Shown: one piece after another, positions 1-64,000 of the stretch
How the letters are laid out: every line of letters starts with the position of its first letter
How positions within the stretch are numbered: the stretch's first letter is position 1
DNA from: Paucibacter sp. KBW04
Lineage (GTDB): Bacteria; Pseudomonadota; Gammaproteobacteria; Burkholderiales; Burkholderiaceae_C
Assembly: GCF_003852425.1 (NCBI RefSeq)
Contig: NZ_QAJN01000015.1
Span: forward strand, 186,001 to 250,000
Reading direction: 5' to 3'
Length of the DNA stretch: 64,000 nt
The notes under the pieces: generated by a model
What the model saw: the letters and a program-made list of their open reading frames with translations, nothing else
Told to the model about the DNA's origin: nothing
The model's database searches: none
Translations under genes and position numbers: made by a program

Positions 1-855
1 GCCGCCACCCGCGCCCTCGGTGTGGAAGGTGTGAATGGTGCGGCCCTTGAAGGCGGCCACCGTGTCTTCGACAAAGCCGCTTTCGTTCAAGGTGTCGCTG
101 TGGATGGCGACCTGCGTGTCTGTCGCCTCGGCCACATTCAGGCAGTTGTCAATCGCGGCGGGCGTCGTGCCCCAGTCCTCATGCAGCTTGAGGCCGATGG
201 CGCCGGCATTGATTTGCTCGTGCAAGGCCGCGGGAAGACTGGCATTGCCCTTCCCCAGAAAGCCCAGATTCATCGGAAAAGCATCGGCCGCCTGCAGCAT
301 GCGCTCGAGATGCCAGGCCCCCGGCGTGCAGGTGGTGGCAAAAGTGCCGGTGGCCGGGCCTGTGCCGCCGCCCAGCATGGTGGTGACGCCGCTGCTCAGC
401 GCCTCTTCGATCTGCTGCGGGCAGATGAAGTGGATGTGCGTGTCGATGGCGCCGGCGGTGACTATCATGCCCTCACAGGCAATCACCTCGGTGCCGGGGC
501 CGATGATGATGTCCACCCCCGGCTGGGTGTCGGGGTTGCCGGCCTTTCCGATGGCCACGATGCGGCTTTTCTTCAGGCCGATATCGGCCTTGATGATGCC
601 CCAGTGGTCGAGGATCAGGGCATTGGTTAGCACCGTATCGACGGCACCTTCGTCGCGCGTTCGCTGCGACTGCGCCATGCCGTCGCGTATGGTCTTGCCG
701 CCGCCGAACTTGACCTCCTCGCCATAGCCCCCAGCGCACAGGGTCAGGTCTTGCTCCACCTCGATGATCAGCGCCGTGTCGGCCAGGCGCAGGCGGTCGC
801 CCACGGTGGGGCCGTACATCTCGGCGTATGCGCGTCGTCCGATCTTGCTGCTCAT
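1..855 (-). CDS. ureC: Urease subunit alpha, N-terminal part (cut by window edge)
   Basis: UreC carries the dinickel centre that hydrolyses urea to ammonia and carbamate in the cytoplasm. Only the first 285 residues lie in the window; the gene runs on past position 1. Metal-site residues fall six positions after those of Klebsiella urease: His140 and His142 (DTHIHF), the lysine that is carbamylated in the family at 223 with His225 (GLKLHEDWG), His252 and His278 ([10 protein letters not shown]). The start ATG at 855-853 overlaps the ureB stop as ATGA, which implies translational coupling. It is the last visible gene of a minus-strand ureA-ureB-ureC operon. The reverse complement of 741-754 contains the repeated word GCAAGACCTGACCC, here coding for part of EQDLTL. 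Confidence 0.97.
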
Positions 856-1157
856 AGCTTGCCCTGTACCAAAGCGCGAAAGCCGTAGACGATGCGATCA
901 CCACCCAGCTCCACCAACTCCACCGTGCGCTGCTGGCCCGGCTCGAAGCGCACCGCCAGGCCTGACGCGATATTCAAGCGCATGCCGCGCGCGGCCTCCT
1001 GGTCAAAGCCCAGGGCCGCGTTGGTCTCGGCAAAGTGGTAATGCGAGCCGACCTGGATGGGCCGGTCACCCTGGTTCTGCACCACCAGCGTGAGCGTGCG
1101 ACGGCCGGGGTTGAGTTCGTGTTCGCCCTCGGGGGTGAAGAGTTCGCCAGGGATCAT
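852..1157 (-). CDS. ureB: Urease subunit beta
   Basis: This 101-residue protein is the small beta subunit that packs with UreA and UreC in the urease trimer. It begins MIPGELF, as UreB proteins usually do, and contains the family segment [10 protein letters not shown]. The start at 1157 is preferred over the in-frame ATG at 1163 because the AAGGTG ribosome-binding site is then eight bases upstream; with 1163 it would be only two bases away. The stop TGA overlaps the ureC start. The gap to the ureA stop is 16 bases, so the three genes are surely one transcript. Length is normal for the unfused bacterial form. Confidence 0.96.
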
Positions 1158-1173
1158 GTTCATCTCACCTTGT

Positions 1174-1476
1174 TCAGACAATGGGTTGATGCACGGTGAC
1201 GAGCTTGGTGCCATCGGGGAAGGTGGCTTCGACCTGGATGTCGGCAATCATCTCGGCCACGCCTTCCATCACATCGGCACGGCTCAGCACATTGCGCCCC
1301 TCGCTCATCAGCTGGGCCACGGTCTTGCCGTCGCGCGCGCCTTCCATCACGGCCGCGCTGATGAAGGCCACGGCCTCCGGGTAGTTGAGCTTGAGCCCAC
1401 GCGCACGGCGGCGCTCGGCCAGCAAGGCGGCGGTAAAGATCAGGAGCTTGTCCTTCTCCCTGGGAGTCAGTTCCAT
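1174..1476 (-). CDS. ureA: Urease subunit gamma
   Basis: This 100-residue protein begins [20 protein letters not shown] and ends with the [13 protein letters not shown] segment, both typical of UreA at its normal length. It is the first gene of the minus-strand ureABC block. The accessory gene ureD, which commonly sits directly upstream of ureA in related bacteria, is not here; a ureD gene lies 32 kb away at 33605-34501. Only 60 bases separate the ureA start from the divergent sensor kinase gene, so the two promoters must overlap or the region must be controlled jointly. The reading frame stays open far upstream on the minus strand, but that is a GC-rich shadow of the kinase gene. Confidence 0.96.
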
Positions 1477-1536
1477 GGCTTGGCCCAAAGTTGCTTGAAG
1501 CCAATGTAGCAAGCCCCGTGCCGCCCCAGGCATGAA

Positions 1537-4500
1537 ATGTGCGTTGAAGCAGAGATGGAAGCCCAGGCCCTCAATCCCGCCACTGCCGACGCGCCCCAGC
1601 ACGTCATCAAGATCCGGCGCGACTACAACGCCTGGGTGGCCAGCGAGACCTTGGAGGACTATGCCCTGCGCTTTGCCCCGCAGCGCTTTCGCCGCTGGTC
1701 GCTGGGGCGGGTGGCCAATACCGCGTTTGGGGCGGCATCTTTTTTGATTCTGGAGGCCGTCGGCGCCACGCTCTTGCTGCAATACGGCTGGGCCAATGCC
1801 TTTTGGGCGATTCTGGCCACCGGCGCCATCATCTTTGCGGCCGGGGTGCCGATCAGCGTCTATGCGGCTCGCTACGGGGTGGATATGGATTTGCTGAGCC
1901 GTGGTGCGGGCTTTGGATACATCGGCTCCACCCTCACCTCGCTGATCTACGCCAGCTTCACCTTCATCTTCTTCGCGCTGGAGGCCGCCGTGATGGCCTA
2001 CGCCCTGGACCTGGCGCTGGACATCCCGCCGCGCTGGGGCTATTTGATCTGCGCCCTGCTGGTGATCCCGTTGGTGACGCACGGCGTCTCGGCCATCAGC
2101 CGTTTGCAGCTCTGGACCCAGCCGCTGTGGCTGGCCCTGCTGATCCTGCCCTACCTCTACCTGCTGGTGCGCGCGCCTGCGGCCAGCGCCAGCTTCACGG
2201 GCATCACGCACCAAGTTGGTCTGCAATCGGGCACGGCCGGCTTCGATCTGCGCTTCTTTGGTGCGGCGCTGACGGTGGGCATCGCCTTGATCACCCAGAT
2301 GGGCGAGCAGGCCGACTATCTGCGCTTCATGCCCCAGCAAACGCCAGCCAACAAAAAGCGCTGGTGGGCCGCCGTGCTGATCGGTGGGCCGGGCTGGGTG
2401 ATTTTGGGCGTGCTCAAGATGCTGGGCGGCGCCTTGCTGGCCTGGCTGGCCATCAGCCATGCCGTGCCGCTGGAGCGGGCGGTGGACCCGAACCAGATGT
2501 ATCTGGCGGCCTATGAGCTGATCTTCCCCAACTACGGCTGGGCGGTGGCGGCCACGGCCTTGTTCGTGTTTGTCTCGCAGCTGAAGATCAATGTCACCAA
2601 TGCCTATGCGGGCTCGCTGGCCTGGAGCAATTTCTTCTCGCGCCTGACCCATAGCCATCCAGGTCGAGTCGTCTGGGTGGTGTTCAACACCGTGATCGCT
2701 TTTGTTTTGATGGAGATGAATGTCTTCGCCGCCCTGGGCGAGGTGCTGGGCCTGTTCTCCAATATCGCCATCGCCTGGATCATGGCGGTGGTGGCCGATC
2801 TGGTGATCAACAAGCCGCTAGGCCTCTCGCCCCCAGGCATCGAGTTCAATCGCGCTTATCTCTACGACATCAACCCGGTCGGTGTGGGCGCCATGGCCCT
2901 GGCCTCGCTGCTCTCGGTCAGCGCGCATCTGGGCCTTTTCGGGCCCATGGCCCAGGCCTTCTCGGCCTTGATCGCCATGAGCACCGCCCTGCTCACCGCG
3001 CCCCTGATCGCCTGGGCCACCAAGGGCCGCTACTACCTTGCACGCCAAGACGAGGATGGCAGCTATGCCCGCCTGCAAGCCACCCGCCAATGCGTGATCT
3101 GCGCGCGCGAGTACGAGGGCCCGGACATGGCCCATTGCCCCGCCTACCAAGGCCCCATCTGCTCCTTGTGCTGCACCCTGGACGCGCGCTGCGGCGATCT
3201 GTGCAAGCCGCAGGCTCGGCTGGCCGAGCAATGGTCTGCGGCCCTGCGCGCCCTGCTGCCGCGCCGCGTCTGGCCCTACCTGGAAATGGGCCTGGCCCAC
3301 TATCTGCTGCTAATGCTCTTGGCCGCGCCCTTGCTGGCGGCCCTGGTCGCGGTGATAGGCCTGCACGAGAGTTTTCTGCGGGTCTACCTCACGCTCTTGC
3401 TGATCGCCGGCATCACCACCTGGTGGTTGGTGCTAGCAAATCAAAGCCGCGCCGTGGCACAAGAAGAATCCAAGCGCCAGACCCAGGCCTTGATGCGCGA
3501 AATCGCCTCACACCGCCGCACCGACGAGGCCTTGCAGGCGGCGCGTCAACAGGCCGACCAGGCCAATCAGGCCAAGAGCCGCTACATCAGCGCCATCAGC
3601 CACGAGTTGCGCACGCCGCTGAACAGCATCCTCGGCTATGCCCAGCTGATGGCCGAAGACCAGCAGCTGCCCGCCCACCGCAAGCAGGCGGTGCAGGTGA
3701 TCAAGCGCAGCGGCGAGCATCTGCTCTCGCTGATCGACGGCACGCTGGACATCGCCCGCATAGAGGCCGGCAAACTCTCCCTGGCCCCCGGCCCCATGCA
3801 GTTTGCCGACGGCATGCACGAGCTGGCCGAGATGTTCGAGCCGCAAGCGGCGGCCAAGGGCTTGCAGTTCCGCTTCGAGATCCAGGGCACGTTGCCCGAG
3901 TGGGTGCGGGCGGACGACAAACGGGTGCGGCAGATCTTGATCAACCTGATCGGCAATGCCATCAAGTTCACCCCACGCGGCAGCGTCACCCTGCGCGCCC
4001 GCCACGCCCGCGAGATGGCCACCATCGAAATCGAGGACAGCGGCCCCGGCCTGAGCCACGATGAGCTGGCCCGCATCTTCGAGCCCTTCACCCGCGGCGA
4101 CAACAGCGCCAGCGCTGCGGCGCCCGGCGCCGGCCTGGGCCTGACGATTGCGAAGATGCTGACCGACTTGATGGGCGGCGAGTTGAGCGCGCGCAGTACG
4201 CCGGGTCAGGGTGCGACCTTTGTCGTTCGCCTCTTCCTGCCCGAGTTGCATGACCTGAACCAGGGCAAGCGGCTCACCCACAGAGTTCTGAAACGCAGGG
4301 GCTATGCCGGCGAGCGCCGCCGCATCCTGCTGGTGGACAACGAGGAGGCCGACCGCTGTTTGCTGAGCGAGCTGCTGCAGCCCCTGGGCTTTGAGCTGCG
4401 CAGCGCCGCCAGCGGCCACGATGCCCTGGACCTTTTGGCAAGCGGCTACCGGCCCGACGCCGTGCTGATGGACCTGGCCATGCCCGGCATCGACGGCTGG

Positions 4501-4959
4501 GCAACGATCTTGCGCCTGCGCCAGCTCTACCAGGAGCTTTACCGCGGCAAGCAGCCCCTGCCCCAGATCGCCGTCGTCTCCGCCAATGCCTTCGAGAAAG
4601 GCCAGGAGAACGCCGCCGGCATCCAGGCCGAGGACTTCATCTTGAAACCGGTGCGCCACCCCGAGTTGCTGGACTGGCTGGGCCAACGCCTGGGCTTGCA
4701 ATGGTTGGCGGATGAAGCCCTTGAGCCACAGCCTGCCGTGGTCACGCTAGCAAGACCTGACCCCACGCAATTGCTTGAACTCAAACAAGCCTTGAGCCTG
4801 GGCTATCTGCGCGGCGTCTTGCAGCAGCTGGAGAAGATCGAGCAAGCCGAGCCCGCGCTGCAGGCCTGGTGCGAGCGCGCCCGCGGCCTGGCACGGCAGT
4901 TCCAGTTTGAAGCCATCAGTGACTTGCTGAACCAAGAGGATGCAAGCCATGTGGGATGA
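1537..4959 (+). CDS. NCS1-like permease fused to hybrid histidine kinase/receiver
   Basis: This 1140-residue membrane protein joins a transporter-like sensor to a hybrid histidine kinase. Residues about 25-500 hold roughly a dozen hydrophobic segments and resemble nucleobase:cation symporter-1 permeases. Residues 519-556 form a Cys-rich linker (C519, C522, C534, C542, C545, C546, C552, C556) that could bind a metal. Two further membrane segments lie near 585-635, followed by a coiled-coil stretch. The kinase has H689 in SHELRTP, N807, the D834-S-G-P-G box and a GLGLT box. A receiver domain follows at about 928-1053 with D979 and K1037. The start is uncertain: ATG 1537 has AGG six bases upstream, while ATG 1555 is also possible. 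It overlaps the response regulator gene downstream and diverges from ureA. Ligand unknown; urea, purines or allantoin-type compounds are guesses from context. Confidence 0.88.
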
Positions 4960-5917
4960 AGGCATGAGCACAGGGCTGGTACTCATCGTCGACGATGTGC
5001 CCGACAACCTGGCCGTGCTGCACGACGCCCTGGATGAATCCGGCTACACCGTGCTGGTGGCCACCAGCGGCGCGGCCGCCCTGCAGCGCGCCGCTCAGGC
5101 CTTGCCGCAGATCGTCTTGCTGGACGCGATGATGCCGGGCATGGACGGCTTTGAGGTGGCGCGCCGCCTCAAGGCCGAGCCGGCCACGGCGCATATCCCC
5201 ATCATCTTCATGACCGGTCTGACCGAGACCGAGCACCTGGTCGCCGCCCTGGCCGCCGGCGGGGTCGACTATGTGACCAAGCCCATCAAGCCCAAGGAGG
5301 TGCTGGCCCGCATGCAAGTGCATCTACGCGGCGCCCGCCAGGTGCAGCAAAGCCGGAACGCCCTGGATGCCTTCGGCTACGCCAGCATCACCGTGCGCGC
5401 CAGCGATGGCCGGCTGATGTGGCAAACCCCTTTGGCCCGCGAGCTGCTGCAGAGCTATTACGGCCATCTGGACCCGCGCCCCGACCATGCCCCGCAGCCC
5501 TTGCTGGACTGGCTGCAGCGCCATCTGCCTGCCGCCCTGGTGCAGGGCATCGAGCCGCCGCGCCTGATCGCCGAGCTGGGCGCGCGCCGACTGGCATTTA
5601 GCCTGCACCAGCAGCTCAGCGACGAGGAGGGCCGCAACGACGACTGGCTGATCGTCATGCGCGAAAGCTCGGACGCGGCCGTCATCGACTCCATGACCCT
5701 GGCCTTCAAGCTCACCGCCCGCGAGGCCGAGGTGCTGTACTGGGTCATCAAGGGCAAGATCAACCGCGACATCGCCGACATCCTCGGCGCCAGCCCCGCC
5801 ACGGTGAAAAAGCATCTGGAACGCATCCACGCCAAGCTGGGCGTGGAGACCCGCACGGCCGCCGCCGCCATGGCCTTGAGCCGCATGCGGGGCTTGCACC
5901 CGCAGTGGGAGATTTGA
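4949..5917 (+). CDS. Response regulator, receiver plus LuxR-type HTH
   Basis: This 322-residue protein has an N-terminal receiver (DD pair at 15-16, phospho-acceptor D59 in LLDAMMPG, K111 in TKPIKP), a middle stretch of about 120 residues without an obvious name, and a C-terminal LuxR/FixJ DNA-binding domain (LTAREAEVLYW through ATVKKHLERIHAKLGV). It is the likely partner of the preceding kinase, whose last codons it overlaps. The ATG at 4949 is chosen because AGAGG lies nine bases upstream; 4940 and 4964 are alternatives. Its target genes are not shown by sequence, but the neighbouring ureABC and the downstream sqr block are the natural candidates. Confidence 0.93.
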   Translation: MWDEGMSTGLVLIVDDVPDNLAVLHDALDESGYTVLVATSGAAALQRAAQALPQIVLLDAMMPGMDGFEVARRLKAEPATAHIPIIFMTGLTETEHLVAALAAGGVDYVTKPIKPKEVLARMQVHLRGARQVQQSRNALDAFGYASITVRASDGRLMWQTPLARELLQSYYGHLDPRPDHAPQPLLDWLQRHLPAALVQGIEPPRLIAELGARRLAFSLHQQLSDEEGRNDDWLIVMRESSDAAVIDSMTLAFKLTAREAEVLYWVIKGKINRDIADILGASPATVKKHLERIHAKLGVETRTAAAAMALSRMRGLHPQWEI

Positions 5918-5979
5918 GGCGGGTCCAGCAAAGCTTGCGGAGTCCCGTTCATTCTGTATTTAACTGATTGCGCAAATAA

Positions 5980-7326
<1,347 letters not shown>

Positions 7327-7478
7327 GCCCGGCAATGGGCCGAGCGAGACCTTTTGCGAAGCCTCGGTAGTTTCCCGCGTAAACAGCCCAGTACCACCAC
7401 CCGGCAAGCGCTGCGCGCAAGATAGGGCTCACACAAGCCCGCGCAGCGTTTGACGACGGGCACGCCAGGAGACAGGCC

Positions 7479-8111
7479 ATGCAAAAAGCTGACGACAAGT
7501 CCTTTGTGCCCATCCACGCGCTTGAGACCAGCGCATGCGATGAGTCCCCCGGCACGGTGCCCAAACAGAATCTGCCGCTGGTGCGGCGGGAGTTCCTCAA
7601 GGGCTCGGGTCTCTTGATGGGGACGCTGGCCCTGGGCTCGGTGCTGGCCTCACTGGCACCGTCCACCGCCTGGGCCTTGGAGCTCAAGACCCTCAGCAGC
7701 GAGGAGGGTCAGGTCTTGATGGCCATGGGCCGAGTGCTCTACCCGCACAAGAAATTGCCCGATGCCGTCTACGCCTTGCTGGCCAAGGACCTGGATGCCA
7801 AGGCCGCTGCCGACCCGGCCAGCGCCAAGATTTTGCGTGCCGGCATCGCGCAGCTGAAGGAGCAGGGCTTTGTGCGCGGCAATGCGGGCCAGCGCCTGGG
7901 CATCGTCAAGGCGATCGAGGGCGAGCCCTTTTTCAATCTGGTGCGCGGCCAATGCATCACCTCGCTCTACGACAACGATATGGCCTTCGCCGTCTTCGGC
8001 TACCCCGGCTCGGCCTGGGAGAAAGGCGGCTACATCACCCGTGGTTTTCAGGACCTCAAATGGCTGCCGGCCCCGCCGCTTGAAGCGAGCCCACCGCCCT
8101 ATTTCGGCTGA
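7479..8111 (+). CDS. Tat-exported Gluconate_2-dh3-type small subunit
   Basis: This 210-residue protein has a long N-terminal tail, a twin-arginine motif RREFLKG at 36-42, a hydrophobic stretch and an A-x-A-like cleavage area near PSTAWALE. The rest looks like the gluconate 2-dehydrogenase subunit 3 family, the small partner of membrane or periplasmic GMC oxidoreductases. The partner gene follows 36 bases later. In this class the FAD subunit lacks its own signal and is carried across the membrane by the small subunit, which fits here because only this protein has a Tat signal. AGGAGA precedes the start. No cytochrome c subunit gene is adjacent. Confidence 0.88.
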   Translation: MQKADDKSFVPIHALETSACDESPGTVPKQNLPLVRREFLKGSGLLMGTLALGSVLASLAPSTAWALELKTLSSEEGQVLMAMGRVLYPHKKLPDAVYALLAKDLDAKAAADPASAKILRAGIAQLKEQGFVRGNAGQRLGIVKAIEGEPFFNLVRGQCITSLYDNDMAFAVFGYPGSAWEKGGYITRGFQDLKWLPAPPLEASPPPYFG

Positions 8112-8147
8112 AGCCCTGCGCAACAAGAAGATCACGGAGACAAGACC

Positions 8148-9716
8148 ATGGCAAAGATCGCATACGACGACGACAGCGCCGTCCTCATCATCGGCTCCGG
8201 CGCGGGCGGTGGCACCCTGGCCAATGAGTTGTGCCAGAAAGGCATCAAGGTCATCGTGCTGGAGGCGGGGGCACTGCAGAGCAGCGCCAGCTTCATCAAC
8301 GATGAATGGAAGAGCTTCAGCCAGCTGGCCTGGTTGGACCCACGCACCACCTCGGGCACCTGGCGGGTGGCCAAGGACTTTGCCGGCCTGCCGGCCTGGA
8401 TCTGCAAGACCGTGGGTGGCACCACCACCCATTGGGCCGGGGCCTCGCTGCGCTTTCAAGCCCATGAGCTGAAGGCGCGCACGACTTATGGCGAGATTGC
8501 CGGCGCCAATCTGATGGACTGGCCGCTCACCCTGGACGAACTGGCGCCTTATTACAGCCGCGCCGAGGACAAGATGGGCGTGACCCGCACCCATGGCATC
8601 CCTGGCCTGCCGGGCAATAACAATTTCAAGGTCATGTATGCCGGGGCCAAGAAGCTGGGCTACAAAGAGGTCAACACCGGCAATATGGCCATCAACAGCC
8701 AGCCGCGCGATGACCGGGGCCGCTGCATGCAGCTGGGCTTTTGCTTCCAGGGCTGCAAGAGCGGCGCCAAATGGAGCACGCTCTACACCGAGCTGCCCAA
8801 GGCCGAGAAAACCGGGCTGATGGATCTGCGCCCCGAGAGCCATGTGAGCCGCATCGAGCATGACGAGAAAGGCCGCGTCAACGCCGTCGTCTACTTCGAC
8901 AAAGAAGGCAAGGCCCAGCGACAAAAGGCCCGCATCGTCTGCGTGGCGGGCAACTCGATCGAGACTCCCCGGCTCTTGCTCTTGTCCGCCTCCAATCTCT
9001 TCAAGGACGGCCTGGCCAACTCCTCCGGCCAGGTGGGGCGCAATTACATGCGCCATATGACGGGCTCGGTCTATGCCCAGTTCAAGCAGCCTGTGCATAT
9101 GTATCGGGGCACCACCATGGCCGGTGTGATCCGCGACGAGGGCGGGCACGACACCCGGCGCGGCTTTGCCGGTGGCTATGAGATGGAGACCCTGTCGCTA
9201 GGCATTCCCTTCATGGCCGCCTTTCTGAACCCCGGCGGCTGGGGTGCGGACTTTGCCGGCTGGATGGACAACTACACCCACTTGGCCGGCATGTGGTTGG
9301 TGGGCGAGGACATGCCGCGCGAGAGCAATCGCATCACGCTCAACAGCAATGTCAAAGACCGCTGGGGCAATGCCGCGCCCAATGTGCATTTCGACGATCA
9401 CCCCAATGACATCGCCATGCGCGAGCATGCCTTCACCCAGGGCCAGCGCGTTTACGAGGCGGCCGGGGCGATCAAGAGCTTCCGCACCCCGCCCTACCCC
9501 TCCACCCACAATCTAGGCACCTGCCGCATGGGCGCCTCGGCCAAGACCAGCGTTTGCAATGCCTATGGCCAGACGCATGACATCGCCAATCTCTTCATCT
9601 CGGACGGCAGCCAGTTCACCACCGGTGGGGCCGAGAACCCCACGCTGACCATCGTCACCCTGGCCATCAGGCAGGCCGAGTACATCGCCAAGCAGATGGC
9701 GGCACGCTCAATTTGA
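8148..9716 (+). CDS. GMC family oxidoreductase, FAD subunit
   Basis: This 522-residue flavoprotein has the FAD-binding loop GSGAGGG at 16-22, and a C-terminal GMC_oxred_C region with the catalytic histidine in STHNLGTCRMG near 452 and the second conserved residue in GGAENPTLTI. It probably oxidises an alcohol or sugar group of an unknown substrate in the periplasm, partnered with the preceding Tat subunit. Length and motifs resemble bacterial gluconate, sorbitol or fructose dehydrogenase large subunits. The start ATG follows a GGAGA site. Electron acceptor is not visible; the missing cytochrome subunit suggests another acceptor or an unlinked gene. Confidence 0.9.
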   Translation: MAKIAYDDDSAVLIIGSGAGGGTLANELCQKGIKVIVLEAGALQSSASFINDEWKSFSQLAWLDPRTTSGTWRVAKDFAGLPAWICKTVGGTTTHWAGASLRFQAHELKARTTYGEIAGANLMDWPLTLDELAPYYSRAEDKMGVTRTHGIPGLPGNNNFKVMYAGAKKLGYKEVNTGNMAINSQPRDDRGRCMQLGFCFQGCKSGAKWSTLYTELPKAEKTGLMDLRPESHVSRIEHDEKGRVNAVVYFDKEGKAQRQKARIVCVAGNSIETPRLLLLSASNLFKDGLANSSGQVGRNYMRHMTGSVYAQFKQPVHMYRGTTMAGVIRDEGGHDTRRGFAGGYEMETLSLGIPFMAAFLNPGGWGADFAGWMDNYTHLAGMWLVGEDMPRESNRITLNSNVKDRWGNAAPNVHFDDHPNDIAMREHAFTQGQRVYEAAGAIKSFRTPPYPSTHNLGTCRMGASAKTSVCNAYGQTHDIANLFISDGSQFTTGGAENPTLTIVTLAIRQAEYIAKQMAARSI

Positions 9717-9728
9717 AAGGAGTGGAGC

Positions 9729-10109
9729 ATGTGCGAGTTCTTCGTCAAAGCCGACCCCATCCAGTACGAGCAACGCGCGCGCAGCGTGCGCATCCACGGC
9801 GTGCTGACCAGCTTGCGGCTGGAGAATATGGTCTGGGACATCCTGGCCGAGATGGCCGAGCAAGAAGGCTGCACCACCAATGCCTTGATTGCCACCTTTC
9901 ACGATGAGATCCTGGCGCATCGCGGCGAGGTGCCCAACTTCGCCTCCTTTCTGCGCGTGACCTGCATGCGCCATCTGCGCCGCAGCCTGCAAACGGCCGA
10001 GAAGGCCCTGGAGGACAGCAAGCGCGCCGAGGGGGAGCCGCTGCCGCCCAGGCTGGCCGTGGTGGCGGACCTCGGCAACGGCAACACCATCAAACGGAGC
10101 GCCGCATGA
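9729..10109 (+). CDS. Ribbon-helix-helix domain protein
   Basis: This 126-residue protein resembles the small RHH_4-type proteins (RSVRIHGVLTSLRLENMVWDIL followed by a helix-rich region with LIATFHDEILAHRG). Such proteins are predicted DNA binders but their targets are unknown. It follows the GMC gene by 12 bases with an AAAGGAG site and its stop overlaps the start of gloA as ATGA, so it belongs to the same transcript. The last 30 residues are charged and look unstructured. It may autoregulate the operon, but no operator could be recognised. Confidence 0.8.
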   Translation: MCEFFVKADPIQYEQRARSVRIHGVLTSLRLENMVWDILAEMAEQEGCTTNALIATFHDEILAHRGEVPNFASFLRVTCMRHLRRSLQTAEKALEDSKRAEGEPLPPRLAVVADLGNGNTIKRSAA

Positions 10110-10645
10110 GTTTTGGCAGCGAGCAAGAGCCGGGCGTCAGCGCGCAGCCCGACGCCCTCACCCGTGGCTTTGTCTTCAACCACAGCATGTTGCGGGTCAA
10201 GGACCCGGCCCTGGCCCTGGACTTTTACAGCCGCGTGCTGGGCCTGCGCCTGCTGCGCAAACTGGACTTCCCCGAGATGCAGTTCTCGCTCTACTTTCTG
10301 GCCCAGGCCGTGATCGCCGAGGGCGCGCCGCAGGACCCGGGCGAGCGCACGGCCTGGACCTTCTCGCAACGCGGCGTGCTGGAGCTGACCCATAACTGGG
10401 GCAGCGAAACGCAGGCCGACTTCAGTTATCACAACGGCAACACCCAGCCCCAGGGCTTTGGCCACCTCTGCTTCTCGGTGCCCGATCTGGACGCCGCGGT
10501 GGCCTGGTTCGACCAGCAGCAAGTGCCTTACGTCAAACGCCCGGAGCAGGGCAAGATGAAGGACGTGGCCTTCATCAAAGACCCGGATGGCTATTGGATA
10601 GAGATCATCGAGCCCGCCCGGCTCAAGCAGCTCGGGCGGCAATAA
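10106..10645 (+). CDS. gloA: Lactoylglutathione lyase (glyoxalase I)
   Basis: This 179-residue enzyme converts the hemithioacetal of methylglyoxal and glutathione to lactoylglutathione. The four metal ligands of the family are in place: H26 (FNHSMLRV), E93 (LELTHNWG), H120 (GFGHLCFSV) and E166 (YWIEIIEP). It is the single-domain form of normal length. The start overlaps the preceding RHH gene. Its stop codon is followed with no gap by the palindromic element at 10646-10804, which probably serves as the end of the transcript. Confidence 0.95.
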   Translation: MSFGSEQEPGVSAQPDALTRGFVFNHSMLRVKDPALALDFYSRVLGLRLLRKLDFPEMQFSLYFLAQAVIAEGAPQDPGERTAWTFSQRGVLELTHNWGSETQADFSYHNGNTQPQGFGHLCFSVPDLDAAVAWFDQQQVPYVKRPEQGKMKDVAFIKDPDGYWIEIIEPARLKQLGRQ

Positions 10646-10804
10646 GAACTTATCCGCAAATAGCCGGGGTCGGCTGGCGGACGATTTGAACGCAGGGCTG
10701 CGTTGCAAATCCTCGCGATACCTTTGGGTATCGCTGTGGTTTGCGCCTTGCTCTGCATCCAAATCGCCTCGCCATCCTCAACCCTGCTATTCACGGACAA
10801 GTTC
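10646..10804. repeat. Palindromic element E1 (terminal inverted repeats plus hairpin core)
   Basis: The element begins on the base after the gloA stop. Its ends, GAACTTATCCGCAAATAGC (10646-10664) and the reverse complement of 10786-10804, agree at 16 of 19 bases. Inside, 10697-10751 holds a hairpin with stem GCGATACC/GGTATCGC flanked by CTGCGTTGC and GCGCCTTGC. The same core is found at 59302-59356 with 48 of 55 bases identical, and in weaker form at 53019-53256. It carries no open frame of its own. I cannot name the family; MITE-like or REP-like describes it. Confidence 0.8.
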
Positions 10805-10827
10805 GAAGCCACAAAGCCCCCCTTCAT

Positions 10828-10850
10828 TGCAAATGCGATTCATTCGCATT
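10828..10850. promoter_or_regulatory. Fur-box-like palindrome
   Basis: The stretch TTGCAAATGCGATTCATTCG and following bases contains AATGCGA-TTCAT-TCGCATT, an inverted repeat close to Fur boxes of betaproteobacteria. It lies about 125 bases upstream of the small gene at 10975 and the DUF2325 gene, which is a genomic setting often linked to iron supply. Binding is inferred. Confidence 0.55.
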
Positions 10851-10974
10851 AAACTAGTTTCTCACCGCGAATCCCGGAACAGCCAGCCTCCTGCCCGCCA
10901 GCTCCAGCCCTTGCACCTCTCCGATACGGAGGTGTGCGCAGGCTTAGCCGGCTCGCTCTGGAGGCTTTGCATTC

Positions 10975-11256
10975 TTGGACCATCAACACAGCTCAAACCC
11001 TAGTGGCGGCCATGGCCCCGCCCTGCCCCTGGCCAGCAATGGCGTGGGCGCCGTCAGCCTCTGCCCCTGCGGCGTGCTGACCCTGCACCTCAACTGCTTC
11101 AGCCTGCGCCTGGAGCCCGGGGCCTTCCAAGAGCTGCACAAGCTGCTGGGCCTGGCCTTGGGCGAGTTGCGCCCCCCCGCCACGGCCGCGCCCGAACGCA
11201 TCGGCATCACAGCCGAAGCCCAGGCCAGCAGCGGCCCGGGCGAAGCCCTGCACTGA
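10975..11256 (+). CDS. Small conserved protein upstream of DUF2325 gene
   Basis: The predicted 93-residue protein has a recognisable core, CPCGVLTLHLNCFSLRLEP, followed by a helical segment (FQELHKLLGLALGEL) and a low-complexity tail. I know this pattern from small proteins near iron genes in betaproteobacteria but cannot give a function. No in-frame ATG is available; a TTG start at 10975 is supported by GGAGG ten bases upstream. It lies 16 bases before the DUF2325 gene and downstream of the Fur-like box, so both are probably co-transcribed and iron-responsive. Confidence 0.65.
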   Translation: MDHQHSSNPSGGHGPALPLASNGVGAVSLCPCGVLTLHLNCFSLRLEPGAFQELHKLLGLALGELRPPATAAPERIGITAEAQASSGPGEALH

Positions 11257-11272
11257 GGCCGGGAGCCGCGCC

Positions 11273-12574
11273 ATGTGTGAGAAAAAGGAAGACTGCCCCC
11301 ACAGCAGCGCCCTGCTGATCAGCGGCCTGCACGAGGAGCTTGCGCAAGAGCTTGCCGCGCCGCCAAACCCCGCCTCTTCGTCCCGACGCCGTCGTCTATG
11401 GGAGTTAGGCTCGCATGCACTCTGCCCCGTCATCGGCGTCTGTATGCCCATGCCGGCCCTGCGCCGCCTGGCCGACAAGGTGATGGGCGGCCAGGTCCAG
11501 GCCGAGGACTACGAACTGCATTGCGGCGTGATCGCCGAATGCCGCTTGCGCAGCAAGATGGCCGATGCCCTGCAAAAAGAGCTGGACCGTCGCTACACGC
11601 TCAGCCTACAAGCCACGGCCAAGCTCAAGCATGCTGAGGCCCTGGCGCAGTGGTGGCGCGAAGCCCAGAACAGCAGTCGTGACCTGGCCGGGAGCTTTTG
11701 GGCCGTGATCACCCATGCCCGCTGCGACGAGGCTTTGGAGCACAAGGTGCTGGGCCAGGTGCATATGCTGCAGCACCAGATCGGCGTCGGTGCTCGGGTG
11801 GACCAGGGCCGCTTCGAGGCCTTGCTACAGGAAAATGCCGTGCTGGGCCGCGAGCTGGCCCAGGCTCAGCAGCGCCATGCAAAGCTTGCCGCCGCCCAGG
11901 CCCGCCAGCAGGAGGCGCAAGAGGCGATGTTGATGCGCAGCCGCGCCGAGCTGATCAGCTGCCGCAGTGTCTTGGCCCAAACCCTGGAGCAATTGCAAGC
12001 CCTGCAAGCCGAGATCGAACAACCCGCCCTGCGCCAGGCGCGCGAGCGACGCCAACAGCAGCAGGCCCAGCGCCTGGAGGTGCTGGAGCCCGCCCTGCAA
12101 GCCGCCCAGCGCGAGGCCCGCCAACAAACCCTGCGCGCCGACGCGGCCGAGGCGGCGCTGCAACTTTTGCGTGAGCAAGCGCCCGCGCCGCAATGCGCGT
12201 CGGAGGGCGCTTGCGCGCAGGCAAGACCTGACCCCACGCTGCAGCAGCGCGCCGTGCTCTGCGTCGGTGGCCGACCGGCCAGCGTGCCCATCTACCAGCG
12301 GGTGATCGAGCAAACCGGCGGTCGCTTTCTGCACCACGATGGCGGCGAGGAAGACAACCCCGCAAGGCTGGACGCCACGCTTGCCGCCGCCGATCTGGTG
12401 ATCTGCCAAACCGGCTGCGTCAGCCACAACGCCTACTGGCGAGTCAAGGACCATTGCAAGCGCACCGGCAAGCAATGCGTGTTTGTCGAAACGCCCAGCT
12501 TGTCAGCGCTCAAAAAAGCTTTGACGGAGGTGTGCGCGGCCAACAGCCACAAGGCCTTGAGCGAGAAGGACTGA
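11273..12574 (+). CDS. DUF2325 domain protein with coiled coil
   Basis: This 433-residue protein has an N-terminal part rich in charged helices, a long Gln/Ala/Arg-rich coiled coil at about 190-310, and a C-terminal DUF2325 domain (VLCVGGRPASVPIYQRVIEQ, GGEEDNPARLDATLAAADLVICQTGCVSHNAYWRVK, KQCVFVETPS). The C-terminal cysteines may bind a metal, but the biochemical role of the family is unknown. GGGAG precedes the start. Position 12221-12235 contains the repeated word GCAAGACCTGACCCC in the linker before the DUF2325 domain, encoding ARPDPT, exactly as in the linker of the sensor kinase at 4750. It converges with the TonB receptor gene. Confidence 0.85.
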   Translation: MCEKKEDCPHSSALLISGLHEELAQELAAPPNPASSSRRRRLWELGSHALCPVIGVCMPMPALRRLADKVMGGQVQAEDYELHCGVIAECRLRSKMADALQKELDRRYTLSLQATAKLKHAEALAQWWREAQNSSRDLAGSFWAVITHARCDEALEHKVLGQVHMLQHQIGVGARVDQGRFEALLQENAVLGRELAQAQQRHAKLAAAQARQQEAQEAMLMRSRAELISCRSVLAQTLEQLQALQAEIEQPALRQARERRQQQQAQRLEVLEPALQAAQREARQQTLRADAAEAALQLLREQAPAPQCASEGACAQARPDPTLQQRAVLCVGGRPASVPIYQRVIEQTGGRFLHHDGGEEDNPARLDATLAAADLVICQTGCVSHNAYWRVKDHCKRTGKQCVFVETPSLSALKKALTEVCAANSHKALSEKD

Positions 12575-12594
12575 GCTCGCCGCCAAGCTCACCA

Positions 12595-14625
12595 TCAACC
12601 CCGCCACTCCAGCCCCAGCTTCAGCTGCAGGGGCTGGGCGCGCTGCTTGATCTGTTCCTGGGACTGCTCGCCTTGCTGCCACTGGCTGCGCTCCCAAAAC
12701 CCAGTCGCCAAGGCATTGGCCAGACTCAGGCGCAGGGTACTGCTGGGGCCGAGGCTGCGCGAGGCGCTCAGGTCCAACTCCCGTACACCCCGGCTTTGGC
12801 TGCGTGAGCTGAGCGAGTCGGGGCTCCAGCCCGTGCTGCCCGTCTTGAAGCTCGCGGCCAGGGTCCAGGCTTGGGGCAGCTTGAGATCCAGGCCCAGATT
12901 GAGCTGCCAGTTGGCGCTGTCGCCCCAGCTGCTGTGCTGCAAGGCCTCGCGCCGGGTCCAGCTGTAAGTGAGGTTGTAGCGCAGCGCAAGTAGAAGGCCG
13001 GCCACCCAGCGACCATCGGATTCAATCCCCCAGGTCTGGGCCGCACCCATATTGGCCGGGCGCTCGATCCAACGATAGTCCTGTTGCACCAGCTCGACCA
13101 TTTTGTGATCCTGCCGTCGGCGCGCGAACAGGCCGAGATTGAAGCTATGGCCGGTGGCGGCCTCGCGCTCGTAAGCGAGATCCAGGCCCCAGGCGGTCTC
13201 GGGGCGCAGATTTGGATTGCCTTGGTAGTCGGGCGTCAAGGGGCTGTTATTGGTGCTGGTGAAGGGGCGGGGCAGAAGCTCGGCCGCCGTCGGCGCGGCA
13301 AAGCTGCGCGCCAGGGCCAGGCGAACACGGCCTTGGGCTTGCGGCAGCTGCCAACGCAGCTGCGCGCTGGGCAAGAGCAGCTGCGCACTGTGGGTTTGCG
13401 CCTCGCTGCGGGTGAGCAGATGCTCCCAGCGCAGGCCCGCACTCAAAGAGACCTTGGGTGAAAGCGTCCACTCGTCTTGCACAAACAGGGCCGCGCGCGC
13501 CAGCCGGGCCGAGGCGTCCAGGGCGCTGTCGGAAAAGCCCGCCAAGGTTTGCAAGCGCGTCTCGCGGCGCGCTTGCAAGCTGGCCTCGCTGCCCAGGCTG
13601 AGCCGGTGATCCGCCGCCGCGTCCAGGCTGAGCTGCAGGCGCTCGCTGATATCGCCCTGGCGCAGATCACCCCAGGTGTGGTCGTCCAGGCTGGCGCCGA
13701 CATCGGTGAAGTCGGCGTGCTGTCGATGCAGGCCCCCAGCCAGTTCCAGGCTCAGCTCACTCTCGGGGCTGAGCAGCCAGGTTTGCGAAGCTTCGGCTCG
13801 CAGCTTGTGATAGCGCTGGGCATAGGCTTCGTGGTGCTGTGGGTAGACAGGGGGGCGGCCTGCCTGCGTCAAGGTTTGAAATGCGGAGTCGCGCCGCAGG
13901 CGACCCAACTCCAGGCTGCCCGCCCATTTGCTACCGTCGCTGGCACTGAACTGAGGGGCCAGCCTCAGCACATCGAGCACGCCCTCTCGCTGCTCGCGGG
14001 TCTGATGCTGACCGAAGCTGCCCTGCTCGTCGCTGCGAATCAGCTGCTCGAATCTTCGTCGCGAGAGCTGGGCCGCCCAAGCAAAGCTGGCGGCAGAGTC
14101 CGGCCAAGGCCCGCTGCCCGAGGCCTGCAGCCGGGACTGGGTCTGCGCCGGGCTGCTCGCGTACTCGGCCTGAGCTTGCTGACCGGGCTTGGCGCTGGCG
14201 GGTTTGAGCACGATATTGATGCTGCCCGCCAAGGCCTCGGCGCTGTGCTGGCTGCCGCTGGCGCGCAGAATCTCTACCCGCTCGACCTGCTCGGGTGCGA
14301 TCTCGTCGAGCGAGAAGCCTTGCGGCGCTTTGCGCCCGTTCAGCAAGATCTGGGTATAGCCCGCCCCCAGGCCGCGCAGGCTCAAAACAGGCGGCTGGCC
14401 GACCGGGCCGGGCGTGCTGCTGACACCGGGCAGGCGCTTCAAGGCCTCGCTCAACTGGCTGTCACCCAGGCGCAGCAACTCGGCCTGCTGAATGACGATC
14501 TTGCCCTGGGTCTCGGTGACGCGGGCGTCCTGGCGCTGTGCTTGGATTCGGACCGCATCCAGGGTTTCAGTGGCGCCGACATCGGGCGTCAGCAGGGATA
14601 GCAAAAGCAGAGCTGTGAGTCGCAT
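12595..14625 (-). CDS. TonB-dependent outer-membrane receptor
   Basis: This 676-residue protein has a short signal peptide (MRLTALLLLSLLTPDVGA), a plug domain with the pattern LSEALKRLPGV and LRGLGAGYTQILLNGRKAP, VERVEILRAS and GSINIVLKP, and a beta-barrel to the C-terminus. It imports an unknown ligand, such as a siderophore or a plant or cell-wall compound, using energy from TonB. It lies 95 bases after the M56/S11 gene on the same strand, so it may be part of a BlaI-controlled transcript. No Fur-like site was seen directly upstream, and no strong ribosome-binding site either. Confidence 0.9.
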   Translation of the reverse strand: MRLTALLLLSLLTPDVGATETLDAVRIQAQRQDARVTETQGKIVIQQAELLRLGDSQLSEALKRLPGVSSTPGPVGQPPVLSLRGLGAGYTQILLNGRKAPQGFSLDEIAPEQVERVEILRASGSQHSAEALAGSINIVLKPASAKPGQQAQAEYASSPAQTQSRLQASGSGPWPDSAASFAWAAQLSRRRFEQLIRSDEQGSFGQHQTREQREGVLDVLRLAPQFSASDGSKWAGSLELGRLRRDSAFQTLTQAGRPPVYPQHHEAYAQRYHKLRAEASQTWLLSPESELSLELAGGLHRQHADFTDVGASLDDHTWGDLRQGDISERLQLSLDAAADHRLSLGSEASLQARRETRLQTLAGFSDSALDASARLARAALFVQDEWTLSPKVSLSAGLRWEHLLTRSEAQTHSAQLLLPSAQLRWQLPQAQGRVRLALARSFAAPTAAELLPRPFTSTNNSPLTPDYQGNPNLRPETAWGLDLAYEREAATGHSFNLGLFARRRQDHKMVELVQQDYRWIERPANMGAAQTWGIESDGRWVAGLLLALRYNLTYSWTRREALQHSSWGDSANWQLNLGLDLKLPQAWTLAASFKTGSTGWSPDSLSSRSQSRGVRELDLSASRSLGPSSTLRLSLANALATGFWERSQWQQGEQSQEQIKQRAQPLQLKLGLEWRG

Positions 14626-14720
14626 TTTTTGCAGGAAGCAGGCAGCGCTCCGCCAACCCTGGGCACGGTGGCCGGGTGGCTGAACGCTGGGGAATGAGAG
14701 GGAGGGAGAGAAGAAGCGGC

Positions 14721-16466
14721 TCAGCCGCCGCTGAACGCTTGGCTTAGGGCCTGGCGTATGGCTTGCAGATCACGCACGCGCTCTTGCCGGTCGGCCGAGG
14801 CCAGCAGCACCACGGTATGCGGCTTGCCATCCAGCTTGATCTTGACGGCCATGCAGCCGCCGGCGGCCTGCGAGGAGCCAGTTTTGGAGAGCTGGAAGTT
14901 CCAGCCCGGATCGCCGACCAAGGGATTGGTGTTGTGCATCAGGGCCGGGCGGCCGTTCAAGGGCACGCTGGCTTGGCCGCCGCTGGTGATGCGGGCAATG
15001 GCCTCGTAGCGCTCGGCCGCACTCAGCAAGCGCGCCACTTCTTGCGCGGTGGAGCGGTTGGCGTCCGAGGCCCCGCTGGCATCGCGCAAATCGGTGTGGC
15101 TCAAACCGAGTGCCTGCGCCTTGGCCACGGTGGCGCGCTCAAAAGCAGACAGTCCACCGGGGTAGCTCTGCGCCAGCAGTTCGGCGGCACGGTTGTCCGA
15201 GGCCAGCAGGGTGAGAGTCAGGGCACTGCGGCGCGTCAAACGCGTACCAGCCTTCAGGCCCGCATTGCTGAAGCGGTGCTGGGCCACCAAGGCGGGCGTG
15301 ATGCGCAAGGGCTCGTCCATATCGGCGCCGCTGTCCAGCACCACCATGGCGGTCATGAGCTTGCTGATGGAGGCCACGGGCACGACGGCCTCGGCGTCTT
15401 TGGCGGCCAGCACCTGGCCGCTGGCATCGTCCACCACCAGCATGTGTTTGGCGCTGACCAGGATAGGCCCGAGTGAAGCCACGGGGCTGGGCCGCTCGGC
15501 GACCGTCGGGGTCGGGTGTTCCTGCTCCTGTGTTTGCGCTTGCACCATCAAGGCCGTGCCCGCCAAGGCCAGGGCACTGGCCAGCAAGCGCCAGCCGGGC
15601 CGCTGGGCCTCGGGCCTCAGCAGGCCTTTGATACGGCTCAGCAACTCGCCGTCGTTGGCGGCCAGGGCGGGCTGGGGGTGGCTCAGGCCCTGAGCCAGCT
15701 CGTTCAGTGCCAAGGCCAGCTGGCGCGGCTCGCTCAAGACCTGGGCGGCCAGGGCGTCGGCGATCAGCTCGCGCTCGGCGCGCATGCGGCGTGACAGCCA
15801 CCACACGACCGGGTGGAAGAACAGCAAGGCCTCGACCACACCTTGCACGATGTTGAAGAGATAGTCGGCCCGCCGCACATGGGCCAGCTCATGGGCCAGC
15901 AAAGCCTCCAAGAGCGCGGGCGATAAGCCGGTGAGCAGGCAGGCCGGCACGATCACCACCGGCCGCCACCAGCCCACCGTGAGCGGGCTGGGCAAGTTAG
16001 CTTTCACCACGCGCAGCAGCACACGACCGCGCAGGCCCATGTCCTTGGCCAAGCCGTCCAGCCGCGTCTGCCAGGCCGCCTCCACCTGCTCGGGCAGGCG
16101 GCGCAGGCGCGCCACCCAGATCAAGCCCAGGCTCAAGCGGGTGAACATCAACGCCACACCTAGGCCCCAAGCCGCCACCAGCCAAGGCATGGCGGCTTGC
16201 AGACGCAGCAGCCAAGGCGACAGCTCCGCAAGCCTGAGGCTCTCTTGCCAAGTCAGAGGCGCTTGCAGCTCAGCCAGCGTCAGGCAAACATGCCGCAGCG
16301 GCAAAGCCACGCACAACAGCAGGGCCGCGCCACACAAGGCATAGCGGCTGCTGGCACTGGCCCGGCGCAGCGCATGCAGCAGCAGCGCCGTGATGCCGCC
16401 AATCAGCAAGCCCTGCCACAGAAAATGCAGCAAGGCCCAACCTAGGGCATAGGCCCAGGCGCTCAT
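14721..16466 (-). CDS. M56 (BlaR1-like) metallopeptidase fused to S11 penicillin-binding domain
   Basis: This 581-residue protein starts with a multi-pass membrane M56 domain containing HELAH at 192-196 and the downstream E231-R-E-L-I-A-D segment, followed by a last membrane helix near 292-309. The C-terminal 245 residues are a D-alanyl-D-alanine peptidase of family S11 with S366-I-S-K369, S423-D-N and K528-T-G. In BlaR1 and MecR1 the sensor is a class-D-like domain, so this arrangement puts a different penicillin-binding fold in the sensor position. It is expected to sense beta-lactams or cell-wall fragments and to trigger cleavage of BlaI. It follows blaI by 73 bases. All S11 catalytic residues are kept, so it may also be an active enzyme. 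Confidence 0.9.
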   Translation of the reverse strand: MSAWAYALGWALLHFLWQGLLIGGITALLLHALRRASASSRYALCGAALLLCVALPLRHVCLTLAELQAPLTWQESLRLAELSPWLLRLQAAMPWLVAAWGLGVALMFTRLSLGLIWVARLRRLPEQVEAAWQTRLDGLAKDMGLRGRVLLRVVKANLPSPLTVGWWRPVVIVPACLLTGLSPALLEALLAHELAHVRRADYLFNIVQGVVEALLFFHPVVWWLSRRMRAERELIADALAAQVLSEPRQLALALNELAQGLSHPQPALAANDGELLSRIKGLLRPEAQRPGWRLLASALALAGTALMVQAQTQEQEHPTPTVAERPSPVASLGPILVSAKHMLVVDDASGQVLAAKDAEAVVPVASISKLMTAMVVLDSGADMDEPLRITPALVAQHRFSNAGLKAGTRLTRRSALTLTLLASDNRAAELLAQSYPGGLSAFERATVAKAQALGLSHTDLRDASGASDANRSTAQEVARLLSAAERYEAIARITSGGQASVPLNGRPALMHNTNPLVGDPGWNFQLSKTGSSQAAGGCMAVKIKLDGKPHTVVLLASADRQERVRDLQAIRQALSQAFSGG

Positions 16467-16539
16467 TGGGGCACCCTCCGCGCTACGCGCTGTCCCGCCA
16501 AGCGGGAGCGAGCTTGCTTGGGGCGGCCCGGCGCGGCGC

Positions 16540-16917
16540 TCACGACTTATCCCCTTCCAAGAGCTTGGCGATCTCCGCCCGCTCCTTCTTGCTGACTTGC
16601 GTGCGCAGCGCTGCCATCACCAGGTCCTTGCCCGAGCCCGCGAACACCTTGGACACCAGGTCTTTCAGTATCTGAGTCTGCATCTGGTCTTGCGCATGCA
16701 CGGGGGCGTAGACATGGGGGCGCTGGCCCTCATCGCGCTTGAGCAAGCCCTTGGTGTGCATGAGCTGCAACTGGCGCAGCACGGTGGCCTCGTTCAGCTC
16801 GGGGCGCTCGGCGCTCAGGGCTTCATGGGTCTGCTTGGCGCTGGCCGGGCCTATGCGCCACAGGGTGCGCAAGAGCTCAAGTTCAGCGGCGGTGGGTTTG
16901 GGGGCAGGGGTGCTCAT
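16540..16917 (-). CDS. blaI: BlaI/MecI family repressor
   Basis: This 125-residue protein has the winged-helix core of BlaI/MecI/CopY regulators (PTAAELELLRTLW, NEATVLRQLQLMHTKGLLKRD, YAPV) and a helical C-terminal dimerisation part. It is expected to repress itself and the downstream M56/S11 gene, and perhaps the TonB receptor, until the membrane peptidase inactivates it. The operator palindrome ends five bases before the start codon. No Shine-Dalgarno site is visible between the palindrome and the ATG, so the transcript may be nearly leaderless. Confidence 0.92.
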   Translation of the reverse strand: MSTPAPKPTAAELELLRTLWRIGPASAKQTHEALSAERPELNEATVLRQLQLMHTKGLLKRDEGQRPHVYAPVHAQDQMQTQILKDLVSKVFAGSGKDLVMAALRTQVSKKERAEIAKLLEGDKS

Positions 16918-16922
16918 GGATG

Positions 16923-16966
16923 CAGAATAAATGTTCTAGAACAAAATGTCTAGAACATTTATTCTG
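16923..16966. promoter_or_regulatory. Probable BlaI operator, perfect 18-bp inverted repeat
   Basis: The arms CAGAATAAATGTTCTAGA (16923-16940) and TCTAGAACATTTATTCTG (16949-16966) are exact reverse complements around an 8-base spacer. Each arm contains a TGTTCTAGA-type half that forms its own shorter palindrome, which fits a pair of BlaI dimer sites. The AT content is far above the surroundings. It lies between the 3' end of the TRIC-type gene and the blaI start, so it could also stop incoming transcription. Confidence 0.8.
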
Positions 16967-16984
16967 AACCGGCAGCGCAGGCGT

Positions 16985-17632
16985 TTAGGCGCGCCAGCCC
17001 GGCAGCCGCCAGTCGCGCCAAATGGCCACAAAGCGGCTGCCGGCGATGAAGAAGATGCAAGCGAACAGGCTCAGCCAATCGGGCGCCTTGAGCTGCTCCA
17101 GCAGCAGATAAAGCCAGCCGCCCAGAAAGGCCAGCAAGGCATAGGGCTGGTGGTCGCTGAAGGCTTGCGGGATCTCGTTGCAGACGATGTCGCGCAGCAC
17201 GCCGCCGAAGACGCCGGTGATCACGCCCATCAGCACGCAGATCAGGGCCGGCATGCCCGCGGCCTGGGCGGCGTCCACGCCCACAGTGGCGAACAGGCCC
17301 AGGCCCAGGGCATCGGGGACCTGGATCAGGCGGCGGGTGGGTTCGTAGTGGCGCTTGCGCATGAAAAGCACGGCACCGAAGGCGATGGCAAAGATCAGCC
17401 AGACGACGTTGACGCTCTCCACCCAGTAAAAAGGCCGCCGGTCCAGCAGCAGGTCGCGCAAGGTGCCGCCGCCAAAGGCCGCGAGGAAGGACACCACGCA
17501 GACACCGACCGGATCCAGGTGCTTGCGCGCGCCGGCCAGGATGCCCGAGATGGCAAAAGCCAAGGTGGCGGAGAACTCGATGCCCATGCGCAGCATCAGG
17601 CCGTAGTGATCGATCACCGCGTTATTCATCAT
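16985..17632 (-). CDS. TRIC-type channel / UPF0126 membrane protein
   Basis: The protein has about 215 residues and seven hydrophobic segments arranged as two similar halves, each with a glycine-rich turn: FLAAFGGGTLRDLLL and GVFGGVLRDIVCNEIP. This is the signature of the UPF0126/YadS family, related to trimeric intracellular cation channels. Its physiological substrate in bacteria is not settled; potassium or glycine has been proposed. The longer frame starts with TTG at 17668; the double ATG at 17632 and 17629 is more likely, though neither has a clear ribosome-binding site. Confidence 0.88.
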   Translation of the reverse strand: MMNNAVIDHYGLMLRMGIEFSATLAFAISGILAGARKHLDPVGVCVVSFLAAFGGGTLRDLLLDRRPFYWVESVNVVWLIFAIAFGAVLFMRKRHYEPTRRLIQVPDALGLGLFATVGVDAAQAAGMPALICVLMGVITGVFGGVLRDIVCNEIPQAFSDHQPYALLAFLGGWLYLLLEQLKAPDWLSLFACIFFIAGSRFVAIWRDWRLPGWRA

Positions 17633-17917
17633 GAGGAGCAATTCAAGGTTCAGCGGCTTGCCTCGCAAGCCCGGGCCGCATTGTCGCGGGACTCTCGCCT
17701 AGCCCGTGTGAATCCCCATCACAAGCCCCTTGTGTAGCGGGCTTGTTCAGGCGCGGTGCAGGCCTTGTCGGGCCATTGTGCTGCGGCCGTGGGCGCTTTG
17801 TGTGAGCTCTGTACAGCGCCGCTCAGGAGGCGGCAAACGCTTCAATACTGGCGGCCTTTCGCAGCCCCCATCACCGGAACCCCGGCGGGCCGCTCCATCC
17901 AGAGGAGATCAAAACTC

Positions 17918-18937
17918 ATGAAAAAGACATCGATTGTTCGGCTGGCTGCCTTGGGCACTCTCGGCACCTTGTCGCTGGCGGCCACGGCCCAATCCTCCGT
18001 TACCCTGTGGGGCACGGTGGACGCCAATGTGCGTTACTCCGACGCCAATGGCCAGAACACCACGCGCCTGGGCACCGACGGCAAGGACAGCAGCACCGTG
18101 GGCCTGCGCGGCTGGGAAGACCTGGGCGGCGGCCTGAAGGCAGGCTTCTGGTTGGAGCATCGCTTCAACCCCGATGACGGCAGCATCAATAGCTCCGGCA
18201 GGCAGTGGCATGGCCGCTCCTCGATCAGCTTGGCCGGCAACTTCGGTGAGCTGCGCCTGGGCCGCTTCACCACGCCCAGCTACGACAACTATCTGGACTA
18301 CGACGCCTTCAACGGCAATGGCGTGGGCGCGGTCACCACCTTGCATTCCGATTTGGGCAGCAAGGTCGAAACCATGAGCCGCACGGACAACACGGTGGCC
18401 TATTACATGCCGACGACGCAAGGCGGCTTCTTCGGCAATGTGAGCATGGCCGCAGGCGAAGGCGCGGACGGCAAGAAGTACGCCGGTGCTCGCCTGGGTT
18501 GGAGCCAGGGTGCCGCCAAGGTGAGTGCCTCCTACGGCGAAACCAACACGCTGAACAGCAAGTACAAGCAGACCTCCATCGGCGGCTCCTACGACTTTGG
18601 CGTCGTCAAGACCATGGCCTCGGTGTCGGAAAACAAGTTCCAGGATCTGAAGCAGAACATCTACACCATCGGCGCCCATATGCCGGTCAGCGCTCACGGC
18701 ACCATCCGCGCCTCTTACGCCATGGTGGATGGCAATGCCGCGGCCGAGAACGCCATGTACGGCGACAGCAAGCAGCTGACCCTGGGCTACCTCTACGACA
18801 TGTCCAAGCGCACAGCGCTCTACTCCTCGGTCTCGCATATGACGAATACCAAGGCCAGCCTGGCGACCGGTGACTTGGCCGTGCTGCCCGGCGGCAGCTC
18901 GACCGCGCTGGAGATGGGCATCGTGCACCGCTTCTAA
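17918..18937 (+). CDS. Gram-negative porin, OmpC-like
   Basis: This 339-residue outer-membrane protein starts with a signal peptide (MKKTSIVRLAALGTLGTLSL, cleaved after ATA) and then SSVTLWGTVDANVRY, the standard beginning of Burkholderiales trimeric porins. It includes GLRGWEDLGGGLKAGFWLEH, the constriction-loop segment GRFTTPSYDN, and ends in the C-terminal aromatic residue F (VHRF) needed for barrel assembly. The start at 17918 has AGAGGAG upstream and gives the signal peptide directly; the frame extends upstream without a function. A strong terminator follows at 18967. Confidence 0.95.
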   Translation: MKKTSIVRLAALGTLGTLSLAATAQSSVTLWGTVDANVRYSDANGQNTTRLGTDGKDSSTVGLRGWEDLGGGLKAGFWLEHRFNPDDGSINSSGRQWHGRSSISLAGNFGELRLGRFTTPSYDNYLDYDAFNGNGVGAVTTLHSDLGSKVETMSRTDNTVAYYMPTTQGGFFGNVSMAAGEGADGKKYAGARLGWSQGAAKVSASYGETNTLNSKYKQTSIGGSYDFGVVKTMASVSENKFQDLKQNIYTIGAHMPVSAHGTIRASYAMVDGNAAAENAMYGDSKQLTLGYLYDMSKRTALYSSVSHMTNTKASLATGDLAVLPGGSSTALEMGIVHRF

Positions 18938-18966
18938 GCCGGCTGTTCTGCAGGCTTGAAAAACTC

Positions 18967-19005
18967 AAGGCCACGGGGCTCGCAGCTCCGTGGCCTTGTT
19001 GTTTG
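18967..19005 (+). terminator. Rho-independent terminator after porin gene
   Basis: The stem AAGGCCACGG (18968-18977) pairs with CCGTGGCCTT (18988-18997), with further pairing of GGCT and AGCT inside, and is followed by a T-rich tail TGTTGTTTGT. It ends porin transcription and separates it from the convergent ppk2 gene. Confidence 0.85.
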
Positions 19006-19018
19006 TCAGCTCAAAGCA

Positions 19019-20260
19019 TCAGGGCTTGAGCGGCTCGAAATGGCCGTGCGTGTGGCCCTCGCCGCGCTCATAGACCACATTGGCCCGGCCCACCAGCAGC
19101 GGGTCCAGCTGGCCGATCTTGTCCAGGTCTTTGTTGGTATAGGGCAGCTGATGCAGGATGTGGCGCATGGCATTCAGGCGCGCGCGCTTTTTGCAATCGG
19201 ACTTGACCACCGTCCAGGGCGCCTCGGCAATGTCCGTGTGATAGAACATGGCCTCCTTGGCCTTGGTGTAGGTCTCCCATTTGTCCAGCGAGGCCTTGTC
19301 GATGGGGGACAGCTTCCACTGCTTGAGCGGGTGCGCCTCGCGCTCCTTGAAACGGCGGCGCTGCTCTTCGCGGCTGACCGAGAACCAGAACTTGATCACA
19401 TGCATGCCTGAGCGGGTCAGATTGCGCTCGAACTCGGGCGCCTGACGCATGAACTCGTTGTACTCGTCATTGGTGCAAAAACCCATCACCCGCTCAACGC
19501 CGGCGCGGTTGTACCAGCTGCGGTCAAACATGACGATCTCGCCCGCCGTGGGCAGATGCTGCACATAGCGCTGGAAGTACCACTGGCCGCGCTCCACATC
19601 GCTGGGTTTTTCCAGCGCCACGACGCGCGCACCGCGAGGATTCAAATGCTCCATAAAGCGCTTGATGGTGCCGCCCTTGCCCGCGGCGTCACGCCCCTCA
19701 AACAGCACCACCACCTTGGCTCCCGTGGCCTTGACCCAGGCCTGCAGCTTCAGCAGTTCCACCTGCAGGCGGTACTTCTGCTTCTCGTAAGCCTTGCGGG
19801 ACATCAGGTTCTTGTAGGGGTAGGCACCACTGCGCCAGTGCGCCGACAACTCGTCATCCGGGTTGATCAAGCCCGCGCTGACGGGGCCGGGGTGCAGCTC
19901 GGCCAGCAAGGCCTGGCGCAAGGCCTTGGCATCGTCGGGCGAGGCGCCGGCCACCATGGCACGCACCGAGTTCGCCACCGCGTCCGCCCCCCCGTTGACC
20001 ATCACATCCTTCAGCGCCACCAGCTCCCGCGCCTGGGCTTTTTCCACCGCGTCCTTCACCACATGGCGAGCGATGCGATCCTGGTCCAGCGAACCCGCCG
20101 TGTCACCGCTGCGGCTGCGTCGGGGTTTGGGGGCGCTTGTGTTGGCAAGACCATTGAGCGTGGACTTCTTCTTGCCCACACCGTTGACGGCGAGGCGCTT
20201 GGCCGAATCGGCCGCCTTGGCGCGGCCGGTCCGCGCAGGACGAGGGCTGTTTGTACTCAT
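19019..20260 (-). CDS. ppk2: Polyphosphate kinase 2
   Basis: PPK2 moves phosphate between polyphosphate and nucleotides. The 413-residue protein has a basic, probably disordered N-terminus of about 55 residues and a C-terminal PPK2 domain with Walker A FEGRDAAGKGG at 187-197, Walker B FDRSWYNRAGVE starting at 245, and the lid segment RRRFKEREAHPLKQWKLSPID. It is the one-domain type with an N-terminal extension. Substrate preference (AMP, ADP or GDP) cannot be read. A minus-strand terminator stands about 240 bases upstream, so it has its own promoter in 20261-20490. Confidence 0.94.
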   Translation of the reverse strand: MSTNSPRPARTGRAKAADSAKRLAVNGVGKKKSTLNGLANTSAPKPRRSRSGDTAGSLDQDRIARHVVKDAVEKAQARELVALKDVMVNGGADAVANSVRAMVAGASPDDAKALRQALLAELHPGPVSAGLINPDDELSAHWRSGAYPYKNLMSRKAYEKQKYRLQVELLKLQAWVKATGAKVVVLFEGRDAAGKGGTIKRFMEHLNPRGARVVALEKPSDVERGQWYFQRYVQHLPTAGEIVMFDRSWYNRAGVERVMGFCTNDEYNEFMRQAPEFERNLTRSGMHVIKFWFSVSREEQRRRFKEREAHPLKQWKLSPIDKASLDKWETYTKAKEAMFYHTDIAEAPWTVVKSDCKKRARLNAMRHILHQLPYTNKDLDKIGQLDPLLVGRANVVYERGEGHTHGHFEPLKP

Positions 20261-20488
20261 GGTGTCTTCAGCGTTGAGGGTTGATCGGTCATGAACCTGT
20301 CACATTGACACTTTCGCAGGGGCCTGTCCTTGATGCAACTCAAGATTGAACGGCATGTGCACATGGATATCCCACGCTTGACGACTGCATCCCGGACATT
20401 GTTCACAGGCCGCTTCGGTGCTTCGCAAACCCCTTCTGGTGCAAAACCGCCAGCGCCTGCACCAAGGCCATGCCCGCTTCTCCACAGG

Positions 20489-20525
20489 CAGACAAAAAAA
20501 GCCCCTGGCTTGTGGCCAGGGGCTT
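20489..20525 (-). terminator. Strong minus-strand rho-independent terminator
   Basis: On the minus strand the stem AAGCCCCTGGC pairs with GCCAGGGGCTT (11 bp, plus strand 20499-20509 and 20515-20525) around a 5-base loop and is followed by seven T residues. No annotated gene on the minus strand reads into it, which points to a short non-coding transcript starting just upstream. Confidence 0.85.
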
Positions 20526-20565
20526 GAAATCCACCCAGGGGCGGTGGAGGAGACAACTGAAGATA
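20491..20565 (-). ncRNA. Candidate sigma-54-dependent small RNA, about 75 nt
   Basis: A sigma-54 promoter at 20575-20591 would start transcription near 20565, and a strong terminator ends it near 20491. The predicted RNA has a CU-rich 5' part containing CUCCUCC, which is complementary to Shine-Dalgarno sites, then a small hairpin UCCACC/GGUGGA, then the terminator hairpin. No ORF with a start and ribosome-binding site fits in it. It lies between ppk2 and the beta-helix gene. An alternative is a leader or attenuator for ppk2. Confidence 0.6.
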
Positions 20566-20574
20566 CTTTGACTT

Positions 20575-20591
20575 TGCAGGAAGCGTGCCAA
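20575..20591 (-). promoter_or_regulatory. Sigma-54 promoter (-24/-12)
   Basis: The minus strand reads TTGGCACG-CTTC-CTGCA. The -24 block matches TGGCACG exactly, the -12 block matches TTGCW except at its first base, and the GG and GC pairs are separated by exactly ten bases. A terminator lies about 75 bases downstream of the predicted start. Confidence 0.65.
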
Positions 20592-20737
20592 GTACGGAAG
20601 TTGGCGGCTGCGCTGGGTGAGATTCAAGCGCCCTTGTCACAGCGGCAGTGCAATCCCTGCTGGTCGCCCCCAAGCGAGGCTGCTACAAAACCGTACAAGG
20701 CCGTCAGGCGGCTCACGTCGAAGTGGGGAGGGTAGAC

Positions 20738-23700
20738 ATGGAATGGCGCATAGACGCCTCGGCGCCGAGCGCCTGGCGTGACCTGCAGGCCGCTTTGGCG
20801 CAGGCTTGTGAGGGGGGCGTTTTGCGGCTCGGTGCCGGTCGCATTGCCGGCCCACAGCCGCTTCAGCCACCCGCCGGCGTGACGCTCGTGGGCGAACCCG
20901 GCACAAGCATCGTTTGCACTTCTTCCGAGCCGGCCATCCTCATCGCCGCTGACGGCGTCACCCTCAGCGGCCTTCGCGTCGAGGCTCACGCTGCCGGGCA
21001 GACCCTGCTGCGTATCGCGCCCTGCGTCGGCGCTCGAGTGATTGACTGCCAGTTCGATGGTCTTGGTTTGGCTGGCATCGCCATCGATGTGGATCGCGCC
21101 AAGGAAGTCTTGGTTGAGGGCTGTCGCATCCATGGATGCAGCGATGAGGACGTGCCTGATCGTGCTGGCATCCTCTTCAGGTCAGCCCAGGGTGAAGTGC
21201 GCGAATGTTCCCTCATCGGTGGGCGAAACGGCATTCGGGCGCAACGCAGCGCCGGTGCACTTGATCTGGCCTCACATCTGTTCGTGCGCGCCTGCACGGT
21301 AAGCGATGCCTTGTATAGCTGCATCAGATTTCTTTCCAGCCAGGGTCTGGCCGAAGGCAACGAGTGCTGGGGCAGCCGCAAGAACAGCGGCATCGTCGTC
21401 CAACGAGATAGCAATTCGCTCGACGCCCCCAGCGAGGTAACGCTGAGAGGTAATCGATGCCATGACAACAACGAGGCTGGCATCGTCTTCGCTTCCAGCA
21501 ATGGCTTGGCCGAATACAACGAGTGCTGGGGCAGTCGCACACGCAGCGGCATCTTCGTCCAGCGTGACCCCAATTCGTACGACACCCCCAGCGAGGTAAC
21601 TTTGCGAGGCAACAGCTGTCATGACAACGAACTCGATGGAATCTCCTTCCTTTCCGCCAAGGGCCTAGCCGAAGGCAACGAGTGCTGGGGCAGTCGCACT
21701 CGCAGCGGCATATTCGTCCAGCGTGACCCCAATTCGTGCGACGCCCCCAGCGAGGTAACTTTGCGAGGCAACAGTTGTCATGACAACGAACTCGATGGAA
21801 TCTCCTTCTTTTCCGCCAAGGGCCTAGCCGAAGGCAACGAGTGCTGGGGCAGTCGCACAGGCAGCGGTATCTTCCTCCAGCACGACGCCAAATCGCCCGG
21901 TGCCCCCAGCGACGTAACTCTGCGCGGCAATCGCTGCCACGACAACGAGATTCATGGCATTCACTTCACTTCTTGCAAGGGCCTGGCTGAAGACAACGAG
22001 TGCTGGAGCAGCCGCGACGGCAGCGGCATCTTCATCTTTAGCGACTCCAATTCGTGCGACGCCCCTAACGACCTAGTCTTGCGCCGAAATCGCTGCCATG
22101 ACAATGAACACGCTGGCATCTGCTTCTCGTCCGCCAAGGGCTTGGCCGAATACAACGAGTGCTGGGGCAGTCGTGCGCGCGGCGGCATCGTCGTCCAACC
22201 AGATCGCGATTCGTCCGATGCACCCAGCGAGGTAACTTTGCGAGGCAACAGCTGTCATGACAACGAACTCGATGGCATCTGCTTCATTTCTGCCAAGGGC
22301 CTGGCCGAATACAACGAGTGCTGGGGCAGTCGGAAGAGATGCGGCATCGCCGTCGAACGAGATAGCGATTCACCCGGCGCCCCCAGCGAGGTAACTCTGC
22401 GCGCCAATCGCTGCCATGACAACGAGCGCCATGGCATCAGTTTCGATTCAAGCAAGGGCTTGGCCGAATACAACGAGTGCTGGGGCAGTCGCACGCGCAG
22501 CGGTATCGTCGTCCAGCATGACGCCGATTTCGCCGATTCCCCCAGCGAGGTGACTCTGCGCAGCAACCGCTGCCATGACAACGAACAGGCTGGCATCGTC
22601 TTCGCTTCCAGCAATGGCTTGGCCGAATACAACGAGTGCTGGGGTTGTCGAACGCACAGCGGTATTGTCGTTCAGCCTAGCCCCGATTCGCGCGGCGGCC
22701 CCAACAAGGTAACTCTGCGAGGCAATCGCTGTCATGACAATGAACTGGCTGGCATCATCTTCTTTTCCAGCAACGGCCAGGCAGAAAACAATGAGTGCTG
22801 GGGCAACAAAGCAAACAATGAGGTGGTTCGCCAAACCAGCCCAGCCGTCACGATCACCCATCACCACACCCTACCCCAGGTGCCGCCCCATGAGCTGCGT
22901 CTTGCCCATCATGCGGCTCATCCGCTGGCGGCCTGGCTGCGTGCGGGTCCCGAACCCGAGCTGCGCCACCGGCTGGCGGACTTTGTGTGGAGTGGCTGCG
23001 CGCACTGCCTCGCAAGCTGGCAGGGCGGGCGGCGACGCGAGCCGAGGCTGGGGTCAACACCGGTACCCGATCTGGAGAAAGTGCCTCATCTCTTCACGCT
23101 GAAGGCGCAGGAAACGCGGGGCGGGGCTGTACAGATTGCGCGTGCACGACTTGTTCAGCTGCTTAGCGAGGGAGCCACCCAATCGCCCGCACCGGGCCTG
23201 CCCATGCTGGACGCGCTGTTGGCCCGGGTGGGGGCACTGGAGCACGCACGCCGGGGCAAACGCAGCCCGAAGCGCGAACCCATCGAGGCGCTGCGTGAGC
23301 CGGTGGCCTTGGTTTCGGCGGATACGCCAGCGCTGGACGCTTGGTTGCAAGACAAGAAAAGGCAGCGCGCAGCCCTGGGCCACCGGCAGGGCCCGCGCGG
23401 GGCGGCGCAGGGCTTTCGGCTGATGGTGTTGGACGGCCTGGGCCATGACGCGGGCGGGACTGGCCCCGCTGGCGAAACGGGCTTCCTCGTGGCTTCGCTG
23501 CTGCGAGGCTGCACCCCCCTTCAAAAATGTTTGAAGGCTTTGCGCGCCTGGCTGCAAGCGCCGCTGGACGCAGTGGTTATCTCGCTATTGATAGCGGGCC
23601 TTGGTTTGGCCTTTGTCACGTGGTGGCTGGCTCCGGCTGGGGCTAGCCCTCTGGCACCGGCACTTACCCAGCTGTTGGCCGCCCCAGGCGAGATGGCGGC

Positions 23701-25759
23701 CTGGGGCAAGCTGCGTGAGGCGGTGAGCGCGGTGTGGAGCGCAGGCTTTCCGCTGGATGACTGGAAGACATTAGTCAACCTGCTGTTGGTCGTTGTCTTG
23801 CTGCTGCCGCCGCTGACACGCCTCTTGCCGGAACCCCTGAACCCGGCGTCAATGTTTTTGCGTGCATTGACGAAGATCGTCATGGGCTGTCTCGGCTTGA
23901 AGGACGCGGCCGAAGCCGTGCCCATGCCGCAATGGTTGCGACGGGTTCTGTCCTGGTGGCTGCAAAGCGCCAGCGCCACCCGCAGTTGCTTGCGGCGCGA
24001 GCTCTACGGCGAACCCTTGTTCGCTCCCCTATGGCGCCGCCGCTGGCCCTTGACGCTGGTGTTGGTGCGCGGTGTGGACGCACCCAGCCCCGCCCAGCAA
24101 GAAGAGATGCGCCAAGTGATGGCGCTATGCCCGCGCCGCCATCACTTGCTGCTGGTGATGCAGATGCCGGGGCTGGCCATGGTGACGGGAGGCTTTCTGG
24201 ATACCTGGTTCACACCCGGCCAAGCTTGGCCACCGCAGGCCTGGCTGATCCACGACCCAACTTCCATCGGCTTGCCGACCGGCGGCGAAGACAAGGTCGG
24301 CCCCGAGGCCTTGGTTCGATTGAGCGCTTTGCTGGGATGGCCAAGGAGTGAGGGCGAGGACGAAAAAGCGGCCAACACACTGGGCAAAGCCACCGATTGC
24401 GATCTGCACCCGTTACTGGTGCTGGGTTCTACCGCCCATGCCCACCTGACGCTGTGGCGCGCCAATCAGAGCTATAGCCATATCGCAGAAAGCGTCTGGC
24501 GAAGATGGCAACGCCTGCTCTGGGCCCTGCCCGGCCATCGACGGGTGCCCGGAGACAACTGGCTGGAGAAGCAGGACAAGGCGACGCAACTTGGCACCGC
24601 CTTGCTGCTGGTGAAGGGGCCTCACGGCCAGCGCATGGCCTGGGTGGGCCGGGCCGGCTGGCGGCGCGCCTTGGCTGCGGCACTACAGGGCTATTTTCAG
24701 CAGCAAAGGGGAACGTCGGCCGACAGCTATCTGGCCAAGCTGCTGGCTGGCGCGGAGCGCGAACACCTGCGCAGCTCGCGGCGCCACTGGCGCGCTTGGC
24801 GCGGCACGGAACCGACGGATCGCACGGCCCTGCAGCGCGGCCTGCTGCACCTGGAGGCCGCACTCGACCTCGCCCTGGAGCGGGGGCAGCTGGGAGGCAG
24901 TGGAGACGACGCCCAGCTGCGCAGCGACTGGCGCATGGTGGGCATCTACGCTGAGGCCGGCCGACGCGAGCTAGAAAAGGCGGACCGCCTCCGCTTGGCG
25001 GGTGTGTTGCTTCGCGCCGAAGAACGCTATAGCGAAGAGGCCGGTCCTAAGCCCCTGCTCGCCAAGGCCCTGGCCGAGCCCTTGGACAAATCGGTGCCAA
25101 AAATTTGGGCTGAGCTGGCTGGGGACTTCCGGGACTTGTCCGATCAACTCGCAGTTTGCGGCGCAGCCACCGCGGCTGAGGTGCTGGACAGCCTTCGCCG
25201 CCAGGAATGGGCGGCGCTGCCGGATGCCATCCACCAGGCCCTGCGCGATCGCGTAGCGGCCAGGGCCGCGACGGCTTGGCACCGTTTGAAGGCGGCCAAG
25301 ACCGAGGCCGAACTCAGCGGTGCCTGCGCGGCTCTGGCAGGCCGCCCAATGCTCTTGCTGGGGCTGCTGGGCCGAATGGCTACGGCGAGCGTGCGTCACC
25401 ATGTAACTGAGGGCAGCAATCTGGCCGAGGCCTTGGGCGAAGTGGCGGATGGCCTGCTTGTGCTGGCCGATGCTTTGCCGCCTGAGTTGCCGACTGAAGA
25501 GCTGCCCGACTGGCAGCCATTGGGTGAAACGCCCGTTTGCAACTGGGCGGCCCGCTTGCTGCGAGAACCCCTCGCTCGCCAGACTTTGGCCGAAGCTATC
25601 GCTCAGGCAGACGCTCGCCTGACCAAGCTGCGTCGCGCCGCAAGCGCCGAAGGTATCGAAGGCTTGGCGATGGGCACCCATGGCGCGATCAACCGCGAGT
25701 TGAGTCAGGGAGCAGACGCCGAAGACTGGGAGTTGCGAGAAGACAATCCTGGCACCTAA
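20738..25759 (+). CDS. Giant right-handed beta-helix protein with membrane and possible NTPase-like part
   Basis: This 1673-residue protein has no signal peptide. Residues 1-202 look like the first turns of a parallel beta-helix; 203-679 are nine tandem 53-residue units, each with two turns ending in NECWG and NxCHDNE, plus a partial tenth unit. From about 700 the sequence changes: two membrane segments lie near 944-966 and 1009-1030, and LTLVLVRGVDAPSPAQQ near 1104 followed by HHLLLVMQMPG recalls a Walker-B region of KAP-type NTPases in degenerate form, without a clear P-loop. The C-terminal 500 residues are helical and unassigned. The ATG at 20738 with GGGGAGGG is chosen over the frame start 20648. 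It converges with the RES/Xre pair, 10 bases away. Function unknown; a defence or surface role is conceivable. Confidence 0.8.
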   Translation: MEWRIDASAPSAWRDLQAALAQACEGGVLRLGAGRIAGPQPLQPPAGVTLVGEPGTSIVCTSSEPAILIAADGVTLSGLRVEAHAAGQTLLRIAPCVGARVIDCQFDGLGLAGIAIDVDRAKEVLVEGCRIHGCSDEDVPDRAGILFRSAQGEVRECSLIGGRNGIRAQRSAGALDLASHLFVRACTVSDALYSCIRFLSSQGLAEGNECWGSRKNSGIVVQRDSNSLDAPSEVTLRGNRCHDNNEAGIVFASSNGLAEYNECWGSRTRSGIFVQRDPNSYDTPSEVTLRGNSCHDNELDGISFLSAKGLAEGNECWGSRTRSGIFVQRDPNSCDAPSEVTLRGNSCHDNELDGISFFSAKGLAEGNECWGSRTGSGIFLQHDAKSPGAPSDVTLRGNRCHDNEIHGIHFTSCKGLAEDNECWSSRDGSGIFIFSDSNSCDAPNDLVLRRNRCHDNEHAGICFSSAKGLAEYNECWGSRARGGIVVQPDRDSSDAPSEVTLRGNSCHDNELDGICFISAKGLAEYNECWGSRKRCGIAVERDSDSPGAPSEVTLRANRCHDNERHGISFDSSKGLAEYNECWGSRTRSGIVVQHDADFADSPSEVTLRSNRCHDNEQAGIVFASSNGLAEYNECWGCRTHSGIVVQPSPDSRGGPNKVTLRGNRCHDNELAGIIFFSSNGQAENNECWGNKANNEVVRQTSPAVTITHHHTLPQVPPHELRLAHHAAHPLAAWLRAGPEPELRHRLADFVWSGCAHCLASWQGGRRREPRLGSTPVPDLEKVPHLFTLKAQETRGGAVQIARARLVQLLSEGATQSPAPGLPMLDALLARVGALEHARRGKRSPKREPIEALREPVALVSADTPALDAWLQDKKRQRAALGHRQGPRGAAQGFRLMVLDGLGHDAGGTGPAGETGFLVASLLRGCTPLQKCLKALRAWLQAPLDAVVISLLIAGLGLAFVTWWLAPAGASPLAPALTQLLAAPGEMAAWGKLREAVSAVWSAGFPLDDWKTLVNLLLVVVLLLPPLTRLLPEPLNPASMFLRALTKIVMGCLGLKDAAEAVPMPQWLRRVLSWWLQSASATRSCLRRELYGEPLFAPLWRRRWPLTLVLVRGVDAPSPAQQEEMRQVMALCPRRHHLLLVMQMPGLAMVTGGFLDTWFTPGQAWPPQAWLIHDPTSIGLPTGGEDKVGPEALVRLSALLGWPRSEGEDEKAANTLGKATDCDLHPLLVLGSTAHAHLTLWRANQSYSHIAESVWRRWQRLLWALPGHRRVPGDNWLEKQDKATQLGTALLLVKGPHGQRMAWVGRAGWRRALAAALQGYFQQQRGTSADSYLAKLLAGAEREHLRSSRRHWRAWRGTEPTDRTALQRGLLHLEAALDLALERGQLGGSGDDAQLRSDWRMVGIYAEAGRRELEKADRLRLAGVLLRAEERYSEEAGPKPLLAKALAEPLDKSVPKIWAELAGDFRDLSDQLAVCGAATAAEVLDSLRRQEWAALPDAIHQALRDRVAARAATAWHRLKAAKTEAELSGACAALAGRPMLLLGLLGRMATASVRHHVTEGSNLAEALGEVADGLLVLADALPPELPTEELPDWQPLGETPVCNWAARLLREPLARQTLAEAIAQADARLTKLRRAASAEGIEGLAMGTHGAINRELSQGADAEDWELREDNPGT
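21344..22840 (+). repeat. Tandem 159-bp coding repeats (nine full, one partial)
   Basis: Nine units of 159 bp run from 21344 to 22774, and a partial tenth follows. Each encodes a 53-residue beta-helix double turn starting GLAE-NECWG. Units 2 and 3 (from 21503 and 21662) are almost identical at the DNA level, including silent positions, so copy number has probably changed recently. Variable residues cluster in the QRD-NS and NE--GI loops. Confidence 0.95.
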
Positions 25760-25769
25760 TCGATTGCCT

Positions 25770-26351
25770 TCAAGGCATCAAATCCAAAGCGCTCCCCACC
25801 AAAGCCCCCGCCACCACCCCATGCAGATTGCCCGTACTTGCTTCCACCAAACGCTCAGACCAAGCGGGCTTGAGCTGGCTCAGGGCCTCGCCGAACAAGG
25901 CATAGCAATCGGCCCCGAATTGCTGCGCTGAGCGATAGACGATGCCCTCAAAACCGTGGCGATAGGCGTCCAGCGCCAGCGCCTGGGTGTGCTTGAAACG
26001 CAGGGACTGCAGCACCGGCCAACTGGAAGCGTGTGGGCGCAGGTCGAGCAAGCTCATGCCCGAAAGGGTTTGCAAGCACAGCAGCGAGCGCTTCTCTAGC
26101 TGGGTGAAGGACACGGCCGTGGTCTCACGGCGGCAGAGCGATTCGAACACCGCGGCCTCGGGGCTTTCGGCGAAATAGCCGACCGGCACGCCGGGCAGAT
26201 CAAAGCGGCCCGAGAGCAAATGGCTGGGCGCCAAGCGCAGGGCGCCGATGCGCACCGTGTCTGGGCGGGCACGCGCCAGCTGAATGCGGAACAAGGCTTG
26301 GCCGGCGCTCAGATCGGACTGCGGCGCGTACTGAAGGCTGGCGAGTTTCAC
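25770..26351 (-). CDS. RES-domain toxin
   Basis: This 193-residue protein has the RES fold markers: an N-terminal arginine in ALFRIQLAR, the segment SGRFDLPGVPVGYFAESPEAAVFES, and a later conserved serine in VYRSAQQFGADCYALF. RES toxins of type II toxin-antitoxin pairs degrade NAD+. It follows its probable antitoxin by 13 bases on the minus strand, the usual order. Length is typical. Its 3' end nearly touches the convergent beta-helix gene. Confidence 0.87.
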   Translation of the reverse strand: MKLASLQYAPQSDLSAGQALFRIQLARARPDTVRIGALRLAPSHLLSGRFDLPGVPVGYFAESPEAAVFESLCRRETTAVSFTQLEKRSLLCLQTLSGMSLLDLRPHASSWPVLQSLRFKHTQALALDAYRHGFEGIVYRSAQQFGADCYALFGEALSQLKPAWSERLVEASTGNLHGVVAGALVGSALDLMP

Positions 26352-26364
26352 GGCTCAATTGAAC

Positions 26365-26883
26365 TCAGCTGGCCTCGACGCCGGCCAAGGCCAGCACCCG
26401 CTCCAACTGGCCTTGCTCGAGGGCCTGACGCGGCGTCTTGCCGCTCAGGCCGCCCAGCGGCGTCTCCAGAAAGGCCAGCAAGGCCCAGCCTTCCACCGTG
26501 CCCAAAGCTTGAGACAAGGCCGGCAGCGCGGCCCAGCACTGCGGCTCAAACTGCCAGCGCGGCAGGCGAAAGCCGCGGCGGGTCTGCGTCAGACCGATGG
26601 CACGGCCCTTGGCGATCCAGGCGTTGATGGTGACGCGAGTGGTGCCGGCCAGGGCCGCCGCCTCGTCGGTCGAGACCATGTCCTCGGCGCTCAGGCGCTC
26701 CATACGGGCGGCCAGGCTGCTGGCAAACAAGGCCTTGGTTTGCACGCTGGACAGATAGGGCGACGGCCGCTGCGGCGCGCGTGGGGTACGCGCTGAAGAA
26801 GTAGCAGTGGCGGCGCTGCCGCGCGCCACGGCACGGCCAGGGGCCACCGAGCCAAGGGCTGAACTCTGGACGGAGCTTTTCAT
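26365..26883 (-). CDS. Xre/MbcA/ParS-type antitoxin of the RES toxin
   Basis: This 172-residue protein begins with a low-complexity stretch of about 60 residues, then a helix-turn-helix-like segment (STDEAAALAGTTRVTINAWIAK) and a C-terminal toxin-binding domain (GTVEGWALLAFLETPLGGLSGKTPRQALEQG), the usual DUF2384 type. It neutralises the downstream RES toxin and likely represses the operon. The ATG at 26883 has an AGGAAG/AAAGG region upstream and is preferred over the longer frame beginning at 27057. The long N-terminal tail is unusual for the family. Confidence 0.82.
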   Translation of the reverse strand: MKSSVQSSALGSVAPGRAVARGSAATATSSARTPRAPQRPSPYLSSVQTKALFASSLAARMERLSAEDMVSTDEAAALAGTTRVTINAWIAKGRAIGLTQTRRGFRLPRWQFEPQCWAALPALSQALGTVEGWALLAFLETPLGGLSGKTPRQALEQGQLERVLALAGVEAS

Positions 26884-27143
26884 GGGGAACGGCTGCCTTT
26901 CTTCCTGACTGACTTCCGGCAAGTCTTGGCACGCCGCGTGGACGCCGACAAGTTCGGAAGGTTCGTAAAGTTGGATTATGCCAGCCCGAGCCGGCTTTTG
27001 CCAACGCTGCGTCAGTGCCCGGCCCGCCGTACGCCATCCGCCGTATATGCCGCCCACCCCTCGCTCCCTAGCATGGACTCGTCTCTTCCGAGGATTTCGG
27101 TCCCCCCGTTCGCTTCGCTCACCCCATCCAGGAGTTCCCCACC

Positions 27144-28418
27144 ATGCAAGAACAACGCCGCTTCACCCTCAAAGCCTTGGCCGCCGCCACCGCCCTGGCC
27201 GGCATCTCTTTCACCAGCCTGTCGGCGGCTGCCGCCGACACCATCAAGGTCGGTGTGCTGCACAGCCTCTCGGGCACCATGGCGATCTCGGAAACCGTGC
27301 TCAAGGACACGGTGCTGATGGCCATCGATGAGATCAATGCCAAGGGCGGCGTACTGGGCAAGAAGCTGGAGCCCGTGGTCGTGGACCCCGCCTCCAACTG
27401 GCCGCTGTTCGCCGAGAAAACCAAGCAGCTGCTGACGCAAGACAAGGTCTCGGTGATCTTCGGCTGCTGGACCTCGGTCTCGCGCAAATCGGTGCTGCCC
27501 GTCCTTGAAGAGCTCAACGGCCTGCTGTTCTACCCGGTGCAGTACGAAGGTGAGGAGCTGAGCAAGAACGTGTTCTACACCGGTGCCGCGCCCAATCAGC
27601 AAGCCATTCCTTCGGTGGACTATCTGATGAGCAAGGACGGTGGCGGGGCCAAGCGCTGGGTGCTTTTGGGCACCGATTATGTCTACCCCCGCACCACCAA
27701 CAAGATCCTGCGCGCCTACCTCAAGAGCAAGGGCGTGAAGGACAGCGACATCGACGAGAAGTACACGCCGTTTGGCCATAGCGATTACCAAACCATCGTC
27801 GCCGACATCAAGAAGTTCTCGGCCGGCGGCAAGACCGCCGTGGTCTCCACCATCAACGGTGACTCCAACGTGCCCTTCTACAAGGAGTTGGGCAATGCTG
27901 GGCTGAAGGCCAAGGATGTGCCAGTCGTCGCCTTCTCGGTCGGCGAGGAAGAGCTGCGCGGCGTGGACACCAAGCCGCTGGTGGGCCATCTGGCGGCCTG
28001 GAACTACTTCATGTCCATCAAGAACCCGGCCAACACCGCCTTCATCAAGAAGTGGAGCGATTACGCCAAGGCCAAGAACATCGCCGGCCACAAGGACAAG
28101 CCCCTGACCAATGACCCGATGGAAGCCACTTACATCGGCATCCATATGTGGAAGCAGGCGGTGGAGAAGGCGGGCAGCACCGAGGTGGACAAGGTGATTG
28201 CCGCCATGGCCGGCCAGACCTTCACCGCACCCTCGGGCATCACCTCCAAGATGGATGAGAAGAACCACCATCTGCACAAATCGGTGTTCATCGGTGAAAT
28301 CAAGGCCGATGGCCAGTTCGGCGTGGTCTGGAAGACCCCGGCCCCGGTGAAGGCCAAGCCTTGGAGCCCATACATCGAAGGCAATGACAAGAAGGCCGAC
28401 GAGCCGGCCAAGAAGTAA
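27144..28418 (+). CDS. urtA: Urea ABC transporter, substrate-binding protein
   Basis: UrtA binds urea in the periplasm and delivers it to UrtBC. The 424-residue protein has a signal peptide ending near AAA-DTIKVGVLHSLSGTMAISE, the start of mature UrtA in many bacteria, and conserved parts VIFGCWTSVSRKSVLPV, GTDYVYPRTTNKILR and TNDPMEATYIGIHMW. It heads the five-gene urt operon on the plus strand. In other bacteria the operon responds to nitrogen limitation through NtrC and sigma-54; no convincing sigma-54 site was found in the 260 bases upstream. Confidence 0.97.
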   Translation: MQEQRRFTLKALAAATALAGISFTSLSAAAADTIKVGVLHSLSGTMAISETVLKDTVLMAIDEINAKGGVLGKKLEPVVVDPASNWPLFAEKTKQLLTQDKVSVIFGCWTSVSRKSVLPVLEELNGLLFYPVQYEGEELSKNVFYTGAAPNQQAIPSVDYLMSKDGGGAKRWVLLGTDYVYPRTTNKILRAYLKSKGVKDSDIDEKYTPFGHSDYQTIVADIKKFSAGGKTAVVSTINGDSNVPFYKELGNAGLKAKDVPVVAFSVGEEELRGVDTKPLVGHLAAWNYFMSIKNPANTAFIKKWSDYAKAKNIAGHKDKPLTNDPMEATYIGIHMWKQAVEKAGSTEVDKVIAAMAGQTFTAPSGITSKMDEKNHHLHKSVFIGEIKADGQFGVVWKTPAPVKAKPWSPYIEGNDKKADEPAKK

Positions 28419-28505
28419 GTAAGCAAGCAAGCACGGCGCTTCTCAAACCGCCTTTCTTTCCTCGCACTCTCGATCTGCCCGGCGCCCAGGCGCCGGGCCC
28501 CAGCC

Positions 28506-30110
28506 ATGTTGCGCCTGAGATTTCTACTCCTCTTTCTATCGCTGGCGCTTGGCTGGCAAGGCGCCCAGGCGCTGAGCCCGGCCGCCGCCCTGGCCCTGGT
28601 GCAGGGCGAGCCCGAGGCCCGCATTGCCGCGCTCAACCAGGCGATTCTGGAACCCGATGCACGCACCCAGGTCTTGCTGCAAGCCCTGGCCGCCGATTCG
28701 GTACGCATCTACAAAGACCAGCTCTTGATCATCTCGGCCGATGGCGCTTCGGCGCAAGACGCCCTCAGCGGGCAAGACCTGACCCTGCCCGCCGACGCAC
28801 TCGCTCAGGCCGAGGAGGTGATGCTCAACAACCGCCTGCGCGGCGAGTTAGACACCGCGCTCGCCGCCCTCAAGCTCTTCAGCGACAAGCCCGAGGAGCG
28901 CCTGGCCGCCGCCCAAGCCCTGGCCAAAGAGCCCAGCGAGGCCCGCCTCGCCCTGCTGGACCGCGCCCTGGCCAAAGAGTCTTCCGCCGAGGTCCGCGCC
29001 GCCTTGCAGCTGGCCCGCGCCGCCGCCCTGCTGAACAGCGAGAACCCGGCCCTGCGCTCGCAAGCCGCCAAAGACTTGGCCGAACAAGCCCGCACCCCCG
29101 CCACCGAGCTGCTGCTGAACGAGCGCATCGCCGTCGAGCCCGACGCCATGGTCAAGGCCGATCTGCAGACCGCCTTGCGCAAGGTGCGCGAAGGCCTGGC
29201 CTGGGGCGAGCGCCTGGGCGCCCTCTTCACCGGCCTGAGCCAAGGCAGCATTCTGCTGCTGGTGGCCCTGGGCCTGGCCATCACCTATGGCCTGATGGGC
29301 GTGATCAATATGGCCCATGGCGAGCTGATGATGATCGGCGCCTATGCCACCTATTTGGTGCAGCTGGGCTTTCGTCACTACCTGCCCGCGGCGGCTTTCG
29401 ATTACTACTTGCTGGCCGCCCTGCCGCTGGCCTTTCTCGCTTCGGCGGGCGTCGGCGCGGTGATGGAACGCACCGTTCTGCGCTGGCTCTACGGCCGCCC
29501 GCTGGAAACTCTGCTGGCCACCTGGGGCATCAGCCTGGTCTTGATGCAAGCGGTGCGCAGCCTGTTTGGCGCGCAAAACGTCGGGGTGGAAAACCCGGCC
29601 TGGATGAGCGGCGGCCTGCAGCTATTGCCTAACTTAAGCCTGCCCTACAACCGCCTGCTCATCATCGTCTTCGCCGGCCTGGTGCTGGGCGGCATGAGCT
29701 TGTTGATCAAGCGCACCCGCCTGGGTCTGTTCGTGCGCGGCGTCACGCAAAACCGCAGCATGGCGGCCTGCACCGGCGTCAACACCGCCCGAGTGGACAC
29801 CTATGCCTTTGCCCTTGGATCAGGCATCGCCGGCCTGGCCGGCTGCGCGCTCAGCCAGGTGGGCAATGTGGGCCCGGACCTGGGTCAGAGCTATATCGTC
29901 GACGCCTTCATGGTGGTGGTCTTGGGCGGGGTGGGCCAGCTGGCCGGCACCGTTTACGCCGCCCTGGGCCTGGGCCTGGTGAACAAGTTGCTGGAGGGCG
30001 TGGTGGGCGCGGTGCTGGCCAAGATCGCCGTGCTGATCTTCATCATCGTCTTCATCCAGAAGCGCCCGCAAGGCATCTTCGCCGTCAAAGGCCGTGCGGC
30101 TCAGGACTGA
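28506..30110 (+). CDS. urtB: Urea ABC transporter, permease UrtB
   Basis: This 534-residue protein has a signal-like N-terminus, a helical extracytoplasmic region of about 220 residues found in UrtB, and then the LivH-type permease domain (GLAITYGLMGVINMAHGELMMIGAYATY, LATWGISLVLMQAVR, VVVLGGVGQLAGTVYAALGLG). It forms the membrane channel with UrtC. It starts 88 bases after urtA and ends seven bases before urtC. Position 28772-28785 carries one copy of GCAAGACCTGACCC within the N-terminal domain. Confidence 0.96.
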   Translation: MLRLRFLLLFLSLALGWQGAQALSPAAALALVQGEPEARIAALNQAILEPDARTQVLLQALAADSVRIYKDQLLIISADGASAQDALSGQDLTLPADALAQAEEVMLNNRLRGELDTALAALKLFSDKPEERLAAAQALAKEPSEARLALLDRALAKESSAEVRAALQLARAAALLNSENPALRSQAAKDLAEQARTPATELLLNERIAVEPDAMVKADLQTALRKVREGLAWGERLGALFTGLSQGSILLLVALGLAITYGLMGVINMAHGELMMIGAYATYLVQLGFRHYLPAAAFDYYLLAALPLAFLASAGVGAVMERTVLRWLYGRPLETLLATWGISLVLMQAVRSLFGAQNVGVENPAWMSGGLQLLPNLSLPYNRLLIIVFAGLVLGGMSLLIKRTRLGLFVRGVTQNRSMAACTGVNTARVDTYAFALGSGIAGLAGCALSQVGNVGPDLGQSYIVDAFMVVVLGGVGQLAGTVYAALGLGLVNKLLEGVVGAVLAKIAVLIFIIVFIQKRPQGIFAVKGRAAQD

Positions 30111-30117
30111 TCTCATC

Positions 30118-31218
30118 ATGACGACCTCCCCTTCTCAATCCTCCTTCCTCGACACCCCCCAGCCCTTGTTGAGCCGCCGTGGCTGGGCGGGCTATGCCCT
30201 CGCCTTGGTCCTGGTCTGCGCGGTGGTGCCCGCCCTCAATCTGCTAATCCCGGCCGATAGCCCCCTGCACCTAAGCGACTACCTCGTGGCCCTGGTTGGC
30301 AAGATCATGTGCTACGCGATTTGCGCCTTGGCCATGGACTTGATCTGGGGCTTTGCCGGCATTTTGTCGCTGGGCCACGGCCTCTTCTTCACCCTGGGCG
30401 GCTATGTCATGGGCATGTATCTGATGCGCCAGACCGGCAGCGAATTGCCCGAGTTCATGGTGTTTCTGGACTGGAAGACCTTGCCTTGGTTCTGGCAATT
30501 GAGCGACAGCTTCCCCGCCACCCTGGCCCTGATCGTGCTCGTGCCCGGTGCCGTGGCCGGCGTGTTTGGCTACTTCGCCTTTCGATCGCGCATCAAGGGC
30601 GTGTACTTCTCCATCATCACCCAGGCCCTGACCTACGCGGCCATGCTCCTGTTCTTCCGCAACGAGACGGGCTTTGGCGGCAATAACGGCTTCACCGACT
30701 TCAAACGCATCCTGGGCATGGCAATTGCCACCCCGGCCATGCGCATGACGCTGTTCGTGCTAACGGGCCTGGCCTTGCTGGGCTTTTATCTGCTGGCCCT
30801 GTGGCTGACGCGCTCCAAATTCGGCCGGGTGCTGCAGGCCGTGCGTGACGCCGAATCCCGGCTGATGTTTTGTGGCTACTCACCCCTGCCTTACAAGCTG
30901 ACGATCTGGACGCTCTCGGCCCTGATGTGCGGCATCGCCGGAGCGCTTTATGTGCCCCAAGTAGGCATCATCAACCCCAGCGAGATGAATGTGGCCAACT
31001 CCATCGAGATCGCGGTCTGGGCCGCCGTGGGCGGGCGTGGCACGCTCTTGGGCCCCATCGCCGGCGCCTTCCTCGTCAACGGCGCCAAGAGCTGGTTGAC
31101 CGTCAGCGCGCCGGAGTTCTGGCTCTACTTTCTGGGCGCGCTCTTCATCGCCGTGACCCTGTTCCTGCCCCAGGGCCTGGCCGGCCTGTTCAACAAAGTA
31201 CTCGCGAAAAAACCATGA
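30118..31218 (+). CDS. urtC: Urea ABC transporter, permease UrtC
   Basis: This 366-residue protein is the LivM-type second permease. Conserved segments include AMDLIWGFAGILSLGHGLFFTLGGYVMGMY and NETGFGGNNGFTDFKRILG, GINPS-type end parts and the glycine-rich VGGRGTLLGPIAGAFLV. The ATG at 30118 is chosen, seven bases after urtB; the longer frame from 30094 would overlap urtB. Its stop overlaps the urtD start as ATGA, indicating coupled translation. Confidence 0.96.
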   Translation: MTTSPSQSSFLDTPQPLLSRRGWAGYALALVLVCAVVPALNLLIPADSPLHLSDYLVALVGKIMCYAICALAMDLIWGFAGILSLGHGLFFTLGGYVMGMYLMRQTGSELPEFMVFLDWKTLPWFWQLSDSFPATLALIVLVPGAVAGVFGYFAFRSRIKGVYFSIITQALTYAAMLLFFRNETGFGGNNGFTDFKRILGMAIATPAMRMTLFVLTGLALLGFYLLALWLTRSKFGRVLQAVRDAESRLMFCGYSPLPYKLTIWTLSALMCGIAGALYVPQVGIINPSEMNVANSIEIAVWAAVGGRGTLLGPIAGAFLVNGAKSWLTVSAPEFWLYFLGALFIAVTLFLPQGLAGLFNKVLAKKP

Positions 31219-32084
31219 CGCCCGAGCTGATGGAACAAGGCCTGCAAAGGCTGCAAAAAAAGGCGCCGCCTGCGGCCGAGCAATCCTCCGGCGACCGCAG
31301 CGCGGGTTACTCCAGAGTCCACGAACCCGGCAGCCTGGACCTCAGCCACGGCCGCATTCTTTATCTGGAAGAGGTCTGCGTCAGCTTCGACGGCTTTCGC
31401 GCCATCAACAAGCTCTCGCTGGACATTGCGCCCGGCGAGCTGCGCTGCATCATCGGCCCCAATGGCGCGGGCAAGACCACGATGATGGACATCATCACCG
31501 GCAAGACCCGGCCCGACTCGGGTCAAGTCTTCTTCGGCAGCACCATCGATCTGCTGCGCCATAGCGAGGCCGAGATCGCCTCCATGGGTTTGTGCCGCAA
31601 GTTCCAAAAACCCACGGTGTTCGAGGCCCTGAGCGTGTTCGAGAACCTCGAACTCTGCCTCAGCGGCCCGCGCGGCGTGGCCGCGGCCCTCTGGCACCGC
31701 TTGAGTGGCCTGCAGCGTGATCGCCTGGCCGAAGTGCTGGAGCTGATCCAACTCAGCGAGGAGCGCCACCGCCCCGCTGGGCTCTTGAGCCACGGCCAAA
31801 AGCAATGGCTGGAGATCGGCATGCTCTTGATCCAAGACCCCAAGCTGCTGCTGCTGGACGAGCCGGTGGCCGGCATGACCGACCAGGAGACCGAGCGCAC
31901 GGCCGAGCTCTTCCTCACGCTGAAGGGCAAGCACACCTTGATCGTGGTCGAACACGATATGGGCTTTGTGGGCCGCATCGCGGAGAAGGTGACGGTGCTG
32001 TGCGAGGGTGCCGTTTTGGCCGAGGGTTCGCTGGCCCAGGTGCAGGCGGACGAGCGCGTGATCGAAGTCTATTTGGGGCGCTAA
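31215..32084 (+). CDS. urtD: Urea ABC transporter, ATPase UrtD
   Basis: This 289-residue ABC ATPase has Walker A GPNGAGKTT, a signature LSHGQKQW (the form usual in UrtD rather than LSGGQ), Walker B LLLLDEPVAG and the switch histidine in VVEHDM. An N-terminal extension of about 50 residues precedes the domain. It energises urea import with UrtE. The ATG overlaps the urtC stop. Confidence 0.96.
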   Translation: MTPELMEQGLQRLQKKAPPAAEQSSGDRSAGYSRVHEPGSLDLSHGRILYLEEVCVSFDGFRAINKLSLDIAPGELRCIIGPNGAGKTTMMDIITGKTRPDSGQVFFGSTIDLLRHSEAEIASMGLCRKFQKPTVFEALSVFENLELCLSGPRGVAAALWHRLSGLQRDRLAEVLELIQLSEERHRPAGLLSHGQKQWLEIGMLLIQDPKLLLLDEPVAGMTDQETERTAELFLTLKGKHTLIVVEHDMGFVGRIAEKVTVLCEGAVLAEGSLAQVQADERVIEVYLGR

Positions 32085-32090
32085 ACCAAA

Positions 32091-32795
32091 ATGCTAGAAG
32101 CCAAGAACATCCAGCAGTACTACAGCGGCAGCCATATCCTGCGCGATGTGTCGCTCAGCGCCCAGACGGGCCGCGTCACCGTCTTGCTCGGCCGCAACGG
32201 CGTGGGCAAGACCAGCTTGCTCAAGTCCTTGATGGGCGTGGTGCCCATCAAGAGCGGCGACATCCAGTTTGACGGCCAGCCCATCACCCGCGCCACGCCC
32301 TACGAGCGCGCGCGCGCCGGCATCGGCTATGTGCCGCAAGGCCGCGAGATCTTCGGTCGCCTGACGGTGGAAGAAAACCTCTTGATGGGCTTGGCCAGCA
32401 AGCCCGCCGGCACACCGCTGCCGCCGCAATTGTTTGAGCTGTTCCCGGTGCTCAAGCAAATGCTGCACCGGCGCGGCGGCGATCTCTCTGGCGGCCAACA
32501 GCAGCAACTCGCCATCGCACGCGCACTCGCCGCCGGGCCGAAATTGCTAGTCCTGGACGAACCCACCGAAGGCATACAGCCCAGCATCATCAAGGACATC
32601 GGCCGGGTGATTAGAAAGTTAGCCGATGAGGGATTGAACGGTCAACGCATGGCCGTGCTGCTGTGCGAGCAGTACTACGACTTTGCCGAGGAACTGGCCG
32701 ACGACTATCTGGTGCTGGAGCGGGGTGCGGTGATCTCTCAGGGCAGCAAGGCCGAGATGCTGAGCCGCGGGGTTAGGCGGTTGGTGTCTATCTAA
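32091..32795 (+). CDS. urtE: Urea ABC transporter, ATPase UrtE
   Basis: This 234-residue ABC ATPase has Walker A GRNGVGKTS, signature LSGGQQQQLAIARAL, Walker B LLVLDEPTEGIQPSI and the family segment RLTVEENLLMG. It is the last gene of urtABCDE and lies six bases after urtD. In many relatives ureD follows directly; here a PEP-CTERM gene and an inverted ureD follow instead. No clear terminator was seen after it. Confidence 0.96.
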   Translation: MLEAKNIQQYYSGSHILRDVSLSAQTGRVTVLLGRNGVGKTSLLKSLMGVVPIKSGDIQFDGQPITRATPYERARAGIGYVPQGREIFGRLTVEENLLMGLASKPAGTPLPPQLFELFPVLKQMLHRRGGDLSGGQQQQLAIARALAAGPKLLVLDEPTEGIQPSIIKDIGRVIRKLADEGLNGQRMAVLLCEQYYDFAEELADDYLVLERGAVISQGSKAEMLSRGVRRLVSI

Positions 32796-32989
32796 TAACA
32801 ACAGTCCCCCAGCCCTAACGCTCACATTTACCGCAGTATGAAACGCGCCTCCCCTCATCCTAGGGGGTGCCCCCGGGTTAACCTTGACTTCACCCTCCTA
32901 GGGCTTCAAAGTCGACAGTTGCTCAGCTGGGCCTAGTTGTTAGGCCGCGCAGCAATGTCGAATACAAATCCAATGCAAGGGAGTGTGTG

Positions 32990-33508
32990 ATGAACAACCA
33001 GACCAAAACTCTGTTGGCGCTTGCGATGAGCGGCCTGATGGCTTCTAGCGCCATGGCGGCTACCGCTATTCCCCTGAGCTGGGACAGCAAGGGCGGCTCG
33101 GCCTCCTTCGCCGGCAAGGATGGCCAAAATGACTTCAGCTTTGACCTGAGCGGTCTGAGCACCCACGGTGATGTGTTCATCACCCTGTCTTCCAGCTTCG
33201 GTCTGGGCGCGGGTTTTGACATCACCGGCGCGAGCTTCGATGGCAAGGCCTTCACCGCCGTGCTGAATTTCAACTCGACCCAATCGCCTGTCGGCTTTGA
33301 CAACTGGTACTTCAAAGCCAGCGATCTGGGCAAGAGCGTGCACCACTTCACCGTCACGGGCCTGGCCCTGGGCGGTGCCTTCAACGGCACGGTCAACATC
33401 ACCAGCGCTCCGCTGGCCCCCATCCCCGAGCCCAGCACCTACGCTTTGCTGCTGGCCGGCATGGGCGTGGTGGGCCTGGTGGCACGCCGTCGCGGCCTGC
33501 AAGGCTGA
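32990..33508 (+). CDS. PEP-CTERM sorting-signal protein
   Basis: This 172-residue secreted protein has a signal peptide (to SSAMA-ATAIP), a small beta-rich domain and a C-terminal PEP-CTERM signal: PEPST, a hydrophobic helix YALLLAGMGVVGLVARRR. Such proteins are processed by an exosortase and exported to the surface or matrix; no exosortase gene is in the window. The ATG at 32990 follows GGGAG; the GTG three bases earlier is an alternative. The upstream 190 bases contain AT-poor palindromic CCTAGG motifs but no promoter I can name. A terminator follows. Confidence 0.92.
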   Translation: MNNQTKTLLALAMSGLMASSAMAATAIPLSWDSKGGSASFAGKDGQNDFSFDLSGLSTHGDVFITLSSSFGLGAGFDITGASFDGKAFTAVLNFNSTQSPVGFDNWYFKASDLGKSVHHFTVTGLALGGAFNGTVNITSAPLAPIPEPSTYALLLAGMGVVGLVARRRGLQG

Positions 33509-33545
33509 GTTTCTGCAGCAGCCACGCTGCTGCAGATTTTTGAAG

Positions 33546-33577
33546 AGCCCGCGCAGCCTAGGCCCGCGGGCTTTTTT
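33546..33577 (+). terminator. Rho-independent terminator after PEP-CTERM gene
   Basis: The stem AGCCCGCG (33546-33553) pairs with CGCGGGCT (33565-33572), followed by TTTTTT. It separates this gene from the convergent ureD gene. Confidence 0.88.
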
Positions 33578-33604
33578 GTTGGGCCAGCCTATCCTTGGCC
33601 TTAA

Positions 33605-34501
33605 CTACATCGCCCACAAGCGTGGTGGCTGAGCAGGCAAACCCCACAACTCCTGCCGCCAAACCGCCCAGCATTGGCGCAGCAACTGCAAGCTGGGCTC
33701 GCTCAGATCGCTGAGCGCGCGCAGCAGCAAAACCTGAGGGTGAGCCGCCGTGGCCCCCGCCAGCAGGCTGCCGCCCTCACTGGCCTCGATCAGCGCCCGC
33801 ACCGCCTCCAGTGCCCGCTGTTGACGCGGCTTGGCCATGGCCTCGCCACAGGCGAACACCAGCGTCGCCAGGCAGCGCCGCCCGGCCAGGCCCAGGCGGC
33901 CGTTCATCAAGAGTTCATCGTCTGCGCGAATCAGGCCGCGCTCCAGCCAAACGCCGCTCAGCTCCAGATGCTGAGCAAAGCGGCCTCGGTCAAAAGGCGC
34001 TCCGGCCATTGGCAGGCCCAGGGCGGTGATGTCCCAGGCCAGCAACTCCGCCCCCGGCGCCAGGGTGAAACGAGCCTCGTTGATCGCATCGCAAGCCGGG
34101 TAGGCAATCGCCTCCAGCGGCAACCATTCCAGACGCGCACCCGCGGCCAGATCGGCATGCAGCTGCTGCCGCGCCACGGCACCCGCCTCGCTGCGGTAGA
34201 AACGCGTGGCGCCCGGCGTGGTCACCAGGCCGTGCGCGCCCTCGCCCACCTGCACCCGCAGGGCCAAGGTGTCACCCCCGACCAAGCCGCCGGGTGGATG
34301 CACCAGCACGTTGTGGCAAATCGCCCCACCCTCCGGGTAGAGCGTCTGCAAAATGCGCAGCGGCCCATCGTGCCGATAACGCGCCACACTGCGGCCGCCT
34401 TCCAGACTGAGCTTCAAATCCAGCTCGGCACGCCAGCGCGAGCCCAAAGACGGGGCGGTGGAAGTGGGGCCAGAAACAGAAACGGGGATGCTTGTTTGCA
34501 T
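33605..34501 (-). CDS. ureD: Urease accessory protein UreD
   Basis: UreD works with UreF and UreG to load nickel into urease. The 298-residue protein has the family segments GPLRILQTLYPEG, CHNVLVHPPGGLVGGDTLAL, TTPGATRFYRS and LEWLPLEAIAYPACDA. It stands alone, inverted, between two PEP-CTERM genes, 32 kb from ureABC and just after the urt operon. In many relatives it is placed between urtE and ureA, so the locus appears rearranged. The upstream 60 bases have no obvious promoter. Confidence 0.94.
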   Translation of the reverse strand: MQTSIPVSVSGPTSTAPSLGSRWRAELDLKLSLEGGRSVARYRHDGPLRILQTLYPEGGAICHNVLVHPPGGLVGGDTLALRVQVGEGAHGLVTTPGATRFYRSEAGAVARQQLHADLAAGARLEWLPLEAIAYPACDAINEARFTLAPGAELLAWDITALGLPMAGAPFDRGRFAQHLELSGVWLERGLIRADDELLMNGRLGLAGRRCLATLVFACGEAMAKPRQQRALEAVRALIEASEGGSLLAGATAAHPQVLLLRALSDLSEPSLQLLRQCWAVWRQELWGLPAQPPRLWAM

Positions 34502-34561
34502 CCCCGCATTGTGAGCAAGATCCGGGCCGAGTCTTCGGCTCGAATCTCAGGACAGCCTTAT

Positions 34562-35257
34562 TCAGCCCTGTTGCTGCAGCTGCTTGCGGCGCCGCGCCAC
34601 CAAGCCCAGCGCGCCCAGGCCCAGGGCCATCAAGGCATAGCTTTGCGGTTCGGGCACGGCGGCGGCGTGCAGGACGAAGGCGAGGTTGTCGGCATAGCCG
34701 TCGTTGTCGCTGGAGTTCAGGCGCTCCATGCTGAGCGAGAGCTGGATCTGCGTCGTGCCGGTGGGCACATAGCCGCTGACTTCGCGAAACAGCAGGCCGG
34801 TCTGGTTGCCGCGGTCGGCCGGAGTGACCGGGCCCAGGGTGGCGGAGCCGATCTCGGTCTTAGCCGCGTCCATGAAGGAGACATAAAGCTGAGCGTTGTC
34901 GCCCTGGTTGGTCCAGCCGCCCAGATAGCCGCTCAGATCAAAGCTCAGCTTGCCCGTGCCGACCTGAGCCGCCAGATTGCCAATGTCCAGCAATTGGAAT
35001 CCGGCCGAGAAGGGGCTGGACTGGCCAGCAAACAGATAGCTGCCGCGATTGAGCGGGCCCGGCTCATTGGGCTTGACCCAGTTATTGCCGTACTTGACGG
35101 CCTGGAACAGGTCCGTGCCCTCGAAGGCAGTCCAGCCGCTGGCGCTACCGGCTTCGGCATTGCCGTTGGCGATGAGATTGTTGCCCAGCGAGGCGGCGGC
35201 TTGCGCGCCCAGGCTGCACAGCAGCAGGGAGGCGAGAGCGATGAAAGACTTTTGCAT
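34562..35257 (-). CDS. PEP-CTERM sorting-signal protein
   Basis: This 231-residue protein has a signal peptide (MQKSFIALASLLLCSLGAQA), then NLIANGNAEAGSASGWTAFEG, a start often seen in carbohydrate-binding-like surface proteins, a beta-sandwich region, and a C-terminal VPEPQSYALMALGLGALG signal with a basic tail. It is exported and exosortase-processed. It lies 42 bases after the phospholipase C gene and probably belongs to the same transcript. Confidence 0.92.
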   Translation of the reverse strand: MQKSFIALASLLLCSLGAQAAASLGNNLIANGNAEAGSASGWTAFEGTDLFQAVKYGNNWVKPNEPGPLNRGSYLFAGQSSPFSAGFQLLDIGNLAAQVGTGKLSFDLSGYLGGWTNQGDNAQLYVSFMDAAKTEIGSATLGPVTPADRGNQTGLLFREVSGYVPTGTTQIQLSLSMERLNSSDNDGYADNLAFVLHAAAVPEPQSYALMALGLGALGLVARRRKQLQQQG

Positions 35258-35299
35258 TGGAAACTCCTTGGCGAAAAATAGAGGGAAAAAACGGCGGAC

Positions 35300-37501
35300 T
35301 CAAACGCGGTACTGATCCAGCAGCGCGGGGCCGGCCATAGCCGGGTCGCTGATGGAGGGCTGGCCGTTTTCCAGATGGCCGGCGAAGCGGCGGCTGTACT
35401 CGGCCTGGCCCTGCACACGGACGCTGAAGTCGTACCAGTTGGCGCTGTCCTTCAAAGGCAGGCGGATGCTGGCGCTGGCGCGCGGGCTCAGCTGCTGTTG
35501 GCGCGGCGTCGCATCAAAGTATTTGTTTGCCACCAGAGTGAAGGTGCAGGCAAAGCTGCCGGTATTGCTCAGCTCCACGATCAGCTCGCCGTTGACGGCA
35601 TCCGGCGTCACCTTGACCTCGGGGTTGGGCTGGGCGGCGGCGGCAACGCGGCGCGAGTTGCCGGTGAAATGGCGGTGGAAACCGTTCGGACCCAGCACCC
35701 ACAGGTCGTAGGCACCGGCCGCGGTGGGCGCCCAGCTGTCATTCAGCTGCTTGCCCGCTTCCACCGTGTAGCGGCGCGGGATGGCCGTCAGATTCAAGCG
35801 GTCGTAAACATGGAAGACGGCAGCCGCCTCGCCGGTATTGGCGAACTGCAGCTCGATGCGGGTGGAGCCCACCCGGCCCGGATTGACCAGCACCTTGGCC
35901 GTGGTGTGCAGCTCGTAAGGCAGGGCGCGGGCCGGGCGCACGCCCACGGCCTGCACCGGGGCGCTGATGGCGGCCGGTGTAGGCGGCGTGGTCGTGCCCG
36001 GCAGGGCGCGGGCGCGGGTCGCCAGGGCCACGGTATTGGGCAGGTTGGCGAAAAAGGCGCTGTCCTCCGGGTCCTTGAAGTTGAAGGCCGAGGTCAGGTC
36101 ACCGCAGACGGCGCGGCGGTGAGCGCTGATATTCGGCTCCATCACGCCAAAGCGCGCCTCGATGAAGCGGATCACCGAGGTGTGGTCCGCCACCTCGGAG
36201 TTGACCCAGCCGCCCTTGCTCCAGGGCGAGATCACATACATGGGCACGCGCGGGCCGGGGCCATAGGGCTTGTGCTGGTGGGTGGCGGCCGTGCCGTTGA
36301 GGATGTGGTGGTACTCGCCGGTGGTGTCCACCGTGGAAGCGCCGGCCAGCTGGGCCTTGGCGGGGTCTGCGTCCCAAGTCAGATAGGACGGCGCGGCAGG
36401 CGGCGGCATATGGTCGAAGAAGCCGTCGTTCTCGTCGAAGTTGACGAACAAGACCGTCTTGCTCCAGACCTCGGGATTGGCCGTTAATGCGTCCAGTACC
36501 TTGGCCGTGTAGTCCGCACCTTGGGCCGGACTGGAGGGGCCGGGGTGCTCGGAGCCCTCGGCGGTGGCGACGATCCAGCTCACCTGCGGCAACTTGTTGT
36601 TCTGCACATCCTGCTTGAGCTTGTCCAGATCGCGGGTGAGGATGCCGCGCGCCGCCAGCTCGGCCGAGTAGCCGGGGCGCTGGTAAAAGGCGTCACGGAA
36701 GGGCCGGAAGCCGAACAAGGCGTTGTCGGTGAAGTTGTCGTTCAGGTTTTGATACACCTGCCACGTGATACCGGCCGCCTGCAGACGCTCGGGATAAGTC
36801 GTCCAGGTGTAGTCGTCCAGCGGGTTCGGGTTGAACCACTCGTGGCTGTTGTCGGTCGAGGGGCCATTGCCCAGGCGCAGCGGGTCGTTCGTGCCGGTCC
36901 AGAGGAAGAGGCGGTTGGTGTTGGTGCCGGTCTGCGAGCCGCAGTGGTAGGCATCACACAGAGTGAAGGCATTGGCCATGGCGAACTGGAAGGGCAGCTC
37001 GCCCTCCTTGAAATAGCCCATGGCGTGGTTTTGCTTGGCCTTGGGCCAGGCGTTCATGCGGCCGCTGTCCCAGGCGGCTTGCGCGTCGGGCCAGGAATGC
37101 GGCGTGCCCGAGACGCGCATAAAGGCGAAGTTCTGCGCCGTGTTCAGGTGAAAGGGCGCCAGCGCCAGCGGAGTGACGGGCGGGCGACCCGGCGCGGACG
37201 TGGCCGCATTGGGCTGCACCCAGACGCTTTTGCCGCTGATGCCGGTCTTGTCGGCCACCGGCACGGGGAAGGGGTCGGCAAAGCCGCGCACCCCGTTGAG
37301 GGTGCCGAAGTAGTGGTCGAAGGAGCGGTTTTCCTGGGTCAGGATGACGATGTGCTCAACGTCCTGAATGCTGCCGGTGCGATTGTTGGCGGCAATGGCC
37401 AGGGCTCGCTGAATGGCGGGCGGGAAGCTGGCCAGGGCCACGGAGGCACCGGTACCGGCGGCGATATTGCGCAGAAAACTGCGACGATCTTGTGGGCTCA
37501 T
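35300..37501 (-). CDS. Tat-exported phosphocholine-type phospholipase C
   Basis: This 733-residue enzyme of the phosphoesterase family (PlcH/PlcN type) has a Tat signal DRRSFLRN at 5-12, the catalytic region ENRSFDHYFGTLNG starting at 57, GSQTGTNTNRLFLWTG, FVNFDENDGFFDHMPPP and SPWSKGGWVNSEVADHTSVIRF, and two C-terminal DUF756-type beta domains. It cleaves phosphocholine lipids outside the cytoplasm. It sits between two PEP-CTERM genes with gaps of 42 and 39 bases, which suggests a common operon and a cell-surface or matrix setting. Confidence 0.93.
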   Translation of the reverse strand: MSPQDRRSFLRNIAAGTGASVALASFPPAIQRALAIAANNRTGSIQDVEHIVILTQENRSFDHYFGTLNGVRGFADPFPVPVADKTGISGKSVWVQPNAATSAPGRPPVTPLALAPFHLNTAQNFAFMRVSGTPHSWPDAQAAWDSGRMNAWPKAKQNHAMGYFKEGELPFQFAMANAFTLCDAYHCGSQTGTNTNRLFLWTGTNDPLRLGNGPSTDNSHEWFNPNPLDDYTWTTYPERLQAAGITWQVYQNLNDNFTDNALFGFRPFRDAFYQRPGYSAELAARGILTRDLDKLKQDVQNNKLPQVSWIVATAEGSEHPGPSSPAQGADYTAKVLDALTANPEVWSKTVLFVNFDENDGFFDHMPPPAAPSYLTWDADPAKAQLAGASTVDTTGEYHHILNGTAATHQHKPYGPGPRVPMYVISPWSKGGWVNSEVADHTSVIRFIEARFGVMEPNISAHRRAVCGDLTSAFNFKDPEDSAFFANLPNTVALATRARALPGTTTPPTPAAISAPVQAVGVRPARALPYELHTTAKVLVNPGRVGSTRIELQFANTGEAAAVFHVYDRLNLTAIPRRYTVEAGKQLNDSWAPTAAGAYDLWVLGPNGFHRHFTGNSRRVAAAAQPNPEVKVTPDAVNGELIVELSNTGSFACTFTLVANKYFDATPRQQQLSPRASASIRLPLKDSANWYDFSVRVQGQAEYSRRFAGHLENGQPSISDPAMAGPALLDQYRV

Positions 37502-37540
37502 GATGGGCTGCGTGTTCGGTGTGGAAGGGGCCGAGGCGCT

Positions 37541-38125
37541 TCAGGCCTTAGGCGGCAGCTTACGGCGGCGGGCAATGGCGCCCACGGCCAATAAGCCGGC
37601 AAACATCAGGGCATAGCTCTGCGGCTCGGGCACGGCTTGGGTGAAGGAGAAATCGTCCATGACGAACTCACCGTGGTTGGCGCTCTTGACCACCACCCGG
37701 TCCACCAGGCCTTGGTAGCCGCTGGCCAGGAAGCTGGGTGTGCGGCTGGGGTCCAGGCTGGCCGAGCTGTGCACCTGCTTGCCTTGGTAGTACAGGTCAA
37801 AGCTCAAGAGCGCGCCACCCAAACCGGCAAAGTAAGCGCCATCAAAGAAGGCACCGCGCTTGCCAAAAGAGATCACGCTGGCTGCATCGGCCGCCATAAA
37901 ACCGGTGGCCACGCGGCCCGCGCCGGAATGGGCGGTGTAAGGCTCGGCGGGTGTGGAGAACACCGTCCAGCCCGCCGCCGACCAATCCAGGCCGCCATAG
38001 TTCAGCGGCAGCTGACCATCGGGCAAATCATCAAAGTTCAAGACCGTCGCCATGGCGGCCGGCAGGCTGGCGAGCAAGACGCCCCCCAGGGCGAGTGAAC
38101 GCGTCAAAACCAAAAATTTCCTCAT
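37541..38125 (-). CDS. PEP-CTERM sorting-signal protein
   Basis: This 194-residue protein has a signal peptide (to PAAMA-TVLNF), a beta-rich domain beginning NFDDLPDGQLPLNYGG, a form found in many PEP-CTERM proteins, and ends in AVPEPQSYALMFAGLLAVGA plus RRRK. It is the first gene of the PEP-CTERM/phospholipase/PEP-CTERM set. The short upstream region (38126-38218) contains a GGAGG site directly before the start but no recognised sigma-54 or other promoter. Confidence 0.92.
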   Translation of the reverse strand: MRKFLVLTRSLALGGVLLASLPAAMATVLNFDDLPDGQLPLNYGGLDWSAAGWTVFSTPAEPYTAHSGAGRVATGFMAADAASVISFGKRGAFFDGAYFAGLGGALLSFDLYYQGKQVHSSASLDPSRTPSFLASGYQGLVDRVVVKSANHGEFVMDDFSFTQAVPEPQSYALMFAGLLAVGAIARRRKLPPKA

Positions 38126-38218
38126 CGAATCCTCCGTCTGTGTGGATTCGAGGCAATTTAGTGGGGTAATTTGGCGGCTTGATGACAGATAGTCGCCACT
38201 GACCCCTTGTTTAAGCGG

Positions 38219-39559
38219 CTAGGAGTCTGCCTCGGCGCCGCCTGCCGGCTCGGCAATCACGCGGGCATAACGCTGAAAACTCAAGTATGCCCAGGCCCAG
38301 TCCATCAAGACCACCAGGCGGTTGCGAAAGCCAATCAAAAAGTAGACGTGCACGAAAAGCCAGAACAACCAGGCGAAGTAGCCCGAGAACCGAAAACGCC
38401 CCAGGTCCGCCACCGCCGCCTTGCGGCCAATCGTGGCCAGGGCGCCGTAATCGACATAACGAAATTTCTGCGCGGTCTTGCCTTGCAGGCGGGCCAGGAT
38501 ATTGGCCGCCGCCAGCCGCCCCATCTGCTTGGCCGCCGGGCTGACGCCGGGCACAGGCAGCGCCCGGCCGTCTTTCTCATGGCTTTGCGCGGCGGCCAGA
38601 TCGCCGATGACGTAAAGCTCCGCGTGGTCAGCCACCGAAAGCTCGGGCTCGACGATGACCCGGCCGGCGCGGTCCAGCGGCAGGCCCAGGCTGCGACCCA
38701 GGGGCGAGGCCGCCACGCCTGCGGCCCACACCACGGTGCGCGCCGGGATGCGGCGACGCCGGGTTTGCGGCGCACCGCCCTCGGGCGCGGGCAGCTGCTC
38801 CTCGATCTCCACGCCCTCGGCGTCGATCTGCACAACCCGGCTGCCGCAATGCAGTTGCACGCCCAAGGCCTCCAGCTGCCGGCCCGCCTTGGCCGAGAGC
38901 TCAGGCGGAAAGGCCTGCAAAACCCGGTCCGAACCTTCCAGCAAGAGGATCTGGGCGCTGGCCGGGTCGATGCGGCGAAATTCATCGCGCAAGGTGTGGC
39001 GGGCGATCTCGGCCAGGGTGCCGGCCATCTCCACACCCGTGGGGCCACCACCGATGATGATGAAATTCAACCAAGGCGCGCGCGCCTCGGGCGCCCCTGT
39101 TTTTTCTGCCTGCTCAAAAGCCAGCAAGATGCGCGCTCTGAGTTTGAAGGCATCGGCCAGGGTCTTGAGGCCGGGGGCGTGCTGGGCCCACTCATCCCGG
39201 CCGAAGTAGCTATGCGTGGCACCGGTGGCCACGATCAGGGCGTCGTAGCTCAAGACCTGACCCTCGCTCAGCTTGACTTGCCGCGCGGCCTTGTCGATGC
39301 CGCCGACCTCGGCCATCAGCACCGTCACATTGCGCTGGCGGCGCAGCATATGGCGGATGGGCGCGGCAATCGAGGGCGCCGACAAACCGGCCGTGGCCAC
39401 CTGGTAGAGCAGGGGCTGAAAGAGATGGTGATTGCTGCGGTCGATCAGGGTGATGCGGACGCGCGGGTGATTGAGCGAGCGGGCCGCCTCCAATCCACCG
39501 AAACCGCAACCAATGATGATGACGTGATGCTGGGCGGAGAGGTCGGGCTCGGTTTGCAT
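38219..39559 (-). CDS. ndh: Type II NADH dehydrogenase / FAD-dependent oxidoreductase
   Basis: NDH-2 oxidises NADH and reduces quinone without proton pumping. The 446-residue protein has the FAD loop IIGCGFGGLEAARSL, LIDRSNHHLFQPLLYQVATAGL, the NAD loop IIGGGPTGVEMAGTL, and the segment YVIGDLA. A hydrophobic C-terminal part (YFAWLFWLFVHVYFLIGF) attaches it to the membrane. Length fits the family. One copy of CAAGACCTGACCC lies in it at 39251-39263. Confidence 0.93.
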   Translation of the reverse strand: MQTEPDLSAQHHVIIIGCGFGGLEAARSLNHPRVRITLIDRSNHHLFQPLLYQVATAGLSAPSIAAPIRHMLRRQRNVTVLMAEVGGIDKAARQVKLSEGQVLSYDALIVATGATHSYFGRDEWAQHAPGLKTLADAFKLRARILLAFEQAEKTGAPEARAPWLNFIIIGGGPTGVEMAGTLAEIARHTLRDEFRRIDPASAQILLLEGSDRVLQAFPPELSAKAGRQLEALGVQLHCGSRVVQIDAEGVEIEEQLPAPEGGAPQTRRRRIPARTVVWAAGVAASPLGRSLGLPLDRAGRVIVEPELSVADHAELYVIGDLAAAQSHEKDGRALPVPGVSPAAKQMGRLAAANILARLQGKTAQKFRYVDYGALATIGRKAAVADLGRFRFSGYFAWLFWLFVHVYFLIGFRNRLVVLMDWAWAYLSFQRYARVIAEPAGGAEADS

Positions 39560-39663
39560 TCACAGCATTTTGCAGGCGCAGGCCTGCCCTGCTGTGCGCA
39601 GAGCCTATGCTTTGATCGAATGGGCTCAGGTCTTGCCGGCATCAGATCAGCAAGACCGGCGCC

Positions 39664-40236
39664 TCAACTCGTCAGCAGCTTTTCCATGAAGAGGCTGAAG
39701 GGGTCGGCGCGATAGTTGCCAAAGGGGCCGCAGCGCTCGAAGCCCATGCGCTCGTACAGGCGCTGGGCGGCGGGCTGGCGCACACCGGTTTCCAGGCGCA
39801 GCAGATGGCGGCCGGCGGCCAGCGCTTCCTTCTGCAAGGCCGACACCAGGAGCGAGCCCAGGCCCAGGCCGCGCTGCTCGGGCGCCACCATCATGCGTTT
39901 GAGCTCGGCGTGGTCCTCATGCAAGACCAGCGCGCCGCAAGCCACCGCCCGCTGCTGTGCATCGCGCACCACCAGCAGGCGCACCTGGGGCTGCATCAGT
40001 GCAGTGAGGGGCAGCAGATGGTTGTTGGCGGCGGGGTAAAGCTCGTTCTGATACGCATCCAGGGCGGCGATCAAGGCCTGCACCTCGGGCTGATCGGCAC
40101 GCTCGCGCCTGATGCTGAAGGCGGCCGTCTCGCTGCGCGAGGGCTGGGCCACGGCACGGCCACGCGAGACCCACAGCTGCCCCGGCGCAAAGCCCATACG
40201 GCCGGTCGAGACCGGCGGCAAACGATCCTGGCTCAT
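39664..40236 (-). CDS. GNAT family N-acetyltransferase
   Basis: This 190-residue protein has the acetyl-CoA site pattern LKRMMVAPEQRGLGLGSLLV and the C-terminal QRLYERMGFERCGPFGNY. Substrate is unknown. The ATG at 40236 is supported by GAGGAGGG eight bases upstream; the frame extends to 40389 without a better start. It appears monocistronic. Confidence 0.88.
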   Translation of the reverse strand: MSQDRLPPVSTGRMGFAPGQLWVSRGRAVAQPSRSETAAFSIRRERADQPEVQALIAALDAYQNELYPAANNHLLPLTALMQPQVRLLVVRDAQQRAVACGALVLHEDHAELKRMMVAPEQRGLGLGSLLVSALQKEALAAGRHLLRLETGVRQPAAQRLYERMGFERCGPFGNYRADPFSLFMEKLLTS

Positions 40237-40607
40237 GGGCAGACCCTCCTCGACCGGTGAAGAAACTGGGGAGCAGGCAATCGACGGTGGCGCGGCAAGA
40301 AAATGAAGACTCATGGGAAACAAAAGAGAGGGGCCAAGACCGGCAACCAGGCCGGACATCAGCCCACAGAAGCGTGCCGAAGCGTGCAAAAGATCAGGGC
40401 AGGAACACGCCCCAAAAAAGTCAAAGCAAGGAAGTCAATGCAATTGACGTGCCAGGCCAGCGGACAAAAGCCTGATCGACCGGCGGGCCGCCAGGTCAAA
40501 TCTCATGAGGCTTGGCACCGGCGCTTTCTCGCGTCCCGCGAGAAGCAGACCAGCGCCGCTATTTTCGCAGCTTCTCGACGCCTTGTTTTGGCTGTGGACT
40601 CTGGAAT
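40237..40607. other. Intergenic region, nothing recognised
   Basis: This 371-base stretch between the GNAT gene and the 2OG-oxygenase gene holds the GNAT promoter and leader. Frames here have no ribosome-binding sites and unusual codon use. I see no repeat, RNA gene or clear terminator. Confidence 0.5.
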
Positions 40608-41516
40608 TTATAAATACGCCCGCTGCCGCAGCCATTTGGTGGCGATGTACTTCACGCCGCTGAGCACCGGCAGGCCGGCATGCAGGGTGGCGGGGTCTTC
40701 CACGCCCTGCCCGTCCACGCTGGCGAAGTACAGCGCCGCGCCGCGGCGAGGCCGTACCTCAAAGCCCAAGCTGGGGAAGCGGGTGGCGCCGCCGGCCTCC
40801 ACCTCGTCCAGATAGAGAATGCAGGTTCCCACCCGCTGACCGCCGGTCTGCAGATGGCGTTGGCTGCCGGGCAGGCCAGGGTTGAAGTAGTCGAAGTGGG
40901 CGCGGTACTCCCCGCCCGCCGCATAACGCAAGACCTGCAGGCCCTCGCCGCGGTCCACCGGCCAGTGCAAGAGCGCCGCCAGACGCGCTTCGATGCGGCT
41001 CAGCAATTCAAACTCGGCGCGCTGGAACCAAGCCCCCGCGCTGGTGCGGGCCTCGTGCGCACGAGCCTCGCCCAGCTGCTCGTCCACCACGGTGGAGCGG
41101 CTCAGGCGCGTCTCGGCCAGGCGCATCAGCTGGCCGCATTCCTCGTCGCTGAGCATCTGGTTGAAGAGCACGATCTGCGGGTGCTCGAGCACGGCGGCGA
41201 TCTGCACCCGCTGGCCATCGGGCGCCAGCAGGCTGTTGGCCTGCACATCGATCTGGGGCCGCAGCCTGTTGCCCTCCCCCACGCCGGGCAGCAGCTGGGC
41301 TTGCGCCTGCCTCTGCGCGGCCAGCAAGGCCAGGGCGGAGGGCTGGGCCTGGCCGGGGCTGTGATCGGCCTGGGCCTCGGCAATCGCCTGCTTGGCCAGC
41401 GCGGCCGGGTGGCCGCCTTGCAGCAAAAGCTCCTGCATGGAGGCCGGCGTGCAACCGCGTGCCACGTTCTCACGCACCCAGGCTTGCCACTCGGGCTTCA
41501 ACAGCTGCAAAGACAT
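40608..41516 (-). CDS. 2OG-Fe(II) oxygenase, prolyl 4-hydroxylase-like
   Basis: This 302-residue protein has the iron triad H207, D209 (YRAHFDYFNPG) and H279 (TLHAGLPV), with K289 ten residues later to hold 2-oxoglutarate. The segment GQRVGTCILYLDEVEAGGATRFP is typical of the prolyl 4-hydroxylase alpha-subunit family. Its substrate protein is unknown; EF-Tu and PEP/collagen-like proteins are possible in this family. The first 90 residues are helical and extra to the catalytic fold. It is divergent from the WYL regulator. Confidence 0.9.
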   Translation of the reverse strand: MSLQLLKPEWQAWVRENVARGCTPASMQELLLQGGHPAALAKQAIAEAQADHSPGQAQPSALALLAAQRQAQAQLLPGVGEGNRLRPQIDVQANSLLAPDGQRVQIAAVLEHPQIVLFNQMLSDEECGQLMRLAETRLSRSTVVDEQLGEARAHEARTSAGAWFQRAEFELLSRIEARLAALLHWPVDRGEGLQVLRYAAGGEYRAHFDYFNPGLPGSQRHLQTGGQRVGTCILYLDEVEAGGATRFPSLGFEVRPRRGAALYFASVDGQGVEDPATLHAGLPVLSGVKYIATKWLRQRAYL

Positions 41517-41606
41517 GGCGCTCCCGGCCTGACTCGCAAAATTGCCAGGCCCACTCTACTGAAGAAAGCGGGGCCTGCACATGGCCAAGCATGGGCAAGA
41601 AGCACA

Positions 41607-42299
41607 ATGTCGGCCATGCGCCGCGCCGACCGACTCTTCCAAATCGTCCAACTGATCCGTGGGCGCCGCCTCAGCACGGCCGACTTCCTCAGCCAGCGCC
41701 TGGCGGTGTCGGCCCGCACGGTCTACCGCGATATCGCGGCCCTGCAACAGCAAGGTGTGCCCATCGAGGGCGAGGCCGGCGTGGGCTACCGCATGCGGGC
41801 GGGCTTTGATCTGCCGCCGCTGATGTTCAGCAAGGACGAGGCCCAGGCCTTGGTGGCCGCCGTGCGCCTGGCGCAAAGCCAGCTGGACGCCGTGCTGGCC
41901 ACGCAGGCGGACGGGGCGCTGTCCAAGATCCTGGCCGTGCTGCCCGCGGCCGAGCGCGCCGCCGCCGAAAGCCTGGCCCTGTTCGCCCCGCTGACCGGCC
42001 TGGGCGTGGAGATGCGTGAGCGCCTGGCGCGCCTGCGCGAGGCCATCGAACAGCGCCGGCTGCTGGAGCTGGACTATCTGGACCTGGCCGACGCCCGCAG
42101 CCAGCGTCGGGTGCGGCCGCTGGCCTGCATGTTCTGGGGCTCCACCTGGACCCTGGCCACCTGGTGCGAGCTGCGCGACGACTTCCGCAGCTTCCGGGTC
42201 GATCGCATCCAGGGCCTGCGGGTGCTGGAGCAGCAATTCCGCGACGAAGCTGGCAAGACGCTGGCGGATATGCGAAGGGCCTGGGAGGATGATCTTTAA
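41607..42299 (+). CDS. YafY-type HTH and WYL domain regulator
   Basis: This 230-residue regulator has an N-terminal DeoR-like helix-turn-helix (RADRLFQIVQLIRGRRLSTADF, SARTVYRDIAALQ) and a C-terminal WYL domain (LELDYLD, RRVRPLACMFWGSTWTLATWCELRDDFRSFRVDRI). WYL domains bind nucleic acids or small ligands. Start ATG 41607 or 41616; AAGAAG is the only ribosome-binding candidate. The gene is divergent from the oxygenase and may regulate it. Confidence 0.9.
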   Translation: MSAMRRADRLFQIVQLIRGRRLSTADFLSQRLAVSARTVYRDIAALQQQGVPIEGEAGVGYRMRAGFDLPPLMFSKDEAQALVAAVRLAQSQLDAVLATQADGALSKILAVLPAAERAAAESLALFAPLTGLGVEMRERLARLREAIEQRRLLELDYLDLADARSQRRVRPLACMFWGSTWTLATWCELRDDFRSFRVDRIQGLRVLEQQFRDEAGKTLADMRRAWEDDL

Positions 42300-42355
42300 G
42301 CAAGCTTTAGACGAGTTGTGAGAGATTCCATCCCAAGCCAAACCGAGCCGAAAAA

Positions 42356-43021
42356 ATGACTCTGACCCCAATTCAAGAAGCGGCCTTACTGGATCTCTAC
42401 CCGGCCGTCGCCCGCCTGCCCGAAGATTTGCGCACCGCGGTGCTGGGCGCGCAGGCGGGCTGGATGCGGGCGCCGCAGGGCTTGACCATGTTTGACGAGG
42501 GCCAGGCTTGCCAGGGCTTCCCCATGCTGCTGAGCGGGGAGATCCGGGTGGCGCGGGGCGCGGCCAATGGACGTTCGCTGGAGCTGTACCGGGTGCAGCC
42601 GGGCAATCTCTGTGTGGCCTCCACCGCCAGCCTGTTCGGCCAGCAGCAGCTGGCGGCCCAGGGTGTGTGCGTGGAGGACTGCGAATTCGTGCTCTTGAGC
42701 CCGGCCGGCTTTGCGGCCTGGACGGCGGACGCGGGCTTTCGGGCCTATGTGTTCGGCATTTTTTCCGACCGCCTCATCGACCTGATGGCCCTGACCGAGG
42801 CCGTGGCCTTCCAGCGCCTGGACCAACGCCTGGCCGGCGCCTTGCTGGGCCACGGGCCGGTGCTGCACATCACCCATCAAGCCCTGGCCGACGAGCTGGG
42901 CACGGTGCGCGAGATCGTCACCCGCCTGCTCAAACGCTTCGAGCGGGACGGCTTGCTGAGCTTGGGCCGGGAGCGCATCGAAGTGCTCAAGCCGCAGGCC
43001 CTGCGCGAACTCGCAAAGTGA
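42356..43021 (+). CDS. Crp/Fnr family regulator
   Basis: This 221-residue protein has a cyclic-nucleotide-binding-type N-terminal beta-roll (EGQACQGFPMLLSGEIRVARG, LELYRVQPGNLC) and a C-terminal winged helix (ITHQALADELGTVREIVTRLLKRFERDGLLSLGRERIEVLK). It lacks the cysteine set of Fnr, so a haem or other signal is possible. The next gene, DUF2892, lies 71 bases downstream; the pair is common in proteobacteria and suggests a redox or sulfur role. Confidence 0.92.
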   Translation: MTLTPIQEAALLDLYPAVARLPEDLRTAVLGAQAGWMRAPQGLTMFDEGQACQGFPMLLSGEIRVARGAANGRSLELYRVQPGNLCVASTASLFGQQQLAAQGVCVEDCEFVLLSPAGFAAWTADAGFRAYVFGIFSDRLIDLMALTEAVAFQRLDQRLAGALLGHGPVLHITHQALADELGTVREIVTRLLKRFERDGLLSLGRERIEVLKPQALRELAK

Positions 43022-43092
43022 CCCAGGTCACAGACGCAGCGCCGCCGAGCTGAGACAGTGAAGCCCTCATCACAGCACACGAGGAGCCTCAA

Positions 43093-43290
43093 ATGTTCAA
43101 AACCAATGTCGGATCTCTGGACCGCAGCATCCGCATCGTCGCTGGCGTCGCCCTGATCGCCTTGACCGCCACCGGCCATATCGGCGCCTGGGGCTGGATT
43201 GGCGTCGTGCCGGTGCTGACCGGGCTGTTCCGCTTCTGCCCGGCCTACCTGCCCTTCGGCCTGAGCACCTGCGCCGTCAAGAAGCCTTGA
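43093..43290 (+). CDS. DUF2892 small membrane protein
   Basis: This 65-residue protein has the family pattern MFKTNVGSLDRSIRIVAGVA, one or two membrane segments, and C-P in FRFCPAYLPFGLSTC. Its function is not established; it is often found with rhodanese or Crp/Fnr genes. CACGAGGAG precedes the start. Its 3' end overlaps the convergent acyltransferase gene by 14 bases. Confidence 0.9.
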   Translation: MFKTNVGSLDRSIRIVAGVALIALTATGHIGAWGWIGVVPVLTGLFRFCPAYLPFGLSTCAVKKP

Positions 43291-44395
43291 GAACGCGCGC
43301 CTGGCCCACACCCAGGCGCAGGCGGCTGCAGGGCAACTCCACCCAGCGGTAGAACGGCAGGGCCGCCCAATTCGACAGGCCCCAGGCGGCCAGCAGCATC
43401 AGCAAACCCGGGCCGCCGCCGGCCATGTCCTGGTGCGCGAACACGGCGTTGACCAGCAGGCAGATGGGGAAGTGCACCAGGAACAAGGCGTAGGACTGCG
43501 TGCCCAGCTCGGCCACCGGGCCGGCGCTGAAGCGCGGCAATAGCGGCTTGCCCAGCTGGTGGCGCTGCTGCCACCAGGCCAGAAGCAGGGCCGTGGCCAA
43601 GGCCAGGGCGATGCGCTCGCGGAATTCCAGCACCAGGGCTTCGATCACCAGAGCCGTCAGCACCAGCAGGCCGGCGCGGCGGTAGGGGCTCAGGCCCAGC
43701 CAATGCACCAGCGCGCCCAGACCGTAAGCACCGAAAAAGTACAGGGCCCAGACGTCCAGGCCGGCATCCCGGTTGAAGACGAAGAGCGAGGCCAGACACA
43801 TCAGCAACACCAGGCTGGGCGCCAGCAAGGCGCGCACGATGCGGCGGGCCGCTGGCTGGCTGCGCGGGCCTAGCTGCAGGCGCCGGGCCAGCCACATCAG
43901 ACCCAAGAGCAGGGCGAAGAGCTGAAAGTCCATGGCCACATACCAGGCGCCCACGGTCAGGGCCTCATGGCCCAGCACATCGTGCAGAAGCAGGCCGTGG
44001 CTGAGCAATTGGGGCAGGCTGACGGCATCTGGCACCAGCTCTGGCAGCCAAGGTCGCACCAGCCAGGAACAGGCCAGGGTCAAGCCCAGGGCCGCCAAGA
44101 AGGGCAGGACCAGGCGCAGATAGCGGCGCCACAGCAGTTCGGGCACGCTGCCTTCCAGCAACTGGCCGCGCGGCGAGAGCCCGCGTGCGCTCAAAAAGCC
44201 CCCCAGCACCAGAAACACCTGCACCGCCATGCGGCCATCGTGGAAGAGGTGGTCCATCAGGCGCGGAAACCATTCGGCCACCGCATCGGCGATGGGGCCG
44301 TAGGCCGCCAGATGGTGCAAAACAATCAGCTGCGCGGCCAAGGCCTTCAGGGCATCAATATGCAGCAAACGCGACTTCAGGACCTGGGAACTCAT
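43277..44395 (-). CDS. Acyltransferase 3 family membrane protein
   Basis: This 372-residue protein has about ten membrane segments and the acyltransferase-3 start ALKALAAQLIVLHHLAAYGP, FFVL-type VQVFLVLGGFLSARG, and ELGTQSYALFLVHFPIC near the C-terminus. It probably moves acetyl or succinyl groups onto surface glycans (OafA/OpgC-like). The ATG at 44395 is preferred; the longer frame begins with GTG at 44434 and overlaps a hairpin. Neither has a good ribosome-binding site. Confidence 0.87.
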   Translation of the reverse strand: MSSQVLKSRLLHIDALKALAAQLIVLHHLAAYGPIADAVAEWFPRLMDHLFHDGRMAVQVFLVLGGFLSARGLSPRGQLLEGSVPELLWRRYLRLVLPFLAALGLTLACSWLVRPWLPELVPDAVSLPQLLSHGLLLHDVLGHEALTVGAWYVAMDFQLFALLLGLMWLARRLQLGPRSQPAARRIVRALLAPSLVLLMCLASLFVFNRDAGLDVWALYFFGAYGLGALVHWLGLSPYRRAGLLVLTALVIEALVLEFRERIALALATALLLAWWQQRHQLGKPLLPRFSAGPVAELGTQSYALFLVHFPICLLVNAVFAHQDMAGGGPGLLMLLAAWGLSNWAALPFYRWVELPCSRLRLGVGQARVLKAS

Positions 44396-44939
44396 GGGGA
44401 TACAGCGGGGCGGAGCCAAAAAGAACAAATGCACCGAGCCAGGGGTGGCTGCGGTGCATGAAGCGGACGACAGACAAATTTCAGGGAAGTGGCGCGGGCA
44501 AAACTCTGGGGCAGGAGTCTCCTGGGCCGAACCGGCGATTGTAGGCGGCCGTCTTTGGCGACCTCGTTAGGGACATGTCGCTCAATTGCTCAGGCCGTCG
44601 GCCCAAGCCCTTGCCAACTTGCCGGCAAGACAGGGCCAGGGTCCTGCGCCTTAGCCCCAAACCGGCCATTTGTCACGCCAATCGATTCGCAAAAAACGAT
44701 TCATCTGCGATCCGTGACGAATCGACCAAATCAGTGCTCGCGAATCTCCCATTTCGGCCGATAAGGTTTTATGCTAACTCTCAGAGCTGATGCATTGCTT
44801 TGAGGTCAGGACCGCCCGTGGGCCATGGCCTGAAGAAAAAATTGCACGAGTTTGGGGAGATGGGAGGACAGGACTTGGGCTGGGTGCGGCCGAGTTTTGC
44901 TGTCGTTTTTCAGCGCACCAATTCGGGAGATCTCTCATC
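44396..44939. other. Long divergent promoter region with palindromes
   Basis: This 544-base region separates the acyltransferase and MCP genes. It holds a hairpin at 44430-44458 (TGCACCGAGCCA paired with TGGCT-G-CGGTGCA), an inverted repeat TCGATTCG (44682-44689) / CGAATCGA (44718-44725), and the sigma-28-like -10 at 44757. The frames in it are shadows without start signals. A leader of more than 150 bases before the MCP gene is implied if that promoter is real. Confidence 0.5.
44757..44764 (+). promoter_or_regulatory. Sigma-28-like -10 element upstream of chemoreceptor
   Basis: GCCGATAA matches the flagellar sigma-28 -10 consensus exactly and lies 176 bases before the MCP start. The -35 position does not match TAAA well, so this is weak evidence for flagellar control. 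Confidence 0.35.
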
Positions 44940-46613
44940 ATGCGCAGCTTGAAGCAAATGTTTCAGTACCTGGTACTGGCCCTGCTTTTGCCCGCCCTAT
45001 TTCTGGGCTATTCGCTCTACAAACTGGGCATCGTCAACGAGCATCTGGCCCAGGTCAATCTGGACCGCTACACCTCCTATCTGCTGGCCGACGAGCTGCG
45101 ACAAAGCTCGGACGATCTGACCCGCCTGGCCCGCACCTATGTGGTCAGCGGCAATCCCGAGTGGGAAAAGCAGTACTTCGAGATCCTCGACATCCGCAAC
45201 GGCAAAAAGCCCCGCCCCAAGCAGTACGAGAAGATTTACTGGGACTTCCGCGCCGTGGGCACCGACCCCAATCGCGGCAACGACCCGGCCGTGCCCTTGC
45301 AAGAGCTGATGAAGAAGGCCGGCTTCACCGACGCCGAATTCGCCAAGCTCAAGGAAGCCCAAGGCAACTCCGACGATCTGGTCAACACCGAGACCGTGGC
45401 CATGAATCTGGTCAAGGGCCAGCTGGCCGATGGCAAGGGCGGCTTCACGCTCAAGGGCGAGCCCGATCTGGCCAAGGCCCGCGAGATGATGCACGACAAG
45501 AACTACCACGCCTTCAAGGCCAAGATCATGAAGCCGGTGGACGAGTTCCTGACCCTGGTGGATGAGCGCACCGCCGGCGCCGTGGCCGATGCCGTCGATC
45601 AGAAAAACCTCTGGTATCGCCTGCTGGTCGGCAGCATCGTCTTGCTGCTGGTGGTGGCCATCACCTTCCTGGCCGCCATCGTGCGTGTCTTGATGGGCCG
45701 CTTTGGCGCCGACCCCATGGCCGTTCGCCACGCCGTCGAGGCGGTGCGCGCCGGCGACCTGAGTGCCGACATTCCCGTCCGCCTGGGCGACAACACCAGC
45801 GTGATGGCCGCCTTGGCCGGCATGCGCGAACACCTGGCCAAGGTGGTCAGCGATGTGCGCAATGGCTCCCATGCCGTGGCCCTGGCCTCCAACGAGATTG
45901 CGCAGGGCAATATGGACTTGTCCAACCGCACCGAAGACCAGGCCAGTGCGCTGGAGAAAACCGCCAGCCATATGAGCGAGCTGGGTGCCCAGGTGAAGCA
46001 AAACGCCAGCAGCTCACACCAGGCCAATGAGCTGGCGCAAAGCGCTTCCAAGGTCGCCACCCAGGGTGGCGAGGTGGTGGCCCAGGTGGTGGAGACCATG
46101 AAGGGCATCAACGATGCCTCACGCAAGATCTCGGACATCATCGGCGTCATCGACGGCATCGCCTTCCAGACCAATATCCTGGCCCTGAATGCGGCGGTGG
46201 AAGCGGCACGGGCCGGTGAACAAGGCCGTGGCTTTGCCGTCGTCGCCTCCGAGGTGCGGGCCCTGGCGGGCCGCAGCGCAGAAGCGGCCAAGCAGATCAA
46301 GTCCCTGATCAGCACCAGCGTCGAGCGGGTGGAACAAGGCACGCATCTGGTGGACAGCGCCGGCAGCACCATGACCGAGGTGGTCGCCGCCATCCAGCGC
46401 GTCACCACCATCATGAGCGAGATCAGCGCCGCCACCAGCGAGCAGGCCGAGCGCGTCGCCCAGGTGGGTCAGGCCGTCACGCAGATGGACCAAAGCACCC
46501 AGCAAAACAGCGCCCTGGTGGAGCAGATGGCGGCCGCCGCCACCAGCCTCAACACCCAGGCCTCCGACCTGGTGCAGGTGGTCGAGGGCTTCAAGCTGAG
46601 CGGGGCGCGCTAG
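44940..46613 (+). CDS. Methyl-accepting chemotaxis protein
   Basis: This 557-residue chemoreceptor has a first membrane helix at about 8-26, a periplasmic region of about 200 residues, a second helix near 225-250, a HAMP region and a long cytoplasmic coiled coil. The signalling tip is the highly conserved [20 protein letters not shown] with [14 protein letters not shown]. The periplasmic domain is helical, with a distinctive [24 protein letters not shown] segment also seen in other betaproteobacterial MCPs. There is no C-terminal NWETF-type pentapeptide. GGGAGA precedes ATG 44940. Confidence 0.95.
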
Positions 46614-46629
46614 GCCGGCTGACGCCGCG

Positions 46630-47214
46630 TTAAAGCGGGCCCTTGCTCGTGAAAATGCGGCCCAGCCAGCCCAGATACCAGTCCAGAAACTTCTGCCAGG
46701 CTGATTGGGGCTTGGCCATAGGCGGCGCAGTCTCAAGCGGCGCCGCTGGGTATTTGGCCTGCAAGGCGGCGTTGAAAGCCGCGAAGAAATCGGCCGCCAT
46801 CTTCTGCGCCGCCATGTCCACCAAGCGCGAGCCGATCTGCGCGATCTTGCCGCCCACGCTGGCTTGCACCTCGTAGTGCAGCTGGGTGGGGGCTGCGTCT
46901 GGCGCGGCGGACTCCAGCCGCACCTGGGCCGTGCCCTTGCCGTGGCCGGCCGCGCCACCCGAACCTTCAAACGCGAGTTGGTAGCTACTCGGCGCTTGCA
47001 GATCAGAGAGCTTGAGCTTGCCCTTGAACTTGGCCTTGACCGGGCCGATGGCCACCGTCACCAGGGCCTCGTACTCGGGCTCGGCCGGGTTATCGCCCAC
47101 CGCCGTCAGGGACTCGCAGCCGGTGATGGAGGCCTTGAGCATCTCGGTGTCGTTCAGCGCTGCCCAGGCCTGGGCCTGGGTGACGGGCAGGGTTTCTTGT
47201 CCGGTGAGATTCAT
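46630..47214 (-). CDS. coxG: CoxG-like protein (SRPBCC fold)
   Basis: This 194-residue protein has the CoxG domain (LPVTQAQAWAALNDTEMLKASITGCESL, GPVKAKFKGKLKLSDL, LHYEVQASVGGKIAQIGSRLVDMAAQKMA) and a short tail with a hydrophobic helix that may attach it to the membrane. CoxG recruits the CO-dehydrogenase-type enzyme to the membrane in CO oxidisers. It is the last gene of the cox operon, seven bases after the VWA gene. Confidence 0.92.
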   Translation of the reverse strand: MNLTGQETLPVTQAQAWAALNDTEMLKASITGCESLTAVGDNPAEPEYEALVTVAIGPVKAKFKGKLKLSDLQAPSSYQLAFEGSGGAAGHGKGTAQVRLESAAPDAAPTQLHYEVQASVGGKIAQIGSRLVDMAAQKMAADFFAAFNAALQAKYPAAPLETAPPMAKPQSAWQKFLDWYLGWLGRIFTSKGPL

Positions 47215-47220
47215 GGTTTC

Positions 47221-48408
47221 TTATTTCCTCGAAGACAAAGTCAGCGCCAGCTGCTCCAGGCTGGCCAGATTGTGCACAGGCAGGTGTTGACTCACCTCGG
47301 GCAGCAGGGCGCGCACGCCCGCTGCCTTGGGCTCGAAGCCTTCAAAACGCAGCAAAGGGTTGAGCCAGATCAGGCGGCGACATGACAAGCGCAAGCGGCG
47401 CGCCTCGAAGGCGAGCTGCGCGCAATCCGGGTCGCCGTCCTCGCCCGCTTGCAGGCCGTCGGTGATGAGCAGCACGGTGGCGTCGCTGCTCAGCACGCGG
47501 CGGGCCCAGTGCTTGTTGAACTCATGCAGGCAAGCGCTGATGCGGGTGCCCCCCGACCAGTCCGCCACCGCCGCCGAGACGGCCGCCACCGCCAGGTCCG
47601 GGTCGCGCTGGCGCAGCAATCGGCTGATGGGCGTGAGCCGGGTGCCGAAGACAAAGCTCGTCACCCGCGGCCGCTGGCCGCCCCGCTGCGATTGCGGGTT
47701 ACTCAGTCCATGGCCGAGGTGCAAAAGCATGCGCGAGTAGCGGCTCATGGAGCCCGAGATATCGGCCAGCAGCAGCAGGGGCGCCGGGCGCTCGCGCCGC
47801 TGCCGGTGTTGCAGGGGCGCGGCCTCGCTGCGGCCTTGGGCGCGCAGGCTGGCGCGCCAGTCCGGCAAGCCTGTGCTGGCCGTCTGCCAGCGGCGGGTGG
47901 GCCTGGCCTCGACCAAGGGTTGCAGGCGAGCCAGCAAGCGCTTGGCGGCCGCCCATTCCTCATTCGTCATGGTCTCGAAATCGCGTTGGCGCAGCAGCTC
48001 ACGCTCGCTCCAGCTGAGCTGCGCGTCCAGCTCCAACTGCTGCTCTGGCTCGGGCGGCTGGCGTTGCGGGGCATGAGGGAATAAGGCGCCCGCCAGACGG
48101 CGGTTCTCGGGTGGCGGCGGCGTGCCGGGCTTGGCCTGGGCGCGCGGCAAAAGCATGGCCATCACCCGCCCCAGCAGCTGCGGGTCTTGCCAGAAGATGT
48201 GAAAGGCCTGGTCGAACAGGGCGCGGTGCTCGGCCCGGTCCAGCAGGCAGACGGACAAGGTGGCGTGAAAGTCCTGGCGCGACTCCAAGCCCGCCACTTG
48301 CAAGGCCTCCAGCGTCAGCGCCACCCGGTCCGTGCCCACGGCCATGCCGGCATCGCGCAGGACGCGAGCAAAGTGCATCACGTTGTCGGCCAGGTAGTGA
48401 TGCGTCAT
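47221..48408 (-). CDS. coxE: VWA-domain protein CoxE-like
   Basis: This 395-residue protein has a helical N-terminal half and a C-terminal von Willebrand A domain with the MIDAS motif DISGSMS and LLITDGLQAGEDGDPD. CoxE acts with the AAA protein CoxD in maturing the Mo/Cu or Mo centre of CO-dehydrogenase-type enzymes. The start at 48408 overlaps the coxD stop (TGATG). The frame extends upstream only over coxD. Confidence 0.9.
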   Translation of the reverse strand: MTHHYLADNVMHFARVLRDAGMAVGTDRVALTLEALQVAGLESRQDFHATLSVCLLDRAEHRALFDQAFHIFWQDPQLLGRVMAMLLPRAQAKPGTPPPPENRRLAGALFPHAPQRQPPEPEQQLELDAQLSWSERELLRQRDFETMTNEEWAAAKRLLARLQPLVEARPTRRWQTASTGLPDWRASLRAQGRSEAAPLQHRQRRERPAPLLLLADISGSMSRYSRMLLHLGHGLSNPQSQRGGQRPRVTSFVFGTRLTPISRLLRQRDPDLAVAAVSAAVADWSGGTRISACLHEFNKHWARRVLSSDATVLLITDGLQAGEDGDPDCAQLAFEARRLRLSCRRLIWLNPLLRFEGFEPKAAGVRALLPEVSQHLPVHNLASLEQLALTLSSRK

Positions 48409-49301
48409 CACAGCTGAATCTTGATTTGCTCCAGCAGGCGCGCCGCCTCCGAGCCCTGCACCCGGGCGATATCGTCCTGGTATTTGAGCAAGACGCCCAA
48501 GGTGTCGTGCAGCGTCGTTGGATCCAGGGCCAGGGCGTCCAGCTCCAGCAGGGCGCGCGACCACTCAATCGTCTCGGCCACGCCGGGCAGCTTGTAGAGG
48601 TCCAGCGTGCGCAAGCCTTGGATGAAGGCGACGATCTGGCGCGCCAGCGCCTCGGGCGCGCCGGGCACGCGCAGGCGCAGGATCTCCAGCTCCCGCTGGG
48701 CATCGGGGAAGTCCACCCAGTGGTAGAGGCAGCGGCGCTTGACCGCGTCGTGAATCTCCCGCGTGCGGTTGGAGGTAATGATGACGATGGGCGGCTGCAC
48801 CGCGCGCACCACGCCCAGCTCGGGGATGGTGATCTGGAACTCGCTCAAGACCTCCAGCAAAAAGGCCTCGAAGGGCTCGTCGGCGCGGTCCAGCTCGTCG
48901 ATCAGCAAGACCGGCGCGACGGTGTTGGCCGGGTCTATCGCCTGCAGCAAGGCCCGTTTGATCAGAAAGCGCGTGGCGAAGAGGTCGCGGCTCAGTTCTT
49001 CACGAGACGCACCTTCAGCCAGCTTGATCTCCAGCATCTGCCGCGCGTAATTCCATTCATAAGCGGCAGCGTTCAGGTCCAGGCCCTCGTAGCACTGCAG
49101 GCGGATCAGGGGCCGCTCCAAGAGCGTGGCCAGGGTCTTGGCGATCTCGGTCTTGCCGGTGCCGGGCTCACCCTCCAAGAACAGAGGCCGCTGCAGACGC
49201 AGGGCCAGGAAGACCGCCGCCGCCAGCTCGCGCTGAGCCACATAGCCTTGGCCGCGCAAGGCGGCGGCGGTGTCGCCAATGCTTTGAGGGAGGCTGGCCA
49301 C
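48408..49301 (-). CDS. coxD: MoxR-type AAA ATPase CoxD-like
   Basis: This 297-residue ATPase has Walker A GEPGTGKT at 44-51, Walker B VLLIDELDRAD, and sensor-1 IITSNRTREIHDA with a RRCLYHWVDFP segment typical of CoxD. It is thought to act as a chaperone-like ATPase for the active-site cluster, together with CoxE. It lies three bases after coxM and overlaps coxE. Confidence 0.93.
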   Translation of the reverse strand: MASLPQSIGDTAAALRGQGYVAQRELAAAVFLALRLQRPLFLEGEPGTGKTEIAKTLATLLERPLIRLQCYEGLDLNAAAYEWNYARQMLEIKLAEGASREELSRDLFATRFLIKRALLQAIDPANTVAPVLLIDELDRADEPFEAFLLEVLSEFQITIPELGVVRAVQPPIVIITSNRTREIHDAVKRRCLYHWVDFPDAQRELEILRLRVPGAPEALARQIVAFIQGLRTLDLYKLPGVAETIEWSRALLELDALALDPTTLHDTLGVLLKYQDDIARVQGSEAARLLEQIKIQL

Positions 49302-49304
49302 GCG

Positions 49305-50093
49305 TCAAGAAGCCGCCACCGCGCGGCCGGCCAGGACCGGGATCAAGGCCGCCCGGTAGGCGGCCGAGCCGTGCAGATCGTTGTTCAAACCCTCGGCGCT
49401 AACGCTCACACTCGCCGTGGCGGCTGCGTTCCAATTGCCGGCCAAGGCCGACTCCAGCGCGGCCACGCGGAACACGCCCGCGCCCGCGCCGGTGACGGCC
49501 ACCCGCACGCCACCCACCGTCTTGGCGACAAAGACGCCGACGATGGAAAAGCGCGAGGCCGGCTGCTTGAACTTCTGCCATCCCGCCTTCTCGGGCACGG
49601 GGAAGCTGACCGAGGTGATCACCTCGCCGGGCTGCAGCGCCGTCTCGTACATGCCCTTGAAGAAATCATCGGCGGCAATGCTGCGACGGTCGGTGTGCAC
49701 CGTGGCGCCCAAGCCCAGCACGGCGGCGGGATAGCAGGCGGCCGGGTCGTTATTGGCCAGGCTGCCGCCCAGCGTGCCGCGATTGCGCACCTGGCGGTCG
49801 CCGATGCGGCCGGCCAGATCCGCCAGGGCGGGAATGGCCTGCTGCACCTCTTTGGAGGCCGCCACCGTCGCATGCGTGGTCATGGCGCCGATATGAAGCT
49901 TGCCGCCGTCCAGGCGTATGCCTTTGAGATCGCCCAGGGCGCTGAGGTCGATCAGGTCTGAAGGTGCCGCCAGGCCCAGCTTGATGGCGCCCAGCAGGGA
50001 CTGGCCGCCCGCGATCAGCTTGGCTTCTGAGTTAGCGCCTGCGGCTTGCGCAGCCTCGGCCACCGAGGTCGCTTTGGTATAGGTAAAGCTCAT
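49305..50093 (-). CDS. coxM: Molybdenum hydroxylase medium subunit, FAD-binding
   Basis: This 262-residue protein carries the FAD of the enzyme. It shows the family segments AGGQSLLGAIKLGLAAPSDLIDLSAL, IGAMTTHATVA and RNRGTLGGSLANNDPAACYPAA. Length is slightly short of 290 but all FAD-loops are present. It passes electrons from the iron-sulfur subunit to quinone. It follows coxL by 15 bases. Confidence 0.94.
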   Translation of the reverse strand: MSFTYTKATSVAEAAQAAGANSEAKLIAGGQSLLGAIKLGLAAPSDLIDLSALGDLKGIRLDGGKLHIGAMTTHATVAASKEVQQAIPALADLAGRIGDRQVRNRGTLGGSLANNDPAACYPAAVLGLGATVHTDRRSIAADDFFKGMYETALQPGEVITSVSFPVPEKAGWQKFKQPASRFSIVGVFVAKTVGGVRVAVTGAGAGVFRVAALESALAGNWNAAATASVSVSAEGLNNDLHGSAAYRAALIPVLAGRAVAAS

Positions 50094-50108
50094 GGTGTTT
50101 TTGCTCCT

Positions 50109-52475
50109 TCAGCGGGCCGCTTGGATCGCTTGCCACACGGTGTGCGGCGTGGCGGGCATGGCGATGTCTTTCAAACCCAGGGCATCGCAGATGGCATTGA
50201 TGACGGCCGGCGGTGAACCGATGGCCCCGGCCTCGCCGCAGCCCTTGACCCCCAGGGGGTTGTGGCTGCAAGGCGTACCCTTGGCATTGCGGATCTGGAA
50301 GCTGGGCAGGTCGTCGGCACGCGGCATGGCGTAGTCCATATAGCTGCCGCTGAGCAGCTGGCCGCTGTCGGGGTCGTAAATGCCGTGCTCCAACAAGGCC
50401 TGGCCTATGCCTTGGGCGATACCGCCCTGCACCTGGCCTTCGACAATCATCGGATTGACGATATTGCCGAAGTCGTCCACCGCACTGAAGCGGTCCACCC
50501 GCACCTGGCCGGTGGCTGGGTCCACCTCGACCTCGCAGACATAGCTGCCGGCGGGATAGGTGAAGTTGGTGGGGTCGTAGAAGGCGTTCTCGTTGAGGCC
50601 GGGCTCCAGCTTGTCCAGCGGATAGTTGTGCGGCACATAAGCCGTCAGCGAGACGGAGGCAAAAGGCACGCTGCGGTCGGTGCCCGCCACCTTGAACAGG
50701 CCGTTCTCGAACTCGATGTCGGTGTCCGCCGCCTCCAGCAAATGGGCGGCGATCTTCTTGCCCTTGGCGATCACCTTGTCCACCGCCTTGACGATGGCCG
50801 TGCCACCCACCGAGAGCGAGCGGCTGCCGTAAGTGCCCATGCCGAACAAGACCTTGCCGGTATCGCCATGCTGAATGTCCACATCCTCGATGGGAATGCC
50901 CAGCTTGGCCGCCACCACTTGGGCGAACGTCGTCTCATGACCCTGGCCGTGGCTGTGCGAACCGGTGAAGATGGTGACCTTGCCGGTGGGGTGCACCCGC
51001 ACCTCGCCCGCCTCGAACAGGCCGGCGCGCGCTCCCAGAGCGCCCGCGATATTGCTAGGCGCCAAGCCGCAGGCCTCGATATAGGTGGAATAGCCCAGGC
51101 CGCGCTTGAGCCCCTTGGCCTCGCTGATGGCGCGGCGGGCGGCAAAGCCTTTCACATCGGCCAAGTCCTGCACGGCATCCAGCGTGGCGTCGTAGTCACC
51201 CACGTCATAGGTCAAGCCCACCGGCGTGGCGTAGGGGAAGCTTCGGATGAAGTTGCGGCGGCGCAGTTCGGCTGGGTCAATGCCCATTTCCTTGGCGGCC
51301 GTTTCCACCAGGCGCTCCACCACATAGGTCGCCTCGGGCCGTCCGGCACCGCGATAGGCATCGACCGGCGCGGTGTTGGTGAACACACCCGTCACCTCGG
51401 CATAAATGGCCGGCGTGGTGTACTGCCCAGCCAGCAAAGTGGCGTAAAGAATGGTGGGCACGCTGGAGGCAAAGGTGGACAGGTAGGCGCCCAGATTGGC
51501 CGTCGTGTGCACCCGCATGGCGAGGAATTTTCCTTGCGCGTCCAGGCCCAGTTCGGCCACGGTGGCGTGGTCGCGGCCATGGGCATCGCTCAGAAAAGCC
51601 TCGGAGCGATCGGCCGTCCATTTGATGGGCCGGCCCACCTGTTTGGAGGCCCAGGTCAGCGCGGTTTCTTCGGCGTACAAGAAGATCTTGGAACCAAAAC
51701 CGCCACCCACATCGGGGGCCACCACGCGTACCTTGTGCTCGGGGATGCCCAGCACAAAAGCGCACATCAAGAGCCGCGCCACATGCGGGTTCTGGCTGGT
51801 GGTGTAGAGGGTGTAGCTTTCGTCGCCCGCGTTGTAGCTGGCATTGGCGCCGCGTGGCTCGATGGCGTTGGGGATCAGGCGGTTGTTGCGGAACTCCAGC
51901 CGCGTCACATGGGCCGCCTTGGCCATGGCCGCGTCCGTCGTGGCCTTGTCGCCGCAGCCCCAGGTGTAGCAAATATTGCCCGGCGCCTCATCGTGCACCG
52001 CGCTGGCAATAGACGCGGCCTTGGCCGTGTCCACCACCGGGGTCAGTTCTTGATAGTCCACCTCGATCAAGGCGGCCGCCGCCTTGGCCTGGGCATAGGT
52101 TTCGGCTACGACCAGGGCCACCTGATCGCCCACATAACGCACCTTGCCATCGGCCAGAATCGGGTGCTTGGGCTCCTTCATCGGCGAGCCATCCAGGCTG
52201 TTGATCAGCCAGCCGCAGGGAAGGCCGCCGACGGCACGGAAGTGCTCACCCGTGAAGATGGCGAGCACGCCCTCGGCCTCGGCCGCCGCTGCGGTATTGA
52301 TGCTGGCGATCTTGGCGTGCGCGTAAGGCGAGCGCAGAAAGTAGGCGTAGGTCTGACGCGGCAACACGATGTCATCGGTGTACTGGCCACGGCCGGTGAG
52401 GAAGCGGCCGTCTTCACGGCGGCGCACGCTTTGGCCGATCAGGCTTTGCGTCACTTGGCTGTCTGGGGCATTCAT
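50109..52475 (-). CDS. coxL: Molybdenum hydroxylase large subunit, form II CoxL-like
   Basis: This 788-residue subunit carries the molybdenum cofactor. The active-site loop is AYRGAGR at 373-379, the form II signature; form I CO dehydrogenase has AYRCSFR. Other marks are [41 protein letters not shown] and the C-terminal [19 protein letters not shown] oxidation by form II enzymes is doubtful; other aldehyde or N-heterocycle substrates are likely. The ATG at 52475 overlaps the coxS stop; the GTG at 52478 is less likely. Confidence 0.95.
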
Positions 52476-52954
52476 CACTTGCCTCCCTTCATGGCGGCGG
52501 CGCCGGTCTGCACCGCACGAACAATGTTCTGGTAGCCGGTGCAGCGGCAGATATTGCCTTCCAGCGCCTCACGCACCTGAGCTTCTGAGTGACAACCGTG
52601 GTGCTGCACCAGATCGACGGCGCTCATCACCATGCCCGGGGTGCAGAAGCCGCATTGCAGGCCGTGGCATTCCTTGAAGGCGGCCTGCATGGGGTGCAGC
52701 GTGCCGTCGGCCGCGGCCAGGCCTTCGATGGTGGTCAGCTCCTGCCCATCGGCCTGCACGGCCAACATGGTGCAGCTCTTCACCGCACGGCCGCCTAAGT
52801 GCACCGTGCAAGCGCCGCACTGCCCGGTGTCGCAGCCCACATGGGTGCCGGTCAAGGCCAGGGTTTCGCGAACAAACTGCACCAAGAGCTGATCGGGCGC
52901 GACCTCGCGCGTCACCGACTTGCCATTCACCTTGAGCGTGATTTTCTGGCTCAT
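52475..52954 (-). CDS. coxS: Molybdenum hydroxylase small subunit, two [2Fe-2S]
   Basis: This 159-residue subunit has the plant-ferredoxin-type cluster [13 protein letters not shown]...C and the helical second cluster [10 protein letters not shown]...[10 protein letters not shown]. It transfers electrons from the Mo site to FAD. It heads a coxS-L-M-D-E-G operon on the minus strand with AAAGGAG before its start. The S-L-M order differs from the M-S-L order of classic form I operons. Confidence 0.95.
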
Positions 52955-53394
52955 CTGCTTGTCTCCTTTGTTGGTCTGTGGACCACCCCGTTAAAGGCAA
53001 ACGCCCGCGGGTCGGTTGAACCTAGATTCGGTAGTTGAACGCGCCCGAAGGGGGCGCAAGGCGGTGCGCGGGCAAGGCGCGACGACGAAGTGGGCTCATG
53101 CCCACGAGGAGAAGCAACGCAGTCCGCGCGCCGCCTTGCGGGCCAGGCGGGTGCGTAGCGTACTCACCCAAATGGTGAAGGTTGTTAACTCGGACAAGGG
53201 TCGTAGGCATCGGGCCTTCCAAGTCAGAACAAGCGGTCAACTGCCGAATCTAGGTTGAAACGCAATCGTCGCGGCTGCACAGGGCCAGCGCCATCCGCCG
53301 TTTACCCGCATGTACAGATATACAGCTGAACAATTTGCCCCCGGGTTTTCACCAGAGGGCGTGCCGCCGCCCTGCCCTGGCTTAGCATCCCCGG
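52955..53394. other. Intergenic region between coxS and xdhC
   Basis: This 440-base divergent region contains the 238-bp palindromic element E3 (53019-53256), a small hairpin TGGTC/GACCA near 52973-52986, and the promoters of coxS and xdhC. The small frames predicted in E3 are not genes. Confidence 0.6.
53019..53256. repeat. Palindromic element E3 (20-bp terminal inverted repeats)
   Basis: The left end AACCTAGATTCGGTAGTTGA (53019-53038) and the reverse complement of 53237-53256 agree at 19 of 20 bases. On the minus strand it holds CTGCGTTGC, then CTCG, a hairpin TGGGC-ATGA-GCCCA and GCGCCTTGC, the same blocks as in E1 and E4. It is the longest of the four (238 bp). No transposase is coded. 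Confidence 0.85.
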
Positions 53395-54396
53395 ATGGAC
53401 AATCTTGACTTGACCGTTTTGCGCCAGGTGGCCGCCTGGCTGGCTCAGGACCGGCGCGTGGTGCTGGGCACCATCACCCGCACCTGGGGCTCGGCACCGC
53501 GCCCCGTGGGCTCGGTGGTGGCCGTGTGCGATGACGGGCAGATCGCAGGCTCGGTATCCGGCGGCTGCATCGAGGACGATTTGATCGCCAAGGTGCGTGA
53601 AGGCGCATTGAATCTGCAGCAGCCGCAACTGCTGCGTTATGGCGTCGGCGCCGAAGAAGCCACCCGCTTCGGCCTGCCCTGCGGCGGCACGCTGGAGCTG
53701 CTGCTAGAGCCGCTGAACCCTTTGAGCTCGCAAATCGAGCCCTTGCTGGCTCGCCTGGCCCTTGGCGAGCGAGTGCAGCGCGTACTGGACCGCCGCAGCG
53801 GAGAGGTTCAGTTGCTGGCGCCCCAGGCGGGTGCCGATATCTTGGTTCTGACCGAGGCCCAGCTGATCACGCACCACGGCCCGCAGTGGCGTTTGCTCAT
53901 CATCGGCGCGGGCCAGATGACGCAATACCTGGCCAGCATGGCCCTGGGCCTGGACTACCAAGTCTTGATCTGCGACCCGCGCGAGGAATACGCCCAGGGC
54001 TTTGATGTGCCCGGCGCCCGCCTCACCCGCGAGATGCCCGATGACACCGTGACGGCCTTCGCCCCCGACGGCCACAGCGCCATCGTCGCCCTCACCCACG
54101 ACCCCAAGCTGGACGATCTGGCCCTGATGGAAGCCCTGGCCAGCCCAGCGTTCTACGTCGGAGCCATCGGCTCGCGTGTGAATCAAGCCAAGCGCAAGGC
54201 GCGGCTGCAAGAACACTTCGGACTCAGTGAAGAGCAACTCGCCCGGTTGCACGGGCCGGTGGGCCTGAACATCGGTGCCCGTACGCCGCCGGAGATCGCA
54301 TTGGCCATCTTGGCGCATATGACGGCGGAGCGGTATGGCGTCAAGCTAAGGAGTTCGGCGAGCGGGGCGAGTGGGGGAAGTGGGTGTGTGGTTTAG
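53395..54396 (+). CDS. XdhC/CoxI family molybdenum-cofactor insertion protein
   Basis: This 333-residue protein has the XdhC N-terminal domain (GTITRTWGSAPRPVGSVVAV, GSVSGGCIEDDLI) and the C-terminal Rossmann domain (LLIIGAGQMTQYLASMALGLDYQVLICDPREEYA, YVGAIGSRVNQAKRKARL, IGARTPPEIALAILA). It delivers sulfurated molybdenum cofactor to molybdenum hydroxylases. It is divergent from coxSLMDEG and probably serves that enzyme. The last 16 residues are Ser/Gly-rich. Confidence 0.93.
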   Translation: MDNLDLTVLRQVAAWLAQDRRVVLGTITRTWGSAPRPVGSVVAVCDDGQIAGSVSGGCIEDDLIAKVREGALNLQQPQLLRYGVGAEEATRFGLPCGGTLELLLEPLNPLSSQIEPLLARLALGERVQRVLDRRSGEVQLLAPQAGADILVLTEAQLITHHGPQWRLLIIGAGQMTQYLASMALGLDYQVLICDPREEYAQGFDVPGARLTREMPDDTVTAFAPDGHSAIVALTHDPKLDDLALMEALASPAFYVGAIGSRVNQAKRKARLQEHFGLSEEQLARLHGPVGLNIGARTPPEIALAILAHMTAERYGVKLRSSASGASGGSGCVV

Positions 54397-54569
54397 GCCT
54401 AGCGAGTCGCTTGAACTTGGCGCCGATTTGCAATCCATGGTCCATCGCCACTGAACTGTTTCGGCAAAAGAATGAGCGACTACTCCGTCGAGACTGATCA
54501 TTTTCCAAACTCTGATGAATTGGCGCTCTCGCGACGGGAGCACTTGCCTCAACTGGCAGCTAAATCGCT

Positions 54570-54800
54570 ATGACTCAGATAACGACTGAAAACGCCTTCC
54601 TGACCTTGTGTGGAGTCTTCGCGATCTACATAGGTTATCGGTTTGTCGCGGGGAAGCATGTCCCTATCGTCAGCGAAGACGATCGGGAAACTTACGGCTG
54701 GCTACATGGGAAAGAGGCAGTCGCCGCAGGTATTGCTGTCGCCGCCCTGGGATTCACACTCTTGGCTGCTGCAATTGGTCTCATCAAGCTACATGACTAG
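54570..54800 (+). CDS. Small membrane protein of unknown function
   Basis: This 76-residue protein has two hydrophobic segments (about 8-25 and 48-70) separated by a polar loop with charged residues. I do not recognise the family. There is no clear ribosome-binding site. Base composition is lower in GC than the neighbourhood, which marks the start of an accessory patch. Confidence 0.5.
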   Translation: MTQITTENAFLTLCGVFAIYIGYRFVAGKHVPIVSEDDRETYGWLHGKEAVAAGIAVAALGFTLLAAAIGLIKLHD

Positions 54801-54964
54801 CCACATGAATCTCAAGAACCAGCCAACTACTTTCTCTGCGAGTCGCGGGCTCCGAAGACCCGAGAAAAGGTTGCAATTGAATCAGCCAGTATTTTTGTGC
54901 ATGGCCCTGACTTTGGGCGCAATTGCGTGCCATATCTGCAGTTGAACTTGCGCCTTGGTCTCCC

Positions 54965-55378
54965 ATGTGCATACTGAAAATCTACAGCGACACGACATCA
55001 TTTGAGACCTACTCCATGTCGACTGACTTGCCTGTCGTTAGCTGTCAGGTCAAAGGCCAGCTTCGCAAAAGAAGTACCGAAGAACGGTATGGCACGCATC
55101 GAGTTTCTATCGCCGTCTCTGACAAAAAATGGGATGACTTCAAAGGTCAAGTGGCAGACGCTGCCAAATTCCTTGCGAAACACGAAATGGAGCTGCGCAA
55201 ACTAATGGCGTCGCATGAAGCGACGAACGCCTATTTGGACTTTCCTTTGTACTCACGATTGAATGGTGAAGTCGCCAACCAAAACGATCACTTGCCACGT
55301 GACCTCATTCGCTTGGCCGGTCGGCTAGGGCTTGGGATTGAAATGGCGATCTATGAAAGGGATAAGGACGATGAGTGA
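54965..55378 (+). CDS. Conserved hypothetical protein, MCILKIYSD type
   Basis: This 137-residue protein starts MCILKIYSDTTSF and has the segments VSDKKWDDFKGQVADAAKFL, AYLDFPLYSRLNGEVANQND and LIRLAGRLGLGIEMAIY. I remember similar small cytosolic proteins of unknown role scattered in proteobacteria, often in accessory regions. An immunity function is possible but not shown. The ATG at 54965 agrees with the remembered start; 55016 is an alternative. It overlaps the next gene by eight bases. Confidence 0.72.
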   Translation: MCILKIYSDTTSFETYSMSTDLPVVSCQVKGQLRKRSTEERYGTHRVSIAVSDKKWDDFKGQVADAAKFLAKHEMELRKLMASHEATNAYLDFPLYSRLNGEVANQNDHLPRDLIRLAGRLGLGIEMAIYERDKDDE

Positions 55379-55910
55379 ATTCAGCGAGAGCTACCAGCTC
55401 AGGGCGGAGGGTAGCGAAGCAGGCATTGAGCTGCTGCGGCGGGCAAATCTTCGCGGCTTCGTTTTCCCTGCAAAGAACGGCTGGGTTACGGTGCTACCGG
55501 AGGGTGAGCCCTTTGTGCCCAATGAGCAGCTGGTTGCGGCCAATACCGGTACCTTGCTCTATTTCGCTAGCGCCGAAGACCATGGATGGTGGTGCACGCT
55601 ATACGAAAACAATGCGCCGATTGCGTCATATGTCTGCACTTGGGAAGAAGCCATCCAAGTTCACCAAGCGCTAGACATCGTGTCGTTTGAGAATGCCTTG
55701 GGCCCAATTTTCTCAACCCTCGGCGAGGCGGAAACCAGAAAGATATTCAATCCGAACGAAATCGAAGAAGTGCTTGAACAGGCGCCATCTTCCGCGTTCG
55801 CAGAAGCAGTTGGGCTCACAAACTACCAATGGCTTTCATTCCAATACCTTCTTCAAGACATGGAGCGCGGCGAGCAGAACTTCTTCGAAGGTGTCGTCTT
55901 CGTCGAATGA
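55371..55910 (+). CDS. Conserved hypothetical protein paired with preceding gene
   Basis: This 179-residue protein is acidic and soluble, with segments RANLRGFVFPAKNGWVTVLP, LYFASAEDHGWWCTLYENN and LSFQYLLQDMERGEQN. I do not know the family. The overlap of eight bases with the previous gene and AAGG before the start show a two-gene unit. The lower GC content points to recent acquisition. Confidence 0.68.
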   Translation: MSEFSESYQLRAEGSEAGIELLRRANLRGFVFPAKNGWVTVLPEGEPFVPNEQLVAANTGTLLYFASAEDHGWWCTLYENNAPIASYVCTWEEAIQVHQALDIVSFENALGPIFSTLGEAETRKIFNPNEIEEVLEQAPSSAFAEAVGLTNYQWLSFQYLLQDMERGEQNFFEGVVFVE

Positions 55911-55991
55911 CGTCCAAGCCAGTGCTCGCAGGCTAGGGGGTCCATTCACCTATCTGACGAAGATGGTCGGGATCAATTCTCAAATCCAAAG

Positions 55992-56005
55992 GCAAGACCT
56001 GACCC
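55992..56005 (+). repeat. Intergenic copy of the dispersed word GCAAGACCTGACCC
   Basis: The same 13-base core CAAGACCTGACCC is present at 741-753 and 7706-7718 (reverse orientation), 4751-4763, 12222-12234, 28773-28785, 39251-39263 and here. This is the only intergenic copy. A close variant with GAGCCC instead of GACCC lies at 39622-39636 in reverse. Confidence 0.8.
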
Positions 56006-56029
56006 TCCTCCTAAGCCCAGCGGGGATTT

Positions 56030-56592
56030 CGCCCCCGCGGGCGACTCACTTTTCTTGCTTCGCCAAGAAAAGTAAGCAAAAGAAGGCGACCCGACGCCTG
56101 GCCCCTGCGGGGTCCGTTGCGGTGCTCAGGTTTGCCGGGCCGCGCCCAACTCACTGCGCTACGCTCCGTTCAAACAAGGGGCGCGAAGTCAGTCCTTGAA
56201 GTCGCTTCGCGACGCCCAACAAACCTTCCGCTCCTCACCCAGTCTCAACGGGACTTCAATACCGTCACGCCTCGCTGCGCATCGGCTTGAGGGGCTGCAT
56301 GCGCTGAGCGCATGCAGCGTTAGCTGCTGCGTCATCGAGGCGACGCGCAGCGAGCCGAGTGGGGTTCGCATTCCCCGTGTTGCCTGGGCGAGGAGCGCAG
56401 AATTCGCCGGGCGGCGCGCAGCGCCTTCAAGTTCTAGCTCGCGCCGCATGTCTGAACGGAGCGTAGCGTAGTGAGTTCGGCGCGGGCCGGCGAATTCGAG
56501 CACCGCAGCGAACCCCGCAGGGGCCAGGCATTCGGGGCGGTTTCTTTGCCTTCTTTCTTGGGCGCCCAAGAAAGAAGGTCGCCCGCCGGGGC
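56030..56592. repeat. Long imperfect inverted repeat element, about 560 bp
   Basis: The left arm (about 56041-56190) and the reverse complement of the right arm (about 56436-56590) share long blocks, such as GGCCCCTGCGGGGTCCG versus GGCCCCTGCGGGGTTCG, GCGGTGCTC and CTACGCTCCGTTCA. Each arm also has its own short hairpin built on CTTTTCTTG/CAAGAAAAG or TTCTTTCTTGGGCGCCC. The centre has a perfect 11-bp stem GCTGCATGCGC/GCGCATGCAGC at 56294-56318. No ORF with a start signal was found. Similar sequences are common between genes in Burkholderiales, from memory. Confidence 0.75.
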
Positions 56593-56738
56593 GAACTCCC
56601 GGCTCGGCCTTGGCGAAGAAACTGGCGGCCTTTTACAACCAAGGTCAAGCCAAGCATTGGCAAGATCTTCTCAATTCAAGCGACAAAGGTTGCACAAGTT
56701 CGGATAGCCTTGCCTTGTCCCGTCCGCCCAAGCACCCC

Positions 56739-57434
56739 ATGCAGCCCCGCCCGAATCCAGCCGCCCTGCTCAGCCTCGCCCTGGCAATGCTGCTGCCGCT
56801 TCAAGCCTCCGCCTTCGTCTCCATCCGCGATCAAGAAATCGCCGAATGCCGGCCTGGTGAGATCGCCACCTGGGGCGATGGGCGGGACCGGCCGGCTGTT
56901 GCCGCCAAGCTGGTGTTTGTGTACGAGCATCGCGGCGCACCGGCCTGGATCAGCGAGGTCTTGGTGATGCAATTGCTGGAGCGTGCGGTGCAGGCCTGGG
57001 CGCCTTGTGGTGTGCCGGCGGTGGTGGTGCGCGGCGAGATGTCGCCGGAGCTGATGGCGGCCAACAAGGGCAATATTCAGGTGCTGTGGAATGAGACGGC
57101 AGCGCGGGGCAACTTTGCTCTCGCCAACCTAAGGCAGCGGCAACTGGCCATCAGCCCGGCCGGCTTCGCGCTGCTGAAGAAGCGCAACCCGGGCCATCCG
57201 TTTCAGGAGACTTTGCAGATGGTGATCTCTCACGAGATGGGCCATCTTTACGGCTTGATGGCGCATTCACGCCGCTGCGTGGACGTCACGTCCTACTACG
57301 ACAACGGCCGGGGCGAGACCTGCTACGCCCGTGACCGCAGCCAGCTCAAGACCGTCACCGAGTACCGCTCCATGCTGCCCACGGCCTGCGATTTGCAGCG
57401 CTGCAGAGCAGCCAACGGCAAGACCGGGAATTGA
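56739..57434 (+). CDS. Secreted zinc metalloprotease-like protein
   Basis: This 231-residue protein has a signal peptide (cleaved after ASA near 25) and a metal-binding helix SHEMGHLYGLMAH at 164-176. The first two ligands H165 and H169 and the metzincin glycine G172 are in place, but the third histidine is at 176, one residue later than in HExxHxxGxxH. Six cysteines in the mature part suggest disulfides. It may be a matrixin-like peptidase of the periplasm or outside. No strong ribosome-binding site; the start gives the signal peptide directly. Confidence 0.78.
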   Translation: MQPRPNPAALLSLALAMLLPLQASAFVSIRDQEIAECRPGEIATWGDGRDRPAVAAKLVFVYEHRGAPAWISEVLVMQLLERAVQAWAPCGVPAVVVRGEMSPELMAANKGNIQVLWNETAARGNFALANLRQRQLAISPAGFALLKKRNPGHPFQETLQMVISHEMGHLYGLMAHSRRCVDVTSYYDNGRGETCYARDRSQLKTVTEYRSMLPTACDLQRCRAANGKTGN

Positions 57435-57457
57435 GCTAACCAGTCCTCATGCGCCCG

Positions 57458-57597
57458 GAGGGCGGGAACTTTTGTAGCGAGCGGCTGTCAGGCTAGGCGG
57501 ACGGAGCACAGGAGCCGGAACGTACTTCAGGTACGTGAGGATTCCGAGCACCGCCCAACGACGCATGGCGGCCGCGCAGTAAAAAGTTCTCGCCCTC
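57458..57597. repeat. Palindromic element E2
   Basis: The ends GAGGGCGGGAACTTTT (57458-57473) and the reverse complement of 57582-57597 agree at 15 of 16 bases. The centre is a hairpin ACGTAC-TTCAG-GTACGT preceded and followed by GGAGCC-GGA and GAGGATTCCG; the AATCCTC block next to the hairpin is shared with E1. It ends exactly at the stop codon of the TerB gene. It lies between two convergent genes, where it could end transcription from both sides. Confidence 0.75.
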
Positions 57598-58107
57598 TCA
57601 GTTCAAGGCGAGCTTGACCTGATAGCCAGCCTGGTTCTTCGGGTGCGCCTGGTTGGAGAACACGGTGCGGTCGGACTTCAGTACGATCACCTCGAAGAAG
57701 GGGCGGAAGCGCTCTTCGGTGACGCCGAAAGCGGCCATGAACTTGGCCAGCATTTCTTGCTCTTCGCGCTCGGGTTGGCCGTCGGCCAGCGAGGAGTCGA
57801 CCAGATTGATCAGGATGCACATCTTTTGCGCGTCGGTCAGCTGGGGCGCGGCCTCGGCCAGGAAGGTGTCCAGCGAGTTCTTACGGCGGTACTTCAGCGC
57901 CGAGTCCAGCAAGGCCTGGTTCTGGGCGCCGACACCGATGGTGCCGCGGCCGTCGTCCTTGCCGCCCAGCACGGACAGCAGGTGGCCCACTTCTTCGGCG
58001 TCCATCTCACCGTCGGCCGACATGATGTAGATCAGCGAGGTGGTGAAGGCCAGAGCCGGCGTCATTTTTTCGCCGGCGTCGGTCTTGAACATATCGAACA
58101 GGCCCAT
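57598..58107 (-). CDS. TerB-like protein
   Basis: This 169-residue cytosolic protein has a TerB/TerB-like helical domain with acidic motif SADGEMDAEEVGHLL and SSLADGQPEREEQEMLAKFMAAFGV, a pattern that can bind divalent metal. Its role is unknown; related proteins occur in stress-response systems. GGAAGATTTCCCC precedes the start. No ter genes are nearby. Confidence 0.83.
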   Translation of the reverse strand: MGLFDMFKTDAGEKMTPALAFTTSLIYIMSADGEMDAEEVGHLLSVLGGKDDGRGTIGVGAQNQALLDSALKYRRKNSLDTFLAEAAPQLTDAQKMCILINLVDSSLADGQPEREEQEMLAKFMAAFGVTEERFRPFFEVIVLKSDRTVFSNQAHPKNQAGYQVKLALN

Positions 58108-58374
58108 GGGGAAATCTTCCTTCGTTGTGAGTCGTCATCAATTCCCCAGCGCAGGGGATCTGCGGCAAGGGGAGTTGGCGATCTTGGGATGGGGGCTTTG
58201 AATGCAAGGCGTTGGGGGAGCGCTTTCGCGGCTTGGCGCTCACGCTTGTGCGTCAGGCGTTGGAACTTGGCCGCCGCGCCGAAGATCGCCCGCTGGCGCG
58301 CACAGCGCCCTCTTTTCACCCGACTTTGCTGCAGTGCACAATAGACCTATTGCAATACAGCAAGGGAGCCTGGC

Positions 58375-59142
58375 ATGCGTCGTGTGGTGTTCAATCAAAA
58401 AGGCGGGGTGGGCAAGTCCACCATCACCAGCAATCTGGCCGCCATCGCGGCGGCGCAAGGCCTGCGCACCCTGGTGGTGGATCTGGACGCCCAGGGCAAT
58501 TCCAGCCGCTATCTGCTGGGCGAGGCGGCCGATGAAGAGGCGCGCGGCGCAGCGGAGTTTTTTGAGTCCACCCTCAGCTTCAGCGTGCGGCCGCCTAAGC
58601 TGGCCGACTTCATCAGCGCCACGCCTTGGGAGAACCTGCATCTGATGCGTTCCAGCCCGGTGCTGGAGGAGATCCACAGCAAACTGGAGAGCCGCTACAA
58701 GATCTACAAGCTGCGCGACGCACTCAAAACGCTGGAGCAGGACTACGACGCGATCTGGATCGACACCCCGCCGGCGCTGAACTTCTACACCCGCTCGGCC
58801 CTGATCGCGGCCGAGGGCTGCCTGATCCCCTTTGACTGCGACGATTTCTCGCGCCGCGCCCTCTACGGCTTGCTGGAAAGCGTCAAGGAGATCCAGGCCG
58901 ATCACAACCCCGACTTGGCCGTGGAAGGCATCGTCGTCAACCAGTTCCAGCCCCGCGCCAGCCTGCCCCAGCGCACGGTGCAGGAGTTGATCGACGAAGG
59001 CCTGCCCGTGCTGCAGCCCTATCTCAGCTCCAGCGTGAAGATCAAGGAATCGCATGAGCTGGCCCGGCCCATGATTCATCTGGACGCCCGCCACAAGCTG
59101 ACGCAGGAATACCTGGCGCTGTTCGAAGCCTTGGCGGGCTAA
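58375..59142 (+). CDS. ParA-family ATPase, no ParB nearby
   Basis: This 255-residue protein has the deviant Walker A KGGVGKST at 9-16, VVDLDAQGNSSRYLL and IWIDTPPALNFYTRSAL. It is the small ParA/MinD type without an N-terminal HTH. No parB or parS-like gene follows, so it may position another cellular cargo instead of a chromosome. Distance to the next gene is filled by element E4. Confidence 0.92.
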   Translation: MRRVVFNQKGGVGKSTITSNLAAIAAAQGLRTLVVDLDAQGNSSRYLLGEAADEEARGAAEFFESTLSFSVRPPKLADFISATPWENLHLMRSSPVLEEIHSKLESRYKIYKLRDALKTLEQDYDAIWIDTPPALNFYTRSALIAAEGCLIPFDCDDFSRRALYGLLESVKEIQADHNPDLAVEGIVVNQFQPRASLPQRTVQELIDEGLPVLQPYLSSSVKIKESHELARPMIHLDARHKLTQEYLALFEALAG

Positions 59143-59244
59143 GTCCGCACGGTTCAAACGCTGCTCGCACGGCGAGCGGCCCGCCTCGCGAAAACACCTA
59201 GGCTCGGGCGGGGTGGCTTGCTCCCCATAATCCGGCACCACTTG

Positions 59245-59412
59245 CTAGTGGCCTGTACCGCTGAAATCGGAAGTGTCCTTGCTCGCGATATGGGCCGCCT
59301 TGCTGCGTTGCAATTGCTCGCGATGCCACTGGGCATCGCTGTGCTTTGCGCCTTGCCATGCAGCCCATCTCGCAAGCCTTTCCACTCCCATTTCAGCGTT
59401 ACAGGCCACTAG
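59245..59412. repeat. Palindromic element E4
   Basis: The 23-base left end (59245-59267, beginning CTAGTGGCCTGTACCGC) and the reverse complement of 59390-59412 agree at 22 of 23 positions. The core at 59302-59356 is a hairpin GCGATGCC-ACTG-GGCATCGC flanked by CTGCGTTGC and GCGCCTTGC. One stem pair is A-T in E1 and G-C here, a compensatory change. Its last two bases are also the first two of the AGGAGA ribosome-binding site of the acyl-CoA ligase gene. Confidence 0.85.
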
Positions 59413-59423
59413 GAGACCGGGAC

Positions 59424-61109
59424 ATGCCCAGCCAGCCCCTCATTCTTGACTACATCTATCAGCACGAGGCGCAGCGGCCGCAGCAGATTTATCTCACGCA
59501 GCCGCTTGGCGGCGGCGCGGTGCAAGACTACAGCTGGAGCCGCTGCCTCGACGAGGCGCGCCGCATGGCCGCCCATCTGCAAAGCCTGCAGCTGCCGCCG
59601 GGCGCGCGCATCGCCATCCTGTCCAAGAACTGCGCCCATTTCATCCTGGCCGAGCTGGCCATCTGGATGGCCGGGGGCACGACGGTGGCCATCTTCCCGA
59701 CCGAGTCCGCCGAGACGGTGCGCTATGTGCTGGAGCATAGCGAGGCCAGCCTGCTGTTTGTGGGCAAGCTGGACGGCTTCGAGACGCAGCGCGCGGCCAT
59801 CCCCGCCGGCCTGCCTTGCATCGCCCTGCCGCTGGCGCCTGCCAGCGCCGCCGACTACCCGCGCTGGGACGACATCATCAAGCGCACGGCGCCCCTGAGC
59901 GGCCAGCCGCAGCGCGCGCCGGGCGATCTGGCCATGCTGATCTACACCTCGGGCTCCACCGGCCAGCCCAAGGGCGTGATGCATAGCTTTGAGCGCATCA
60001 CCCGCAGCAGCGAGGCGGCGGTGGCTTTTTTGAAGACCTTGATCGTCGCGGGCACGCCGCAGCGCGTGCTTTCCTATCTGCCCTTGGCCCATGTGTACGA
60101 GCGCGCCGTGGTGGCCTGCAACTCCCTGGTCGAGGGCGGCGTGCAGATCTACTTCGCCGAATCGCTGGACACCTTTTTGCAAGACCTGCAGCGCGCCCGG
60201 CCCACGGTGTTCTGCTCGGTGCCGCGCCTGTGGCTGAAGTTCCAGCAAGGCGTGTTCAGCAAGATGCCGGCGGCCAAGCTGGACCGCCTGCTGCGCATCC
60301 CCTTGCTGGGCGGCATCGTGCGCAAAAAGGTGTTGCGCGGCCTAGGTCTGGACAGCGTGCAGGTGGCCATGAGCGCCTCCGCCCCCATCCCGCCGGCCTT
60401 GATCGATTGGTATCGCAAGCTGGGCCTCAATCTGCTGGAAGGCTATGGCATGACGGAGGACTTCGCCTACTCCCACAGCTGCACCCGCGAGCTGCGCGCC
60501 CCCGGCCGCGTGGGCATTGCCCTGCCCGGCGTGCAGACCCGCATCAGCGAGGAAGGAGAGATCCTGGTCAAGTCGCCCGGCCAGCTGCTGGGCTATTACA
60601 AACGGCCCGAGCTGAACGCCGAGATCTTCACCGCCGACGGCTTCTTCCACACCGGCGACAAGGGCGAGTACGACGAACGCGGCCTGCTCAAGCTGACCGG
60701 CCGGGTGAAGGAATTGTTCAAGACCTCCAAGGGCAAGTATGTGGCGCCCGCGCCGCTGGAGAACCTCTTGCACGCCCACCCGTTTATCGAGCTGAGCTTG
60801 GTCTCCGGCGTGGGCCAGCCCGAGGCCTATGCCCTGATCGTGCTGAACGAAACCCTGCGCCCGCGCCAGCAGGAGGCCGCCACGAGGCGCGAGGTCGAGC
60901 AGCAGCTGAGCACATTGCTGCAAAGCGTCAACGCCCAGCTGCCCGACTATTCACGCCTGCGCATGCTGGTCATCCTGCCCGAGCCCTGGTCCATAGAGAA
61001 CGGTTGCCTGACGCCCACTATGAAGGTCAAACGCGCTCGCATCGAGGGCCTGGTGGCAGGCAGGCTGGAGGCCTGGTATGCGCAGCCGGGGACGGTGCAG
61101 TGGGCTTGA
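59424..61109 (+). CDS. AMP-dependent acyl-CoA ligase
   Basis: This 561-residue enzyme activates a carboxylic acid, probably a medium or long fatty acid, to its CoA ester through an acyl-adenylate. It has the P-loop-like YTSGSTGQPKG at 174-184, LEGYGMTEDFAYSH, FHTGDKGEYDERGLLKLTGRVKELFKTSKGKYV. It belongs to the FadD15/long-chain type with a lid region. AGGAGA at 59411-59416 supports ATG 59424; the upstream frame is inside element E4. Confidence 0.93.
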   Translation: MPSQPLILDYIYQHEAQRPQQIYLTQPLGGGAVQDYSWSRCLDEARRMAAHLQSLQLPPGARIAILSKNCAHFILAELAIWMAGGTTVAIFPTESAETVRYVLEHSEASLLFVGKLDGFETQRAAIPAGLPCIALPLAPASAADYPRWDDIIKRTAPLSGQPQRAPGDLAMLIYTSGSTGQPKGVMHSFERITRSSEAAVAFLKTLIVAGTPQRVLSYLPLAHVYERAVVACNSLVEGGVQIYFAESLDTFLQDLQRARPTVFCSVPRLWLKFQQGVFSKMPAAKLDRLLRIPLLGGIVRKKVLRGLGLDSVQVAMSASAPIPPALIDWYRKLGLNLLEGYGMTEDFAYSHSCTRELRAPGRVGIALPGVQTRISEEGEILVKSPGQLLGYYKRPELNAEIFTADGFFHTGDKGEYDERGLLKLTGRVKELFKTSKGKYVAPAPLENLLHAHPFIELSLVSGVGQPEAYALIVLNETLRPRQQEAATRREVEQQLSTLLQSVNAQLPDYSRLRMLVILPEPWSIENGCLTPTMKVKRARIEGLVAGRLEAWYAQPGTVQWA

Positions 61110-61113
61110 AAGA

Positions 61114-61743
61114 TCAAGCCTCGGGTCTGTCCCGCGCCACCAAGGCGAGGTAGTCGGCCACCGTGTGCTCGGCCGCCAAGGGCTTGAGCATCACCCGCAG
61201 GCTGTTGACGCGGCGGCCTATCGTGACCCCGTGGCGTTGACGTAACTCGACAAAGCCCTGGGCTGCCCAGAAGCGCTCGGCCCGCGCATTGCCCCGCACC
61301 ACACCCAGGCGCAGCCAGCGGCAGCCCTGGGCTCTTGCCATCGCCTCCAGCCCGGCGCTCAATTCCTGCGCCGCGCCCTGACCGTGCAGGGCGGTAGCGA
61401 TGAGGAAGAGGCCGATATGGCAGACCCCGGCGGCGAACAGATCCCAGCTGATGACGTAGACACCACTCAGCTGACCCTGCGTATCTCGGATGAGAGCGGC
61501 CTGGTGGCGGGAATAGCTGAACTCCGCGGGCGGCCTGTCCTCAAACTCCTGCTGCGCCTCGGCAGGCCCGGGGGCTTGATCGCCCACGGTGTGGAAGTAC
61601 TCGGGGTTGGCCTCGAAGAAGCGCTGCAGCTCGGGCACCTCAGCGGCCCGCATGAGGAAGACTCGGAATCGCTGCGTAGCAAAGAGAAGGCGGGGCTGCG
61701 AATCATGCGGGTCCTGTTCATCCGTAGCTGCGGGGCGGTTCAT
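61114..61743 (-). CDS. GNAT family N-acetyltransferase
   Basis: This 209-residue protein has the acetyl-CoA motif LFLIATALHGQGAAQELSAGL and LGVVRGNARAERFWAAQGFVEL. Substrate unknown. It converges with the acyl-CoA ligase gene with a four-base gap. Confidence 0.88.
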   Translation of the reverse strand: MNRPAATDEQDPHDSQPRLLFATQRFRVFLMRAAEVPELQRFFEANPEYFHTVGDQAPGPAEAQQEFEDRPPAEFSYSRHQAALIRDTQGQLSGVYVISWDLFAAGVCHIGLFLIATALHGQGAAQELSAGLEAMARAQGCRWLRLGVVRGNARAERFWAAQGFVELRQRHGVTIGRRVNSLRVMLKPLAAEHTVADYLALVARDRPEA

Positions 61744-61776
61744 GCCCGCATTGTGGCGCGGTCGGGTGCCTGAGCT

Positions 61777-62397
61777 TTAGCGCATGCTGTAGCCGCGCCC
61801 GTCCATGCAAGCTTCCACCGCGCGATTGAAGACCGAGGCGTCGTTCATGGCCGTGGGCTGGGTGGTGGCCCAACGATTGCAATCCTGCCGATCGGCCTCG
61901 GTCTGTGCCGAGCTTTGGCCATTGCGAGGGTAGATGACGGGATCGGGCTTGGGCGGCGGCAAGGCGGGCGCCACGGCTGCGGCTTGCACCACCGCCCCTT
62001 CTTGCGGCGGCGCCACTACCGTATAACCCGGCCCGGGCACGGCTGCCGTGTAGTAAACCCCGTTGGCGTAGTAATAGGGCAGGCCGCCGACGCTCAGGCT
62101 CACATAGGCCGAGGGCAGGATGGGGATCACAATGCCCAGCGGTGGCATGATGACGCGGAAGCTGGAGCCATAGGGCCGGTACCAAGCCCCGCCGTGGAAC
62201 CAGTAGCGCTCGTGCCCAAAGCCCACGCTGATGGCCCCCACCGGCAAGCCAACACTGACGTAGCCGCGCGCCGGGTAGTAGTGGTTGTGGTGGTAGTGTG
62301 TGTCGTAGAACATGCGCCCGCCATGCCCATGGGCAAAGGCTGCGGCTGACAGCAGGGACGCAGACAACAACAAGGCAATATTTCTTGCGCTCTTCAT
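61777..62397 (-). CDS. Secreted His/Tyr-rich protein, DUF6515-like
   Basis: This 206-residue protein has a signal peptide (cleaved after AFA), a His/Tyr-rich start (HGHGGRMFYDTHYHHNHYY), a GLPVGAISVGFGHERYWFHGGAWYRPYG segment and a C-terminal domain with C194 and QDCNRWAT. It resembles DUF6515 proteins of the envelope. Metal binding by the His cluster is possible. Role unknown. Confidence 0.82.
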   Translation of the reverse strand: MKSARNIALLLSASLLSAAAFAHGHGGRMFYDTHYHHNHYYPARGYVSVGLPVGAISVGFGHERYWFHGGAWYRPYGSSFRVIMPPLGIVIPILPSAYVSLSVGGLPYYYANGVYYTAAVPGPGYTVVAPPQEGAVVQAAAVAPALPPPKPDPVIYPRNGQSSAQTEADRQDCNRWATTQPTAMNDASVFNRAVEACMDGRGYSMR

Positions 62398-62520
62398 ATT
62401 CTTCCCGATTCATTGACCCAAGAGGCCTGTTCAACGCCGCCATCTTGTGAGCCGCCGACTGCCCGCCGATTGCTGTTTTGTAAAGTTGCGCTTCACGCCC
62501 ACCCCAAGGATCAAGACCCC

Positions 62521-63177
62521 ATGCTCAGCCTTCACTACCACCCCAGCGACGCCAGCCTGATCCCCCACATCCTGCTCGAAGAATTGGGCACGCCTTTTGC
62601 GCTCAAGCTGGTGGACCGCGCCAACAATGCGCAGAAGTCACCGGCCTACCTCAAGCTCAACCCCAACGGCCTGATCCCCGTGCTGGAGGACGGCGAGCTG
62701 GTGCTGTACGAGACCGCGGCCATCCTCTTGCACCTGGCCGATCGTTTTCCGCAGGCCGGCCTGGCCCCGGCCCTGGGCAGCGACGAGCGCGCCCATTACT
62801 ACAAATGGATGCTCTGGCTCAGCAATACCTTCCAGGCCGATTTCAAGACCTATTACTACTCGCATCGCTATGTGGCCGAAGGCAATGTGGGCGCTGCGGC
62901 CGAGGTCAAGGCCTTGGCCGAGCAGCGCTTGAATAGCGTGCTGGATCAGCTGGACACGCAACTGCAAAACAGCGGCGGCCCCTGGCTGCTGGGCGCGCAG
63001 TACAGCGCCGCCGATTGCTTGGCCTTTGTGCTGTGCTGCTGGACCCGTGGCTTCGCCCGCCCGGCCCGCACCCTGCCGCATATCGGCCCCTTTATGCAGC
63101 GCATGCTGGCCCGGCCGGCGGTGCAGCGGGCCTTTGCCACCGAGCAGTTGCCGACCAGCTTTCACGGCCTGGCTTGA
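62521..63177 (+). CDS. Glutathione S-transferase
   Basis: This 218-residue protein has an N-terminal thioredoxin-like GST domain (LSLHYHPSDASLIPHILLEELG, LNPNGLIPVLEDGELVLYETAAILLHLAD) and an all-helical C-terminal domain ending FHGLA. The position of catalytic Ser/Tyr is occupied by S9 or nearby residues. It may conjugate small electrophiles. Start chosen at 62521 where the conserved fold begins; the longer frame is unlikely. Confidence 0.92.
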   Translation: MLSLHYHPSDASLIPHILLEELGTPFALKLVDRANNAQKSPAYLKLNPNGLIPVLEDGELVLYETAAILLHLADRFPQAGLAPALGSDERAHYYKWMLWLSNTFQADFKTYYYSHRYVAEGNVGAAAEVKALAEQRLNSVLDQLDTQLQNSGGPWLLGAQYSAADCLAFVLCCWTRGFARPARTLPHIGPFMQRMLARPAVQRAFATEQLPTSFHGLA

Positions 63178-63190
63178 GCTAGAGCGGCCC

Positions 63191-63832
63191 ATGACCGAAC
63201 TCATCCTGATCCGCCATGGCGAGACCGACTGGAACCGCCGCCAATGCTTTCAAGGCCAGATCGACATCCCGCTGAATGCCCGCGGCCAGGCCCAGGCCCT
63301 GCGCCTGGCCGAACGCTTGCGCCTGGAGCTGGACCCGCTGCAGGGCTCGCCCGTCCAGGCCGCCCACAGCAGCGACCTCAGCCGCGCCGTGCAGACGGCC
63401 GCGCCCAGCTTGGCCGCCCTGCAGCTGGGCTCGCAACGCCACCCGGCGCTGCGCGAGCAGGCCTTTGGCATTCTGGAAGGTCTGAGCTTTGACGAGATCC
63501 GCGTCAAACACCCGCAGGAGTTCGCCCGTTGGGCCTCGCACGACCCCGACTACGCCCTGCCAGGAGGAGCCGAGAGCCGGCGCCAGTTCCACGCCCGGGT
63601 CATCAGCGCCCTGAGCCGGCTGGCCGCCGAGCACATCGGCCAGCGCCTGCTGATCGTCACCCACGGCGGTGTGCTGGACATGGTCTGGCGCCAGGCCAAG
63701 GGCTTGTCTTTGCAGGGCGCGCGGGAATGCGCCATTCCCAACGCCGGCATCAACCGTCTGCGCGTCCAGGCCGAACATTTCGAGATCCTCAGCTGGGCCG
63801 AAGACCAGCATCTGCAAGACTTGCCCGAATAA
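63191..63832 (+). CDS. Histidine phosphatase family protein
   Basis: This 213-residue enzyme has the RHGETDWN motif (catalytic H9), GQIDIPLNARGQAQA, the acid residue in REQAFGILEG and a second histidine in IVTHGGVLDMVWR. It could be a phosphoglycerate mutase-like or CobC-like phosphatase. It lies 13 bases after the GST gene and is probably co-transcribed. Confidence 0.92.
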   Translation: MTELILIRHGETDWNRRQCFQGQIDIPLNARGQAQALRLAERLRLELDPLQGSPVQAAHSSDLSRAVQTAAPSLAALQLGSQRHPALREQAFGILEGLSFDEIRVKHPQEFARWASHDPDYALPGGAESRRQFHARVISALSRLAAEHIGQRLLIVTHGGVLDMVWRQAKGLSLQGARECAIPNAGINRLRVQAEHFEILSWAEDQHLQDLPE

Positions 63833-63947
63833 GGCAGGAGCTGCTCGCCAATCGCGCGCACCCCTTATTCCAGGGCAATCGTCCCCTTACAAAGCGCCGG
63901 CACTGCTCTAAACTCCTGGCAAACATAACGCCAAAAACAAGCGTCTT

Positions 63948-64000
63948 ATGACCGAAGCCCTGCGCAAGGCCGAGGCGCTTGGGAGGAGTCTTCACAAACC
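63948..64000 (+). CDS. Possible start of a further gene (cut by window edge)
   Basis: An open frame begins with ATG at 63948 and runs to the window end (MTEALRKAEALGRSLHK). It is too short to identify, and no ribosome-binding site precedes it, so it may not be a gene. Confidence 0.35.
   Translation, partial: MTEALRKAEALGRSLHK

What the first reader, a model, noticed from the sequence alone, without database searches (positions are those of the whole stretch)
20489..20591. Candidate sigma-54 small RNA with an anti-Shine-Dalgarno sequence
On the minus strand TTGGCACG-CTTC-CTGCA matches the sigma-54 consensus with exact 10-base GG/GC spacing; about 75 bases after the predicted start stands a perfect 11-bp terminator with seven Ts. 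No gene is between them. The predicted RNA carries CUCCUCC, complementary to ribosome-binding sites, and a small hairpin. Sigma-54-driven sRNAs such as CrcZ and NrsZ in Pseudomonas control carbon or nitrogen use, and this region is rich in urea genes.
Basis: partly seen in the sequence, partly recalled or inferred. Interest (0 to 1): 0.76.

Follow-up and report, generated by a model that had tools for sequence, protein, structure and literature searches.

The report
Small RNA likely under nitrogen control
The spot holds a short regulatory RNA of a known bacterial family that can dampen protein synthesis, here apparently placed under the cell's nitrogen-starvation switch, with the switch's likely landing sites just past the end of the gene instead of before it.

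Summary
First, the RNA is not new: window 20494-20555(-) belongs to Rfam RF02278, "Betaproteobacteria toxic small RNA" (52.5 bits, gathering 50), the family of B. cenocepacia ncS03/05/27/62 and B. pertussis S17. Second, the promoter match alone is near chance in this window; conservation makes it credible. Of 37 RF02278 matches in 18 same-genus genomes, 14 (in 14 genomes) carry TGGCAC-N6-TGC 35-36 nt before UGUCUCCUC; the 18 coq7-linked copies and 5 others do not. Pooling all sources gave 27 distinct such loci; the named ones are all Burkholderiales records, 15 of 24 titled Roseateles or Paucibacter. About 119 RF02278 copies sampled elsewhere have no comparable site.

The likely activator is NtrC. 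The 15-mer TGGCACGGAAGCTGC occurs in 15 of 27 sRNA and 8 of 16 glnK promoters. NtrC half-sites are enriched just downstream of the sRNA terminator (12 of 22 loci above the random 95th percentile, 1 of 22 upstream; 0 of 300 shuffled matrices do as well). Neighbouring genes differ, so the sites travel with the sRNA. Best reading: an NtrC/sigma-54-driven RBS-pairing sRNA, analogous to NrsZ, with a downstream enhancer. No transcript was measured.

The parts
20576..20590 (-). sigma-54 -24/-12 promoter TGGCACG-CTTC-CTGC
   Evidence: score 11/12; TGGCAC-N6-TGC in 14 of 37 same-genus RF02278 copies at -35/-36 from UGUCUCCUC; aligned in 27 distinct loci selected by the motif
20494..20564 (-). predicted sRNA, about 71 nt (start inferred from the -12 element, end at the T run)
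   Evidence: the start is inference
20494..20555 (-). Rfam RF02278 Betaproteobacteria toxic sRNA core
   Evidence: 52.5 bits, gathering 50, model 1-64/64
20546..20555 (-). UGUCUCCUCC: 5' seed, complement of the RBS type GGAGGAGACA; contains CUCCUCC 20546-20552; its last three bases pair in hairpin 1 of the predicted fold
   Evidence: UUGUCUCCUC invariant in 26 of 26 aligned sRNAs; loci were selected with UGUCUCCUC, so this invariance is partly by construction
20530..20548 (-). hairpin 1 (6 bp)
   Evidence: 2 of 6 pairs with compensatory changes
20494..20525 (-). intrinsic terminator, 11-pair stem and T run (hairpin 2)
   Evidence: 4 of 8 consensus pairs with compensatory changes
20458..20474 (-). 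candidate NtrC box 1 GGCATGGCCTTGGTGCA (10/14 to TGCACCAnnnTGGTGCA), centre 124 nt after the -24 start
20427..20443 (-). candidate NtrC box 2 TGCACCAGAAGGGGTTT (9/14), centre 155 nt after the -24 start, 31 bp from box 1
   Evidence: the inverted pair TGGTGC-N16-GCACCA is the only TGGTGC-N5-25-GCACCA in the 64-kb window
19019..20260 (-). ppk2, downstream neighbour in this genome; not constant among sRNA loci, so not part of the unit
   Evidence: PF03976; neighbours vary

Best explanation
A free-standing small RNA gene of the RF02278 family (bdhR/ncS27/S17 type) whose transcription is driven by sigma-54 RNA polymerase and activated by NtrC when nitrogen is short. NtrC dimers bind boxes centred about 125-155 bp downstream of the -24 element, just past the terminator, and reach the polymerase by looping. 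The roughly 71-nt RNA starts about 9 nt before UGUCUCCUCC and pairs through this seed with ribosome-binding sites of the GGAGGAGACA type, lowering translation of a set of mRNAs and so slowing metabolism under nitrogen limitation. Shown here: family membership, conserved promoter, conserved fold, NtrC-type sites next to the gene. Inferred: activation by NtrC, looping from downstream, target repression.
For: RF02278 match over the gathering score. 14 of 37 same-genus copies, in 14 of 18 genomes, carry -24/-12 at -35/-36 from UGUCUCCUC. In 27 distinct loci (selected by the motif) the spacer and the adjoining AAAGC, which were not selected for, are also enriched, while about 130 nt further upstream are not conserved. 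The 15-mer TGGCACGGAAGCTGC is identical in 15 of 27 sRNA and 8 of 16 glnK promoters. GGTGCA and GCACCA were found by unbiased k-mer counting after the terminator (18 against 2.5 and 18 against 3.5 expected, 22 loci). A half-site matrix trained on glnK promoters passes in 12 of 22 loci, against 1 of 22 in each of three other flanks and 2 of 18 coq7-linked copies; 0 of 300 column-shuffled matrices reach 12. The published E. coli NtrC consensus gives p = 4e-8 downstream and p = 0.79 upstream. rpoN and NtrC present. Different genes flank the unit. RBS repression by the family is reported (PMC11722255 abstract and passages; PMC5688073 passages).
Against: No transcript, protein-DNA or target data. 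10 of 22 loci have no strong half-site within 90 nt downstream (L077 has one further on), and the window's own boxes are imperfect (10 and 9 of 14; the best site in a random 90-nt stretch averages 8.0). Box spacing is not uniform: of 12 loci with two sites of 9/14 or better, 4 have centres 31-32 bp apart, the others mostly 19-52. The loci are related, so p-values are optimistic; random stretches were mostly coding. Upstream k-mers were also enriched in a few loci with homologous upstream genes (ATTCGG, 7 of 22), and one locus (L073) has an 11/14 site upstream. A downstream enhancer is unusual for NtrC (recalled). Eleven other strong sigma-54 activators exist. The first NtrC scan showed nothing general, but used a wrong spacer. 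Only one GGAGGAGACA-N0-10-ATG exists genome-wide. S17 was not clearly toxic in E. coli (PMC11722255 section 12).
Confidence: 0.72

Rival explanations
1. Sigma-54-driven RF02278 sRNA whose activator is another enhancer-binding protein, or NtrC bound at remote sites; the downstream half-sites serve something else.
For: 12 strong sigma-54 activators in the genome; 10 of 22 loci lack a strong downstream half-site.
Against: Half-sites match glnK/glnA promoters of the same genome or genus and the published NtrC consensus; neighbours vary while sites stay.
Confidence: 0.2
2. The NtrC-type boxes belong to the downstream gene (ppk2 here); the sRNA has a sigma-54 promoter but is not NtrC-controlled.
For: In the window the boxes lie about 170-210 bp before the ppk2 start.
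Against: Sites scoring 9-13 of 14 also stand next to sRNAs followed by an aldehyde dehydrogenase (L105), a prolyl oligopeptidase (L106), a pyrroline-5-carboxylate-reductase-like gene (L123) and a subtilase (L137).
Confidence: 0.06
3. The unit is a ppk2 leader or an attenuator, not a separate sRNA.
For: ppk2 lies downstream on the same strand.
Against: Strong terminator, a family known as free sRNAs (PMC5688073 section 6), ppk2 not constant among loci.
Confidence: 0.02

Closest known systems
RF02278 'toxic small RNA' family: B. cenocepacia ncS03/ncS05/ncS27/ncS62 (double-hairpin RNAs, bdhR1)
   Same: Whole-length Rfam match; two hairpins; CU-rich RBS-complementary 5' end; short, own terminator (PMC5688073 section 6 and passages).
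   Different: Here a sigma-54 promoter and NtrC-type boxes; about 119 RF02278 copies sampled outside this class show no near-consensus sigma-54 site. Published members were reported raised in biofilm, starvation and glucose medium (PMC5688073 passages); no sigma-54 promoter is mentioned in the passages read.
B. pertussis S17
   Same: Same family; the coq7-linked copy L001 of this genome matches its location beside the benzoquinone monooxygenase gene (PMC11722255 passages; equating that enzyme with COQ7 is recalled).
   Different: S17 comes from a sigma-A promoter and is cut by RNase E from a ~190-nt precursor (PMC11722255 passages); the window copy would start almost at its mature end.
NrsZ of Pseudomonas aeruginosa
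   Same: Nitrogen-responsive sRNA transcribed by RpoN with NtrBC (PMC8395346 passage).
   Different: ~226 nt, processed, encoded in the ntrC-PA5126 intergenic region, activates rhlA translation (PMC8395346 passage); no sequence comparison was run.
CrcZ/CrcY of Pseudomonas
   Same: sigma-54 sRNA genes activated by a response regulator at hexamer subsites in both orientations (PMC6296734 passages).
   Different: CbrB, not NtrC; CrcZ is a 407-nt Hfq decoy (PMC8395346 passage), not an RBS-pairing RNA.

Membership tests
RF02278 Betaproteobacteria toxic small RNA | Covariance-model score at or above gathering (50 bits) over the full model | tested here: met
   window 52.5 bits, 1-64/64. Of its class, 10 of 14 same-genus copies pass and 4 score 42.9-49.8; 6 of 13 loci searched with Rfam pass, 7 do not
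RF02278 Betaproteobacteria toxic small RNA | Two hairpins, the second an intrinsic terminator | tested here: met
   6 of 14 pairs with compensatory changes in 26 sequences
RF02278 Betaproteobacteria toxic small RNA | RBS-complementary CU-rich 5' stretch | tested here: met
   UGUCUCCUCC at 20546-20555
RF02278 Betaproteobacteria toxic small RNA | Growth inhibition on overexpression | not testable with these tools
   reported for other members (PMC4603805, PMC5688073 passages); not clearly so for S17 (PMC11722255 section 12)
sigma-54/NtrC-dependent promoter | -24/-12 with GG-N10-GC | tested here: met
sigma-54/NtrC-dependent promoter | RpoN and NtrC encoded in the genome | tested here: met
   PF04552 hit; TIGR01818 677 bits, cut-off 558.6
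sigma-54/NtrC-dependent promoter | NtrC boxes near the promoter | tested here: inconclusive
   enriched downstream across loci, imperfect in the window itself (10 and 9 of 14)
sigma-54/NtrC-dependent promoter | Dependence of expression on rpoN and ntrC | not testable with these tools
   needs deletions and RNA measurement
NrsZ | Homologous RNA sequence | not tested
   NrsZ was not fetched or compared; no Rfam match of that name at the locus up to E 1. Claimed only as a functional parallel

The most novel reading that the evidence does not exclude
A compact portable cassette (sigma-54 promoter, anti-RBS sRNA, terminator, then NtrC enhancer) in which NtrC activates an sRNA gene from boxes beyond its own terminator; a growth-slowing RNA family was captured by the nitrogen regulator in the Roseateles/Paucibacter group and kept while its genomic address changed.
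Probability: 0.55. Interest if true: 0.7.

Novelty: new variant of a known kind. Interest (0 to 1): 0.56.

Why it matters
RF02278 RNAs are widespread in this order (matches at E <= 0.001 in 158 of 250 genomes drawn, over the gathering score in 93 of 250), but how individual copies are switched on is little described in the papers I saw. A copy wired to NtrC would link a translation-dampening RNA directly to nitrogen status in betaproteobacteria, a parallel to NrsZ. A natural enhancer downstream of a gene of about 70 bp would be a clean system for testing NtrC looping. It also gives a testable division of labour between the coq7-linked copy and the nitrogen copy in one cell.

Tried and rejected
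Upstream activator sites: none conserved in about 130 nt upstream of 27 loci; the half-site matrix is no better than random there. The first NtrC scan used TGCACCA-N5-TGGTGCA, the wrong spacer; replaced by the published N3 form. CbrB-like geometry was considered and set aside when the half-sites proved the same as at glnK/glnA. The inverted pair TTGGTGC-N15-18-GCACCA, searched in 18 same-genus genomes, hits 17 of them, with many hits away from the sRNA, so the pair alone is not specific. Sigma-70 promoter: none found in 18900-21300. Targets: GGAGGAGACA-N0-10-ATG gave one hit in the genome, with no ORF of 90 aa or more starting there. In the window, RBS-like matches of 8-9 nt stand before a [2Fe-2S] protein, a pyridine-nucleotide oxidoreductase (internal start), a GMC oxidoreductase and an unnamed ORF; among 12 sigma-54 activators the best is 8 nt (L299, internal start). 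No target claim is made. The genome-contig scan gave 79 stretches; 24 of 79 show the sRNA fold and T run, the others look like chance across unrelated taxa (judged by eye). L095/L071 (one Comamonadaceae locus, TGGCACA..., with hairpin and T run) may be a diverged member and was dropped. Five near-duplicate loci (L116, L118, L161, L024, L145) were dropped by eye before the 22-locus counts. The three classes of same-genus copies were divided by eye with the promoter in view; coq7 was then found in 18 of 18 of the first class, 0 of 14 and 0 of 5 of the others.

Full report
WHAT IS THERE. On the minus strand 20591-20489 the described elements are all present: TTGGCACG-CTTC-CTGCA with GG-N10-GC (20575-20591), an 11-pair terminator stem with a run of seven Ts, two of them counted in the stem, CUCCUCC and a 6-bp hairpin. 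Two mechanical ORFs of 138 and 105 aa overlap the unit; nothing I ran suggests they are genes. The 80-nt stretch folds better than 200 of 200 shuffles (z -3.99).

FAMILY. Rfam's curated threshold identifies 20494-20555(-) as RF02278, Betaproteobacteria toxic small RNA (52.5 bits, gathering 50, full model). Papers seen on the family: four B. cenocepacia members called double-hairpin RNAs (PMC5688073, section 6 and passages), their start sites (PMC4603805, passages), four in Herbaspirillum (PMC7011215, passages), S17 of B. pertussis, which binds Hfq, represses an mRNA by pairing and comes from a sigma-A promoter (PMC11722255, abstract, passages and section 12), and a review (PMC10987360, passages). 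The first description (Kimelman 2012) and the ncS27 paper (Sass 2019) were not seen, only cited in these.

TWO COPIES, TWO PROMOTERS. The window's genome has two copies. One, L001, lies beside coq7 (PF03232), as S17 lies beside the benzoquinone monooxygenase gene; the other is the window copy. In 18 genomes of the genus there are 37 matches. By eye they fall into 18 coq7-type copies (18 of 18 genomes; coq7 found beside 18 of 18), 14 window-type copies (14 of 18 genomes) and 5 others. TGGCAC-N6-TGC stands 35-36 nt before UGUCUCCUC in the 14 window-type copies and in none of the other 23. Of the 14, 10 pass Rfam's gathering score and 4 fall short. From the family and order searches 120 further loci were taken, 30 auto-fetched from each plus 60 requested; one gave 122 rows, about 119 places since two RNAs were counted twice and one place was fetched twice. 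None has a comparable site: best GG/GC-anchored score 9 of 12 in one row, against 11 here. This sample leans to high-scoring copies; the strict pattern search below covers weaker ones. Several multi-copy genomes share another upstream motif ending in a TATAGT-like -10, perhaps the common motif mentioned for three B. cenocepacia copies, whose figure I could not see.

DISTRIBUTION. A strict promoter-plus-seed pattern hits 20 of 399 family genomes; 15 of these hits have the sRNA fold and T run. In the 84,980-species collection it hits 79 stretches, 24 with the sRNA fold and T run. Of these 24 records 9 are titled Roseateles, 6 Paucibacter, 1 each Pelomonas, Rubrivivax, Methylibium and Burkholderiaceae, 5 Burkholderiales. 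Pooling with the genus and family loci gives 27 distinct loci. They were selected with TGGCACG, YTGC and UGUCUCCUC, so those columns are not evidence; the unselected spacer (GAAG) and the preceding AAAGC are enriched, while about 130 nt further upstream are flat (mean information 0.1-0.4 bits per 10-nt bin). The gap from -12 to UGUCUCCUC is 19-21 nt in 25 of 27 and 26 nt in 2. In 26 aligned RNAs 6 of 14 pairs show double changes.

ACTIVATOR. The genome has one RpoN, 12 strong sigma-54 activators and a clear NtrC (TIGR01818 677 bits, cut-off 558.6). The promoter ahead of one P-II gene, which I call glnK because an ammonium-transporter-like frame follows it (PF00543; the frame read by eye), is TGGCACGGAAGCTGCT; it lies about 0.9 kb before the gene with another frame between. 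The same 15-mer stands in 15 of 27 sRNA promoters and in 8 of 16 glnK promoters of the genus; the other 8 differ in one base. The glnK and glnA (PF00120) promoters carry TTGGTGC/GCACCAA-type half-sites upstream. At the sRNAs the same half-sites lie downstream. Unbiased 6-mer counting in 22 non-redundant loci puts GGTGCA first downstream (18 against 2.5 expected) and GCACCA third (18 against 3.5), behind a word seen twice; upstream, some words shared by loci with homologous upstream genes also stand out (ATTCGG in 7 of 22). A matrix trained only on glnK promoters passes the random 95th percentile in 12 of 22 loci within 90 nt after the terminator, 1 of 22 in each of three other flanks and 2 of 18 coq7-type copies; 0 of 300 shuffled matrices do as well (mean 1.3, highest 9). 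The published consensus TGCACCAnnnTGGTGCA (PMC8743547, passage) scores 9.64 downstream against 8.02 at random (p = 4e-8) and 7.86 upstream (p = 0.79); 7 of 22 reach 11/14 downstream, 1 of 22 upstream, 1.1% at random. The loci are related and the random stretches mostly coding, so these p-values are optimistic. Of 12 loci with two sites of 9/14 or better, window, L137, L100 and L101 have centres 31-32 bp apart, about the separation I recall for the E. coli glnA enhancer; the others mostly range from 19 to 52. In the window the boxes are 20458-20474 and 20427-20443 and imperfect (10 and 9 of 14).

NOT A NEIGHBOUR'S PROPERTY. ppk2 follows in the window, L024, L077 and L140, lies 3.2 kb away in L137, and a ppk2 relative precedes the sRNA in L094 and L145. 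Of 25 downstream frames 10 were given to Pfam: an aldehyde dehydrogenase, a prolyl oligopeptidase, a P5CR-like reductase, a subtilase, a chemotaxis receptor, a LuxR-type regulator, one weak DHHA1 match and three without a match. In several loci a mechanical upstream frame ends or starts within about 60 bp of the -24 element, leaving little non-coding room upstream; a downstream enhancer would fit this, which is inference.

HOW IT WOULD WORK. Shown: family, promoter conservation, RNA conservation, NtrC-type sites. Inferred: nitrogen limitation activates NtrC, NtrC loops from downstream, and a ~71-nt RNA represses mRNAs through UGUCUCCUCC. The family's RBS-pairing is reported in others' work; here only a few 8-9 nt matches in the window were seen and no target is claimed.

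IN PRINT? The library searches found four papers naming RF02278; in the passages read none gives a sigma-54 or NtrC promoter for a member. Supplementary files, subscription papers and Sass 2019 were not seen, so the claim is limited to that. NrsZ (PMC8395346, passages) is the closest functional parallel I found.

Noticed in passing
window 40439-40454 (-): A perfect 12/12 sigma-54 match TGGCACGTCAATTGCA stands upstream of a GNAT acetyltransferase ORF (39664-40389 -); no activator site or conservation was examined.
   Followed up: no
window 402-691 (+): Rfam RF02514 5' ureB sRNA match (106 bits) lies antisense to the urease alpha gene (1-855 -); it may only reflect coding conservation.
   Followed up: no
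window 20738-26351: A 1673-aa beta-helix repeat protein and a RES-domain gene stand between the sRNA and urtA; in L077 and L140 urtA is divergent from the sRNA at 251 and 383 bp, so this may be an insertion.
   Followed up: partly
L201-L206, L209, L220, L225: Genomes with several RF02278 copies share an upstream motif like TATCTG-N-TAT ... AAAGCAGAC ... TATAGT ending next to UGUCUCC; some copies are in tandem.
   Followed up: no
L032, L033, L034, L036, L037: Five further same-genus RF02278-like copies keep UGUCUCCUC but have other stems, no sigma-54 site and no coq7 beside them.
   Followed up: no
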